IMG/VR virus record: IMGVR_UViG_3300024430_000006
Span: 1 to 39,317 of that record
DNA length: 39,317 nt
Strand: one strand, 5' to 3'
From: a virus
Below the pieces are notes generated by a model. The model saw only the letters and a program-made list of their open reading frames with translations. It was not told the origin of the DNA and searched no databases. The position numbers were made by a program, and so were the translations under genes. Positions 1-39,317 of the stretch are shown piece by piece (positions within the stretch are counted from its first letter, which is position 1; each line of letters opens with the position of its first letter).

Positions 1-49
1 TGTCGCCCGGATTTTTCCAAGCGCGGAAATCTGAGCCGGTTAACGAAGC

Positions 50-80
50 GGCCCCGGCGCTGCGCCAACAGCCCGGGGCC
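50..80. terminator. Stem-loop upstream of the packaging genes
   Basis: Two 8-bp arms (GGCCCCGG at 50-57 and CCGGGGCC at 73-80) form a perfect inverted repeat with a 15-nt loop. No U-tract follows. It lies between the genome end and the first late gene. It could be a factor-independent terminator for transcription arriving from the right end, or a structure at the packaging site; the sequence alone does not decide. The remaining bases of 1-94 show no convincing gene or promoter. Confidence 0.4.
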
Positions 81-108
81 AGGCCGACACCCTTGAGGAG
101 GTGCCGAC

Positions 109-546
109 GTGGCACAACGTACCTGCGTGTCTACCGACTGCGATGCGATCATCCCGTCGGACGTCACTGCGTCTCGGCGCTACTGCTCGATGACGTGCTT
201 CTACCGGGAGCAGCACCGCCGTCGTTTCCGGCAGACCCATGGCCCGGAGCGGAAAGAGCATGTCGCCCTCGGCCGGCGTGGCACGGCGCTCGAGCGGTTC
301 GAGGTCAAGGTCGACCGGCAGCCCGGTGGGTGCTGGCTCTGGACCGGTGCCACCACGGACAAGGGCTACGGCGTGTTTTGGGACGGGAAGCTCGGCCGGG
401 CCCATCGTTGGGCCTACACCCATTGGCGCGGACCGATCCCCGAAGGGCTGACGCTCGACCATCTCTGTCAGGTGAAGGCCTGCGTGAACCCGGACCACCT
501 CGAGCCCGTCACGGCGCTCGAGAACTACCGCAGGGCTCGAGGATGA
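109..546 (+). CDS. HNH endonuclease, terminase-adjacent
   Basis: A 145-aa protein with an N-terminal zinc-ribbon-like set of cysteines (C6, C11, C26, C30) and a C-terminal HNH fold: the ββα-metal motif runs from D117-H118 through C120, C125, N127, H130 to N139. The GTG start is supported by GAGGAGGT six bases upstream. HNH proteins encoded beside the terminase are known to work with the large terminase in cutting concatemeric DNA in HK97-like cos phages. The location here fits that role, but a homing-type nuclease is an alternative. Its stop overlaps the next start by 4 bp (ATGA). Confidence 0.88.
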   Translation: MAQRTCVSTDCDAIIPSDVTASRRYCSMTCFYREQHRRRFRQTHGPERKEHVALGRRGTALERFEVKVDRQPGGCWLWTGATTDKGYGVFWDGKLGRAHRWAYTHWRGPIPEGLTLDHLCQVKACVNPDHLEPVTALENYRRARG

Positions 547-956
547 CGAAGCGAAAGGCGCCGGTGTCGCCGCTCCTTGACGCCATGGCAACCGACGACC
601 TGGCCGGCCAGTTGACGGCCCTTCGGGACCACCTCGCCGGCCTGCTCGACCACCCGGAGGTGCGATGCGCGGCATGCGGCGGTCAGGTGCCGGCGTCCAT
701 CCCGACGGCGCCGGTGGCGAAGGAGCTCCGGGCAGTGATCGAGCACCTCGCCACCATCACGCCGCCGGAGCGGTCGGCCGTTGACGAGATCGCCGCGCGG
801 CGCCGTGCTCGACATGGTGCCGGCGAGGTACCGGAGCATCCCGCCGGCGCCGACGAGCGCGGGCGAGGACGCCGTCGAGCTGGCGGCGACGGCGGGCCTG
901 ATCCTCGACCCGTGGCAGGAGGACGTCCTCGTCGGAGCGCAGGGCGAGCGACCTGA
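543..956 (+). CDS. Terminase small subunit (probable)
   Basis: Starts at ATG overlapping the HNH stop and reads 137 aa. Residues 1-95 are helical, with a pair of Cys (C51, C54), and resemble the short small-terminase proteins of actinophages, which recognise the packaging site and recruit the large subunit. The last ~45 residues are Arg/Gly/Pro-rich and lie inside the large-terminase gene in another frame, so they look like run-through rather than conserved protein. The natural C-terminus may have been lost, or a frame error may exist near 810-830. The assignment rests on position and general character, with no diagnostic motif. Confidence 0.6.
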   Translation: MTKRKAPVSPLLDAMATDDLAGQLTALRDHLAGLLDHPEVRCAACGGQVPASIPTAPVAKELRAVIEHLATITPPERSAVDEIAARRRARHGAGEVPEHPAGADERGRGRRRAGGDGGPDPRPVAGGRPRRSAGRAT

Positions 957-2217
957 CCGACGGTGGGCCTCCCCCGAGGTCGGCCTGATCGTCGCCCGCC
1001 AGAACGGCAAGGGCTCGATCCTCGAGGCCCGTCAGCTCGCCGGCCTGTTCATCTTCGAGGAGCCGGTGCAGCTCTACAGCGCCCACGAGATGAAGACGAC
1101 CACGAACGCGATGCGCCGGGTGCTCGGCCTGATCGAGGGCACGCCCGACCTCAGTCGCAAGGTCAAGCGGGTGCTGCAGAACAACGTCGAAATGAGCATC
1201 GAGCTCCGGGGCGGGCCCCGCATGCAGTTCGTCGCCCGCACCGGCGGCTCCGGCCGAGGCTTCACGGTCGACACGCTCTACCTCGACGAGGCCTACCGCC
1301 TCACGGCCGCCATGCTGTCGGCCCTCCTGCCGACGCAAGCCGCGGTGCCGAACCCGCAGACGTGGTACACGAGCTCGGCCCCGCTCCCGATCCTCGAGTC
1401 CGAGACCCTGCGCCGACTCTGCCGTCGAGGCCGGGCCGGTGGCGATCCCCGTCTCGCCTACTTCGAGTGGAGTGCCGACCCGGAGGTCAGCCTCGACGAC
1501 CGGGCGGCGTGGTACGCGGCGAACCCCGGCCTCGGCATCCGGCTCGAGGAGGAGACCCTCGCCACCTTCCGGGCCGCCATGGAGCCGGAAGACTTCGCCC
1601 GGGAGCACCTGACCATCTGGCACGAGGACGAGACGGCCGAGCCGGTCATCCCGGCGCACGACTGGACCGCTACCCGCTACGCCGGCGCCGAGCTCGAGGG
1701 CTGGATGCTCGCCCCGGTCACGCTGGCCGTCGACATGACGCCCGACCGGTCGTGGGCGTCGATCGGCGTCGCCGGCGCATGCCGGGACGGCGGCATCGCC
1801 CTCGAGGTGGCCGACCATGGCGCCGGCGCCGGGTGGGTCCTCGACCGGGTCGATCAGATGTACCACGAGCACGGGGCCCGGGCGATCGTCATCGACACCC
1901 GCTCGGCCGCCGCCACCATGATCGACACGCTCAAGGGCCGGGGCGTCACCGTGCTCGAGGCCTCGACTGCCGACCACGTCAAGGCCGCCGGCGACCTGTA
2001 CGACGCCATTGTCGCCCACGAGGTGCGCCACCTGGGCACGCCGGAGCTCGATGCCGCCGCCATCGGGGCGACGCAGCGGACGGTCGGCGACGCCTGGCTA
2101 TGGGATCGCCGGGCCGGTGTGGTGATCACCCCGCTCGTGGCCGTGACCCTCGCCCGGTGGGGACACCTGCAGCCGGTCGAGGCACCGCCGCCGCCGGCCG
2201 ACTTTTTCACGATCTGA
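814..2217 (+). CDS. Terminase large subunit
   Basis: The ATP-driven packaging motor and nuclease. The N-terminal ATPase has a degenerate Walker A (VARQNGKGS, near residues 60-68) and Walker B (LYLDEA, near 155-160). The C-terminal RNase H-like nuclease shows acidic positions in LAVDMTPDRSW and AIVIDTRS and a late conserved DAAAIGATQR segment. ATG 814 gives 467 aa; an in-frame TTG at 781 would add 11 residues and lengthen the overlap with the small subunit. Length and motif order fit the HK97/actinophage TerL class. Confidence 0.93.
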   Translation: MVPARYRSIPPAPTSAGEDAVELAATAGLILDPWQEDVLVGAQGERPDRRWASPEVGLIVARQNGKGSILEARQLAGLFIFEEPVQLYSAHEMKTTTNAMRRVLGLIEGTPDLSRKVKRVLQNNVEMSIELRGGPRMQFVARTGGSGRGFTVDTLYLDEAYRLTAAMLSALLPTQAAVPNPQTWYTSSAPLPILESETLRRLCRRGRAGGDPRLAYFEWSADPEVSLDDRAAWYAANPGLGIRLEEETLATFRAAMEPEDFAREHLTIWHEDETAEPVIPAHDWTATRYAGAELEGWMLAPVTLAVDMTPDRSWASIGVAGACRDGGIALEVADHGAGAGWVLDRVDQMYHEHGARAIVIDTRSAAATMIDTLKGRGVTVLEASTADHVKAAGDLYDAIVAHEVRHLGTPELDAAAIGATQRTVGDAWLWDRRAGVVITPLVAVTLARWGHLQPVEAPPPPADFFTI

Positions 2218-2230
2218 CGAGGAGGTGACC

Positions 2231-2371
2231 ATGGCCGCGCTACTCCTCGTCGTCGGCATCGCTCTCGTGATCACCGGCACCGCGCTGATCTACGAGCCGG
2301 CCGCGTTCATCGTCGGTGGCCTCCTGCTCGTGGCCGCCGGCCTCGACCTCGCTCCTGAGCGGCGCCCGTGA
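2231..2371 (+). CDS. Small two-helix membrane protein
   Basis: A 46-aa ORF with an ideal GAGGAGGTGACC ribosome site directly before ATG. Two hydrophobic stretches (about residues 2-20 and 26-40) are separated by a short Tyr-Glu-Pro turn, and the C-terminus is charged. It sits between terminase and portal with a 4-bp GTGA overlap into the portal gene. Tiny membrane proteins at this position occur in other actinophages, but their function is unknown. The strong ribosome site and tight packing argue that it is translated. Confidence 0.7.
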   Translation: MAALLLVVGIALVITGTALIYEPAAFIVGGLLLVAAGLDLAPERRP

Positions 2372-3549
2372 GCGTCCTGCGCCAGCTCTTCGAGCGGCGG
2401 TCGATCGTCGACGAGATCGACCAGGGCACGCCCGGCACCGGGTCGTGGAGTCAGGGCATGGTCTGGCAACCGGGCGTGAACGGCTGGCGCGTCGTGAACG
2501 TCGACCAGGCCATGCGCCTGTCGGCCGTGTTCGCCTGCCTCCGGCTCCTGTCCGAGGCGGTGTCGACCCTCCCCCTCGACACCTTCCGCCGGGAGGGCGG
2601 CACCCGGCGCCCCTACCGCCCTCGCCCCGGCTACCTGTCCTTCGACCCGCCCCAGGGCAGCCGGATCGACTACCTGTCGCAGCTCATGCTTTCCCTCCTC
2701 ACCGACGGGAACGCCTACGTGCTCACGCCGCGCGATCGCCTCGGCGTGCCGGTTGATCTCGTCGTGCTCGACCCCGACCTCGTCGAGGTGAAGCGCGAGC
2801 GCAACGTCGTTTCGTACAAGGCCCAGGGCGTGCCGCTCGACCCCCGTACCGACGTGCTCCACGTCAAGGGCATGACCCTCCCCGGCCGCGTCACCGGCCT
2901 GTCGCCCATCGCCTACGCCCGCGAGACGATCGGCCTGGGCCTCGCCGCCCAACGGTTCGGTGAGTCGTTCTTCGACCATGGCGCCCTGCCCTCGGCGGTG
3001 ATCGAGGCCCCCGGCGAAATGACGCAGGAGGCGGCCGACCGGTTTCGGGAGACGTGGAACGGCAAGCACGCCGGCGTGGGCAACGCGCAGAAGGTCGGCG
3101 TGCTGACCAGCGGGGCGAAGCTGCAGAAGGTTTCCATTCAGCCGAACGACGCGCAGTTCCTCGAGACCCGGGCGTTTCAGGTGCCCGACGTCGCCCGCAT
3201 CTTCGGCGTGCCTCCCCACCTGATCGCCGACGCCTCGAATTCGACGTCGTGGGGCAGCGGCCTCGCCGAGCAAAATCTCGCCTTCGGGCAGTTCTCGCTC
3301 CGGCCGTGGATCGACCGTATCGAGGAGGCGCACGGCCGGCTCCTCACGAGTCACGGCCTGCCTGACGTCTTCGTCCGGTTGAACCTCGACGCCCTCCTCC
3401 GGGCGTCGCTGAAGGACCGTTACGACGCCGGCGCCGTCGGGATCAACACGGGGTTCCTGACGATTAACGAGCAGCGCGCCCTCGAAGATTTGCCGCCCGT
3501 TCCGTGGGGCGACGTCCCCCCCTCACGACCTGAAGGTGGTCCGACATGA
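2368..3549 (+). CDS. Portal protein, HK97 family
   Basis: A 393-aa portal that forms the dodecameric ring through which DNA enters and leaves the capsid. The N-terminal segment MRLSAVFACLRLLSEAVSTL and the central FGVPPHLIAD...SWGSGLAEQ region are characteristic of the HK97-type (Phage_portal) family. The GTG start overlaps the preceding stop by 4 bp, and the stop overlaps the protease start (ATGA). Length is normal for the family. Confidence 0.94.
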   Translation: MSVLRQLFERRSIVDEIDQGTPGTGSWSQGMVWQPGVNGWRVVNVDQAMRLSAVFACLRLLSEAVSTLPLDTFRREGGTRRPYRPRPGYLSFDPPQGSRIDYLSQLMLSLLTDGNAYVLTPRDRLGVPVDLVVLDPDLVEVKRERNVVSYKAQGVPLDPRTDVLHVKGMTLPGRVTGLSPIAYARETIGLGLAAQRFGESFFDHGALPSAVIEAPGEMTQEAADRFRETWNGKHAGVGNAQKVGVLTSGAKLQKVSIQPNDAQFLETRAFQVPDVARIFGVPPHLIADASNSTSWGSGLAEQNLAFGQFSLRPWIDRIEEAHGRLLTSHGLPDVFVRLNLDALLRASLKDRYDAGAVGINTGFLTINEQRALEDLPPVPWGDVPPSRPEGGPT

Positions 3550-4205
3550 CCTCCACGATCGAGCGCCGCACCCTGACCGAGCCGGTCGAGCTCCGGGCCG
3601 AGGGCGGCAAGCGCCAGGCGCACGGCTACGCCGCTGTGTTCAACAAGCTGTCTCAGAACCTCGGTGGGTTCGTCGAGCGGGTCGCCCCGGGCGCCTTCGC
3701 CAAGACGCTGCAGGAGCAGGACATTCGGGCCCTCTTCAACCACGACGAGAACCACGTGCTCGGCCGGCTGGCCGCCGGCACGCTCCGGGCTGAGGAGGAC
3801 GGCACCGGCCTCGTCTACGACATCGACCTGCCCGACACCGTCTCCGGCCGGGACGTGGCGACCCTGCTCGAGCGGGGCGACGTCTCCGGCTCGAGCTTCG
3901 GGTTCCGGGTCGTCGAGGACGAATGGGGCGAGACCGAGCAAGGGTTCCCGCTCCGCACTCTGAAGGCGGTCGCCCTGCGCGACGTCGGACCCGTCACCTT
4001 CCCGGCCTACACCGACTCGACCTCCGCCCTGCGCTCCCTCGCCGAGAAGCGCAGCCTCGATCTCGACGTGCTCGTTGCCGCCGCTGCGGCCGGCGAGCTC
4101 GCCACCCTGATCGTCCCCCGGGACGACGACAGCCAGCGAAGCGACGACGACGGCCGGGACACCCCCACCGTCGTTCGGGAACGCCTCACCTGGCTGACGA
4201 GCTGA
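3546..4205 (+). CDS. Prohead (capsid maturation) protease
   Basis: A 219-aa HK97-family serine protease that trims the capsid delta domain after prohead assembly. The catalytic His lies in LFNHDENHVLGR (H66) and the Ser in DVSGSSFGF (residues 112-120). The segment ending FPAYTDSTSA matches the usual end of the protease core. The last ~50 residues are acidic and probably disordered. The gene directly precedes the capsid gene, as expected. Confidence 0.93.
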   Translation: MTSTIERRTLTEPVELRAEGGKRQAHGYAAVFNKLSQNLGGFVERVAPGAFAKTLQEQDIRALFNHDENHVLGRLAAGTLRAEEDGTGLVYDIDLPDTVSGRDVATLLERGDVSGSSFGFRVVEDEWGETEQGFPLRTLKAVALRDVGPVTFPAYTDSTSALRSLAEKRSLDLDVLVAAAAAGELATLIVPRDDDSQRSDDDGRDTPTVVRERLTWLTS

Positions 4206-4275
4206 CGGCCGCCCGCACGGCACCGACGGCGAACCCCCCATCCGGTACCACCCGAGCCCCACGAAAGGGCACAGC

Positions 4276-5523
4276 ATGAGCGTCATCGACATCGTGCGGG
4301 AGAATTTCAAGGCCCGCGCAGAGCTGCAGGGCGAGCTTCGTCAGATCGACGAGGCCGCCACCAACGACAAGCGCGACTACACCGACGACGAGAAGGTCGT
4401 CATCGACGAGAAGCGCGCCGCGCTGAAGGCGATCGACGACCGGATCACGGCCAACCTCGAGATCGAGGCCCGGTCCGAGGCCATCGGCAACGGGCTCGAC
4501 GCCTTCCTCGGTGCCGTGGCCGACCGCGACAGCGGCGAGGTAGAGGACACCCGTAGCATCGGCGAACGGTTCACGACCGAGGAGTTCCGCAAGTGGGCCG
4601 AGGGCGGCGCTCGTGGGCAGTTCGCCGTCGACCTCCCCGGCCTCGATTTCCGCGCCGTGACGAACACGACCCTCGGCTCGACCTCCGGCGGCGCCTTCGT
4701 CGTGCCGCAGCGCCTCAGCCGCATCGGCCGGGACTTCCTCGACCGTCGTACCTACCTGCTCGACCTCCTGCCCCACATCCCGATCGGCGTCGGCTCGGTC
4801 GAGTACGTGCAGGATCAGTCGCCGCAGGCCGACATGAGCGACAAGGCGGCCGAGGTGGCCGAGGCCGGCGCCAAGCCCCAGGCCGGCATCACCATGACGG
4901 TCGTCACCGAGGCGGCGGCCACCATCGCCGCGTGGGTGAACATCACCCGCCAGACCGCGGCCGACGTGCCGCAGATCCGCGGCTATCTCGACGGGCGCTT
5001 GCGCTACTCCCTGCGTCGCCGGGCCGATGCCCAGGCGATCAACGGCGACGGCGTCTCGCCCAACCTCGAGGGCCTGCTCAACCGCACCGGCATCCTGACG
5101 CACGCGCCCGCCGGGGCCGAGGGCTGGCACGTCTCGATCCGCAAGGGCATCACGACCATGGAGAACAACGAGGTCGTGCCCGAGATCATCGTGCTCAACC
5201 CGACCGACGCCGAGACGTTCGACCTGACGAACGAGGCGGTGGCCGGTCTGCACGCCGTGCCCAACGTCGCCGGCGAGAGTGCCCGTACGGCGTGGGGCCT
5301 CACGCAGGTTCGCTCGACGGCGATCGCCGCCGGGACGGCCATGCTCGTCGACCCGATGGCGGTGGCCGTGTTCGACCGCCAGGCGCCGACGGCCTACATG
5401 ACCGACAGCCACGCGAGCAACTTCACCTCGAACATTCTGACCTTGCTCCTCGAGGCACGGGTCGGGCTCGGCCTCTTCGACCCGAAGGGCGTGCTCGAGA
5501 TCACGTTCAACGCCGGCCCGTAA
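4276..5523 (+). CDS. Major capsid protein, HK97 fold
   Basis: A 415-aa major capsid protein. Residues 1-95 are a charged, coiled-coil-like delta (scaffold) domain, presumably removed by the upstream protease. The mature HK97 fold follows, recognisable from TTLGSTSGGAFVVPQRL, the P-domain/E-loop region and the C-terminal VGLGLFDPKGVLEITF. Start ATG 4276 has CGAAAGGG upstream. It is followed by a strong hairpin. Confidence 0.95.
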   Translation: MSVIDIVRENFKARAELQGELRQIDEAATNDKRDYTDDEKVVIDEKRAALKAIDDRITANLEIEARSEAIGNGLDAFLGAVADRDSGEVEDTRSIGERFTTEEFRKWAEGGARGQFAVDLPGLDFRAVTNTTLGSTSGGAFVVPQRLSRIGRDFLDRRTYLLDLLPHIPIGVGSVEYVQDQSPQADMSDKAAEVAEAGAKPQAGITMTVVTEAAATIAAWVNITRQTAADVPQIRGYLDGRLRYSLRRRADAQAINGDGVSPNLEGLLNRTGILTHAPAGAEGWHVSIRKGITTMENNEVVPEIIVLNPTDAETFDLTNEAVAGLHAVPNVAGESARTAWGLTQVRSTAIAAGTAMLVDPMAVAVFDRQAPTAYMTDSHASNFTSNILTLLLEARVGLGLFDPKGVLEITFNAGP

Positions 5524-5541
5524 GACGCCGGTCGACGATCT

Positions 5542-5571
5542 GAGCGGGCGGGCCTTTCGCCGGGCCCGCTC
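5542..5571 (+). terminator. Hairpin after the capsid gene
   Basis: Perfect 8-bp arms GAGCGGGC (5542-5549) and GCCCGCTC (5564-5571), with further inner pairing (GGC...GCC), lie 19 bp past the capsid stop. There is no long T-run, which is common for GC-rich actinophage terminators. It probably limits transcription into the downstream head-tail genes so that capsid protein is made in excess. Confidence 0.65.
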
Positions 5572-5618
5572 GCTCAGGTTCGCCTTGCCCATCCGTCGAG
5601 AACGTGAAGGAGGGCCCC

Positions 5619-5912
5619 ATGGCCCAGGAGCAGGAGACCAGCAAGAGCGGCGTGTGGTACGACTCGAAGACCGGCAAGGTCGTCGAGTCCCGCCCGGTGA
5701 CGGGCGTGCAGCTCGTCCCGCCCGGTGGCACCGTCACGCCCGCGCGCCGCGTCGTCCTCGATCGCTACCGGGCGATCGAGCGGGGCACCGAGGAGGAGCC
5801 GGCCACGGCCGTCGAGACGGCGGCCGAGACGCCCGAGCAGGGCCAGGCCGTCACCGTCGAGACCGCCGTCGAGACGGAGCGGGTCGACCGCCCCCGTCGC
5901 GGCGGCCGCTGA
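5619..5912 (+). CDS. Small acidic structural-region protein
   Basis: A 97-aa protein starting at ATG 5619, five bases after AAGGAGG. The N-terminal half is a short mixed domain (GVWYDSKTGKVV...); the C-terminal half is low-complexity, rich in Thr/Glu/Ala with repeated ETAxET units, and ends in a basic RPRRGGR tail. Position right after the capsid suggests a head-associated or head-tail accessory protein. I do not recognise the family. Confidence 0.65.
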   Translation: MAQEQETSKSGVWYDSKTGKVVESRPVTGVQLVPPGGTVTPARRVVLDRYRAIERGTEEEPATAVETAAETPEQGQAVTVETAVETERVDRPRRGGR

Positions 5913-5954
5913 CGCCGCCCAGGCTCGCTCAGAGGCGTCGGGAGGAGGTGACCC

Positions 5955-6797
5955 GTGATCGCTGACCACCGGACGCTCCGAGGCGTTCCTGCGACGCTCA
6001 CGGTCACCTGGCTCGACGCCCTGGGCGAGCCGGCCGCGCCGGAGACGCCCGTCACCGTCACCGTCGAAACGGCGGCCGGCGACGAGGTGCTCCCGGCCGG
6101 CACGGCCACCACCGGCGACGGCACCACCCGCACCGTTACCGTCCCGGCCGCCGACACGGCCGAGCTCGGCTGGCTCGTCGCGACGTGGACTGATGGCACG
6201 ACCGAGCGCACCACGGTCGCCGAGATCGTCGGCGGGTTTTACTTCACGGTCGCCGACCTGCGCGCCGTCGAGACCACGCTCGCCGATCAGGCCCGCTACC
6301 CGACCCCCACGATCCAACGGGCCCGGGCCGAGACGGAGGCCGAGTTCGAGGCGATCTGCGCTCGAGCCTTCGTGCCCCGCTATGAACGGAGGCGCCTGCC
6401 GGCGCCCGCCGCCGGCGAGGTGCTCCTGCCCTACGCCGACCTCCGCTCGGTGCGCTCGATCACGGTCGAGGGCACGGCGTGGACGCAGGCGCAGCTCGAG
6501 GAGCTCGAGCTCTACAGCTACGGCGTCCTCGCCGGCCATTTCTCGGCCTACCCGCTCACGGTGGAGTGGGAGCACGGCCTCGACCGGCCGCCGGCCGAGA
6601 TCGTCCGCGCAGCCATGGCCCGCACCCGGTGGCGCTTGAACGCCGCCTCGTCGGGCATCCCCGACCGGGCGACGTCCTTCACCGTGACCGAGGGCGGCAC
6701 CTACCGCCTCGCCACCGCCGGCCTCACGAAGGTCGGCACCGACTGGATCGACGCCACCCTGTCGCGGTGGACGGTGCGCCACCCGGGCGTCGGCTGA
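5955..6797 (+). CDS. Head-tail connector with N-terminal Ig-like domain
   Basis: 280 aa from GTG 5955, with GGAGGAGGTGACCC upstream. Residues 1-90 form a Thr/Val-rich β-sandwich of Ig-like type (VTVTVETAAGDEVLPAG, then WLVATWTDG). Residues from ~95 (FTVADLRAVE...) are helical and match the gp6/gp15-like head-tail adaptor family that docks on the portal. Fusion of an exposed Ig-like domain to the adaptor is uncommon and could decorate the neck. Confidence 0.75.
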   Translation: MIADHRTLRGVPATLTVTWLDALGEPAAPETPVTVTVETAAGDEVLPAGTATTGDGTTRTVTVPAADTAELGWLVATWTDGTTERTTVAEIVGGFYFTVADLRAVETTLADQARYPTPTIQRARAETEAEFEAICARAFVPRYERRRLPAPAAGEVLLPYADLRSVRSITVEGTAWTQAQLEELELYSYGVLAGHFSAYPLTVEWEHGLDRPPAEIVRAAMARTRWRLNAASSGIPDRATSFTVTEGGTYRLATAGLTKVGTDWIDATLSRWTVRHPGVG

Positions 6798-6798
6798 C

Positions 6799-7266
6799 GT
6801 GCCGGCCACTATCCCCGTCCGCTCCTCCGTCAAGGCCCGCCTCGTCACCCTCCTGAAGGCGGCCGGACCCCTCCGGGCCGACGGCCAGCCCGTGCAGGTC
6901 GCCTACGGGTGGCCGGCCCGCGATCTCGAGCACGAGTGCATATGGATCGGCGCCGTCCGGGGCGCCGTCGAGATCGACGGCCTGAAGAGCGGCCGCAAGC
7001 GGGTCCGTGACACCTTCGACGTTGACGTCTGGATCGTCGCCGCCACGCCCGGCCAGCTCGACCCCCAGGCCGCCGAGGAGCGGTGCGAGGAGCTCGCCGG
7101 CTACGTGCGCGACGCCCTGGCCGACGATCCTCACCTTGACGCCCTCGAGGGCCTCACCGGCGGTGCCCGGGTCAGTCAGATCGACGGCCCCGACGCCGAG
7201 CCGACCGACGAGGGCTCCACCGCCATCGCCCGCGTGCAAGTGACCTGTCAGACGACCCTCGCCTGA
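6799..7266 (+). CDS. Tail completion/terminator-like protein
   Basis: A 155-aa protein starting at GTG 6799, directly after the connector stop. The αβ pattern (N-terminal helix SVKARLVTLLKAAG, then strands FDVDVWIVAA, helix RCEELAGYVRDALA and final strand AIARVQVTCQTTL) fits small proteins that cap the tail tube at the head interface. Gene position between connector and tail tube supports this. There is no diagnostic catalytic or binding motif. Confidence 0.6.
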   Translation: MPATIPVRSSVKARLVTLLKAAGPLRADGQPVQVAYGWPARDLEHECIWIGAVRGAVEIDGLKSGRKRVRDTFDVDVWIVAATPGQLDPQAAEERCEELAGYVRDALADDPHLDALEGLTGGARVSQIDGPDAEPTDEGSTAIARVQVTCQTTLA

Positions 7267-7398
7267 CATCACGCCCATGCCCATGCGCTGGCCTGAACAT
7301 CCCTCCCCCCTCCCCCCCGCCTCGGCACATGCCCGGTCAAAGAACACTGCGAGTGACTGTGAGATGTATTAATCATTCCTCGCCCTAGGAGGCCAGCC
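7267..7398 (+). promoter_or_regulatory. Possible internal late promoter
   Basis: A 132-bp gap that is less GC-rich than its surroundings. It contains a C-rich tract (about 7301-7320), then GAGATGTATTAATC with a TATTAA box at 7367-7372. A convincing -35 hexamer is not visible (ACACTG at about 17 bp). A good ribosome site, CTAGGAGG, precedes the next ATG. It may be an extra promoter for the tail genes. Confidence 0.35.
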
Positions 7399-7608
7399 AT
7401 GAAGAGCGTCACCTACGCCGGCGGCCTGCCGGCCGTCGACCTCGTCCTGCCTTCGGGCCGGACGCAGACCGTGCGGCGAGGCGAGACCGTCGACGTGCCC
7501 GAGGAGCTCGTGCTCGGTGACGAGTGGAAGCTCGCCGCCGTGCCCCCGCCCCCGAAACCCCCGAAGACGGCCACGGCCGCACCCGAAGGAGCAGTGACCG
7601 ATGGCTAA
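7399..7608 (+). CDS. Small protein before the tail tube
   Basis: A 69-aa ORF with AGGAGG upstream of ATG 7399. The N-terminus is a compact β-type unit (LPAVDLVLPSGRTQTVRRGETVDVPEEL), followed by a Pro/Lys/Thr-rich tail. It overlaps the tail-tube gene by 8 bp. Small β proteins of this style, with a basic Pro-rich tail, are often found beside connector or tail-tube genes of actinophages. Function unknown. Confidence 0.65.
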   Translation: MKSVTYAGGLPAVDLVLPSGRTQTVRRGETVDVPEELVLGDEWKLAAVPPPPKPPKTATAAPEGAVTDG

Positions 7609-8569
7609 CCGTGACAGCTACGTCAACGTCGCGCGCGAGACCGTGTACGGCACCTATGTCGCCGGCACGCGATCGTTCGAGGCCGAAGGCGACCCGGCCC
7701 GCCGGGTGAACCAGTACCTCGAGCGCCAGGGCCTCCGGGCCGGCCGCGAGACCCGGCGCTCGGCCGAGGTCCGCACCATCGGCCTCGGCGCCGAGGGCAC
7801 GCTGCCGCTCACGGTGATGCAATCCGGGTTCGGCATGCTCTTCCGGGCCATGCTCGACAACGCCGCGATCGCACAGGTCGGGGCCACCGATGCGTGGCTG
7901 CAGACCTTTGAGAGCACGCAGCAGTTCGGGTCGGAGTCCCTCAGCCTGCAGGTCGTACGGGGCAAGGAGAGCGGCACAAAGGCCTTCACCTACCCCGGCA
8001 CCGTCGTCTCAGCGTGGGAGCTCACGCAGGCGGTCGACGAGTACCTGAAGCTCAACCTCACGCTCGACAGCCAGGACGAGGAGACGGCCACCGCCGCCGC
8101 CGCCGCCGTCTACCCGGCCGACAACCTCGAGTACGCCTGGCCCGACCTCGTCGTCACGATCGACGGCACCGAGGTGCCCGCCCGGTCGCTCACGATCTCG
8201 GCCAACCGGGGCCTCGACACCGAGCGCCGGCGCCTGCGGGGCAGCCGCTTGAAGCAGGTCCCGGTCCGCACCGCTGACCCCGAGTACGGCATCGAGCTCG
8301 AGCTCGACTACACCGACGAGACGTTCTACGACCTGTTCGTCTCCGGCGAGACGGTACCGGTCGTGGCCGAATGGACCGGTGCCGTCGTCGACTCGCCCGA
8401 GACGGCGTTCCTGCGGGTGACGCTGGCCGAGGTGCAGTGGCGCGGCGAGACCCCCCAGGTCGACGCCAGCGGCGCCGAGCCGACGCAACCGCTCACCGGT
8501 GTCGCCCTCGACGACGACAGCCAGGTCGCCGTCACGATCGAGTACCAGTCGGCCGACACGGCTGCCTGA
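7601..8569 (+). CDS. Major tail (tube) protein
   Basis: A 322-aa tail-tube subunit. The opening NRDSYVNVARETVYGTY, the GxEGTLPLTVMQSGFG segment and the alternating β-strand pattern fit phage tail-tube families. The C-terminal ~80 residues (from about 240) form a second β-domain. ATG 7601 is preceded by GAAGGAG, and the start lies inside the previous gene's tail. Length is in the normal range for long, non-contractile tails. Confidence 0.82.
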   Translation: MANRDSYVNVARETVYGTYVAGTRSFEAEGDPARRVNQYLERQGLRAGRETRRSAEVRTIGLGAEGTLPLTVMQSGFGMLFRAMLDNAAIAQVGATDAWLQTFESTQQFGSESLSLQVVRGKESGTKAFTYPGTVVSAWELTQAVDEYLKLNLTLDSQDEETATAAAAAVYPADNLEYAWPDLVVTIDGTEVPARSLTISANRGLDTERRRLRGSRLKQVPVRTADPEYGIELELDYTDETFYDLFVSGETVPVVAEWTGAVVDSPETAFLRVTLAEVQWRGETPQVDASGAEPTQPLTGVALDDDSQVAVTIEYQSADTAA

Positions 8570-8572
8570 TCG

Positions 8573-9064
8573 GTGGCGACCGACCGGTCGCAGGCCGTCT
8601 CCGTCGTCGGCCTGGCCGAGCTGCAGCGCGACCTCCGGGCGATCGACGCATCGCTCCCCCGGGAGCTGCAGAAGACGAACAAGGCGGCGGCCGAGCACAT
8701 GGCAATTCGGATGCGGGCCCGGGCGCAGTCGCTCGGCTCGACGGCGGCGCACATCGCGCCGTCGATCAAGGCGGCTGCCGAGCAGCGGGCGTCGAAGGTG
8801 CACATCGGCGGCGCCCGCTACCCGATGGCGCTCGGCGCCAACTTCGGCGCCGGCCACGATCAGCCGCGTGCCACGAGCCGGGGCACCGTCCTCGGCTGGA
8901 ATCAGTTTCCTGAGTGGGGCGGCAATCAGTTCGGCGGCGGCACCGACCGGATCGTCTATTTCACGATCCAGCGCGAGCAGCGCGAATGGGTCGCCATGTT
9001 CGAGCGCATGATCGACGACCTCACGCGCCGAGCGTTTCCCGATGGAAGGAAGAGCGCCCCATGA
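8573..9064 (+). CDS. HK97 gp10-like tail component
   Basis: 163 aa from GTG 8573. An N-terminal helical segment (VVGLAELQRDLRAIDASLP) is followed by a core with MRARAQSLGSTAAHIAPSIKA. This is the typical layout of the HK97 gp10/neck-tail family, which helps complete the head-tail joint or tail. Here the gene follows rather than precedes the tail-tube gene, a modest variation on the usual order. It overlaps the chaperone gene by 4 bp. Confidence 0.72.
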   Translation: MATDRSQAVSVVGLAELQRDLRAIDASLPRELQKTNKAAAEHMAIRMRARAQSLGSTAAHIAPSIKAAAEQRASKVHIGGARYPMALGANFGAGHDQPRATSRGTVLGWNQFPEWGGNQFGGGTDRIVYFTIQREQREWVAMFERMIDDLTRRAFPDGRKSAP

Positions 9065-9471
9065 GCAACGCCCCCGACGGCCTCGAGGTCGACGACGACG
9101 ACCTCGACGAGGAGGACGAGCGCCCCGTCGGCATGATCTTCCGGTGGCGGGATCGGTCGGTGTCCCTGCGCTTCGACGACCTCGGCCCCGGCGACGACAT
9201 GGCGGCCCGACGGGAGATCGGCATGCCGGTGACGGCGTTCCTGGGATCGTTCGGGTCCGACTCCGTCGTCGTCCTGTGGTGGACGGCCCGCCGGAAGATG
9301 GGCGAGCGCAAGCTCCGGTACGCCCAGGCCGAGAAGGAGGCCCGTCGCCTGATCAAGGCTGACGAGCTCGAGGTCGAGCCGATGCACGACGAGCCCGACG
9401 AGGACGCCGAGGCCGGCCGCCCGGAAGGCGACGGCGTCGCCGCCCCGGGCGAGACGACGCCGACGACCTGA
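9061..9471 (+). CDS. Tail assembly chaperone, short form
   Basis: A 136-aa acidic protein from ATG 9061, the unshifted product of the tail chaperone locus (equivalent to lambda gpG). Residues 1-22 are Asp/Glu-rich; the core (MIFRWRDRSVSLRFDDLGPGDDMAARRE...) is αβ, with a long basic helix around KLRYAQAEKEARRLIK. It binds the tape measure during tail assembly. The C-terminal acidic/Gly stretch contains the frameshift site. Confidence 0.8.
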   Translation: MSNAPDGLEVDDDDLDEEDERPVGMIFRWRDRSVSLRFDDLGPGDDMAARREIGMPVTAFLGSFGSDSVVVLWWTARRKMGERKLRYAQAEKEARRLIKADELEVEPMHDEPDEDAEAGRPEGDGVAAPGETTPTT

Positions 9472-9662
9472 CCCTTCCGCCGCCGGGCGATTGGCCCGAG
9501 CTGGCGCATGTCTTCCACCTCCACCCGTCACAGGTCCGCCTCACCCCCGAAGAGGGCGGCCTGACGTGGGACGAGGTGCTCACGTTCAAGGCGGCCCTAC
9601 GGGTCTACCGGGAGAACGCCGAACGCCAGCGCCGGGAGGCGGCCCGCCAGGCGCGCCGGTGA
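9061..9662 (+). CDS. Tail assembly chaperone, frameshifted long form
   Basis: A -1 frameshift at CCCGGGC (9444-9450) would join the first 130 residues of the short form to 70 residues read in the overlapping frame ending at TGA 9660, giving about 200 aa (equivalent to lambda gpG-T). The extension contains PPGDWPELAHVF, LTPEEGGLTWDEVLTFKAAL and a basic helix of Arg/Ala. This fits a T domain, and no independent start precedes it. The tape-measure gene follows after 15 bp, as expected. Confidence 0.82.
9444..9450 (+). promoter_or_regulatory. Programmed -1 frameshift slippery heptamer
   Basis: C CCG GGC fits X XXY YYZ exactly in the frame of the upstream gene: CCG/GGC slip to CCC/GGG. It lies 18 bases before the zero-frame stop (TGA 9469-9471). 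Translation then continues in the -1 frame to 9662. Programmed shifting in this gene is conserved across tailed phages. The precise heptamer is a deduction from the reading frames. Confidence 0.8.
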
Positions 9663-9677
9663 CGAAGGAGGGCGAGC

Positions 9678-11666
9678 ATGGCTGACCGCAAGCTCACCGT
9701 CGTCCTCGCCGGCGACTCGAAGGGCCTCGAGCGCATGTTCGGCAGCGCCAGCAAGTCGGCGTCCGGGTTCGGGTCGAAGATGGGAAAGTTTGCCAGCGTC
9801 GCTGCCCTCGGCCTGGCCGGCGTCGGGGCCGGTGCTGTCGCCATGGGCAAGCAGCTCTACGACGCCGCCATCGAGAGTCAGAAGGTCACGAAGCAGACCG
9901 AGGCCGTGATCAAGTCCATGGGCGGGGCGTCGAACGTCACCGCCGACCAGGTGGCGAAGCTGTCGACCGCCCTGTCGAACAAGACGGCCCAGGACGACGA
10001 GATGATCCAGAGCGGGGCGAACGTCCTGCTCACCTTCGGCAAGGTCCGCAACGAGATCGGCGCCGGCAACGACATCTTCAACCGGGCCACGACCGCCGCC
10101 CTCGATATGAGCGTCGCCCTCGGCACCGACATGAAGGGCGCCAGCATCCAGGTCGGCAAGGCCCTGAACGACCCGATCAAGGGCCTCACCGCGCTGTCCC
10201 GGGCGGGCGTGTCCTTCACCGCCGAGCAGAAGGAACAGGTTAAGGCGATGGTCGCCGTCGGCGACACGCTCGGCGCTCAGAAGCTCATCCTGTCCGAGCT
10301 CGACAAGCAGTTCTCCGGCTCGGCCGCCGCCCAGGCGACGGCCGGCGAGCGTCTCGGCGTCGTGTGGGGGAACCTGCAGGAGCAGCTCGGCGAGAAGCTC
10401 ATCCCGATCATCGAGGCCGGGGCCAGTTGGCTCGGCGACAAGCTCCCCGGTGCCTTCGACACGGCCGGCCGGTTCGCGGCCCCCTTCGTCACTGCGCTCG
10501 GTCACGTGAACGACTCGATCGCCGGCGTGGTCGGCACCATCCAGGAGGAGGGATTCCTCAAGGGCCTCGGCTCGCTCGTCTCGAGGGGCGTCGACTGGAT
10601 GGGCGCCGTCGGCCTTCCGGCGCTTTGGGCCAAGCTGCAGCAGTGGGGCAACGCCTTCGTGGCGTGGATCGGCCCCCGCATCGGCCCGTTCCTGCAGGAG
10701 CTCGGTCGGTACATCTCCGTGGCCGCGCAATGGATGATCAGCACCGGCCTCCCGACTCTCGGCCAGAAGCTCGGCGAGTGGGGTCGGGCCTTCGTCGAGT
10801 GGATCGCCCCACGCCTGCCCGGGCTCCTCAGCCAGCTTTCGGTGTTCGTGGCGGCGGCGGCGGCGTGGATCGTGCTCAAGGGCGCGCCGGCATTCATGGC
10901 GGCCACGGTGCAGATGGGCCTCGCCTTCATCGGCGGCATCCTCAACGGCATCGGCGTCAAGAAGGAGGAGCTGTTCGACTGGTTCCGGCGCCTGCCTCAG
11001 ACCATCGTCAACGCCGTCGGGAACCTGGGCCGGGTGCTCTACGACAAGGGCCGCGAGCTACTCGGCGGGTTCGTCTCTGGCATCCGTGACGCCGCCGGCG
11101 GGATCGGGTCGGCGATTGGCGGGGCGATCAGCGGGGCGATCAGCAAGATTCCTGGCGTTGGCGACGGGTTCGGCAGGCCGCGGGGCGGGACCACGCTCGC
11201 CAAGATTCAGTCGATTCTTCCGCCGGGACTGTCGATCTCGTCGACCTACCGCTCGCCGGCGCACAACCGCCGCGTGGGCGGGAGCCCGACGTCGTATCAC
11301 ATGGACCGGTCGAACCCGGCCGTCGACATCGTCGGCCCGACGGGGCGGGTCGACGCCTTCGTTCGCCGGCTCCGTCAGATCGGCGGGTGGCGCGAACTCC
11401 TGTGGCAGGTTCCCGGGCATTTCGATCACGCCCACGTTGCCCACGAGGGCGGCGTCGTCTCGTCCTCCTGGGCCCGCATGCCTGGTCTGCGGGCCGACGA
11501 GCGGCCGGCGATCCTGCAGGTCGGCGAGCGGGTCATCCCTCGAGGCGAGGCCAGCGGCGGGAATACCTACGTCTTCCCCAACTTCGTCGGGTCGCGGCAG
11601 GAGCTCGCCCGGGAGCTCGACTGGCATGACCGGCGCCGCCAGCTCGCCCCGACCGGTGTGCGGTAA
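9678..11666 (+). CDS. Tape measure protein with M15-like peptidase domain
   Basis: 662 aa. Residues 1-60 carry a Gly/Ala-rich hydrophobic segment; 60-250 match phage tail tape-measure proteins (TADQVAKLSTALSNKT...GTDMKGASIQVGKALNDP); the middle has amphipathic/hydrophobic helices and repeated LPxLxxKLxxWGxAFVxWI units (about 310-380). Residues ~510-590 resemble an M15-type peptidoglycan peptidase: SYHMD with H541, AVDI with D550, and HFDHAH with H584/H586 as candidate metal ligands. It sets tail length, and the peptidase may open the cell wall for DNA entry. The C-terminus has a typical DERPAILQVGERVIPRGE segment. Confidence 0.88.
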   Translation: MADRKLTVVLAGDSKGLERMFGSASKSASGFGSKMGKFASVAALGLAGVGAGAVAMGKQLYDAAIESQKVTKQTEAVIKSMGGASNVTADQVAKLSTALSNKTAQDDEMIQSGANVLLTFGKVRNEIGAGNDIFNRATTAALDMSVALGTDMKGASIQVGKALNDPIKGLTALSRAGVSFTAEQKEQVKAMVAVGDTLGAQKLILSELDKQFSGSAAAQATAGERLGVVWGNLQEQLGEKLIPIIEAGASWLGDKLPGAFDTAGRFAAPFVTALGHVNDSIAGVVGTIQEEGFLKGLGSLVSRGVDWMGAVGLPALWAKLQQWGNAFVAWIGPRIGPFLQELGRYISVAAQWMISTGLPTLGQKLGEWGRAFVEWIAPRLPGLLSQLSVFVAAAAAWIVLKGAPAFMAATVQMGLAFIGGILNGIGVKKEELFDWFRRLPQTIVNAVGNLGRVLYDKGRELLGGFVSGIRDAAGGIGSAIGGAISGAISKIPGVGDGFGRPRGGTTLAKIQSILPPGLSISSTYRSPAHNRRVGGSPTSYHMDRSNPAVDIVGPTGRVDAFVRRLRQIGGWRELLWQVPGHFDHAHVAHEGGVVSSSWARMPGLRADERPAILQVGERVIPRGEASGGNTYVFPNFVGSRQELARELDWHDRRRQLAPTGVR

Positions 11667-12559
11667 TGGCGGTCGGCGACCTGATCACGGAGCCGTACCA
11701 GCACGAATACGACGGCGAGCTCCTCGGCCCTGACACCTCGTGGGGCATCGAGTCGGTCGACGGATGGGATACCCTGCCCGACCTCGACACGGCCGACTAC
11801 CCGCTCGCCGGCACGCACGGCTCGATCCCCGGCACGGCCCTCCTGCGGGGGCGCCGGCTGGCGATGACCCTGTACCTCGAGCACGACGCCGGCACCCTCA
11901 CCGACGCCGACATTCAGGCCGAGGTCAACCGGCTCAAGCGCCTCACGCAGCCCCGTTCGACCGAGCTTGAGCTCGTGACCATGCGCCGGGACGGGACGAA
12001 GGTGCTGACGTTCGCCCGACCGGTGCGCCGGAGCCTCCCGACCGACCTCGATTTCGTCTACGGCTCGGCTCGAGCGGCGATCGAGTGGTCGTCGTCCGAT
12101 CCGGTCGTCTACGGCGTCGAGCTCACGTCGACCGTGGTGCCCGTCTTCGTCGGATCGGGCGGTCTGTCCTACCCGGTGACCTACGACAAGGACTACGGCG
12201 CCAGTGGCGTCGGCCTCACGACCGACGTGCCGAACGACGGCGATTGGGAGACATGGCCGCGCTTCGTGATCACCGGGCCGAGCTCCGGCACGGTGACCCC
12301 GGTCAAGATCGAGAACGTCACCACCGGCGAGGACATCACGTTCTCCGGCCTCACCATCCCGGCCGGCTCGACGCTCGTGATCGACACGCACCCGTCGCGC
12401 CGCACCGTCCTCTTCACCGACGGCGCGAACCGGTGGAACACCGTTGCCGGCTCGGCCTTCTGGCCGATCGCACCTGGTGGCGCCGCCCTCCGGTTCCGCG
12501 CTTCCGGCGACGTCGTCGGCGTGACCGTCACGGCTCAGACCCGCGACGCCTACCTCTGA
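11666..12559 (+). CDS. Distal tail protein (Dit-like)
   Basis: 297 aa, with a start overlapping the tape-measure stop (TAATG). N-terminal β-domain with DTSWGIESVDGWDTLPDL and RRLAMTLYLEHDAGT, then a helix (ADIQAEVNRLKRLTQP). The C-terminal β-domain (RFVITGPSSGTVTPVKIENVTTGEDITF, in two parts) is typical of siphovirus distal tail proteins. These form the hub between tube and fibres. Position right after the tape measure agrees. Confidence 0.8.
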   Translation: MAVGDLITEPYQHEYDGELLGPDTSWGIESVDGWDTLPDLDTADYPLAGTHGSIPGTALLRGRRLAMTLYLEHDAGTLTDADIQAEVNRLKRLTQPRSTELELVTMRRDGTKVLTFARPVRRSLPTDLDFVYGSARAAIEWSSSDPVVYGVELTSTVVPVFVGSGGLSYPVTYDKDYGASGVGLTTDVPNDGDWETWPRFVITGPSSGTVTPVKIENVTTGEDITFSGLTIPAGSTLVIDTHPSRRTVLFTDGANRWNTVAGSAFWPIAPGGAALRFRASGDVVGVTVTAQTRDAYL

Positions 12560-12568
12560 AGGAGTGCC

Positions 12569-13600
12569 ATGGCGCAAGCCCTCACGATCCGCGGCCTGCA
12601 GGGCGCCCCTCTGTCGGCCCGTGACGACCGGCTGATCAACGACATTCTCACCGAGGGCCTCATGCCGGGCGCCGACGCTGACGAGTTCAAGGTGCAGCAG
12701 CAGGCCTCGCCGAACATGACGGTGCGGGTCGGGTCGGGCACCGCCGGCGACCGCTACGTCGTGCCCGGTGAGGCCGGGCAAGGCACGTTCATCGTGCACA
12801 ACCGGAACGATCCCTACGTCGGGTCGGGCAACAGCGACGTGCCCATCGCCAACGGCCACGCCTCGAACCCCCGCATCGACGGCATTGACCTCCGGGTCTA
12901 CGACGACGAGTTCGACTCGAGCGGGTTCTCGAAGGCCGAGGTCGTCGTGACGCAGGGCACGCCGGCGGCGTCGCCCGTGGCGCCGGCGGTGCCCGATGGC
13001 GCCGCCCGGCTGGCGACGATCCTCGTGCCGGCAGCCGAGTCGTCGTCGATCGGCACGGGCGACATCACCGACACGCGGCGCCAGTCGGTCGTGAACGGCG
13101 GCGGCGTGCTCGTGGTGACCTCGGCCACCCGTCCCCTGTCGCCGTTCGAGGGCATGCAAATTTTCGAGACCGACACGAACCGAAGCCTGATCTACGACGG
13201 GACCGAATGGGTGATTACGGGGCAGATCGGCGCGTGGACCCTCTACACCCCGGCCGACAGCAATATCACCGTTGGCAACGGTATCCGTGTAGCCGCCTAC
13301 CATCGCCAGGGGCGCAGCGTCCAGTTCCGGTATCAATTCCAAACCGGTTCGACATCGTCTATCGGGAGCAACCCCGGTATCGGGTTGCCTTTCACTACGT
13401 CCGGTCGCCCGGTCTTCGCCGCTGCTTATGAGGACGGAAGTGCGAATGCATGGCTGGGTGGCTTTGCTAGGGCTGGGACGGCGGCCAATATCGCGTTCCT
13501 CTACAACCCAACGACGGGCATCGTCACCGCGACGTCGCCCTTTATCTGGTCGTCTAGTGACTGGATACTCGTCACTGGCACCTATGAGGCGGCGGCCTGA
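12569..13600 (+). CDS. Tail fibre / receptor-binding type protein
   Basis: 343 aa from ATG 12569, after TGAAGGAG. Residues 1-180 resemble baseplate/fibre N-domains (VPGEAGQGTFIVHNRND, GIDLRVYDDEFD). A spacer around SPFEGMQIFETDTNRSLIYDG follows, then a β-rich C-terminal domain (about 220-343). The DNA for the last ~110 residues is visibly poorer in GC and uses A/T-ending codons more than the N-terminal part, suggesting domain exchange. Probably contacts the host surface. Confidence 0.7.
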   Translation: MAQALTIRGLQGAPLSARDDRLINDILTEGLMPGADADEFKVQQQASPNMTVRVGSGTAGDRYVVPGEAGQGTFIVHNRNDPYVGSGNSDVPIANGHASNPRIDGIDLRVYDDEFDSSGFSKAEVVVTQGTPAASPVAPAVPDGAARLATILVPAAESSSIGTGDITDTRRQSVVNGGGVLVVTSATRPLSPFEGMQIFETDTNRSLIYDGTEWVITGQIGAWTLYTPADSNITVGNGIRVAAYHRQGRSVQFRYQFQTGSTSSIGSNPGIGLPFTTSGRPVFAAAYEDGSANAWLGGFARAGTAANIAFLYNPTTGIVTATSPFIWSSSDWILVTGTYEAAA

Positions 13601-13800
13601 TGGCCCGCCAGGACATCACCGACATCGCCGGGACCGTCGACGAGACGGTTGGCTGGGGCGGCGACATGCGCGGGGCGTTTTCGACGCTCGAGGATGTCGT
13701 GCTCGGCGATGGGGTCACGGACATCGTGCGGATCACGCAGGCTGAGTACGACGAGCTCGACCCGCCCGACGCGACGACCCTCTACCTGATCATCGACTAG
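13600..13800 (+). CDS. Small tail protein with LYLIID terminus
   Basis: A 66-aa ORF whose ATG overlaps the preceding TGA. The C-terminal pattern VRITQAEYDELDPPDATTLY is a short motif seen at the ends of many phage tail and collar proteins. It fits a small tail-tip or fibre-junction subunit. The next gene starts within its stop codon (TAGTG). No enzymatic motif. Confidence 0.7.
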   Translation: MARQDITDIAGTVDETVGWGGDMRGAFSTLEDVVLGDGVTDIVRITQAEYDELDPPDATTLYLIID

Positions 13801-15188
13801 TGCCGACCCTGGCGAACCTCTCGGCTATCCGGGTCGGGGCGGAGGCGGTCGACAAGGTCTACCTCGGCGTTGAGCAGCTCTGGCCGATCTCGACGAACGC
13901 CTCGCCCACGCCGCGCATGTCGCCGTCGCAGGAGATCGAGGTGGGCGTGCCGTTCCACCTCCTCGCCCTGACGACGACGGACCCCGAGACGCCCATCGCC
14001 GAGCTCGAGTTCACGTGGGAGATCACCGAACAGCCGGCCGGGAGCGTCGTCGTCCTCGACGATGGCGACGTGCCGGCGGCGGCCGGAACGTTTCAGGACG
14101 CCTACATCACCGCCACGCATGCCGGCGAGTATTTCGTCCGGGTCGGTGTCGAGGACGGCACGAATCCGATCGTCTGGCACGACGGCTCGGTGTTCAACGC
14201 GGTGGGCACGACCCCGACCCCGGGCTACCTGCCGCAGGGCGACGTCGACACGCCCGGCGTGAACCCGGCGTTGCTCAACGGTGACGAGGACATCCTCTAC
14301 GTCTTCGACGGCTCGAGGGTCGGGGCGTCGTCGTTCAACAACGCCGGCGCCACGGCGCCCGGCGGGTTCCGCGAGCTGCCGGCCCGGGTCATCACCGATC
14401 AGAGCACCGGTTCACACGAGGGCGTGCCGACCATCCGGGCCTCCGACAGCGGCGGCGGCCGGGTCTACATCTGGACGCCGAACCCCGGCGGCCGGGTCAA
14501 GGCCGGCTACGAGTGGCGGTGCTGGTTCGGCGACCTCGGCCTCGACACCGAAATGACGAAGATCGCGTGGTCGTATGTCGGCTATTGGCCGTCTGGCTGG
14601 CAGGCATTGGGCGATATGAAGGTGAGCGACTGCGGCGGGTGCGATCCGCAGAATGGGCCGTCGACCCTCAACAGCCTGTCGCAGCAAGGGTTCGTGACCT
14701 ATGACGGGTTCAACCCCGGCATGATGACCGGGAAATGGTCGGCCGATTCAAGCAAGCACATCCTCAAGGCCTACCTCAATGCCTACCGGATCGGCGGCGT
14801 GAGTCGTCGATACCCGGCTGTTCACCTCGCCGCTTCGCTGAATACGACGCCCACCGGCTCGAGCCGTCTCTTGCTCAACCGGAACACCGAGTACGAAATT
14901 TGTGGTGAGTGCCAGCTCAACACGCCGGGCCAGGCGAACGGCTATGTCGAGTTCTACGTGCAGCCGGCTGGCTCGGCCCGCGTTCTGCGCTACCGGCGAA
15001 CCGATGTCGAATGGCGGCGCACGAGCGCGTCGTTCATCAACTACCTGAAGTTCCGCAACTTTTGGGGCGGCCCCGTTGAGACCGAGGCGCCGTCGAGCGC
15101 CACCACGCACCTCACCGCGCCCCGATTCTCCGATTTCGTGATCGCCACGGACGTCGATGCCATCCCCCTGCCGAGGCCGACACAGTGA
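13800..15188 (+). CDS. Tail spike/fibre with PKD-like domain
   Basis: 462 aa, GTG start embedded in the previous stop. Residues 1-30 are a small attachment segment (LSAIRVGAEAVDKVYLGVEQ). Residues ~35-120 form a PKD/Ig-like β-domain (LEFTWEITEQPAG, then AGEYFVRVGVEDG). The rest is a large Trp/Gly/Asn-rich β-structure with a Cys-rich loop (DCGGCDPQNG) and a jelly-roll-like end (RNTEYEICGECQLNTPG), resembling polysaccharide-binding or lyase folds. Several stretches (about 14540-14780 and 14880-15080) are less GC-rich. Predicted glycan binding is inference. Confidence 0.7.
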   Translation: MPTLANLSAIRVGAEAVDKVYLGVEQLWPISTNASPTPRMSPSQEIEVGVPFHLLALTTTDPETPIAELEFTWEITEQPAGSVVVLDDGDVPAAAGTFQDAYITATHAGEYFVRVGVEDGTNPIVWHDGSVFNAVGTTPTPGYLPQGDVDTPGVNPALLNGDEDILYVFDGSRVGASSFNNAGATAPGGFRELPARVITDQSTGSHEGVPTIRASDSGGGRVYIWTPNPGGRVKAGYEWRCWFGDLGLDTEMTKIAWSYVGYWPSGWQALGDMKVSDCGGCDPQNGPSTLNSLSQQGFVTYDGFNPGMMTGKWSADSSKHILKAYLNAYRIGGVSRRYPAVHLAASLNTTPTGSSRLLLNRNTEYEICGECQLNTPGQANGYVEFYVQPAGSARVLRYRRTDVEWRRTSASFINYLKFRNFWGGPVETEAPSSATTHLTAPRFSDFVIATDVDAIPLPRPTQ

Positions 15189-17269
15189 GCATCGAGTTCG
15201 AGGGCAGCGGTGCCTTCGCTACCGGCACGACCTCGGTGACGCCGCCGCTCCCGGCTCACGCCGCCGGCGACGTGCTGATCGCCCACGTCTCGGCCAAACC
15301 GGTGAGCACCGGTACGCCGCCCGTGTTCTCGACGGCCACCGACGGGTGGGCCGAGGTCCCCGACAGCTTCGCCACGTCCGACAGCGGCGTCGCCCAGGGT
15401 TCGGCCGTCGGCCAGACGTGGGAGGTGCTGTTCTACAAGGTCGCCGAGAGCTCGGCCGAGGATGACCCCGTCATCACCGTCACGAACGGGAACACCGCCC
15501 ATGCCTCGGCCGTCTGCTTCAGCAAGACGAACCCCTCGAACGTGTGGGACGTCACCGGCGCCAACGGTGGCCGGGCCACGAACAGCACGACGTTTTTCGG
15601 GACGACGCCCAACTTCGAGCCTGACGTCGACCTCGGCGCCGGTGACATGGTATTCGTCGCCGCCTGCTCGCACGGCTCCTCGACCCGCTCGGCGCAGACG
15701 ATCACGGCCGACGGCATGACGTTCGGGACCTACACCGAGATTCAAGAGGCGAACAGCGCCATCGGCAACGACATTTCGAGCGTGACGTACTACGCCGAGG
15801 TGACGGCCGGCATCCGGGCGATCGTCACCGTCGATCACAATTCGACCTCGTCGTCGGGCATGACTGGCGCCTTCTCCATGGCGCGGCTGAAGGAGGTCAC
15901 CGGGGGCGTCGAGGTCACGATCGGGCGGGCGACGGAGGCTGATGCCGCTCGAGCCCTTGCGGCGACGAAGGGCCTCGTCCCCGTGGCGATCGGGCGGGCC
16001 CTCGAGGTCGACGCCGCCCGGGAGCTCACCGCGACCGGTGGCATCCCCGGCGGGTTCGGGTTCGGCATGCAGCCCTTCGGCACGAGCCCCTTCGGCGGGT
16101 CGGAACCGTCCGAACCTGAGCCGCCGCCCACCGTCCCCGGTGGGACCGGCACGGGTGGTGGAAGCGGTGGGTCCGTCCTCGGCCCCGCTGGTGCTCCGAC
16201 GGGCACCTATCAGGTGATCAGCCAGACCCGCGACGGTGAGCAGGTCGCCGAGCTCGTCAGGGCCACCGACGTCGTGTTCACCGAGCGGCTGAACCAGCCC
16301 GGGGCGTGCTCCTTCCGGCTCCCCGGCATCTTCCTGCCCGACGCCGACGGCAACCTCACCGTGCCGCTGAAGACGGTCCTCGAGGATGGAGTACACGAGA
16401 TCGGCGTGCGCCGCAACGGTGCCCTCGTCTGGCTCGGCCCGCTCACCGCCGTCGAGGAGTCGATCGACGAGGACGGGCGAGCTGACATCGCCGTTTCGGC
16501 CGAGGGCCTGGCCTCCTACCTGTGGCGGTGGAAGATCGACGTCGCCGGTCGGGTCGGGCCCTTCACTGACACCGACCAGGCGATCATCGCGAAGGCCCTC
16601 GTCGACCACCACCAGGCCGAGGGCGGGGGTGACTATGCCGGCATCGACACCTCGAGCGTGGCGACCACGGGTGTCACCCGCACCCGCACGGAGTACGACG
16701 GCTTCCGGGACATCGACGTGGGCGACGCCGTCGCCGCGTTGGCGGCCGTCGAAGGCGGGTTCGATTGGGCCGTCGGCGTCGACCGCGTGTTCCGCATCTA
16801 CTACCCCCGCCGCGGCACCCGGCGCACCGAGGTCACGTTCAGCGTCGAGAACGTCCTGAGCCTTCGCCGCACCCGTGACGCCAGCCAGCAGGCCTCGAGG
16901 GTCCTGGGATTCGGCGACGGCTCCGACGAGTCTTCGGTGCGCCTGTCCCGGCAGGATTCGGCCGCCGTCGCGAAGTACGGCCTCACCGACGCCTCGTGGA
17001 AGGGCAGCAACATCGCCGGCGAGGACACCCTTGCCGCTCACGTCGTCGAGCACCTCGACCGGGTCAAGGCCAGCCCGAACGTCCTCAGCCTGACCGTGCG
17101 CTACGGCCTGAACCTGCCCTATGGCTCCTTCGGCCTGGGTGACGAGGTGCGGGTCATCTACTCCTCGGTGTGGGAGGACATCGACGAGTACCGCCGCGTG
17201 GTCGGGATCGACACGCGGCCTTTCCCTGACGAGACCTCCGTCATCCACCTCACGCCGATCGGAGGTTGA
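15185..17269 (+). CDS. Gp37-like minor tail protein with N-terminal adhesion module
   Basis: 694 aa from GTG 15185. Residues 1-235 are a β-sandwich. Two 20-residue units follow (VTIGRATEADAAR..., VAIGRALEVDAAR...), the same repeat found 14 times in the protein at 20763. Then comes a Gly/Pro/Ser linker (about 290-340). Residues ~340-694 match actinophage minor tail proteins of the ReqiPepy6 Gp37-like type (LNQPGACSFRLPG, GPLTAVEES, FGLGDEVRVIY). This looks like a baseplate hub protein to which an adhesion domain was added. Confidence 0.75.
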   Translation: MSIEFEGSGAFATGTTSVTPPLPAHAAGDVLIAHVSAKPVSTGTPPVFSTATDGWAEVPDSFATSDSGVAQGSAVGQTWEVLFYKVAESSAEDDPVITVTNGNTAHASAVCFSKTNPSNVWDVTGANGGRATNSTTFFGTTPNFEPDVDLGAGDMVFVAACSHGSSTRSAQTITADGMTFGTYTEIQEANSAIGNDISSVTYYAEVTAGIRAIVTVDHNSTSSSGMTGAFSMARLKEVTGGVEVTIGRATEADAARALAATKGLVPVAIGRALEVDAARELTATGGIPGGFGFGMQPFGTSPFGGSEPSEPEPPPTVPGGTGTGGGSGGSVLGPAGAPTGTYQVISQTRDGEQVAELVRATDVVFTERLNQPGACSFRLPGIFLPDADGNLTVPLKTVLEDGVHEIGVRRNGALVWLGPLTAVEESIDEDGRADIAVSAEGLASYLWRWKIDVAGRVGPFTDTDQAIIAKALVDHHQAEGGGDYAGIDTSSVATTGVTRTRTEYDGFRDIDVGDAVAALAAVEGGFDWAVGVDRVFRIYYPRRGTRRTEVTFSVENVLSLRRTRDASQQASRVLGFGDGSDESSVRLSRQDSAAVAKYGLTDASWKGSNIAGEDTLAAHVVEHLDRVKASPNVLSLTVRYGLNLPYGSFGLGDEVRVIYSSVWEDIDEYRRVVGIDTRPFPDETSVIHLTPIGG

Positions 17270-17270
17270 C

Positions 17271-17561
17271 GTGCCCGGTCCCGCCTCGCCCGACCCGAAC
17301 CTGCCCGACATGCTCCGGGCCCCGCTCGAGCGCCGCATCATCGACCTCGAGAAGGCGGTGCGGGAGCTGCAGGCAACCTCACCGATCCGCCGGGCGTCGA
17401 TGCGCGACGCGAACGGCGTCGTGCGCCTCCGCATCGGGTTCCTCGACGACAGCCTCGACGGCTCGAGCTCCATCGGGATCGAGGTGTTCGACGCCACCGG
17501 CGAGTCGGTCGTCCTGATCAACGAGGACGGCGTGAGTGAAGCGGAAGGAACGGCACCGTGA
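17271..17561 (+). CDS. Small tail-tip protein
   Basis: A 96-aa ORF starting at GTG 17271, one base after the previous stop. It has a helical N-terminal half (LRAPLERRIIDLEKAVRELQ) with coiled-coil character and a β-hairpin half (GVVRLRIGFLDDSLDGSSSI...). Proteins with this helix-then-β pattern commonly follow Gp37-like genes in actinophages. It overlaps the amidase start (GTGA). Function unknown, probably structural. Confidence 0.65.
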   Translation: MPGPASPDPNLPDMLRAPLERRIIDLEKAVRELQATSPIRRASMRDANGVVRLRIGFLDDSLDGSSSIGIEVFDATGESVVLINEDGVSEAEGTAP

Positions 17562-18376
17562 CCCGCATCGTCAGCCGCGCCGAATGGGGCACGCGGTATC
17601 CCGAGCTCTATCTGCGCAACGCCGTCCTTCGGGCCCCCCTCGGCGAGATGGTGGCTCACACGGAGGCCGGTTCGACGGAACCGCCCCGAGACGAGTTCGC
17701 CCACATGCGGGCGATCGAGCGCTTCCACGTCGAAGGCCAAGGGTGGAGCGGCGTCGGCTACCCGTTCGTCATCGAGCAGCCCGGCACGATCCTCGAGGGG
17801 CGCGGCTGGCTGCGACAGGGTGCCCACACCGAGACCCGCAATGCGACGGCCGAGGCGTTCTGCTTCGCCGGACACGGCGACAAGAAGCCGGCGACCGAGG
17901 CGCAGTGGGCCAGCGCGCGGTGGCTCATCGGCGAGGGCATCCGCATCGGCGCTCTCGTTCCCAACCCGAAGATCACCGGCCATCGGGACTACTCGCTCAA
18001 GGGCAAGAGCTGTCCCGGGAACCTGATCTACCCGCACATCGGCCGGCTCCGGGGCATCACCGGGCCCGTCGACGAGGAGGACGACATGTTCACCGACAAG
18101 GACCGTGAGCTCCTCCAGGCGCTGCACGACGACCTCGCCATCGCCAAGGGCCGCAACGGGCACGTGCTCCTGCGAGACATCGGCGCCAAGGTCACCGACC
18201 CGAACGCGGTCCTCTACACGACCGCGGCGAAGGTCTCGACCATCCTCGACAAGGTCGAGCAGATGGCGAAGATCGAGAGCGACCCGCGCGCCATCGCCGA
18301 GGCCATCGTGTCTGCGTTGCCCCGGCAGGACGTCGACGCCGTGGTCGATGCCATCGCCGAGCGGCTGAAGAGCTGA
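17558..18376 (+). CDS. Endolysin, N-acetylmuramoyl-L-alanine amidase
   Basis: 272 aa. Residues 1-165 are an Amidase_2/PGRP zinc amidase cleaving the amide bond between MurNAc and L-Ala: Zn ligands H34 (VAHTEAG), H142 (GHRDYS) and C152 (KSCPG), with the WSGVGYPFVI strand. Residues ~176-272 (MFTDKDRELL...VVDAIAERLK) form a helical C-terminal region like that of many actinophage lysins, probably for wall attachment or oligomerisation. No signal peptide is visible, so export needs a holin. Confidence 0.92.
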   Translation: MTRIVSRAEWGTRYPELYLRNAVLRAPLGEMVAHTEAGSTEPPRDEFAHMRAIERFHVEGQGWSGVGYPFVIEQPGTILEGRGWLRQGAHTETRNATAEAFCFAGHGDKKPATEAQWASARWLIGEGIRIGALVPNPKITGHRDYSLKGKSCPGNLIYPHIGRLRGITGPVDEEDDMFTDKDRELLQALHDDLAIAKGRNGHVLLRDIGAKVTDPNAVLYTTAAKVSTILDKVEQMAKIESDPRAIAEAIVSALPRQDVDAVVDAIAERLKS

Positions 18377-18756
18377 TGTCGATCGACCCCGCCGGCACGA
18401 TCCTGACCGTGGCGGCGGTGGTCGGCGCCCTCATCATCGGCATCGGCGGAATCGGCCAGCTTCGAGGCAGCCGCCACAAGGACATGATCGCCGCCCAGGC
18501 CGGCATCATCGACATGCACGAGAAGCGACGGGTCGAGACCGACCGCCGTCTGGCCGAGCTCGAGGCGCAGATGGTGATCCTGCGCTCGTCATGGATCAAG
18601 GACGTCGGCCACGAGATCGCCGTCGAGGTCGGACGGGAGGTGTCCGGTGCCGTGAACGCGGCGCTCCTGCCCTTTCTCGACAGCTTGAACAGCCGGCTCG
18701 AAGCAGTCGAAGGCCGGCGGCCGCCCACGACGAGGAGCCGTGCGAGTGACAAGTGA
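18376..18756 (+). CDS. Membrane-anchored coiled-coil lysis protein
   Basis: 126 aa; ATG overlaps the amidase stop (TGATG). One transmembrane segment (about residues 8-28, AGTILTVAAVVGALIIGIGG) is followed by a long charged helix (MHEKRRVETDRRLAELEAQM), with a second helical half. The topology and position next to the endolysin suggest a holin-associated or spanin-like function. There is no sequence family I can name. Confidence 0.65.
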   Translation: MSIDPAGTILTVAAVVGALIIGIGGIGQLRGSRHKDMIAAQAGIIDMHEKRRVETDRRLAELEAQMVILRSSWIKDVGHEIAVEVGREVSGAVNAALLPFLDSLNSRLEAVEGRRPPTTRSRASDK

Positions 18757-19138
18757 GACTGGCATCCCGGCTATCGACCGCCTCGTCGCGTCGGAACGGC
18801 GCAACCGGTGGCGCACAGTCAGTCTCCTGTGCCTCTTCGCCGCCCTGGCCGTCTTCACGAGCACGGTGATCGCTGACCTGTCGGCTTCGCTCAACCGGCG
18901 CTCGGTGGTCGTCGAGTATCAGGCGAACGTGGCGCAGCAAACAAGCTGCCGGAACGACATCATCAACGACTACCGCCTGTTCGCGATCCAGCTCTTCGAC
19001 GCCGTGATCGAGACGGACATGCCGCGCCGGGAGCGGATCAGGGCCGAGCTCAAGGCGAAGCGTCCCGCCCTCGAGGACCGGATCGCCCATATCGACGTGC
19101 TCTGTCCGCCGGTGACGCCGCCGGCGGACGACGAGTGA
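18746..19138 (+). CDS. Single-pass membrane protein of the lysis cassette
   Basis: 130 aa from GTG 18746, which has GAGGAG eight bases upstream; an in-frame GTG at 18740 is possible but too close to that site. One hydrophobic helix (TVSLLCLFAALAVFTSTVIA, about residues 25-44) is preceded by basic residues. A predicted extracytoplasmic helical region with two Cys (QTSCRND, DVLCPP) that could pair follows. Overlaps the next gene by 4 bp. Probably helps lysis; exact role unknown. Confidence 0.65.
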   Translation: MTSETGIPAIDRLVASERRNRWRTVSLLCLFAALAVFTSTVIADLSASLNRRSVVVEYQANVAQQTSCRNDIINDYRLFAIQLFDAVIETDMPRRERIRAELKAKRPALEDRIAHIDVLCPPVTPPADDE

Positions 19139-19389
19139 CCCCGGAGGACGCTGACCAGGCGGTCGACGAAGCTCGCCGACAGGCCCGTCGTGCCCGGTTC
19201 ATGTCGGCCGTGTGGTGGGTGCAGGTGCCGCTCGTCTCGGTCGCCTACTGGTTGATCTCGACCGAGCAACCCATCGAGAAGGCCATGCTCGTGTACCTCG
19301 CCTGCGTCTCGCTCATCGCGAACGCCGTCACCTACTCCGGCAAGGCGACGGCCGCCGAGGCGAAGCAAGCCGGCTACGACCACCCCTAG
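19135..19389 (+). CDS. Putative holin (two transmembrane helices)
   Basis: 84 aa; GTG start overlaps the preceding stop. A charged N-terminus (EDADQAVDEARRQARRARF), two hydrophobic segments (about 23-41 and 49-66) and a short charged tail match the class II holin layout. Lies two genes after the amidase. Either this or the next gene could be the main holin, with the other acting as antiholin. Confidence 0.6.
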   Translation: MTPEDADQAVDEARRQARRARFMSAVWWVQVPLVSVAYWLISTEQPIEKAMLVYLACVSLIANAVTYSGKATAAEAKQAGYDHP

Positions 19390-19402
19390 AAGGAGCCCCG
19401 CC

Positions 19403-19630
19403 ATGAGCCCTCGAGTCGTCGCGCTCGCGCGCGCCATTATCCTCGCCGCCCTCAGCGCCGCCATCGGCGCGGCGATCACCGCGGCAACGGCCCACGATTG
19501 GGGCGATCTGGCGCCCTACGCCCCGATCGCCATCGCCGTGCTTCGCCTGCTCGAGGGCGTCGTGCTCGATCGTCAGCAGGAGCCGCAAGAGGGCGTGCTC
19601 GGCGGCAAGGCGGCCGAGGTGCGGGCATGA
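19403..19630 (+). CDS. Putative holin/antiholin (two transmembrane helices)
   Basis: 75 aa with AAGGAG upstream of ATG 19403. Hydrophobic helices at about residues 5-29 (Ala/Ile-rich) and 37-53 are separated by HDWGDLAPY, with a polar C-terminus. Small size, two helices and location in the lysis cassette support a holin-type role. Overlaps the next gene (ATGA). Confidence 0.6.
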   Translation: MSPRVVALARAIILAALSAAIGAAITAATAHDWGDLAPYAPIAIAVLRLLEGVVLDRQQEPQEGVLGGKAAEVRA

Positions 19631-20748
19631 TCCGGCGTCGTTTCGCCGTGATCGTCGCCGCTGTCTCGACCGTCCTCGTCGGTGGACTCCTTGTCCAGGC
19701 CGGCACCTCCGGGGCAGCCCCGGTGACGAAAATCGGGATGTCCACGCCCCGCAGCGACTGGGACCTGCGCCTGAGCCAGACCGGCCCGGTGCACGCACGT
19801 CGGCTGTTCGATCAGCTCGCGTCGCCGGCCGACACGGTCACGCTCGCCCGTGACGAGGTCGAGGCCGGCCGCTACCCGATCCTGTCGTTCAAGCTCCCGA
19901 ACGATGACTGGGCCGGCGCCGCGGCGGGACAGTACGACACGCAGCTCCGCAACCTGGCGGCGCAGCTCGACGCCATCCCTGGTGACCTGTTCATCACCGT
20001 CCACCATGAGCCGAACAACGACGGCACCGCGGCCAACTTCGCCGCCATGCAACGCCGGGTGCTGCCCATCCTCCGGGCTCCCGACAACGTCGAGGCGGGG
20101 GTCATCATGAACGGCTTCATCTTCCGGGACTGGACCGACGCCCAGATCGCCCAGTGGCTCCCGGCCGACGTGATCGAGCTGTCCGAGATCGTGGCTGCGG
20201 ACTTCTACCAGTTCGGGACCGAGCAGAACCCCGACCCCGACAACACCGCGGGCATGAAGATCAGAGACTTCTCAGCGTGGGCGACGCGGGTCGGTGCGGA
20301 CCGGTTGGGCGTGGGGGAGTACAACGGTTGGACCGCCGAGGCCGTCGGCGATGCCGGTGACGCCGTGCTCGAGGATCCCCGCTACGTCTTCGCTGCCGTC
20401 TTCAACAGCGATAACGGCGAACTGGGCTTCGTGCTCTCGGGCGAGCGGTTGGAGGAGTTCAAGGAGACGGTGCGAGAGTCCGAGGCGCTCGGTGAGCCCA
20501 CCACCACGACGTCTCAGCCTCCGACCACGACCACCACGGAGCCGCCGACCACCACCACCACCGAGGCTCCGACGACCACTACGACGGAGCCGCCGACGAC
20601 CACGACCACCGAGCCGCCGACGACGACTACCACGGTCCCGCCCGGGCCCACGGACGAGGAGCTCGTCACCGAGGCCATGTCGCGCCTGGACAGCGCACGG
20701 GCCGAACTCGACGCGGCCCAGGCGGCGCTCGAGCAGCTCGGTGGTTAG
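19627..20748 (+). CDS. Secreted glycoside hydrolase-like protein
   Basis: 373 aa. Signal peptide at residues 1-30 (MIRRRF, hydrophobic core, then SGAAP). The TIM-barrel-like domain at 35-285 has FITVHHEPNND with E128 and GVGEYNG with E231, the spacing and motif style of acid/base and nucleophile in GH26/clan-A glycosidases. A low-complexity linker of PPTTTTTE units spans about 290-340, followed by a C-terminal helix (DEELVTEAMSRLDSARAEL). Such linkers are typical of secreted actinobacterial proteins. It may degrade envelope or capsular glycan during lysis, or be a lysogenic conversion factor. Confidence 0.65.
   Translation: MIRRRFAVIVAAVSTVLVGGLLVQAGTSGAAPVTKIGMSTPRSDWDLRLSQTGPVHARRLFDQLASPADTVTLARDEVEAGRYPILSFKLPNDDWAGAAAGQYDTQLRNLAAQLDAIPGDLFITVHHEPNNDGTAANFAAMQRRVLPILRAPDNVEAGVIMNGFIFRDWTDAQIAQWLPADVIELSEIVAADFYQFGTEQNPDPDNTAGMKIRDFSAWATRVGADRLGVGEYNGWTAEAVGDAGDAVLEDPRYVFAAVFNSDNGELGFVLSGERLEEFKETVRESEALGEPTTTTSQPPTTTTTEPPTTTTTEAPTTTTTEPPTTTTTEPPTTTTTVPPGPTDEELVTEAMSRLDSARAELDAAQAALEQLGG
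20499..20650 (+). repeat. Low-complexity Pro/Thr linker repeats
   Basis: Five or so near-identical ~24-bp units encode PPTTTTTE/A within the secreted glycosidase-like gene. They are in frame and coding, and represent a flexible, probably O-glycosylated linker rather than a regulatory array. Confidence 0.8.
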
Positions 20749-20762
20749 GTCGTAGCGGTTAG

Positions 20763-22412
20763 ATGGCCCTGACGCTCGCCCTCAACGGGACCGCCGTTCA
20801 CACATCCACCGATGCGTCGTCGTACAACTATTCGGCCGATCTGACAGCCGGCAAGGTCTACTTCCTCTGCGTCAACGTCACCGGGGCCACGGCTCCGACC
20901 ATTACCCCCACCGCAACGGGCGAGACCTTCACCCCTATAGAGAATGAGCTATGGGGCACCTCCAACATTCGCCGTGCCGCCTGCTGGTGGTTCGTGGCGT
21001 CTTCCACGGGGGCGAAGACCATTGCCATCGCCTGCGGTGTCACCGCGCAGAGCATCCATGCGGTGCTGGTGGAGGCCACCGACGTCGATACCACGACGCC
21101 CGTCGTGCAATCGGAAACGGCTATCCACGCGAGCGATACGGGAGCCGTTGGCGTCACGCTGCCATCGGGGGCGGCAAGCGCTGACAACCGCACCTTGTTC
21201 TTCTACGTCAACCGTCAGGGCTCTGGCGCCACCATCACCCCCGAGGCCGATCACACGGTTCTCACCAGTGCTTCGGTCGCGTCGCCCACGTCCACCTGCC
21301 AGGTGTCGTACAACCCCGACGCCTTCGAGCAGGACCCGACCACCACAGTCAGCTCGTTCAACAATTCCATTGCCACCGCTATCGAGGTGGCGGCGGCGCC
21401 GACTGGCGTTACCGAGGCAATCGGCCGGGCGGTCGAGGTGGACGCGGCCCGAGCCGTCGGACGGTCGAAGGCCCGGGTGCTCGCTCGAGCCGTGGAGACC
21501 GGCGCAGCTCGAGTTCTTGCAAGGGCGAAGGCCCGGGTCGTCGGGCGTGCCGCCGAGGTCGATGCGGCCCGGGCGCTCACGGCATCGAAGGCCCAGGCGA
21601 TCGGTCGGGCGGCCGAGGTTGATGACGCCCGTCCCCTGACCGCATCGAAGGCTAGGGCCATCGACCGGGCGACGGAGACGGACGCGGCCCGGACGTTCGG
21701 CACATCGAAGCTGCTAACCCTCGGTCGGGCGACAGAGACGGATGCCGCCCGCAGCATCACCCCGAATCTCGCCGGCACGACCTCGGCCGAGATCGGGCGC
21801 GCCCTCGAGGCCGACGACGCCCGGGCATTCACCGCCTCGAAGCTCCGCACGATCGGGCGGGCGACCGAGGTCGATGACGCCCGGGCATTCACCGCCTCGA
21901 AGGCACGCACGATCGGTCGGGCCACCGAGCTCGGCGACGCTCGCACGATCACGCCGAACCTGGCCGGCACGACCTCGACGGCCACCGGCCGGGCGCTCGA
22001 GGTCGACGACGCTCGAGCCTTCACCGTCTCGAAGGTCCGGGCTATCGGGCGTTCCGTCGAGGCCGACGATGCCCGGGCGATCACCTGGGCGAGGGCGGTC
22101 GAGCTGGGTCGGGCCCTCGAGGTGGACGACGCCCGATCGCTCACCGTCGCTCGCTCGGTCACGCTCGGCCCCGCCACCGAGCTCGAGGTCGCCCGCACCC
22201 TGGCCGCTGGCAAGGCCCTCACGATCGGCCAGGCGGCCGAATCCGATGCCGCCCGGGCGATCACCCGCCTCGGTGGCTTGTCGCCCCTCCTGCGAGACCT
22301 GACGGCCTCAGCGGGGCCCCTCCGGCGCAGCGCGTCGGCAAGGGCGCTCGTCAAACAGAGCTCGACCAGCGACGTGAGTCGCTTCGTCGGCGCCACCCCC
22401 ATCACCACCTGA
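20763..22412 (+). CDS. Tail fibre with 14 tandem 20-residue repeats
   Basis: 549 aa. Residues 1-217 are a β-sandwich with the same general arrangement as the N-terminus of the protein at 15185. Residues 218-505 consist of 14 tandem units with consensus near IGRAxExDDARxxTxSKAR; units 6 and 9 are 24 residues long with PNLAGTTS inserted. A basic C-terminal segment (SPLLRDLTASAGPLRRSASARA) ends the protein. Likely a trimeric fibre shaft with an adhesion head. Similar GRA/GQA-E-D repeats occur in other actinophage tail proteins; their structure is not known to me. Confidence 0.72.
   Translation: MALTLALNGTAVHTSTDASSYNYSADLTAGKVYFLCVNVTGATAPTITPTATGETFTPIENELWGTSNIRRAACWWFVASSTGAKTIAIACGVTAQSIHAVLVEATDVDTTTPVVQSETAIHASDTGAVGVTLPSGAASADNRTLFFYVNRQGSGATITPEADHTVLTSASVASPTSTCQVSYNPDAFEQDPTTTVSSFNNSIATAIEVAAAPTGVTEAIGRAVEVDAARAVGRSKARVLARAVETGAARVLARAKARVVGRAAEVDAARALTASKAQAIGRAAEVDDARPLTASKARAIDRATETDAARTFGTSKLLTLGRATETDAARSITPNLAGTTSAEIGRALEADDARAFTASKLRTIGRATEVDDARAFTASKARTIGRATELGDARTITPNLAGTTSTATGRALEVDDARAFTVSKVRAIGRSVEADDARAITWARAVELGRALEVDDARSLTVARSVTLGPATELEVARTLAAGKALTIGQAAESDAARAITRLGGLSPLLRDLTASAGPLRRSASARALVKQSSTSDVSRFVGATPITT
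21414..22277 (+). repeat. 60-bp tandem coding repeat (14 units)
   Basis: Twelve 60-bp and two 72-bp units, in frame, add up exactly to this span. Units begin with variants of ATCGGTCGGGCG..GAG. Units 7-8 and the long units 6 and 9 are especially alike, pointing to recent duplication of a three-unit block. Two further copies occur in the gene at 15185 (near 15915-16035). Confidence 0.92.
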
Positions 22413-22431
22413 CCCGAAAAGGAGGCCCACC

Positions 22432-22893
22432 GTGGCCGACGGAGTGTTCAACATCGCGAAGGGCCGTGTCCGCGGCTACACCGATCAGGTCGGCGTCGGA
22501 AACGCCGCCCTTGTCGTCGTGCTCCTGAAGAGCGCCGGCATCGAGGCCGACGACGCGCTCAACAACCACGACACGCTGGCGGCGATCCTCGCCGCCGCGA
22601 ACGACGAGGCCGATTTCACGAACTACGCCCGCAAGGTCGTCACCTCGGTCACCCCGACCGTCGATGACACGGCGAACGACCTCGACCTCGTGATCGGCAA
22701 CCAGGAGTGGACGTCGGCCGGCGGCGCGTCAAACAACACGCTCGCGAAGATCCTCGTGTGCTTCGACCCCGACACAACCGGTGGCACCGACAGCGCCATC
22801 GTGCCCCTCACCTACCACGACTTCGCCGTCACGACGGACGGGTCGAACCTGACGGCCGAGGAGCCGGCCAACGGCTTTTTCGGCGCCTCGTGA
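22432..22893 (+). CDS. Conserved phage structural-region protein
   Basis: 153 aa from GTG 22432, after AAAAGGAGG. It opens MADGVFNIAKGRVRGYTDQV, a start seen in small proteins of late operons of actinophages, and contains SAGIEADDALNNHDTLAAILA and a β-rich C-terminal half (LAKILVCFDPDTTGGTDSAI). Probably a tail or head accessory component. No catalytic motif. Overlaps the next gene by 4 bp. Confidence 0.7.
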   Translation: MADGVFNIAKGRVRGYTDQVGVGNAALVVVLLKSAGIEADDALNNHDTLAAILAAANDEADFTNYARKVVTSVTPTVDDTANDLDLVIGNQEWTSAGGASNNTLAKILVCFDPDTTGGTDSAIVPLTYHDFAVTTDGSNLTAEEPANGFFGAS

Positions 22894-23180
22894 TCGCCCT
22901 GCCCTCGACCTCGGTCGAGTACCTCCGAACGACGGTGGAGGCGAGCGGCGACCCGACCGGGACGGCGCCGGCGTTCGCCTTCACCGTCACGGCCGACGAC
23001 CCGGAGGCCGGCGACTGGCACGACGGCGAATGGGTCGGGGGCACCACCTACGACGCCCGCATTCTCGTCGGCCCCGGCACCGACGTCGTGCTCACCGAGG
23101 GCCGCTACCTGGCGTGGATCAAGGTCACCGACAACCCGGAGGTGATCGTCATGCGGTGCGGCGAGGTGACCGTCACCTAG
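22890..23180 (+). CDS. Small β-rich structural protein
   Basis: A 96-aa ORF; GTG start overlaps the previous stop. Predicted Ig-like β-sandwich (EYLRTTVEASGDPTG, FAFTVTADDPEAGDW, GRYLAWIKVTDNPE, VMRCGEVTV). Proteins of this shape are common minor structural or decoration components. It is the last gene of the rightward late block and is followed by a terminator. Confidence 0.68.
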   Translation: MIALPSTSVEYLRTTVEASGDPTGTAPAFAFTVTADDPEAGDWHDGEWVGGTTYDARILVGPGTDVVLTEGRYLAWIKVTDNPEVIVMRCGEVTVT

Positions 23181-23208
23181 CTGTCGGCTCCGGTACGATG
23201 TCATTCTC

Positions 23209-23254
23209 TGCCCCGCCCTCGCCTGGGATTCCGCCCCCGGGCCAGGGCGGGGCA
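23209..23254. terminator. Bidirectional hairpin between convergent genes
   Basis: Perfect 11-bp arms TGCCCCGCCCT (23209-23219) and AGGGCGGGGCA (23244-23254) with a 24-nt loop. It sits between the end of the late operon and the end of the leftward lipoprotein gene, so it can end transcription from both sides. Confidence 0.8.
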
Positions 23255-23263
23255 GCGTCGCGT

Positions 23264-23797
23264 CTAGACGTCGGTCATGCAGACCGACGGGTCAGCCAGG
23301 AACCAGCGCCACGAGCCCTCGGCGACGACGAGATGCATCGTGTCGGTGAAGGATTCGCCGTCGATCGACAGCGTGAACGTCACGGCGGTCGTGGGTGTCA
23401 CCACGTCGACGCCCGGGATCGTGTACTGCTCCGGGTATGTCTCGTCGATCTCGACCTCGGCGTCGGCGTACCCGCCCCATCCTTGCTCTTCGGCGCAGGC
23501 CACATAGGCGGCCTCGCTCACGAGCTCCTGTTGCAACGGGTGGAGCGTCGCGTACAACCGGCCCCATTGGCCGGCGCCCGCCTGCTCGAGCTGCAGCCGG
23601 GTGGCGTCCTCGACCGAGCCCGGGTCGGGTGCCTCCGTCGTGGTGGGGCCAGGCTCCGGCGCCTCCGTCGTCGCGGACGCCGGTGCCTGAGTCCCCGTCG
23701 GTGCGGCCGCCCCGTCGTCGTCACCCCCGCCGCAGGCGAACAGCGACAGGACGACCGCGATCGTGGCCGAGGTGCGGGTGATCAGGGCACGGGTCAT
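23264..23797 (-). CDS. Predicted lipoprotein, prophage-expressed candidate
   Basis: 177 aa from ATG 23797 (an in-frame GTG 23806 adds three residues). Type II signal peptide with lipobox LFAC (C22), then Gly/Asp-rich and Thr/Pro/Glu-rich stretches. The globular domain (~60-177) is αβ, with VEDATRLQLEQAG...LVSEAAYVACAEEQ followed by β-strands VTFTLSIDG and WRWFLADPS, like NTF2-type lipoproteins. It is transcribed against the late genes, next to attP, as expected for a lysogenic conversion gene. Surface lipoproteins of temperate phages sometimes block superinfection; that role is only inferred here. Confidence 0.8.
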   Translation of the reverse strand: MTRALITRTSATIAVVLSLFACGGGDDDGAAAPTGTQAPASATTEAPEPGPTTTEAPDPGSVEDATRLQLEQAGAGQWGRLYATLHPLQQELVSEAAYVACAEEQGWGGYADAEVEIDETYPEQYTIPGVDVVTPTTAVTFTLSIDGESFTDTMHLVVAEGSWRWFLADPSVCMTDV

Positions 23798-23804
23798 AGC
23801 GAAC

Positions 23805-23810
23805 ACTGTA
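23805..23810 (-). promoter_or_regulatory. -10 element for a probably leaderless lipoprotein mRNA
   Basis: On the minus strand TACAGT lies seven bases before ATG 23797, so transcription would begin at or next to the start codon. No Shine-Dalgarno is present. A -35 match is poor. Leaderless mRNAs are common in actinobacteria. Confidence 0.4.
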
Positions 23811-23895
23811 CGCTCCGTGCGTGCCCGGTTGCGTGCCGAAACTGAGACGATTCACCCCTATGCAACCGATCCGTGCAGTGTGCGCTCTACGTTTA

Positions 23896-23998
23896 CGCAG
23901 GTCAGAGGCCCTTTAGCGGATCGGGAGCGTGTAACAATCGCTCTCTTAATCCGCAGGTTCCGGGTTCGAGTCCCGGGGGGCGCACCATCTGACCTGCG
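23896..23998. other. attP: Phage attachment site attP (tRNA-Lys 3' half)
   Basis: Bases 23941-23987 reproduce the 3' half of a tRNA-Lys gene: anticodon loop CTCTTAA (anticodon CUU), 3' anticodon stem TCCGC, variable loop, complete T-arm (CCGGG TTCGAGT CCCGG), acceptor strand GGGGCGC and ACCA. No matching 5' half (GCGCCCC...) lies upstream, so this is not an intact tRNA gene but the identity segment of a tRNA-targeting integrase. The core is flanked by an 11-bp inverted repeat (CGCAGGTCAGA 23896-23906, TCTGACCTGCG 23988-23998). Bases 23916-23954 can form a long hairpin. The integrase gene begins 490 bp downstream. Confidence 0.85.
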
Positions 23999-24070
23999 GG
24001 TTTGCCTCCCGACCAGGGTAGCACCGTCCTCCTGCATGGCGGATGCATGGCGAATCGTTGCGCGACGGCG

Positions 24071-24076
24071 TACTGT
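24071..24076 (+). promoter_or_regulatory. -10 element upstream of the integrase pair
   Basis: TACTGT ends six bases before ATG 24083, again predicting a leaderless or near-leaderless transcript that would cover the small ORF and the overlapping integrase gene. The -35 region is not convincing. Confidence 0.35.
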
Positions 24077-24082
24077 GCCGGT

Positions 24083-24478
24083 ATGACGAAGCAGGCGTGG
24101 CAGACCCCGGCGTTGGCTGCGCTCATCGAGAAGTGCTACGCCACGATCGAAAGCGAGCCCACTGTCCTCCTAGAGCATGACGGTGGGCCCTACGGCCTCG
24201 CCGCCGACATCGTTGTCGCAAGGCTCTACGGGTTCGACGAACAGCTCGATCACGAGTGGCGCATCCCGCGCATCGAGTCGGAGCTACGAACGCCGATCAT
24301 GCCGAGACTTTCGGCCGTTCCTAGTGATGTTGTCGCCTCGCCGATGACTCGCACAGGGCGGTACGTCCTGCAAAGCAACTACGCCTCGGCGAACATCGCC
24401 GGCGAGTATGTAGTGCCTCTCGCCCCTTGGAAGCCAGCCGTCTCCGTGCTCTGCTTGCGGTACCGCCGTAGGTCGTGA
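24083..24478 (+). CDS. Unknown protein coupled to the integrase
   Basis: 131 aa from ATG 24083. Not recognised. An N-terminal helix (TPALAALIEKCYATIESE) is followed by LEHDGGPYGLAADIVVARLYG and a β-rich C-terminal half (GRYVLQSNYASANIAGEYVV). GC content is lower than in the neighbouring integrase. The stop overlaps the integrase start by 4 bp, so the two are probably translated together. It could modulate recombination, but nothing in the sequence shows this. Confidence 0.55.
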   Translation: MTKQAWQTPALAALIEKCYATIESEPTVLLEHDGGPYGLAADIVVARLYGFDEQLDHEWRIPRIESELRTPIMPRLSAVPSDVVASPMTRTGRYVLQSNYASANIAGEYVVPLAPWKPAVSVLCLRYRRRS

Positions 24479-25602
24479 GGGGCCACCTCCGGCCCCGTCT
24501 CGACCGGGCCCCCGACTATTGGGAGCTTGTCGCCGAGCTGCCCCGTGACCCGCTGACCCGCAAGCGGCGGCGGGCGGTGCGGTCGTTCCGGGGTACGAAG
24601 CGTCAGGCCGAGCGTGCCCTCGCCGCCCTCGTGACTGAGGTCGACGCCGGCCGGCGCGGCGGGACGAGCGCCACCGTCGGCGCCCTGCTCGAGCGGTGGC
24701 TCGACGTGGCCGAGCTGGCTGTGACCACCCGGCGCCGGTACCACGGGCTCGTCGACCTGCACATCGCCCCGGCCCTCGGCACCATCGCCCTCCGGCGGCT
24801 CGAGGCGGCCGAGTTGGACCGGTTCTATCGGGCCCTGCTCGACAAGGGCCTCGCCCCGGCGACGGTGCGCCAGGTGCACGCCGTTCTCCGGCGCGCGCTC
24901 GGCCAGGCGTACCGGTGGGGATGGGTGCCGGCCAACGTGGCGACGATGGCGACCCCGCCGAAGGTCGTTCGCCCCGACATCACTCCCCCGTCGCGCGGCG
25001 AAGCGGTCCGGCTCATCGAGGCCGCCGGCCGGTGGGGCGACGGCACCCTCGGGTCGTGGCTCCACGTGGCGGCGACGACGGGCGCCCGGCGTGGTGAGCT
25101 CTGCGGCCTGCGGTGGGCCGACGTCGACCTCGAGCACGGCGAGCTCCTGATCGAGCGGTCGGTCGTCGAGGACGACGGCCGCCTCCTCGTCAAGGCGACG
25201 AAGACGCACGCCGCCCGGCGCATCGCCCTCGACGCCGGCACGCTGGCCGTGCTCGAGGCGCACCGGGCCCGCCAGCTCGAGCGCTCCGAGGCCGGCGAGA
25301 CGAAGCTGTCGGCGCGGGCCTTCGTGTGGAGCGACGAGCTCGACGGCACCCGGCCGTGGCGCCCTGACCGGGTGAGCCAGGCGTTCCGGAAGCTCTGCGC
25401 TCGGGAGGGCGTGAAGGGCGTCCGGCTCCACGACCTGCGCCACTTCGCGGCCACCGAGCTGATCGCCGCCGGCGTCGATGCGGTCACGGTCGGCGGGCGC
25501 CTGGGCCACGCGAACAGCGCCGTGACCCTGAACGTCTACAGCCACTTTGTGCGCGCTGCCGACCGCGATGCGGCTGACGTTTTGGGCAAATTGCTCACCT
25601 GA
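24475..25602 (+). CDS. int: Tyrosine integrase
   Basis: 375 aa site-specific recombinase. An N-terminal arm-binding region (about 1-60) precedes the SAM-like core-binding domain (about 65-160, GALLERWLDVAELAVTTRRR). The catalytic domain has R205 (TGARRGEL), K243 (KATKT), H319 and R322 (HDLRH), H345 (GRLGH) and the nucleophile Y355 (NVYSHF). All expected catalytic residues are present. GTG start overlaps the upstream ORF. It should recombine the adjacent attP with a host tRNA-Lys(CUU) gene. Confidence 0.95.
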   Translation: MRGHLRPRLDRAPDYWELVAELPRDPLTRKRRRAVRSFRGTKRQAERALAALVTEVDAGRRGGTSATVGALLERWLDVAELAVTTRRRYHGLVDLHIAPALGTIALRRLEAAELDRFYRALLDKGLAPATVRQVHAVLRRALGQAYRWGWVPANVATMATPPKVVRPDITPPSRGEAVRLIEAAGRWGDGTLGSWLHVAATTGARRGELCGLRWADVDLEHGELLIERSVVEDDGRLLVKATKTHAARRIALDAGTLAVLEAHRARQLERSEAGETKLSARAFVWSDELDGTRPWRPDRVSQAFRKLCAREGVKGVRLHDLRHFAATELIAAGVDAVTVGGRLGHANSAVTLNVYSHFVRAADRDAADVLGKLLT

Positions 25603-25663
25603 CCTCGATCTTCACCCTTTCGTCATAGGACGCAGGCGGGCCCACCCGGCTACCGTCAGGGCA

Positions 25664-25680
25664 CGGGGCGTCGCTCCCCG
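25664..25680 (+). terminator. Short hairpin after integrase
   Basis: CGGGG (25664-25668) and CCCCG (25676-25680) around a 7-nt loop. It is small and has no T-run; it may be a weak terminator for integrase mRNA. Nothing else is evident in 25603-25707. Confidence 0.3.
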
Positions 25681-25737
25681 CTTCGCCCGAGCAACGGGCT
25701 TCCGATCATGTCGAGACGAACGGGGGCGCTCCCGAAG

Positions 25738-26061
25738 ATGACGGACGACGAAGCGTCGTACTTGCGCGAGATCGAGGAAGAGAACGAGGCGTTGCGGCGT
25801 GCTCTGCGCGCCATGCGGGCCGGGATCACGGCCGCCCTCGACGAGGTCCCGCGGTCGCGGCTTCTCGAGTGGTTCCCGGCAAGCGGGTTCTACGACCGCC
25901 TCGACAGGGTGGCCGAGGCCCAAGAGGCTACCGACGGTTCGCCCGCCCGTTCGTCCGATGCCCCTCGACCATCTCCCGATACGTCGCCAGAAGCACCCGC
26001 CGGTCGCGGTCGTCGAGGGCGGGGTCGGCTTCAATCGCTTGTGTCACTGTTGTCGTGGTGA
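25738..26061 (+). CDS. Small coiled-coil protein, convergent with repressor
   Basis: 107 aa from ATG 25738 (an upstream in-frame ATG 25708 would give 117 aa). Residues 1-40 form a strong coiled coil (YLREIEEENEALRRALRAM). The next segment (RSRLLEWFPASGFYDRLDRV) is helical and conserved-looking. The last ~45 residues are Ser/Pro/Arg-rich and overlap the end of the leftward repressor gene by 134 bp, so the natural C-terminus is uncertain. Function unknown. Confidence 0.5.
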   Translation: MTDDEASYLREIEEENEALRRALRAMRAGITAALDEVPRSRLLEWFPASGFYDRLDRVAEAQEATDGSPARSSDAPRPSPDTSPEAPAGRGRRGRGRLQSLVSLLSW

Positions 26062-26305
26062 CGGCCTCGACCGGCAGGTAGCCCAGGAACCTCGACAGGG
26101 TCCCGGCCGGGAGCTCGAGCAGCTCCTCGATCAGGAACACCCGGTCGGCCTCCCGGGGCGCGCTGTCGCCCGTGTACCACTTGCTCACTGCCTGGGGCGT
26201 GATCCCGAGCGGCTCCGCGAGGTGTTCACGGGGCCGCCCGGCCATCGCTCTCTGTAGGGCCGCGCCGAAGCCCGACCTGTCTGCTTCCGCCATGAAAGTG
26301 AGCAT
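25928..26305 (-). CDS. Immunity repressor-like HTH protein
   Basis: 125 aa from ATG 26305 (ATG 26293 also possible). A Cro/CI-type helix-turn-helix spans about residues 25-50: LAEPLGITPQAVSKWYTGDS. The C-terminal region (EAVTTTTVTQAIEADPALDDRDRRVL) is helical, with no LexA-like protease motif. It is one of only two leftward genes and diverges from the early operon across an operator-rich region, as a prophage repressor would. Confidence 0.8.
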   Translation of the reverse strand: MLTFMAEADRSGFGAALQRAMAGRPREHLAEPLGITPQAVSKWYTGDSAPREADRVFLIEELLELPAGTLSRFLGYLPVEAVTTTTVTQAIEADPALDDRDRRVLLATYREMVEGHRTNGRANRR

Positions 26306-26441
26306 TGCACACCCGTCACGTCGGGTGGCGGTTTCGTCCCGAAACCTACACGGGCGGTCACTTTCCGTCACAAAATGCGGGAGTTGCGTCACGAAAACGT
26401 AAGTGTTGACAGCGGATCGCCAGAGTTGCACACTGCAACCC
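26306..26441. promoter_or_regulatory. Divergent immunity/early control region
   Basis: Less GC-rich than the flanks. It contains the palindrome GGTTTCG-TCC-CGAAACC (26330-26346) and GTTGCA-CAC-TGCAAC (26425-26439). Direct repeats CGTCACRAAAA lie at 26366-26376 and 26387-26397 (21 bp apart), with another CGTCAC at 26314 and GTCAC at 26357. Rightward promoter: TTGACA 26406-26411, 17-bp spacer, CACACT 26429-26434. The second palindrome covers this -10, so binding there would block early transcription. A candidate leftward promoter has TTGTGA on the minus strand near 26369-26374. Confidence 0.7.
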
Positions 26442-26633
26442 GTGGGTGCACCCGGTGATCCTCCCTCCCCTTTCCTGACCCCTGAAGAGCTCGCCGAAGA
26501 GCTCCGGGTCACGATCCGCACCGTCTACCGCTGGCGCCGGAACGACGAGGGCCCGCCGGCGATCAAGGTCGGCGGCCAGCTCCGCTACCGGCGCACCGAT
26601 GTCGAGCAGTGGCTCGAGGCGGCGGCGTCGTGA
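26442..26633 (+). CDS. Excisionase-family HTH protein
   Basis: 63 aa from GTG 26442. A single HTH_17/MerR-like domain: LTPEELAEELRVTIRTVYRW, then the wing with GGQLRYRRTDVEQWL. Proteins of this family act as recombination directionality factors or Cro-like regulators. First gene of the early operon. GTG 26442 lies seven bases after the -10 box and has no ribosome site, so the mRNA is probably leaderless. An in-frame GTG at 26403 is upstream of the promoter and is rejected. Confidence 0.8.
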   Translation: MGAPGDPPSPFLTPEELAEELRVTIRTVYRWRRNDEGPPAIKVGGQLRYRRTDVEQWLEAAAS

Positions 26634-26794
26634 GCCGGCTGACCGCGGCCACCGTCGTCGTCCTCGCCCTGATCGCCGCCTCCTTCGGCGCCGACCTGTG
26701 GCTCGAGGGCGACGCGGCGAAGAGTTGGGGCGGCGCCTGCGTCATGGCCCTGTTCGTCTACGCCGTCGTCCTCTTCCGCGAGGACGGCGAGTGA
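26630..26794 (+). CDS. Small two-helix membrane protein
   Basis: 54 aa; GTG overlaps the upstream stop. Two hydrophobic helices (about 4-24 and 37-51) are joined by the polar segment WLEGDAAKSWGG, with a charged end (REDGE). Early-expressed small membrane proteins in phages often influence superinfection or host envelope state, but no specific role can be read here. Confidence 0.6.
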   Translation: MSRLTAATVVVLALIAASFGADLWLEGDAAKSWGGACVMALFVYAVVLFREDGE

Positions 26795-27033
26795 GCGCCA
26801 TGCGCCCGACCGCCGTCGAGGTGTTCGACAAGACGCCGTGCCAGACCGTCTCGATCCTCGAAGCGGCGGCCATCCTCGGCGTCTCCGAGGCCCACCTGCA
26901 CGAGCTGGCCCGAGAGCACGACTACATCGTGCCCGGCCTCCCCGTGCTGAAGATCGGGGCGAAGCGCCGGGTGCCCCGGGCGAAACTTCTCGCCTACGCC
27001 GCCGGCGATTGGACGCCGGAGGCACCCGAATGA
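26791..27033 (+). CDS. Second excisionase-like DNA-binding protein
   Basis: 80 aa from GTG 26791 (ATG 26800 possible). Winged HTH of the excisionase type: TVSILEAAAILGVSEAHLHE and LPVLKIGAKRRVPRAKLLAY. Less canonical than the protein two genes upstream. One may be the directionality factor and the other a transcription regulator. Overlaps both neighbours by 4 bp. Confidence 0.7.
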   Translation: MSAMRPTAVEVFDKTPCQTVSILEAAAILGVSEAHLHELAREHDYIVPGLPVLKIGAKRRVPRAKLLAYAAGDWTPEAPE

Positions 27034-27308
27034 CCATCGACCGCGCCGTCTCGGCCGGCCTCGTGGCCGTGCTCATCGTGATCACGTTGGCCCTGACCGG
27101 GTGGGGCCCGGAGCTCGGCAAGGAAGAGGTGCCCCGGCCGGCGGCGGCCGCCGTGTGGCTCCCGACCGGGACGTGGTCCGAATGCCGGTCGGCCCGATGG
27201 ACCGGCACCCGCTACGTCGCCGACGTCTGGCGGTGGAGCTACCCCCGGAGCCGGTACGTGGCGGTGACTGTCGAGTGCCCCCGCACGATCTACAGGCGGG
27301 CGTGGTGA
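27030..27308 (+). CDS. Membrane-anchored small protein
   Basis: 92 aa. An N-terminal hydrophobic helix (about residues 7-25, SAGLVAVLIVITLALTGWG) acts as anchor or signal. The outer part is rich in Trp/Arg/Tyr (TGTWSECRSARWTGTRYVAD, VTVECPR) with two Cys that could form a disulfide. Not recognised. Part of the overlap-coupled early operon. Confidence 0.55.
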   Translation: MTIDRAVSAGLVAVLIVITLALTGWGPELGKEEVPRPAAAAVWLPTGTWSECRSARWTGTRYVADVWRWSYPRSRYVAVTVECPRTIYRRAW

Positions 27309-27670
27309 GCGCCGTCGAGTGCTTCACCTGCGGCACGCCGACCTGGCGGCCGGAGCACGCCGAATGGTGCTCTGACCGTCGCCTCGAGGCCGGCCTCGAG
27401 CGGCTCCTGCACGAGATCGTCACCGGCTCGCCCGTCGGTCCCACCTCTGGCGGCGAGTCCCTCCCTGCGCCCTTCGAGAGCGTCAACGCCGGCGGCATAC
27501 CGGCGAAGGGCAGGGCGGCGAGCCGGTGGCAGCCACGCAACCCGGCGGCTGCGTACCCGGCCGGCTACCTCGAGGCGTGCGAGGTGGTCGGCATCGACCC
27601 CGACACCGAAGCGGCGCGCCACTCCCGCGCCGTTTGGGATGCCGTGCGACCCCCGGAGGTTCGGCCATGA
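27305..27670 (+). CDS. Hypothetical protein with N-terminal zinc-ribbon-like motif
   Basis: 121 aa from GTG 27305. An N-terminal CFTCGTPTW...HAEWC set could bind zinc. A helical segment (RRLEAGLERLLHEIV), a Ser/Gly/Pro-rich linker, and a C-terminal segment ACEVVGIDPDTEAARHSRAVW follow. Zinc-ribbon small proteins are common in actinophage early regions, with unknown targets. Confidence 0.55.
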   Translation: MSAVECFTCGTPTWRPEHAEWCSDRRLEAGLERLLHEIVTGSPVGPTSGGESLPAPFESVNAGGIPAKGRAASRWQPRNPAAAYPAGYLEACEVVGIDPDTEAARHSRAVWDAVRPPEVRP

Positions 27671-28095
27671 GCCTGCTCGACCATCTGCATCACGACCGCG
27701 GCGCCCGCCTGACCGTCGAGGGTCGCCTTCACCGGGCCGAGGAGCGGTGCAGTCAGCTCGCCCTCGAGCGTGACGCCGCCGAGGCCCGCACGACGCGGGT
27801 GCTCGACGAGCTGCAGCGCACCCGCACCGTCGCCGTCCTGCGCCAGGCCGACTACGCCGAGGCGAACGCCCTCCTGCGAAACGGCATCGCTGTCCGACAG
27901 CGCCGGGTCGAGGCCCTCGAGCACGACCTCGCCGAAGAGAAGGCGTCGGCGAAGCGGTGGCAACACCGGTGGGCCGCCGACATGCTCCACCTGCTCGACG
28001 TCGAGCGGGAGCTCGAGCGGTTCGGCGTCGCCATCCGCCGGCCCCAAGGCGCGGCCCGCGTCGCCATCCGCCGGTCCGAACAGGCGGCCCGGTGA
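27667..28095 (+). CDS. Coiled-coil protein
   Basis: 142 aa, ATG overlapping the previous stop. Nearly the whole chain is charged α-helix with heptad character (about 18-110: GRLHRAEERCSQLALERDAA, RRVEALEHDLAEEK). The C-terminus is Arg-rich. Probably an oligomeric scaffold or regulator; not recognised. Confidence 0.55.
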   Translation: MSLLDHLHHDRGARLTVEGRLHRAEERCSQLALERDAAEARTTRVLDELQRTRTVAVLRQADYAEANALLRNGIAVRQRRVEALEHDLAEEKASAKRWQHRWAADMLHLLDVERELERFGVAIRRPQGAARVAIRRSEQAAR

Positions 28096-28280
28096 TCGCC
28101 CGGCGCGTGACCGAGGTCAACCTCGTGTTCGCCGACGGCGGCATCGAGACCCTCGAGGTCGAGGGCACCTACGTCGTCCGCACGAACCACGAGGGCGGCC
28201 GCCAGCGGCGCGACCGGCTCGAGTGGGACGAGCACGAGGTGCGGTGGTCGACGCCCCGCCGGCCGGTGAGGCAGGCGTGA
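28092..28280 (+). CDS. Small β-type protein
   Basis: A 62-aa ORF from GTG 28092. Predicted β-hairpins (VTEVNLVFADGGIETLEVEG, then YVVRTNHEG) and a basic C-terminus (RWSTPRRPVRQA). No known family. Kept because both ends overlap neighbouring genes by 4 bp in the pattern of the whole operon. Confidence 0.5.
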   Translation: MIARRVTEVNLVFADGGIETLEVEGTYVVRTNHEGGRQRRDRLEWDEHEVRWSTPRRPVRQA

Positions 28281-28588
28281 GCGCGATCAACGGCCCCGTG
28301 TTCGCCGTCGCCGTCGGCGTCGCTGCCCTGATCCTCGCCGTGCGATACGGCGTGCGCCCCTTCACCGATCGAGGAGCTCGCCGGGCCCGGCGTGAGCGTG
28401 ACCGGGAGATCAAGGCCCTCGTCGCCGAGGTGCGACCGACGTACTGGCGCCCGCACGTTGCGGAGAATCACCTGCACCTCGCCCTCCGCAACGCCGATCG
28501 GTGCCCGTCGCTGCACGTCTACGGCGGCGTGAGCGGTGGCGCCCGGCGGCCGTACGACCGGGCGACCGAAGGTGACGACGCGGCGTGA
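28277..28588 (+). CDS. Small membrane protein with basic cytoplasmic helix
   Basis: 103 aa. An N-terminal transmembrane helix (about 6-23, GPVFAVAVGVAALILAVRYG) is followed by an Arg-rich helix (RGARRARRERDREIKAL) and a C-terminal region with HLHLALRNADRC. Unknown function; third membrane protein of the early operon. Confidence 0.5.
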   Translation: MSAINGPVFAVAVGVAALILAVRYGVRPFTDRGARRARRERDREIKALVAEVRPTYWRPHVAENHLHLALRNADRCPSLHVYGGVSGGARRPYDRATEGDDAA

Positions 28589-29856
28589 GCACCGCCCGCT
28601 ACATCGTCGGCGACAGCCTCACCGTGCTCCGGTCGATGGAGGACGCCTCGGTCGACCTCGTTCTGTCGTCGCCGCCCTTCCTCGCCCTGCGGTCGTACCT
28701 CCCGGCCGACCACCCGGACAAGGCGAAGGAGATCGGCAGCGAGCCGACGCCGGGTGCGTTCATCGACACCCTGCTCGACATCGTGGAGGAGTGCCGCCGG
28801 GTGCTCGCTCCCCACGGCTCCCTGGCGTTCGAGCTGGGCGACACCTACAGCGGGAGCGGTGGCGCCGGCGGCGACTACGGCGACGATGGCATGCGGGCCG
28901 GACAACCTGAGTTTCAGGGGTCTGCGGTACGGAACAAGCCGGGATATGGCGGCTTTGCTGGCGGCAAGCGGAACCGGAACGGAACGCAAGGCGGCCCCGG
29001 CTGGCCGCTCGACAAGTCCCTCTGCCTCATCCCTGAGTTGTTCCGCATCGCCCTCGTCTACGGGTTCAACCCCCTCACCGGGCGTCAGACGCCACGGTGG
29101 CGGGCTCGCAACGTCGTCCGGTGGCACCGCCCCAACCCGCCCGTCGGGGCGCTCGGGGACAAGTTCCGCCCGGCGACGAGCGACATGGTGATCGTCTGCA
29201 TGTCGGGTCGGCGGTACTTCGACCTCGACGCGGCGCGGACGCCGCTTACCGAGCCCGACGCCGTGAAACGGCACTCCACCGAACAGCGGAATCCGCGCCA
29301 GGGCTGGGACAGCAACAACGCCGAGATTCGGCAGAACCCCGCCGGTGCCCCGCCCCTCGATACGTGGGTCATCCCCACCGCCCCGTACAAGGGCGCCCAC
29401 TACGCCACCTTCCCGCCTGCCTTGTGCGAGCGGCCGATCAAGGCGATGTGCCCGATCCGGGTTTGCCGGAGGTGCGGCGAGCCGTCGAGGCGGATCACCG
29501 AGGCGACGGACGACTATGCCCAGCACCTCGGGTCGTCGTGGGCCGACCGTTCGGACGGACGCACAAAAGCCGACGGGCGTGAGCGCAACAGCCACAGCGG
29601 CCAACCGGTCGGGGATCACATCGTCGCCGCCAGCCGCACCACCCTCGGCTGGACCGACTGCGGGCACGATGACTGGCGCAACGGCGTCACGCTCGATCCG
29701 TTCGCCGGCAGCGGCACTACGCTCGCCGTCGCCACCGGGCACGGCCGGGACGCCGTCGGGATCGACCTCGACGAGCGTAACGCCGACCTCGCCTACGAGC
29801 GCATCGGCATGTTCCTCACGGTGGAGCACCACGAGTCCCCGGAGGCGGTCGCGTGA
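28585..29856 (+). CDS. DNA methyltransferase, N6-adenine/N4-cytosine (β class)
   Basis: 423 aa. Catalytic motif IV SSPPF (S29-F32) precedes the SAM-binding motif I DPFAGSGTT (371-379), the β-class order. Between them are a variable target-recognition region and a split zinc ribbon (C294, C297, C359, H361). It ends with GIDLDERNADLAYERI, the usual post-motif I strand-helix. It transfers methyl from SAM to an exocyclic amine of A or C. No partner restriction nuclease is obvious, so it probably protects phage DNA from host restriction. Confidence 0.9.
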   Translation: MSTARYIVGDSLTVLRSMEDASVDLVLSSPPFLALRSYLPADHPDKAKEIGSEPTPGAFIDTLLDIVEECRRVLAPHGSLAFELGDTYSGSGGAGGDYGDDGMRAGQPEFQGSAVRNKPGYGGFAGGKRNRNGTQGGPGWPLDKSLCLIPELFRIALVYGFNPLTGRQTPRWRARNVVRWHRPNPPVGALGDKFRPATSDMVIVCMSGRRYFDLDAARTPLTEPDAVKRHSTEQRNPRQGWDSNNAEIRQNPAGAPPLDTWVIPTAPYKGAHYATFPPALCERPIKAMCPIRVCRRCGEPSRRITEATDDYAQHLGSSWADRSDGRTKADGRERNSHSGQPVGDHIVAASRTTLGWTDCGHDDWRNGVTLDPFAGSGTTLAVATGHGRDAVGIDLDERNADLAYERIGMFLTVEHHESPEAVA

Positions 29857-30713
29857 TCCTCGACCTGTTCGCCGGTCCTGGCGGGTGGTCCGAGGGCCTG
29901 CGCCTCCTCGGCCTCGACGACGTGGGCATCGAGTGGGACGGCCCCGCCTGCGCCACCCGATCCGCTGCCGACCATCGCACCATCCGGGCCGACGTGAGCC
30001 AGTACCCGACCGAGCCGTTCGTCGGCAAGGTCGAGGGCCTCATCGCCTCGCCGCCGTGCCCGGACTGGTCGTCTGCCGGGAAGCGGGCCGGCATGAGCGG
30101 CAGAAGCGGGTACCTCGTGCGGGAGGTGCCCCGCTGGGTCGAGGCCCTTCTGCCCCGGTGGGTGGCGTGCGAACAGGTTCCCCTTGCTCTTCCTGTCTGG
30201 CGCGAGTACGCCGCCCGCTTCCATGCGCTCGGCTATTCGGTGTGGACCGGTCTGCTGAACGCCGTCGACTACGGCGTCCCGCAGACCCGAAAGCGGGCCA
30301 TTCTCGTCGCTTCGTTCGATCGTCCCGCGGGCCCGCCGACCCCGATCCTTGCCCCGCCGGTGACGATGGCCGAAGCGGTCGGGTGGACCGGCGCTCTGCA
30401 CACGAACCGCGGGCAGAACCGATTCGGCGAGCGCCAGGTCCTATCGGTGCACCGCCCGGCGCCGAGCTTCACCGCGAACGCTGGGGCGCAGTGGCAGATT
30501 CGTGAGACCGGCGGTTCGTCTCGGACGATGGCCGACGGCGGCCGAAAAGTCTCTGTCGCCGAGGCGCTGATCCTGCAAGGGTTCCGGCCCGACTACCCGG
30601 TGCAGGGCACCCGAATCGAGCGGCTCGAGCAGATCGGCAACGCCGTCCCGCCGCCGCTCGCCGCCGCCGTGATCGGCGCTCTCGTCGGTCACGAGCGGGA
30701 GGCCGCAGCGTGA
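29853..30713 (+). CDS. DNA cytosine-5 methyltransferase
   Basis: 286 aa, GTG start overlapping the previous gene. Motif I DLFAGPGG (4-11); motif IV SPPCPDWS with catalytic C69; motif VI CEQVP (E107); motif VIII GVPQTRKRA (Q144, R146, R148); motif X QIGNAVPPPLA near 265. The short target-recognition domain lies between about 180 and 230. All main motifs are present, so it is likely active. Paired with the upstream methyltransferase, it suggests a double modification anti-restriction strategy. Confidence 0.93.
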   Translation: MILDLFAGPGGWSEGLRLLGLDDVGIEWDGPACATRSAADHRTIRADVSQYPTEPFVGKVEGLIASPPCPDWSSAGKRAGMSGRSGYLVREVPRWVEALLPRWVACEQVPLALPVWREYAARFHALGYSVWTGLLNAVDYGVPQTRKRAILVASFDRPAGPPTPILAPPVTMAEAVGWTGALHTNRGQNRFGERQVLSVHRPAPSFTANAGAQWQIRETGGSSRTMADGGRKVSVAEALILQGFRPDYPVQGTRIERLEQIGNAVPPPLAAAVIGALVGHEREAAA

Positions 30714-31051
30714 AGGCCGGAGGCGGTCGGGCGAAGGGCAACCGCGCCGAGGTGGCGACGGTCAACTGGCTGCGCGAGCACGGGCACCCCGACGCCCGGC
30801 GCTACCTCGCTGGCGACGGCCGCCAACCGGGCGACATCGACGGCGTCCCCGGCGTCTGCATCGACGTGAAAGACCAGCGCGAGCACCGCATCGGCGAATG
30901 GCTCCGACAGGTGAAGGCCGAGGCCGGCCCGAACCTGCCCGTCGTGCTCGTCAAGCCGCGCGGCGAGACCGACCCCGGCCAGTGGTGGGCCGTCCTGCGC
31001 TTCGACGACCTGCACGACCTCATCACCGACGAACAGGAGAACCCCGCATGA
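30710..31051 (+). CDS. Hjc-like Holliday junction resolvase / PD-(D/E)XK nuclease
   Basis: 113 aa. N-terminal GGGRAKGNRAEVATVNWL with E14, then AGDGRQPGDID with D42, and IDVKD with D52/K54: the E...GD...DxK pattern of the PD-(D/E)XK nuclease fold as in archaeal Hjc-type resolvases. It may resolve recombination or packaging junctions. A restriction-type role with the neighbouring methyltransferases is possible but unlikely given its small size. Confidence 0.78.
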   Translation: MKAGGGRAKGNRAEVATVNWLREHGHPDARRYLAGDGRQPGDIDGVPGVCIDVKDQREHRIGEWLRQVKAEAGPNLPVVLVKPRGETDPGQWWAVLRFDDLHDLITDEQENPA

Positions 31052-31377
31052 CGAAGCTCGCCAGCAAGCTCCCGAAGGGCGACGGCAACGGCCTCGAGAA
31101 GATCGCCGAGGCGCTCGTCGATCAGCCCGACGTGATCCACGCCGCCATCGTCCTCGTGGACTGCTCAAAGGTCACGCTCGACACCGACTCCGGCGACCAG
31201 GAGCCGACCGCCCGCATCCGCCGGATCGAGGTCATCGACGACGCGGACAAGGCCGTCGTCGCTCAGATGCTCCGGCGGGCGTTCGAGCGCCGCACCGGAA
31301 AGACGGTGCTCCCGCTCGAGCTCGAGGACGACATCGTCGCCGTCTTCGGCGACATGGAGCAGGACGGCGACCGGTGA
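31048..31377 (+). CDS. Hypothetical early protein
   Basis: 109 aa from ATG 31048. αβ protein with VIHAAIVLVDCSKVTLDTDS and ARIRRIEVIDDADK, then a helix (VVAQMLRRAFERRTG) and an acidic end. Similar small αβ proteins occur near nucleases in actinophage early regions. No function can be assigned. Confidence 0.6.
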   Translation: MTKLASKLPKGDGNGLEKIAEALVDQPDVIHAAIVLVDCSKVTLDTDSGDQEPTARIRRIEVIDDADKAVVAQMLRRAFERRTGKTVLPLELEDDIVAVFGDMEQDGDR

Positions 31378-31994
31378 CGAACCTCGCTTTCCTCGCCTGC
31401 GAGGTCACCGGCCGCGATCCCGACGTCGCCCAGGTCTGGCAGGTCGGCCTCGTCATCCGTCGGGATGGTCAGGACATCGAGCACGGGTGGCAGCTCCCGG
31501 TCGATCTGTCCCGGGCCGACCCGGCGTTCCTGACCGACGGACGGTTCTACGAGCGCGTGTCCCGCACGCCTGTCCTGCTTCTCGACGAGGTCCCGGCGTG
31601 GTGCCAGGAGTTCGCCCGGCTGACGCATGACGCCTACCTCGTGGGGGCCGGCCTCAACGTCGGCGAGGGCTTCCTGCGAAAGCTCCTGCGGGCGAATGGC
31701 GCCTGCCCCGGGTGGGCCGACCGCATGCTCGAGATCGAGGCCATGGTCGCCGCCTCGCTCATGCGCGACGTGCTGACCACCTGGGCGACGAACCCGCCGG
31801 CGGCCGGCTCGCCGGAGGAGCAGGTGCTCCTTGACCGGGAGGCCCTCGCCACGGAGACGCCGTGGAAGGCGAACGACCTCGGCCGGGCCGTCGGCGTCGA
31901 CCCCCGCGGGTTCGAGCGCCGCACCGCCCTCGGTGACGCCCGGTGGACCGCGGCCGTGTACGACGCGATCATGGTCCGGGCCCCGCTGCCGTGA
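31374..31994 (+). CDS. Degenerate DnaQ-like exonuclease fold
   Basis: 206 aa. The overall pattern is RNase T/DnaQ: ExoI FLACEVTGRD...QVGLV, ExoII YLVGAGLNVGEGFLRKLL, ExoIII RTALGDARWTAAVYD. The metal-binding set is incomplete: the first Asp of DxE is replaced by A8 (E10 kept), the ExoII Asp is replaced by G97 (E98 adjacent), and the ExoIII His by R183 (D188 kept). It is probably catalytically dead or altered and may act by binding nucleic acid ends. Gene is intact and overlap-coupled, so it is still under selection. Confidence 0.68.
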   Translation: MTNLAFLACEVTGRDPDVAQVWQVGLVIRRDGQDIEHGWQLPVDLSRADPAFLTDGRFYERVSRTPVLLLDEVPAWCQEFARLTHDAYLVGAGLNVGEGFLRKLLRANGACPGWADRMLEIEAMVAASLMRDVLTTWATNPPAAGSPEEQVLLDREALATETPWKANDLGRAVGVDPRGFERRTALGDARWTAAVYDAIMVRAPLP

Positions 31995-32299
31995 AGGACG
32001 CCACGCCCTTGAACGAGGGCATCGCCGCTTGCCGGGCCGCTTCTCTCGAGGCGTTCCCGCCGCTCGAGGGCGAGACGACGGCCGACTACCTCGTGCGGTG
32101 CGCGAAGGCCGACGCCGTCATCTTCCACGCCATCGCGCGGGCCGTGTCGTGCCACGACCTCGGCCAGCTCGACGACGATGAGCTCGGCCGGGTCGCTCAA
32201 CGCTTCGCCCAGGTGATCGCCGGCGAGCTCGAGCTCGTGAAGCGGGCCAACGCCCGGTTCGAGGCCCGGCCTGTGCCAGCGGTGAGGCGGGCAGCATGA
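31991..32299 (+). CDS. Hypothetical helical early protein
   Basis: 102 aa from GTG 31991. All-helical: EGIAACRAASLEAFPPLEGE, CAKADAVIFHAIARAVSC, and LGRVAQRFAQVIAGELELVK. Not recognised. Continues the overlap-coupled operon. Confidence 0.55.
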   Translation: MKDATPLNEGIAACRAASLEAFPPLEGETTADYLVRCAKADAVIFHAIARAVSCHDLGQLDDDELGRVAQRFAQVIAGELELVKRANARFEARPVPAVRRAA

Positions 32300-32745
32300 C
32301 CCGGGTCCTCGTCACCGGGTGCGAGCAGAGCGGCACCGGCGCCGTCGCCACCGTGCTACGGGAGGCGGGCGCCGACGTCGTGCACCTCGCCGTGCCCCAC
32401 GTCCACGACTGGTCGGCCTGGCGGTCGCAGCTCCGCACCGTCGACCGGGCGGTGGTCGTCGTGCGCGGCCTGCTCGCCCACGCCGTCTCGCTCACCGAGC
32501 GGTCGGGCGAGCTCAAGGCGAGCGGGGCCCGGCCGCTGCAGCACCGGCGCAAGGCGTTCTACAGCCTCAGCTTCGTGCCCTTCGCCCTCGACCCTCTGTG
32601 GGTCACCTACGAAAGCCTCGCCGAGCCCCTCGAGGTGCGGTTCCTGTGCGAGGCCCTCGGCCTCGATCCTGGCCGGGTGCGGTCGCCGATCCAGAACCGC
32701 AACCTCGCCCGCTACGCGGCCCTGGCCGAAGGAGCGTCGACGTGA
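32296..32745 (+). CDS. Sulfotransferase-like P-loop protein
   Basis: 149 aa. N-terminal VLVTGCEQSGTGAVATVLRE resembles the PAPS-binding P-loop of sulfotransferases (xxRSGTS variants). The middle VVVVRGLLAHAVSLTERSG matches the RxPxxxxxS strand-loop, and YESLAEPLEVRFLCEALGLD matches the late E-x-L...LGL segment. It is short for the family (usual members are over 200 aa), so it may be a reduced version. If active it would add sulfate to a small molecule, glycan or protein; the substrate is unknown. Confidence 0.55.
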   Translation: MTRVLVTGCEQSGTGAVATVLREAGADVVHLAVPHVHDWSAWRSQLRTVDRAVVVVRGLLAHAVSLTERSGELKASGARPLQHRRKAFYSLSFVPFALDPLWVTYESLAEPLEVRFLCEALGLDPGRVRSPIQNRNLARYAALAEGAST

Positions 32746-32915
32746 CGGCCTCGAGCGACCCCCTCATGGTGATTTCGGCGACCGTCGTCACCGCCAATTC
32801 TGAGCACGCGGCGAAGGCGGCTGAAATTCTGGCGCGAGCGGCGGTGGGCCTCGTGCTCGACGGCATCGACGTCTCCGTGTCGATGGGCGTTCCGACAGAC
32901 GAAAACGAGACGTGA
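32742..32915 (+). CDS. Small hypothetical protein
   Basis: 57 aa from GTG 32742 (ATG 32766 possible). β-α-β pattern: MVISATVVTANSEH, helix AAKAAEILARAAVGLVLDG, strand IDVSVSMGV. Kept because its start overlaps the upstream stop and its stop overlaps the next ATG (TGATG). Function unknown. Confidence 0.5.
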   Translation: MTASSDPLMVISATVVTANSEHAAKAAEILARAAVGLVLDGIDVSVSMGVPTDENET

Positions 32916-33091
32916 TGCCGGCGGCCACGGGGCACGTCGTGAGCCTCTTCCCCGGGTTCGAGGAGTGGACCCCGTCGATCTACCACCGGGCCATCTGCTC
33001 GTGCGGGTGGGCGTCGGAGCTCCGGCGCAGCTTCACCGGCACGGCCCGGGCCGACGGCATCGCTCACACCCGGCAGGAGGCGGCGGCATGA
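32915..33091 (+). CDS. Small zinc-ribbon-like protein
   Basis: 58 aa. Contains YHRAICSCGWASE with C28 and C30, and His residues at 24 and 51 that could complete a metal site; ends HTRQEAAA. Short proteins with an (A/I)CSCGW motif and a late His are frequent in actinophage early regions. Both ends overlap neighbouring genes. Function unknown. Confidence 0.6.
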   Translation: MPAATGHVVSLFPGFEEWTPSIYHRAICSCGWASELRRSFTGTARADGIAHTRQEAAA

Positions 33092-34155
33092 CGGCGACCG
33101 AGACGAAGATCACCCCCGACGACCTGCGGGTCGACGTGCGCGGCTCGAGGTGGTACCACGACCCGCTCCCGACGTGCGAGCTGGCCGAGGCGACGACGGA
33201 ACGGTGGCCGGCCGTCTCGACCGTGAAGAAGGCGTGGGACAAGCCCTACCGCCGGAAGCTGTCGAACGGCGAGCTCGTGAAGCTCGACGCCTATTGGGTC
33301 GCGGAGTTCGCGATGGCGAACATTGAACGGCTCTTCGATCAATCGAAATGGCCGCTCGAACGCGAAAGGACCCTTGTCGAACTGGCTACCGCCGGCGGGC
33401 GCACCCTGGCGGCGAAGGCCGAGCGCGGGACCAACGTGCACAAGGTGCTCGAAGACCTGGCCGAGCCCGACGTCGTCATCGACGACCGGTTCGTGCCTGA
33501 CGACGCCCGGCCGTACCTGCCGGCCTGTCGGGCGTTCGTGGCCGACTGCCGGCCCCGGTGGCTCCTGTCTGAGTTCGTCGTCTACAACCGGTCGCTCGGC
33601 TACGCCGGCACCGCCGACGCCCTCCTCGACATCGGCGGCGTCACCTACCTCGTCGACTGGAAGAGCCGGGGCGAGCGTCACGGCGCCTTCGAGGAGGAGG
33701 CGGCGCAGATCGGCGGCTACTCCATGGCTGAGTACGCGATCATCGACGGCCGCCGGGTGCGCCTGCCGAAGATCGATGCCGGCCTGATCGTCAGCCTCAC
33801 CCCGGACGACGGCTACCGCCTCTTCCCCATCGACCTCGACCACGCCGTCGCTGCCTTCGGGCACCTGCTCGAGTGCTGGCAGACGAAGCGCGACGGCACC
33901 GCCCTCGGCCGGCGGGCCATCGGCAAGCCGGTCGAGCTCACCGTCGTCGACGAGCGCACCGAGGCCCGGGCGTCCTACCTGCGCGAGCGGGTGCGCCTGA
34001 TCAAGGACGAGTCGCAGCCGGCGCTCGACGCCCTCGCCGCCGCCTGGCCGGCCGGCGTTCCGACGTTCAAGCAAGGAGGTCACACCCCGGGACAGCTCGA
34101 AATCCTCGCCGCAGTAATTCGCAGCATCGAAGACCGGTTCGGTCTTCCGTTCTAG
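33088..34155 (+). CDS. RecB/Cas4-type PD-(D/E)XK exonuclease
   Basis: 355 aa. Nuclease signature in order: H118 (RGTNVHKVLED), E162 (LSEFVVYN), D177 (GYAGTADALLD), D190-W-K192 (YLVDWKSRG), and Q207xxxY211 (AAQIGGYSM). These match the YqaJ/RecB/Cas4-like family used by phages as recombination exonucleases. No iron-sulfur Cys cluster is visible, so it is not a full Cas4. Together with the downstream SSB-like protein it may form the phage recombination/repair pair. Confidence 0.85.
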   Translation: MTATETKITPDDLRVDVRGSRWYHDPLPTCELAEATTERWPAVSTVKKAWDKPYRRKLSNGELVKLDAYWVAEFAMANIERLFDQSKWPLERERTLVELATAGGRTLAAKAERGTNVHKVLEDLAEPDVVIDDRFVPDDARPYLPACRAFVADCRPRWLLSEFVVYNRSLGYAGTADALLDIGGVTYLVDWKSRGERHGAFEEEAAQIGGYSMAEYAIIDGRRVRLPKIDAGLIVSLTPDDGYRLFPIDLDHAVAAFGHLLECWQTKRDGTALGRRAIGKPVELTVVDERTEARASYLRERVRLIKDESQPALDALAAAWPAGVPTFKQGGHTPGQLEILAAVIRSIEDRFGLPF

Positions 34156-34178
34156 ACCGTGAACGAAAGGAAATCAGC

Positions 34179-34715
34179 ATGATCGAGAGTGGAGTCAACG
34201 AATTCCTCACCAGTGGAGGCAGCAAGTATTTCGGGTTCACCGAGATGAACGCCAAGATCAAGGGCACGGTCGTCTCGGCCGTGCAGCGCCAGCAGACCGA
34301 CATGGCGACCGGTGAGCCGGTGTTCTACAAGGACAGCGGCAAGCCGGCCATGATGACGGTGATCACCCTCGCCACCGAGGAGCGCGACCCGTCCGACCCG
34401 GCCGACGACGGTCTGCGCGACATCTACGTGCGGGCCAACATGAAGACGGCCATCGCCGACGCGCTGAAGGAGGCGAAGGCCTCCCTCGAGGAGGGCGGCA
34501 CGCTCGCCGTGCAGTACGTCGCCAACGGCACGGCGAGCAAGCCTGGCTTCAACCCCCCGAAGCTCTACGCGGCGGCCTACAAGCCCCCGTCGAAAACGGT
34601 CGATTCGAGCGGCCTGCTCGGCGAGACCGGCGGCGACACCGGGCCCCAGGTCCCGGCCGGCGTGGCGGCGCCGGCGGCCTCGTCGCAGCCCACCGCCTCC
34701 GATCTGCTCGATTGA
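34179..34715 (+). CDS. ssDNA-binding/recombination-associated protein
   Basis: 178 aa from ATG 34179 with GAAAGGAAA upstream, the first real intergenic ribosome site after the coupled operon. OB-fold-like core: KYFGFTEMNAKIKGTVVSAV, MMTVITLATEERDP, RDIYVRANMKTAIADALKEA, GTLAVQYVANGT, then NPPKLYAAAYKPP. The Ser/Pro/Gly tail ends ASDLLD, like the acidic tip of SSB proteins. It could protect the ssDNA made by the upstream exonuclease or act at the replication fork. Confidence 0.72.
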   Translation: MIESGVNEFLTSGGSKYFGFTEMNAKIKGTVVSAVQRQQTDMATGEPVFYKDSGKPAMMTVITLATEERDPSDPADDGLRDIYVRANMKTAIADALKEAKASLEEGGTLAVQYVANGTASKPGFNPPKLYAAAYKPPSKTVDSSGLLGETGGDTGPQVPAGVAAPAASSQPTASDLLD

Positions 34716-34954
34716 CGGATCGGCACGCCCCCCCGGCGCACGGCGTCGTCGTCCCTGACGGGGCGGCGGCGCCCGCCGGCGCGTTCTCCGATACCGAAAT
34801 CCGCGCCCTCTACGCGACGCTCATCGATCGATCATGGGACGACCCAGACCTTTTCGAGGTTCATCAACGGGCGTGGAATGACATTTCTCGCTTGTGGCAC
34901 GTCGATGTAGAAGGCAATGGGCACGGGCGCGTGATCCGCCATACAGAAGCGTGA
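34712..34954 (+). CDS. Hypothetical protein, TTG start
   Basis: 80 aa; the only plausible start is TTG 34712, overlapping the preceding stop (ATTGA). N-terminal Pro/Ala-rich stretch, then FSDTEIRALYATLIDRSWDD and EVHQRAWNDISRLWHVDVEG, helical with Trp/His. The 3' half is less GC-rich. Two bases separate it from the primase gene. Unrecognised. Confidence 0.5.
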   Translation: MTDRHAPPAHGVVVPDGAAAPAGAFSDTEIRALYATLIDRSWDDPDLFEVHQRAWNDISRLWHVDVEGNGHGRVIRHTEA

Positions 34955-34956
34955 CC

Positions 34957-37344
34957 ATGTCCAACGTCTTCGGGCCGATCGGGCCGCTGTCCTTCCACGC
35001 GAAGGCCTACGCCGAGCAGGGCCTCGAGGTGTTCCCGCTCAAGGCTGACAAGGCGCCGGGCACCCGTAACGGGTTCAAGGACGCGACCATCGATCCCGGC
35101 CAGGTCGACGCGTGGTGGGAGACGTCGCCGGCGGCCCTGATCGGGCACCGCATCGCCGTCGAGTACGTGGTGCTCGACATCGACCCTCGCCACGGCGGTC
35201 ACGAGACGTGGCTCGCCCTCAAGGCCGAGCTCGGCGGCAAGCTGCCCCTCACCCGGGCCCACGCCTCCGGCCGCGGCGACGGCGGGATTCACGTGTGGTG
35301 GCTCCGGCCCGGCGACAGGCTGACCACCCGGCGCCTCGACGAATGGGCCCGGGAACGCGGCCTCGGCGCCCCGAAGGAGCACGGCGGGTGGACGTCGGGC
35401 ATCGACCTCCTCACGCACGATCTGCGCTACACGATCCTCCCGCCCTCGCCCCACCCGCTCACCGGCAAGCCCTACTACTGGCTCCCGGGCCGGGGCCTCG
35501 AGGTCGAGCCGGCGCCGATGCCGGTCCTGCTCGTCGAGCTCCTCACCGACGACGCCCCGATCCCGGCCATGCCGGCGCCCAGGCCGAAGGACCCTGATAG
35601 CCCGGCCGACTGGTACAGCGACCGCACCCGGTGGACCGAGCTGCTCATCCCGGCGGGATGGCGGGTCGTGGCCGGTGACGGTGACTCGCCCGGCTCGAGG
35701 TGGCGGCACCCGTCGGCCACGGCGACGCATTCGGCGACGATCGGGCCGCATGGTCACCTGCACGTCTACACGACGTCGACGGCGTTCGTCCCGGTCGAGC
35801 CGGGCATCGCCGCCCATGGTTACACCCGCTTCGCCGCCTACGCCCTGATCCACCACGGCGGCGACGAGCGGGCGGCAGCTCGAGCCATCCGACAGCGCAT
35901 GTCGGCCCCGATCCGGCTCGCCGAGCGCAGCGCCGAGCACCTCCTCGGCGCGCCGGTGCCGCCGAGGGCCGAGAATCCGTCGCCAGAGGCCCCCAGGGCG
36001 CCGCAGGAGCCCGTCGAGGCCCCGGAGGCACCGATCACCCTGCCCGACGTCGTGTGGGACAGCAGAGAGTCCCTCGACCACGTCAGACGGGCGGCCCGGG
36101 CCCGTCTCGTCGCCCCCGATGCCGTCCTGGCCGCCATCCTCGCCCGGGTGGCGGCGATCACGCCCCACGTCATCGAGCTGACCGCGCCGGTCGGCGGGCC
36201 CGTCGGCCTGACCTACTACGCCGCCATCGTGGGGCCGCCGTCGATCGGCAAGAGCGCCGCCGTGAGCATCGCCGCCGAGCTGGTGCCGGCGCCGCCCAAC
36301 GTGCTCGACCGGCTGCCGATCGGCTCCGGCGAGGGCATGGTCGAGGTGCTCTACGGCACCGTCCCCGACCCCTCCGACCCGAAGGGCAAGGCCACGATGC
36401 GGGCGATCGTCGGCCACGCCGCGATCTTCCACGTCGACGAGGGCCAGGTGATCGGCGACCTGTCGGCCCGCCAGGGCACGACGCTCATGCCGACCCTTCG
36501 CTCGGCGTGGACGAATCAGCCCCTCGGCGCCGCCAACGCCTCGGCCGATCGCCGGCGCAACGTCCCCGGTGAGCAGTACGTCTACGGCATCACCCTCGGC
36601 GTGCAGCCCGAGCTCGCCGGGCCGCTCCTGAGCGACACCGCCGGCGGCACCCCGCAGAGGTTCCTGTGGGTCTCGGCCGTCGACCCTGGCATGGCGGCCG
36701 GCACGCCCTGGCCCGGACCTCTGCCGTGGACGCCGCCGGAGGTCGGACGCCTCGAGGACCGGGCGATCACCCGGGGCGGCATGCGGCGGTTCCCGCTCCG
36801 GGTCGACCCGCAGATCGAGCTCGACATCGTCACCGAGCGGGAGCGGGTGGGCCGGGGCGGCGACGTCGAGGTCGGCGACGAGCACCGGATGCTCCTGCGG
36901 TTCAAGACGGCCGCCCTGCTCGCCCTGCTCGAGGGCCGGGTCGACGTGAACCTCGAGGACTGGCACCTTGCCGACCTGATCCTCGACACCTCCCGGGAGG
37001 TGCGGCGGGCGGTCGGCGACGTGATCGGTGCCGTGAAGGCCCGGGCCGAGGATGCCACCGTCGCCCGGCTGGCCCACCGGGAGCTCACCGTCGAGGGCCG
37101 CCGGGAGGCGAAGGCGCTCGAGTCGGCCGCCCGGTCGGCAGCTCGCAAGGTGCACGCTCACGCCGAGGCGAATGAGCACCTGGGCGACGGCGACGCCTGC
37201 TCGTCCCGGTGCATCGCGCGCACCATCGCCGGCAAGCACCGAGCCCTCGTCACGGTCGACGAGGTGCTCGACGAGGCGGTGCGAAATCAGTGGATCGCGC
37301 CGGTCGGCGGGCGATGGGCGCCCGGTCCTTCGAGGCCGGCGTGA
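34957..37344 (+). CDS. Primase-polymerase / helicase
   Basis: 795 aa. Residues 1-185 are a bifunctional primase-polymerase (prim-pol) domain: GLEVFPLKADKAPGTRNGFK, catalytic VLDIDPRHGG (D74, D76), and GDGGIHVWWLR. A linker rich in Pro/Glu (about 335-365) leads to a RecA/DnaB-like ATPase region with Walker A GPPSIGKS (K432) and Walker B IFHVDEGQ (D494, E495). The C-terminal winged-helix-like piece (SSRCIARTIAGKHRALVTVD) ends at a WIAPVGGRWAPG motif. It initiates and unwinds phage DNA; no phage DNA polymerase is seen, so elongation probably uses the host enzyme. Next to it lies the candidate origin. Confidence 0.9.
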   Translation: MSNVFGPIGPLSFHAKAYAEQGLEVFPLKADKAPGTRNGFKDATIDPGQVDAWWETSPAALIGHRIAVEYVVLDIDPRHGGHETWLALKAELGGKLPLTRAHASGRGDGGIHVWWLRPGDRLTTRRLDEWARERGLGAPKEHGGWTSGIDLLTHDLRYTILPPSPHPLTGKPYYWLPGRGLEVEPAPMPVLLVELLTDDAPIPAMPAPRPKDPDSPADWYSDRTRWTELLIPAGWRVVAGDGDSPGSRWRHPSATATHSATIGPHGHLHVYTTSTAFVPVEPGIAAHGYTRFAAYALIHHGGDERAAARAIRQRMSAPIRLAERSAEHLLGAPVPPRAENPSPEAPRAPQEPVEAPEAPITLPDVVWDSRESLDHVRRAARARLVAPDAVLAAILARVAAITPHVIELTAPVGGPVGLTYYAAIVGPPSIGKSAAVSIAAELVPAPPNVLDRLPIGSGEGMVEVLYGTVPDPSDPKGKATMRAIVGHAAIFHVDEGQVIGDLSARQGTTLMPTLRSAWTNQPLGAANASADRRRNVPGEQYVYGITLGVQPELAGPLLSDTAGGTPQRFLWVSAVDPGMAAGTPWPGPLPWTPPEVGRLEDRAITRGGMRRFPLRVDPQIELDIVTERERVGRGGDVEVGDEHRMLLRFKTAALLALLEGRVDVNLEDWHLADLILDTSREVRRAVGDVIGAVKARAEDATVARLAHRELTVEGRREAKALESAARSAARKVHAHAEANEHLGDGDACSSRCIARTIAGKHRALVTVDEVLDEAVRNQWIAPVGGRWAPGPSRPA

Positions 37345-37560
37345 CCTGTGGAAAACCCGTCGGAATGTCGGAACCGTTCCGACATGACGTTCCGACAGAG
37401 TCGTGTGGTCAACGTTGGGAGAACATGAAATGACATATAATTTTCACTTCACGCGTACCCCCCTGAGCCGTTCCGACAATGGGCGTGTCGGAACGTTCCG
37501 ACGTTCCGACATCCGTTCCGACGTTGGAACGGAATCGACCGGGCGCCAGTCGGGGCCGGC
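37345..37560. other. Candidate replication origin / iteron array
   Basis: A 216-bp non-coding gap. Exact copies of GTCGGAAC or its complement GTTCCGAC start at 37367, 37376, 37389, 37470, 37487, 37495, 37503 and 37515; near copies at 37359 and 37523. Two pairs form perfect palindromes (37367-37383 with 1-bp spacer; 37487-37502 with none). TGTGGAAAA at 37347-37355 differs from a DnaA box by one base. Between the two clusters is an AT-rich stretch (37424-37448) including TATAAT (37436-37441). This layout is typical of an origin beside a replication gene, though an operator array for the downstream gene is an alternative. Confidence 0.7.
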
Positions 37561-38268
37561 ATGAGCGCGACCCCGGCCAACCTCGACGACCTGTTCGCCT
37601 TCCTGCGGGCCCTGGGCAAGCCCGACCGGGCGACGAAGCGGGTGCCCCTCGACGACCTCGAGCACCGGCTGCGTGAGGCACTCCGTCGAGCGGCGGCCGG
37701 CGAGGTCGTGGCCGACGGCTACCCGAAGGGCGGCGACGGTGGCGGATCGACCGGCGTCTCCCGCCCGACCGAGAACACCGTCCTCGGCCAGTACCGCCCC
37801 GTGGAGGTTGGCCGGCGGCCGGCGACGCCCGGCCCGTGCCTCGACTGCGGCGAGCGCCCGGCCTCCCGGCCCGATGGTCGGTGCGCCGACTGCGGGCCGA
37901 TGGCGCTCCGGGTGCAGCGCGACGTCGTGAAGGAGGATGCCGAGCGGGCCCTCGTGCTCCTGCTCGTCGCTCGTCGGGCCCTTGAGAACGCCGTCGCCCG
38001 GCTCGACCACCTCGAGAAGGCGACCGGTACCCCCGAGCCGATGCAGCTCTGCCAGTCCTGCATACGAGTCGGGGCCCATACCCCGATGGAGCACTACGGC
38101 GACGTCAGCGGGAAGCTGCCGACGCCCTGGCGCCTCTGCTACCCGTGCCTCCTGTGGATCAGCAAGCACGACAGCCTCGACGGGCTGCAGGCCTACCTCG
38201 AGCGCCGGCACATGGTCGGTGAGCGGGGCCGAGCTCGTGTGACGCCTCGGCGCCGGGTCCCGGCGTGA
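37561..38268 (+). CDS. Zinc-ribbon protein downstream of the origin
   Basis: 235 aa. N-terminal helical domain (NLDDLFAFLRALGKPDRATK...LEHRLREALRRA). Two paired Cys motifs, CLDCG...CADCG (about 93-110) and CQSC...CYPC (about 163-200), should bind zinc. A long helix (LVLLLVARRALENAVARLDH) lies between them. The C-terminus is Arg-rich. The initiation codon lacks an obvious Shine-Dalgarno. Could be a DNA-binding regulator or origin-associated protein; not assigned. Confidence 0.65.
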   Translation: MSATPANLDDLFAFLRALGKPDRATKRVPLDDLEHRLREALRRAAAGEVVADGYPKGGDGGGSTGVSRPTENTVLGQYRPVEVGRRPATPGPCLDCGERPASRPDGRCADCGPMALRVQRDVVKEDAERALVLLLVARRALENAVARLDHLEKATGTPEPMQLCQSCIRVGAHTPMEHYGDVSGKLPTPWRLCYPCLLWISKHDSLDGLQAYLERRHMVGERGRARVTPRRRVPA

Positions 38269-38426
38269 TCCGTGTCCAGGTTCTCGAGGGCTCGACGATC
38301 TGCGCGTGGTGCGGCAGTCAGATCGACGAGGGCCCGGCGGCCGTCGAAGAGGGCCACTGGTACCACGACCGGCGCAAAGAGGGTCCCGGTCCTGATTGCT
38401 ACCTGACGAGCCGGGTCAGGGCGTGA
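38265..38426 (+). CDS. Small zinc-ribbon protein
   Basis: 53 aa from GTG 38265, overlapping the previous stop by 4 bp. ICAWCGSQI (C13, C16), HWYHD (H31, H34) and C45 give a possible zinc site. Unknown function, probably nucleic-acid related. Confidence 0.55.
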   Translation: MIRVQVLEGSTICAWCGSQIDEGPAAVEEGHWYHDRRKEGPGPDCYLTSRVRA

Positions 38427-38592
38427 CACGGTGGAAAATCGGAAAACGGATCGAAAGCGCAGGATGCACCACGCAACGCGACGTTGCGGGTATCGTCCTC
38501 ACTACGGTCACCGGTCGACCGCCCCATGGTGCGCTCGGGCATGGCAGGGGCAGGTCCCGATGGCCGTTCTCCGCTGAAGGAGGGCGATCGAC
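38427..38592 (+). promoter_or_regulatory. Intergenic region with palindrome upstream of HNH gene
   Basis: A 166-bp gap. Contains CGCAACG-CGA-CGTTGCG (38472-38488), a perfect 7-3-7 palindrome with the same geometry as the palindrome at 26330-26346. A/G-rich sequence with three GGAAAA-like words precedes it (38431-38456), and AAGGAGGG lies just before the HNH GTG. Possibly an operator/promoter for the rightmost genes, which could also read round into the late genes if the genome is circular. No gene is evident. Confidence 0.4.
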
Positions 38593-38874
38593 GTGAGCGA
38601 CAAGGCCGGCCTCTACGGTCGACCTCGGCGCACCGTTGTCGCCCAGGTTCGACGTGAGGAGCCGTATTGCTGGCTCTGCGGTCGGGCGATCGACCTGGCC
38701 CTCCCCGTGGGCCATCGCTACTCGAGCACCGTCGACGAGATCGTGCCTCGCTCCCTCGGTGGTAGCCCGATCGACCGTCGCAACCTGCGTCATGCTCACT
38801 TGACTTGCAACAGCGCGAGGGGCAACCGACCACCGGAAAGCGTGCGGGCCCGACGGGCGAGCCGTCGATGGTGA
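38593..38874 (+). CDS. HNH endonuclease, DE variant
   Basis: 93 aa from GTG 38593 (AAGGAGG upstream). CWLCG (C26, C29) and TVDEIVPRSLGGSP, then RRNLRHAHLTCNSARGN (N64, H69, C72, N73). The first His of the usual DH pair is replaced by Glu (E49), a variant also seen in other actinophage HNH proteins. Near the genome end and opposite the terminase in a circular map, it may take part in packaging. Confidence 0.82.
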   Translation: MSDKAGLYGRPRRTVVAQVRREEPYCWLCGRAIDLALPVGHRYSSTVDEIVPRSLGGSPIDRRNLRHAHLTCNSARGNRPPESVRARRASRRW

Positions 38875-38884
38875 GGAGGTGAGC

Positions 38885-39190
38885 ATGGCCGTCGTACCCC
38901 CGACCTATGGCGCCGCTCCTCCGTTCGTTTGCGGTCGGGTCGTGAAGGACAAGCCGTTCACCCTGTGCAGCCAGCCCGCCCTCTACCACGTTCTCTGGAC
39001 GAAGGACGGCGAGCAGTCGCTTCTCTGCGGTGTGCACTACCACGAGGCCCGGAACCGCTGGTCGTTCGTCGCGATGCACGCCTACGTCGACCACCTGTGC
39101 TCGTTCCCCCTCGCTCAGTTCGACGTCGGGGCGGGTCGGTGCCGGGTCGAGAACGTCCTGCTCGCTGACCTCGACGGAGGCCGGCAGTGA
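38885..39190 (+). CDS. Hypothetical Cys/His-rich protein
   Basis: 101 aa; ATG 38885 has GAGGAGGTGAGC upstream and is preferred over GTG 38879. Cys/His pattern FVCGRV, TLCSQPALYHV, LLCGVHYHEA, YVDHLCSF suggests metal binding. Not recognised. Overlaps the last small ORF. Confidence 0.6.
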   Translation: MAVVPPTYGAAPPFVCGRVVKDKPFTLCSQPALYHVLWTKDGEQSLLCGVHYHEARNRWSFVAMHAYVDHLCSFPLAQFDVGAGRCRVENVLLADLDGGRQ

Positions 39191-39279
39191 AGGTTGTCGC
39201 CTGGGTCGTGTTGATCGCCCTCACGCTCGTCGTCGCCGTGGTGACGAATGCGTGGTGGATCGCTCACACCTGGGATTGA
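39187..39279 (+). CDS. Tiny single-helix membrane protein
   Basis: 30 aa from GTG 39187, overlapping the previous stop (GTGA). Almost entirely one hydrophobic helix (AWVVLIALTLVVAVVTNAWW), ending HTWD. Coupling to the upstream gene supports translation. Bases 39280-39317 beyond it show nothing recognisable. Confidence 0.45.
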   Translation: MKVVAWVVLIALTLVVAVVTNAWWIAHTWD

Positions 39280-39317
39280 CCCTCCACGAAAGTTCGTCAC
39301 TCTCGGCGTCGGGAAAC

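Follow-up and report, generated by a model that had tools for sequence, protein, structure and literature searches.

The Rep protein of SaPI recognises iterons downstream of its gene via its C-terminal domain (PMC7581432), and the origins of PICI consist of two iteron sets around an AT-rich region located 3' of the initiator gene (PMC6092414). A Cch helicase from SCCmec has been termed MCM-like in a title cited in PMC7581432. For extrachromosomal mycobacterial prophages, RepA- or RNA-based origins are described (PMC7157519), and in the cluster O (Corndog-type) phages an AT-rich element with flanking repeats, located elsewhere in the genome, was proposed to hold an origin (PMC4351075). The searchable literature yielded no description in actinophages of an origin such as the one proposed here.

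The window, i.e. the whole stretch of DNA analysed, is the complete IMG/VR virus record IMGVR_UViG_3300024430_000006 (39,317 bases, 70% GC). As judged by sequence comparison and a predicted protein fold, positions 37347-37530 are very probably the replication origin of this phage, with the product of the preceding gene as candidate initiator.

The phage and its prim-pol/helicase gene

The virion genes in the window encode a terminase, portal, maturation protease, capsid, tape measure and minor tail proteins, and the portal is closest to those of phiC31-like Streptomyces phages. Further genes encode an endolysin, an integrase, an HTH repressor-like protein (25928-26521), a RusA-like resolvase, an exonuclease, a prim-pol and two DNA methyltransferases. 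As both an integrase and an HTH repressor-like protein are encoded, the virus is read as temperate, and it is most likely a phage of an actinobacterium. The methyltransferase genes, of types N6/N4 and C5, lie side by side at 28585-29856 and 29853-30713 with a 4-bp overlap.

The gene for the prim-pol/AAA+ helicase, the proposed replication initiator, occupies 34894-37344 on the + strand (predicted start) and specifies 816 amino acids. Residues 36-210 match Prim-Pol PF09250 (E=4.4e-27), a PHROG DNA polymerase/primase is matched at 2.4e-39, and the helicase half resembles DUF3987 (41/49 relatives). In the AlphaFold2 model of the helicase half (mean pLDDT 94.3), the C-terminus forms three helices followed by two strands, which is a winged helix in this predicted fold, and the nearest solved folds to the modelled half are MCM AAA+ helicases. 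The winged-helix codons lie at 37204-37323 on the + strand (approximately residues 771-810), and this segment is proposed to read the iterons on the basis of the model and of covariation with the iteron sequence (see below). Comparison of the initiator sequence with solved structures gave no match to a Rep.

The iteron array in the window

Directly after the prim-pol/helicase gene, and before the next gene starts at 37561, lies an array of the octamer GTCGGAAC/GTTCCGAC. It spans 37359-37530, comprises eight exact copies and two near ones, and begins 15 bp past the stop codon (37344). The left cluster (37359-37396) comprises a one-mismatch copy at 37359 (GTCGGAAT, + strand) and exact copies at 37367 (+), 37376 (-) and 37389 (-). 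The right cluster (37470-37530) comprises exact copies at 37470 (-), 37487 (+), 37495 (-), 37503 (-) and 37515 (-), and a one-mismatch copy at 37523 (GTTGGAAC, +). Back-to-back dyads are formed by the copies at 37367/37376 (1-bp spacer), 37487/37495 (spacer 0) and, imperfectly, 37515/37523 (spacer 0), while those at 37359/37367 and 37495/37503 are direct tandem pairs. The number of copies, their palindromic and tandem pairing and the position of the array directly behind the gene had been described in the first-pass annotation, and every one of these features is borne out.

Counted over the window, the octamer is not frequent elsewhere: four further exact copies of GTCGGAAC, at 16099, 18790, 32889 and 34057, are isolated, and 3.3 are expected by chance. 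With 8 copies in <160 bp, the array is the best 8-mer cluster of the 39-kb contig; the maximum in 60 second-order Markov shuffles was 4 copies, and no other 450-bp segment of the contig, out of 760, had more than 5.

Between the clusters, the AT-richest 30-mer (37420-37449) has 23/30 AT in a 70% GC genome and is the probable melting region. It contains TATAAT at 37436-37441, and the AT-rich stretch noted earlier between the copies is present. The DnaA box claimed at 37347-37355 was found as well, reading TGTGGAAAA, one mismatch from the DnaA box TGTGGATAA, and as the DnaA-box-like TTTTCCACA on the - strand. Of 104 arrays collected from relatives, 9 contain DnaA-like boxes (14 sites versus 1.6 expected), some overlapping TGTCCACA-type iterons, and an exact box is present in arrays L185 and L190, which are relatives of the window. 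The box at 37347 may be a real but optional, minor helper, and host DnaA may help replication in the subgroup of the window, which carries DnaA-like boxes.

Two further elements flank or overlap the AT-rich core. On the + strand, GGGAGAACA at 37417-37425 is common to one relative, L187, at the same place; L187 also has the TGTCGGAA iteron. Beside the AT core, the inter-cluster gaps of relatives are enriched in certain k-mers, among them ACGCGCGAG and CCCAGGTCA, which suggests a further conserved element in the predicted origins. From this k-mer enrichment, CACGCGTACC at 37450-37459 (+ strand) is, very tentatively, a possible counterpart of the CG-rich ACGCGCGAG-like element that follows the AT core in relatives. 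An Rfam scan of 36900-37900 gave no match. Cumulative GC skew, which the first-pass annotation had named as an indicator, neither backs nor refutes an origin at the array: the minimum is at 36725 in the raw curve and is uninformative, since it moves to 8344 once the trend is removed.

Arrays after the homologous gene in relatives

A DNA-similarity search of the array region found no phage match. Single-protein scans of viral and genome contigs with the window prim-pol likewise revealed no relatives, and for this reason relatives were gathered via an alignment of the helicase parts of distant phages, in which distant prim-pols were located by tblastn. This gave 160 loci, 152 of them scorable. 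An array of this layout, built each time from a different octamer, immediately follows the stop codon of the corresponding gene in TinyDot, BetterKatz, TPA4, Dulem virus 32, Santhid, Reyja and two M. abscessus prophages. No such array follows the primase in Korravirus-type and Microbacterium phages, which have only the N-terminal primase domain in common with the window, nor was one found after the primase stop codon of Catdawg (Corndogvirus).

Arrays were scored over the 350 bp that follow the initiator stop codon, by how many times one 8-mer occurs there exactly, with thresholds of at least 4 and at least 5 copies. The lower threshold was reached by 92/152 relatives and the higher by 73/152, versus 129/10,609 (1.2%) and 29/10,609 (0.27%) of background windows, respectively. 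All 92 belong to the 127 relatives with a short C-terminal tail, so that the array is kept beside the prim-pol gene in most of these; the other 35 have no array at the 4-copy threshold, which misses diverged arrays.

With phage and prophage loci added to the scored relatives, 104 arrays were available, representing 72 lineages when core identity is cut at 70% and 41 when it is cut at 50%. Each array repeats one octamer 4-14 times, both orientations are present in 104/104, and the median array spans from +12 (first copy) to +198 (last copy) after the stop codon. The AT-richest 30-mer falls inside the largest iteron-free gap in 93/104 arrays, versus 47% expected. When the two clusters were compared for mirror symmetry, the inverted arrangement fitted better in 47 arrays and the direct one in 1, with a tie in 44.

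The iteron sequence varies between phages, and the layout of iterons, AT core and iterons is kept. The nearest relatives of the window are distant (~40% identity in the core), and its iteron core is common only to L187, which carries TGTCGGAA x10 and whose C-terminus also has a C..RC-type motif. A scan of viral contigs for clustered GTTCCGAC gave 69 matches, none with a prim-pol relative in the stretches examined, indicating that the octamer itself is not what is conserved.

Some observations concern other loci. The non-actinobacterial Lactobacillus phage phiJB (L168:7077-7300) has a layout resembling that of the arrays, in which CGTAGTCA surrounds an AT-rich stretch after a helicase gene, with only three exact copies. 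Gordonia phage Sadboi (L167:7733-7960) has four or more copies of CGGTTACG downstream of a primase whose homology to that of the window is N-terminal only; these repeats are possibly another type of origin. Deposited hypothetical genes overlie the predicted origins in TinyDot (gp58, L004:7245-7595), Santhid (gp52, L003:35347-35577) and Reyja (gp57, L170:5089-5319), and may be spurious annotations.

The candidate reader of the iterons

Among 89 arrays, iteron similarity correlated with C-terminal similarity when the ATPase core was controlled (partial r 0.32; 0/500 permutations reached this value, and their maximum was 0.13), and not with core similarity when the C-terminus was controlled (partial r -0.01), the P-values of these correlations being approximate because related sequences are not independent. 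In array pairs with a core identity of >75% (n=42, overlapping), C-terminal and iteron similarity were related with rho 0.78, the P-value being nominal on account of the overlap.

A natural swap is seen between prophiGD05-1 and prophiGD17-1, where DNA identity is 97-100% just upstream, 59-72% across ~400 bp with the winged-helix codons and the array, and 94-100% downstream. In the M. abscessus prophages, the exchanged block of ~450 bp consists of the winged helix and the array and lies within near-identical DNA. The iteron, either GGTGGAGGC or GGTGTCAGC, goes with the C-terminal allele in every M. abscessus prophage locus examined, and in L184 and L178 a further C-terminus is paired with yet another iteron. 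Block exchange of winged helix and array is seen in these prophages between L007 and L159 and among L172-L184. The exchanged block may set the replication compatibility of co-resident M. abscessus prophages.

Where the protein is longer, as in 25 relatives, the array is found within the reading frame, right after the winged-helix codons. These relatives had been taken as array-free, an assignment that was rejected when inspection placed the array inside the gene. At least 4 copies of a 7-mer were found at that site in 15/25, versus 0.7% of background windows. The array thus stays with the DNA-binding domain and goes neither with the stop codon nor with the next gene. Examples of in-gene arrays, at ~3600-3800 of each locus, are L298, L299, L340, L342 and L317, in which the repeats are translated as a linker and would form an intragenic origin. 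The lambda O origin is also intragenic, lambda O being of a different family and neither a helicase nor a primase.

Taken with the predicted fold, the covariation and the natural swap indicate that the iterons are likely read by the C-terminal winged helix of the prim-pol/helicase, the likely initiator. Two proposals of the first-pass annotation, that the array serves replication and that it comes with its own likely initiator, gain support, the former from the rarity of the octamer elsewhere and from the retention of the array beside prim-pol genes.

Other readings of the array

An array of this form might instead serve as a multi-site operator for the gene at 37561, as had been considered earlier, or as an autoregulatory site of the primase operon. 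A + strand gene begins shortly after it, TATAAT lies within it, and its dyads would suit dimeric repressors. However, a promoter and terminator scan found nothing, including no sigma-70-type promoter, and the iterons track the C-terminus of the primase. The gene at 37561-38268 (+ strand) encodes a 235-aa protein with four CxxC motifs, for which no match was found in phage records, Pfam or PHROGs. A zinc-ribbon gene was examined as a conserved partner after the array and rejected, only 14/92 next ORFs having at least two CxxC motifs. The gene following the array is not conserved between relatives and falls outside the conserved origin unit, and in the 25 long-tailed relatives the array is inside the primase gene; an operator role is therefore improbable. 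Initiator bound to the iterons could repress locally as a side effect.

Equally improbable is a reading in which function resides in one large stem-loop, of the kind suggested for pRN1-type prim-pol replicons, and not in a set of individually read iterons. Such a structure was proposed 3' of the gene for pRN1 and phage BIP-1 (PMC4234260), and the mirror-image clusters would allow the strand to fold into a long stem (z = -3.4), so that a contribution from a stem-loop is possible. However, orientations are mixed within a cluster in 87/93 arrays, which favours iterons over a stem, and copies in direct tandem do not contribute to one. One octamer is repeated 4-14 times, and what each genome preserves, and what varies along with the winged helix, is the sequence and not just pairing.

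The least probable reading, also raised in the first-pass annotation, is that of stoperators: some actinophages use such dispersed single sites, here of the phage immunity repressor, and the phage is temperate with a repressor-like gene of its own, but the copies form one cluster ~11 kb from that gene and occur elsewhere in the window at chance level, which makes a stoperator role very improbable.

Proposed replication mechanism

In the replication origin favoured here, the winged helix of the prim-pol/helicase would bind the GTCGGAAC iterons of both clusters, as suggested by covariation and the predicted fold. Two helicase assemblies (rings) would form in opposite orientation on the roughly mirror-image clusters, the MCM-like AAA+ motor would melt the AT-rich core (37420-37449), and priming there would fall to the archaeo-eukaryotic primase domain at the N-terminus. 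Replication would then run, probably bidirectionally. Binding, ring number, melting and priming are proposed partly by analogy with SaPI, SCCmec Cch2, P4 and pRN1.

On balance, we lean slightly towards the wider view that a large family of actinobacterial temperate phages uses an exchangeable replication-specificity cassette, in which a winged helix of ~60 residues and an iteron/AT-core origin of ~200 bp, the latter coding in one branch, recombine as a block. This would give phages with near-identical replication enzymes different origin specificities and, probably, different replication compatibility in polylysogens.

Origins are hereby predicted by sequence for ~100 actinobacterial phages and prophages (72 lineages at the 70% cut), each together with the protein segment that would read it, so that natural variants are at hand for testing how initiators recognise origins. 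Compatible plasmid vectors for tool-poor hosts could be derived from small replicons of these phages.

Comparison with known replicons

The arrangement in the window shares features with several known systems and differs from each. As in the Pri-Rep-ori of the SaPI/PICI islands of Staphylococcus and E. coli, the putative origin lies directly 3' of the initiator gene in the window and in most relatives, and two iteron sets surround an AT-rich region in the window and in 93/104 arrays. In the islands the helicase C-terminus is said to recognise the iterons, and here it is the candidate reader, as predicted from the fold, the covariation and the natural swap. In contrast to these islands, the present putative origins belong to complete tailed phages of Actinobacteria, and an archaeo-eukaryotic prim-pol is fused to a DUF3987-type helicase. 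The window phage is not a PICI, since it encodes a full virion and a PICI is a satellite that needs helper phage capsids.

The alpha protein of the satellite phage P4 primes, unwinds and binds origin repeats via a winged helix (as cited in PMC4234260), as is proposed for the window protein. However, P4 has a Toprim (bacterial-type) primase and the window has Prim-Pol PF09250, which is of the archaeo-eukaryotic type, and the phage is therefore not a P4 replicon. ORF904 of the archaeal plasmid pRN1 also combines a prim-pol and a helicase with a winged helix at the C-terminus, and the pRN1 origin comes right after the gene (PMC4234260), but that origin is a 100-nt stem-loop without iterons, whereas iteron arrays, also able to form a long stem, are found here.

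For SCCmec, PMC7581432 describes the Cch2 helicase, whose isolated C-terminal domain binds direct repeats downstream of the operon, at a putative origin. Unlike in the window, the primase proteins are separate and there are three short (5-nt) iterons, and the passages on it report no AT core flanked by two sets. Classical iteron plasmid origins have regular direct repeats and DnaA boxes, in contrast to the two orientations in 104/104 arrays and the DnaA-like boxes in 9/104 found here.

A prim-pol initiator can thus apparently pair with an iteron origin, and not only with the stem-loop proposed for pRN1-type replicons. The published statement that the PICI origin layout occurs in no other bacterial replicon is challenged by these phages. 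By analogy, the mode of working would be that of the PICI/SaPI rep-ori replicons and of the phage P4 origin, here predicted for complete tailed phages whose primase is archaeo-eukaryotic.
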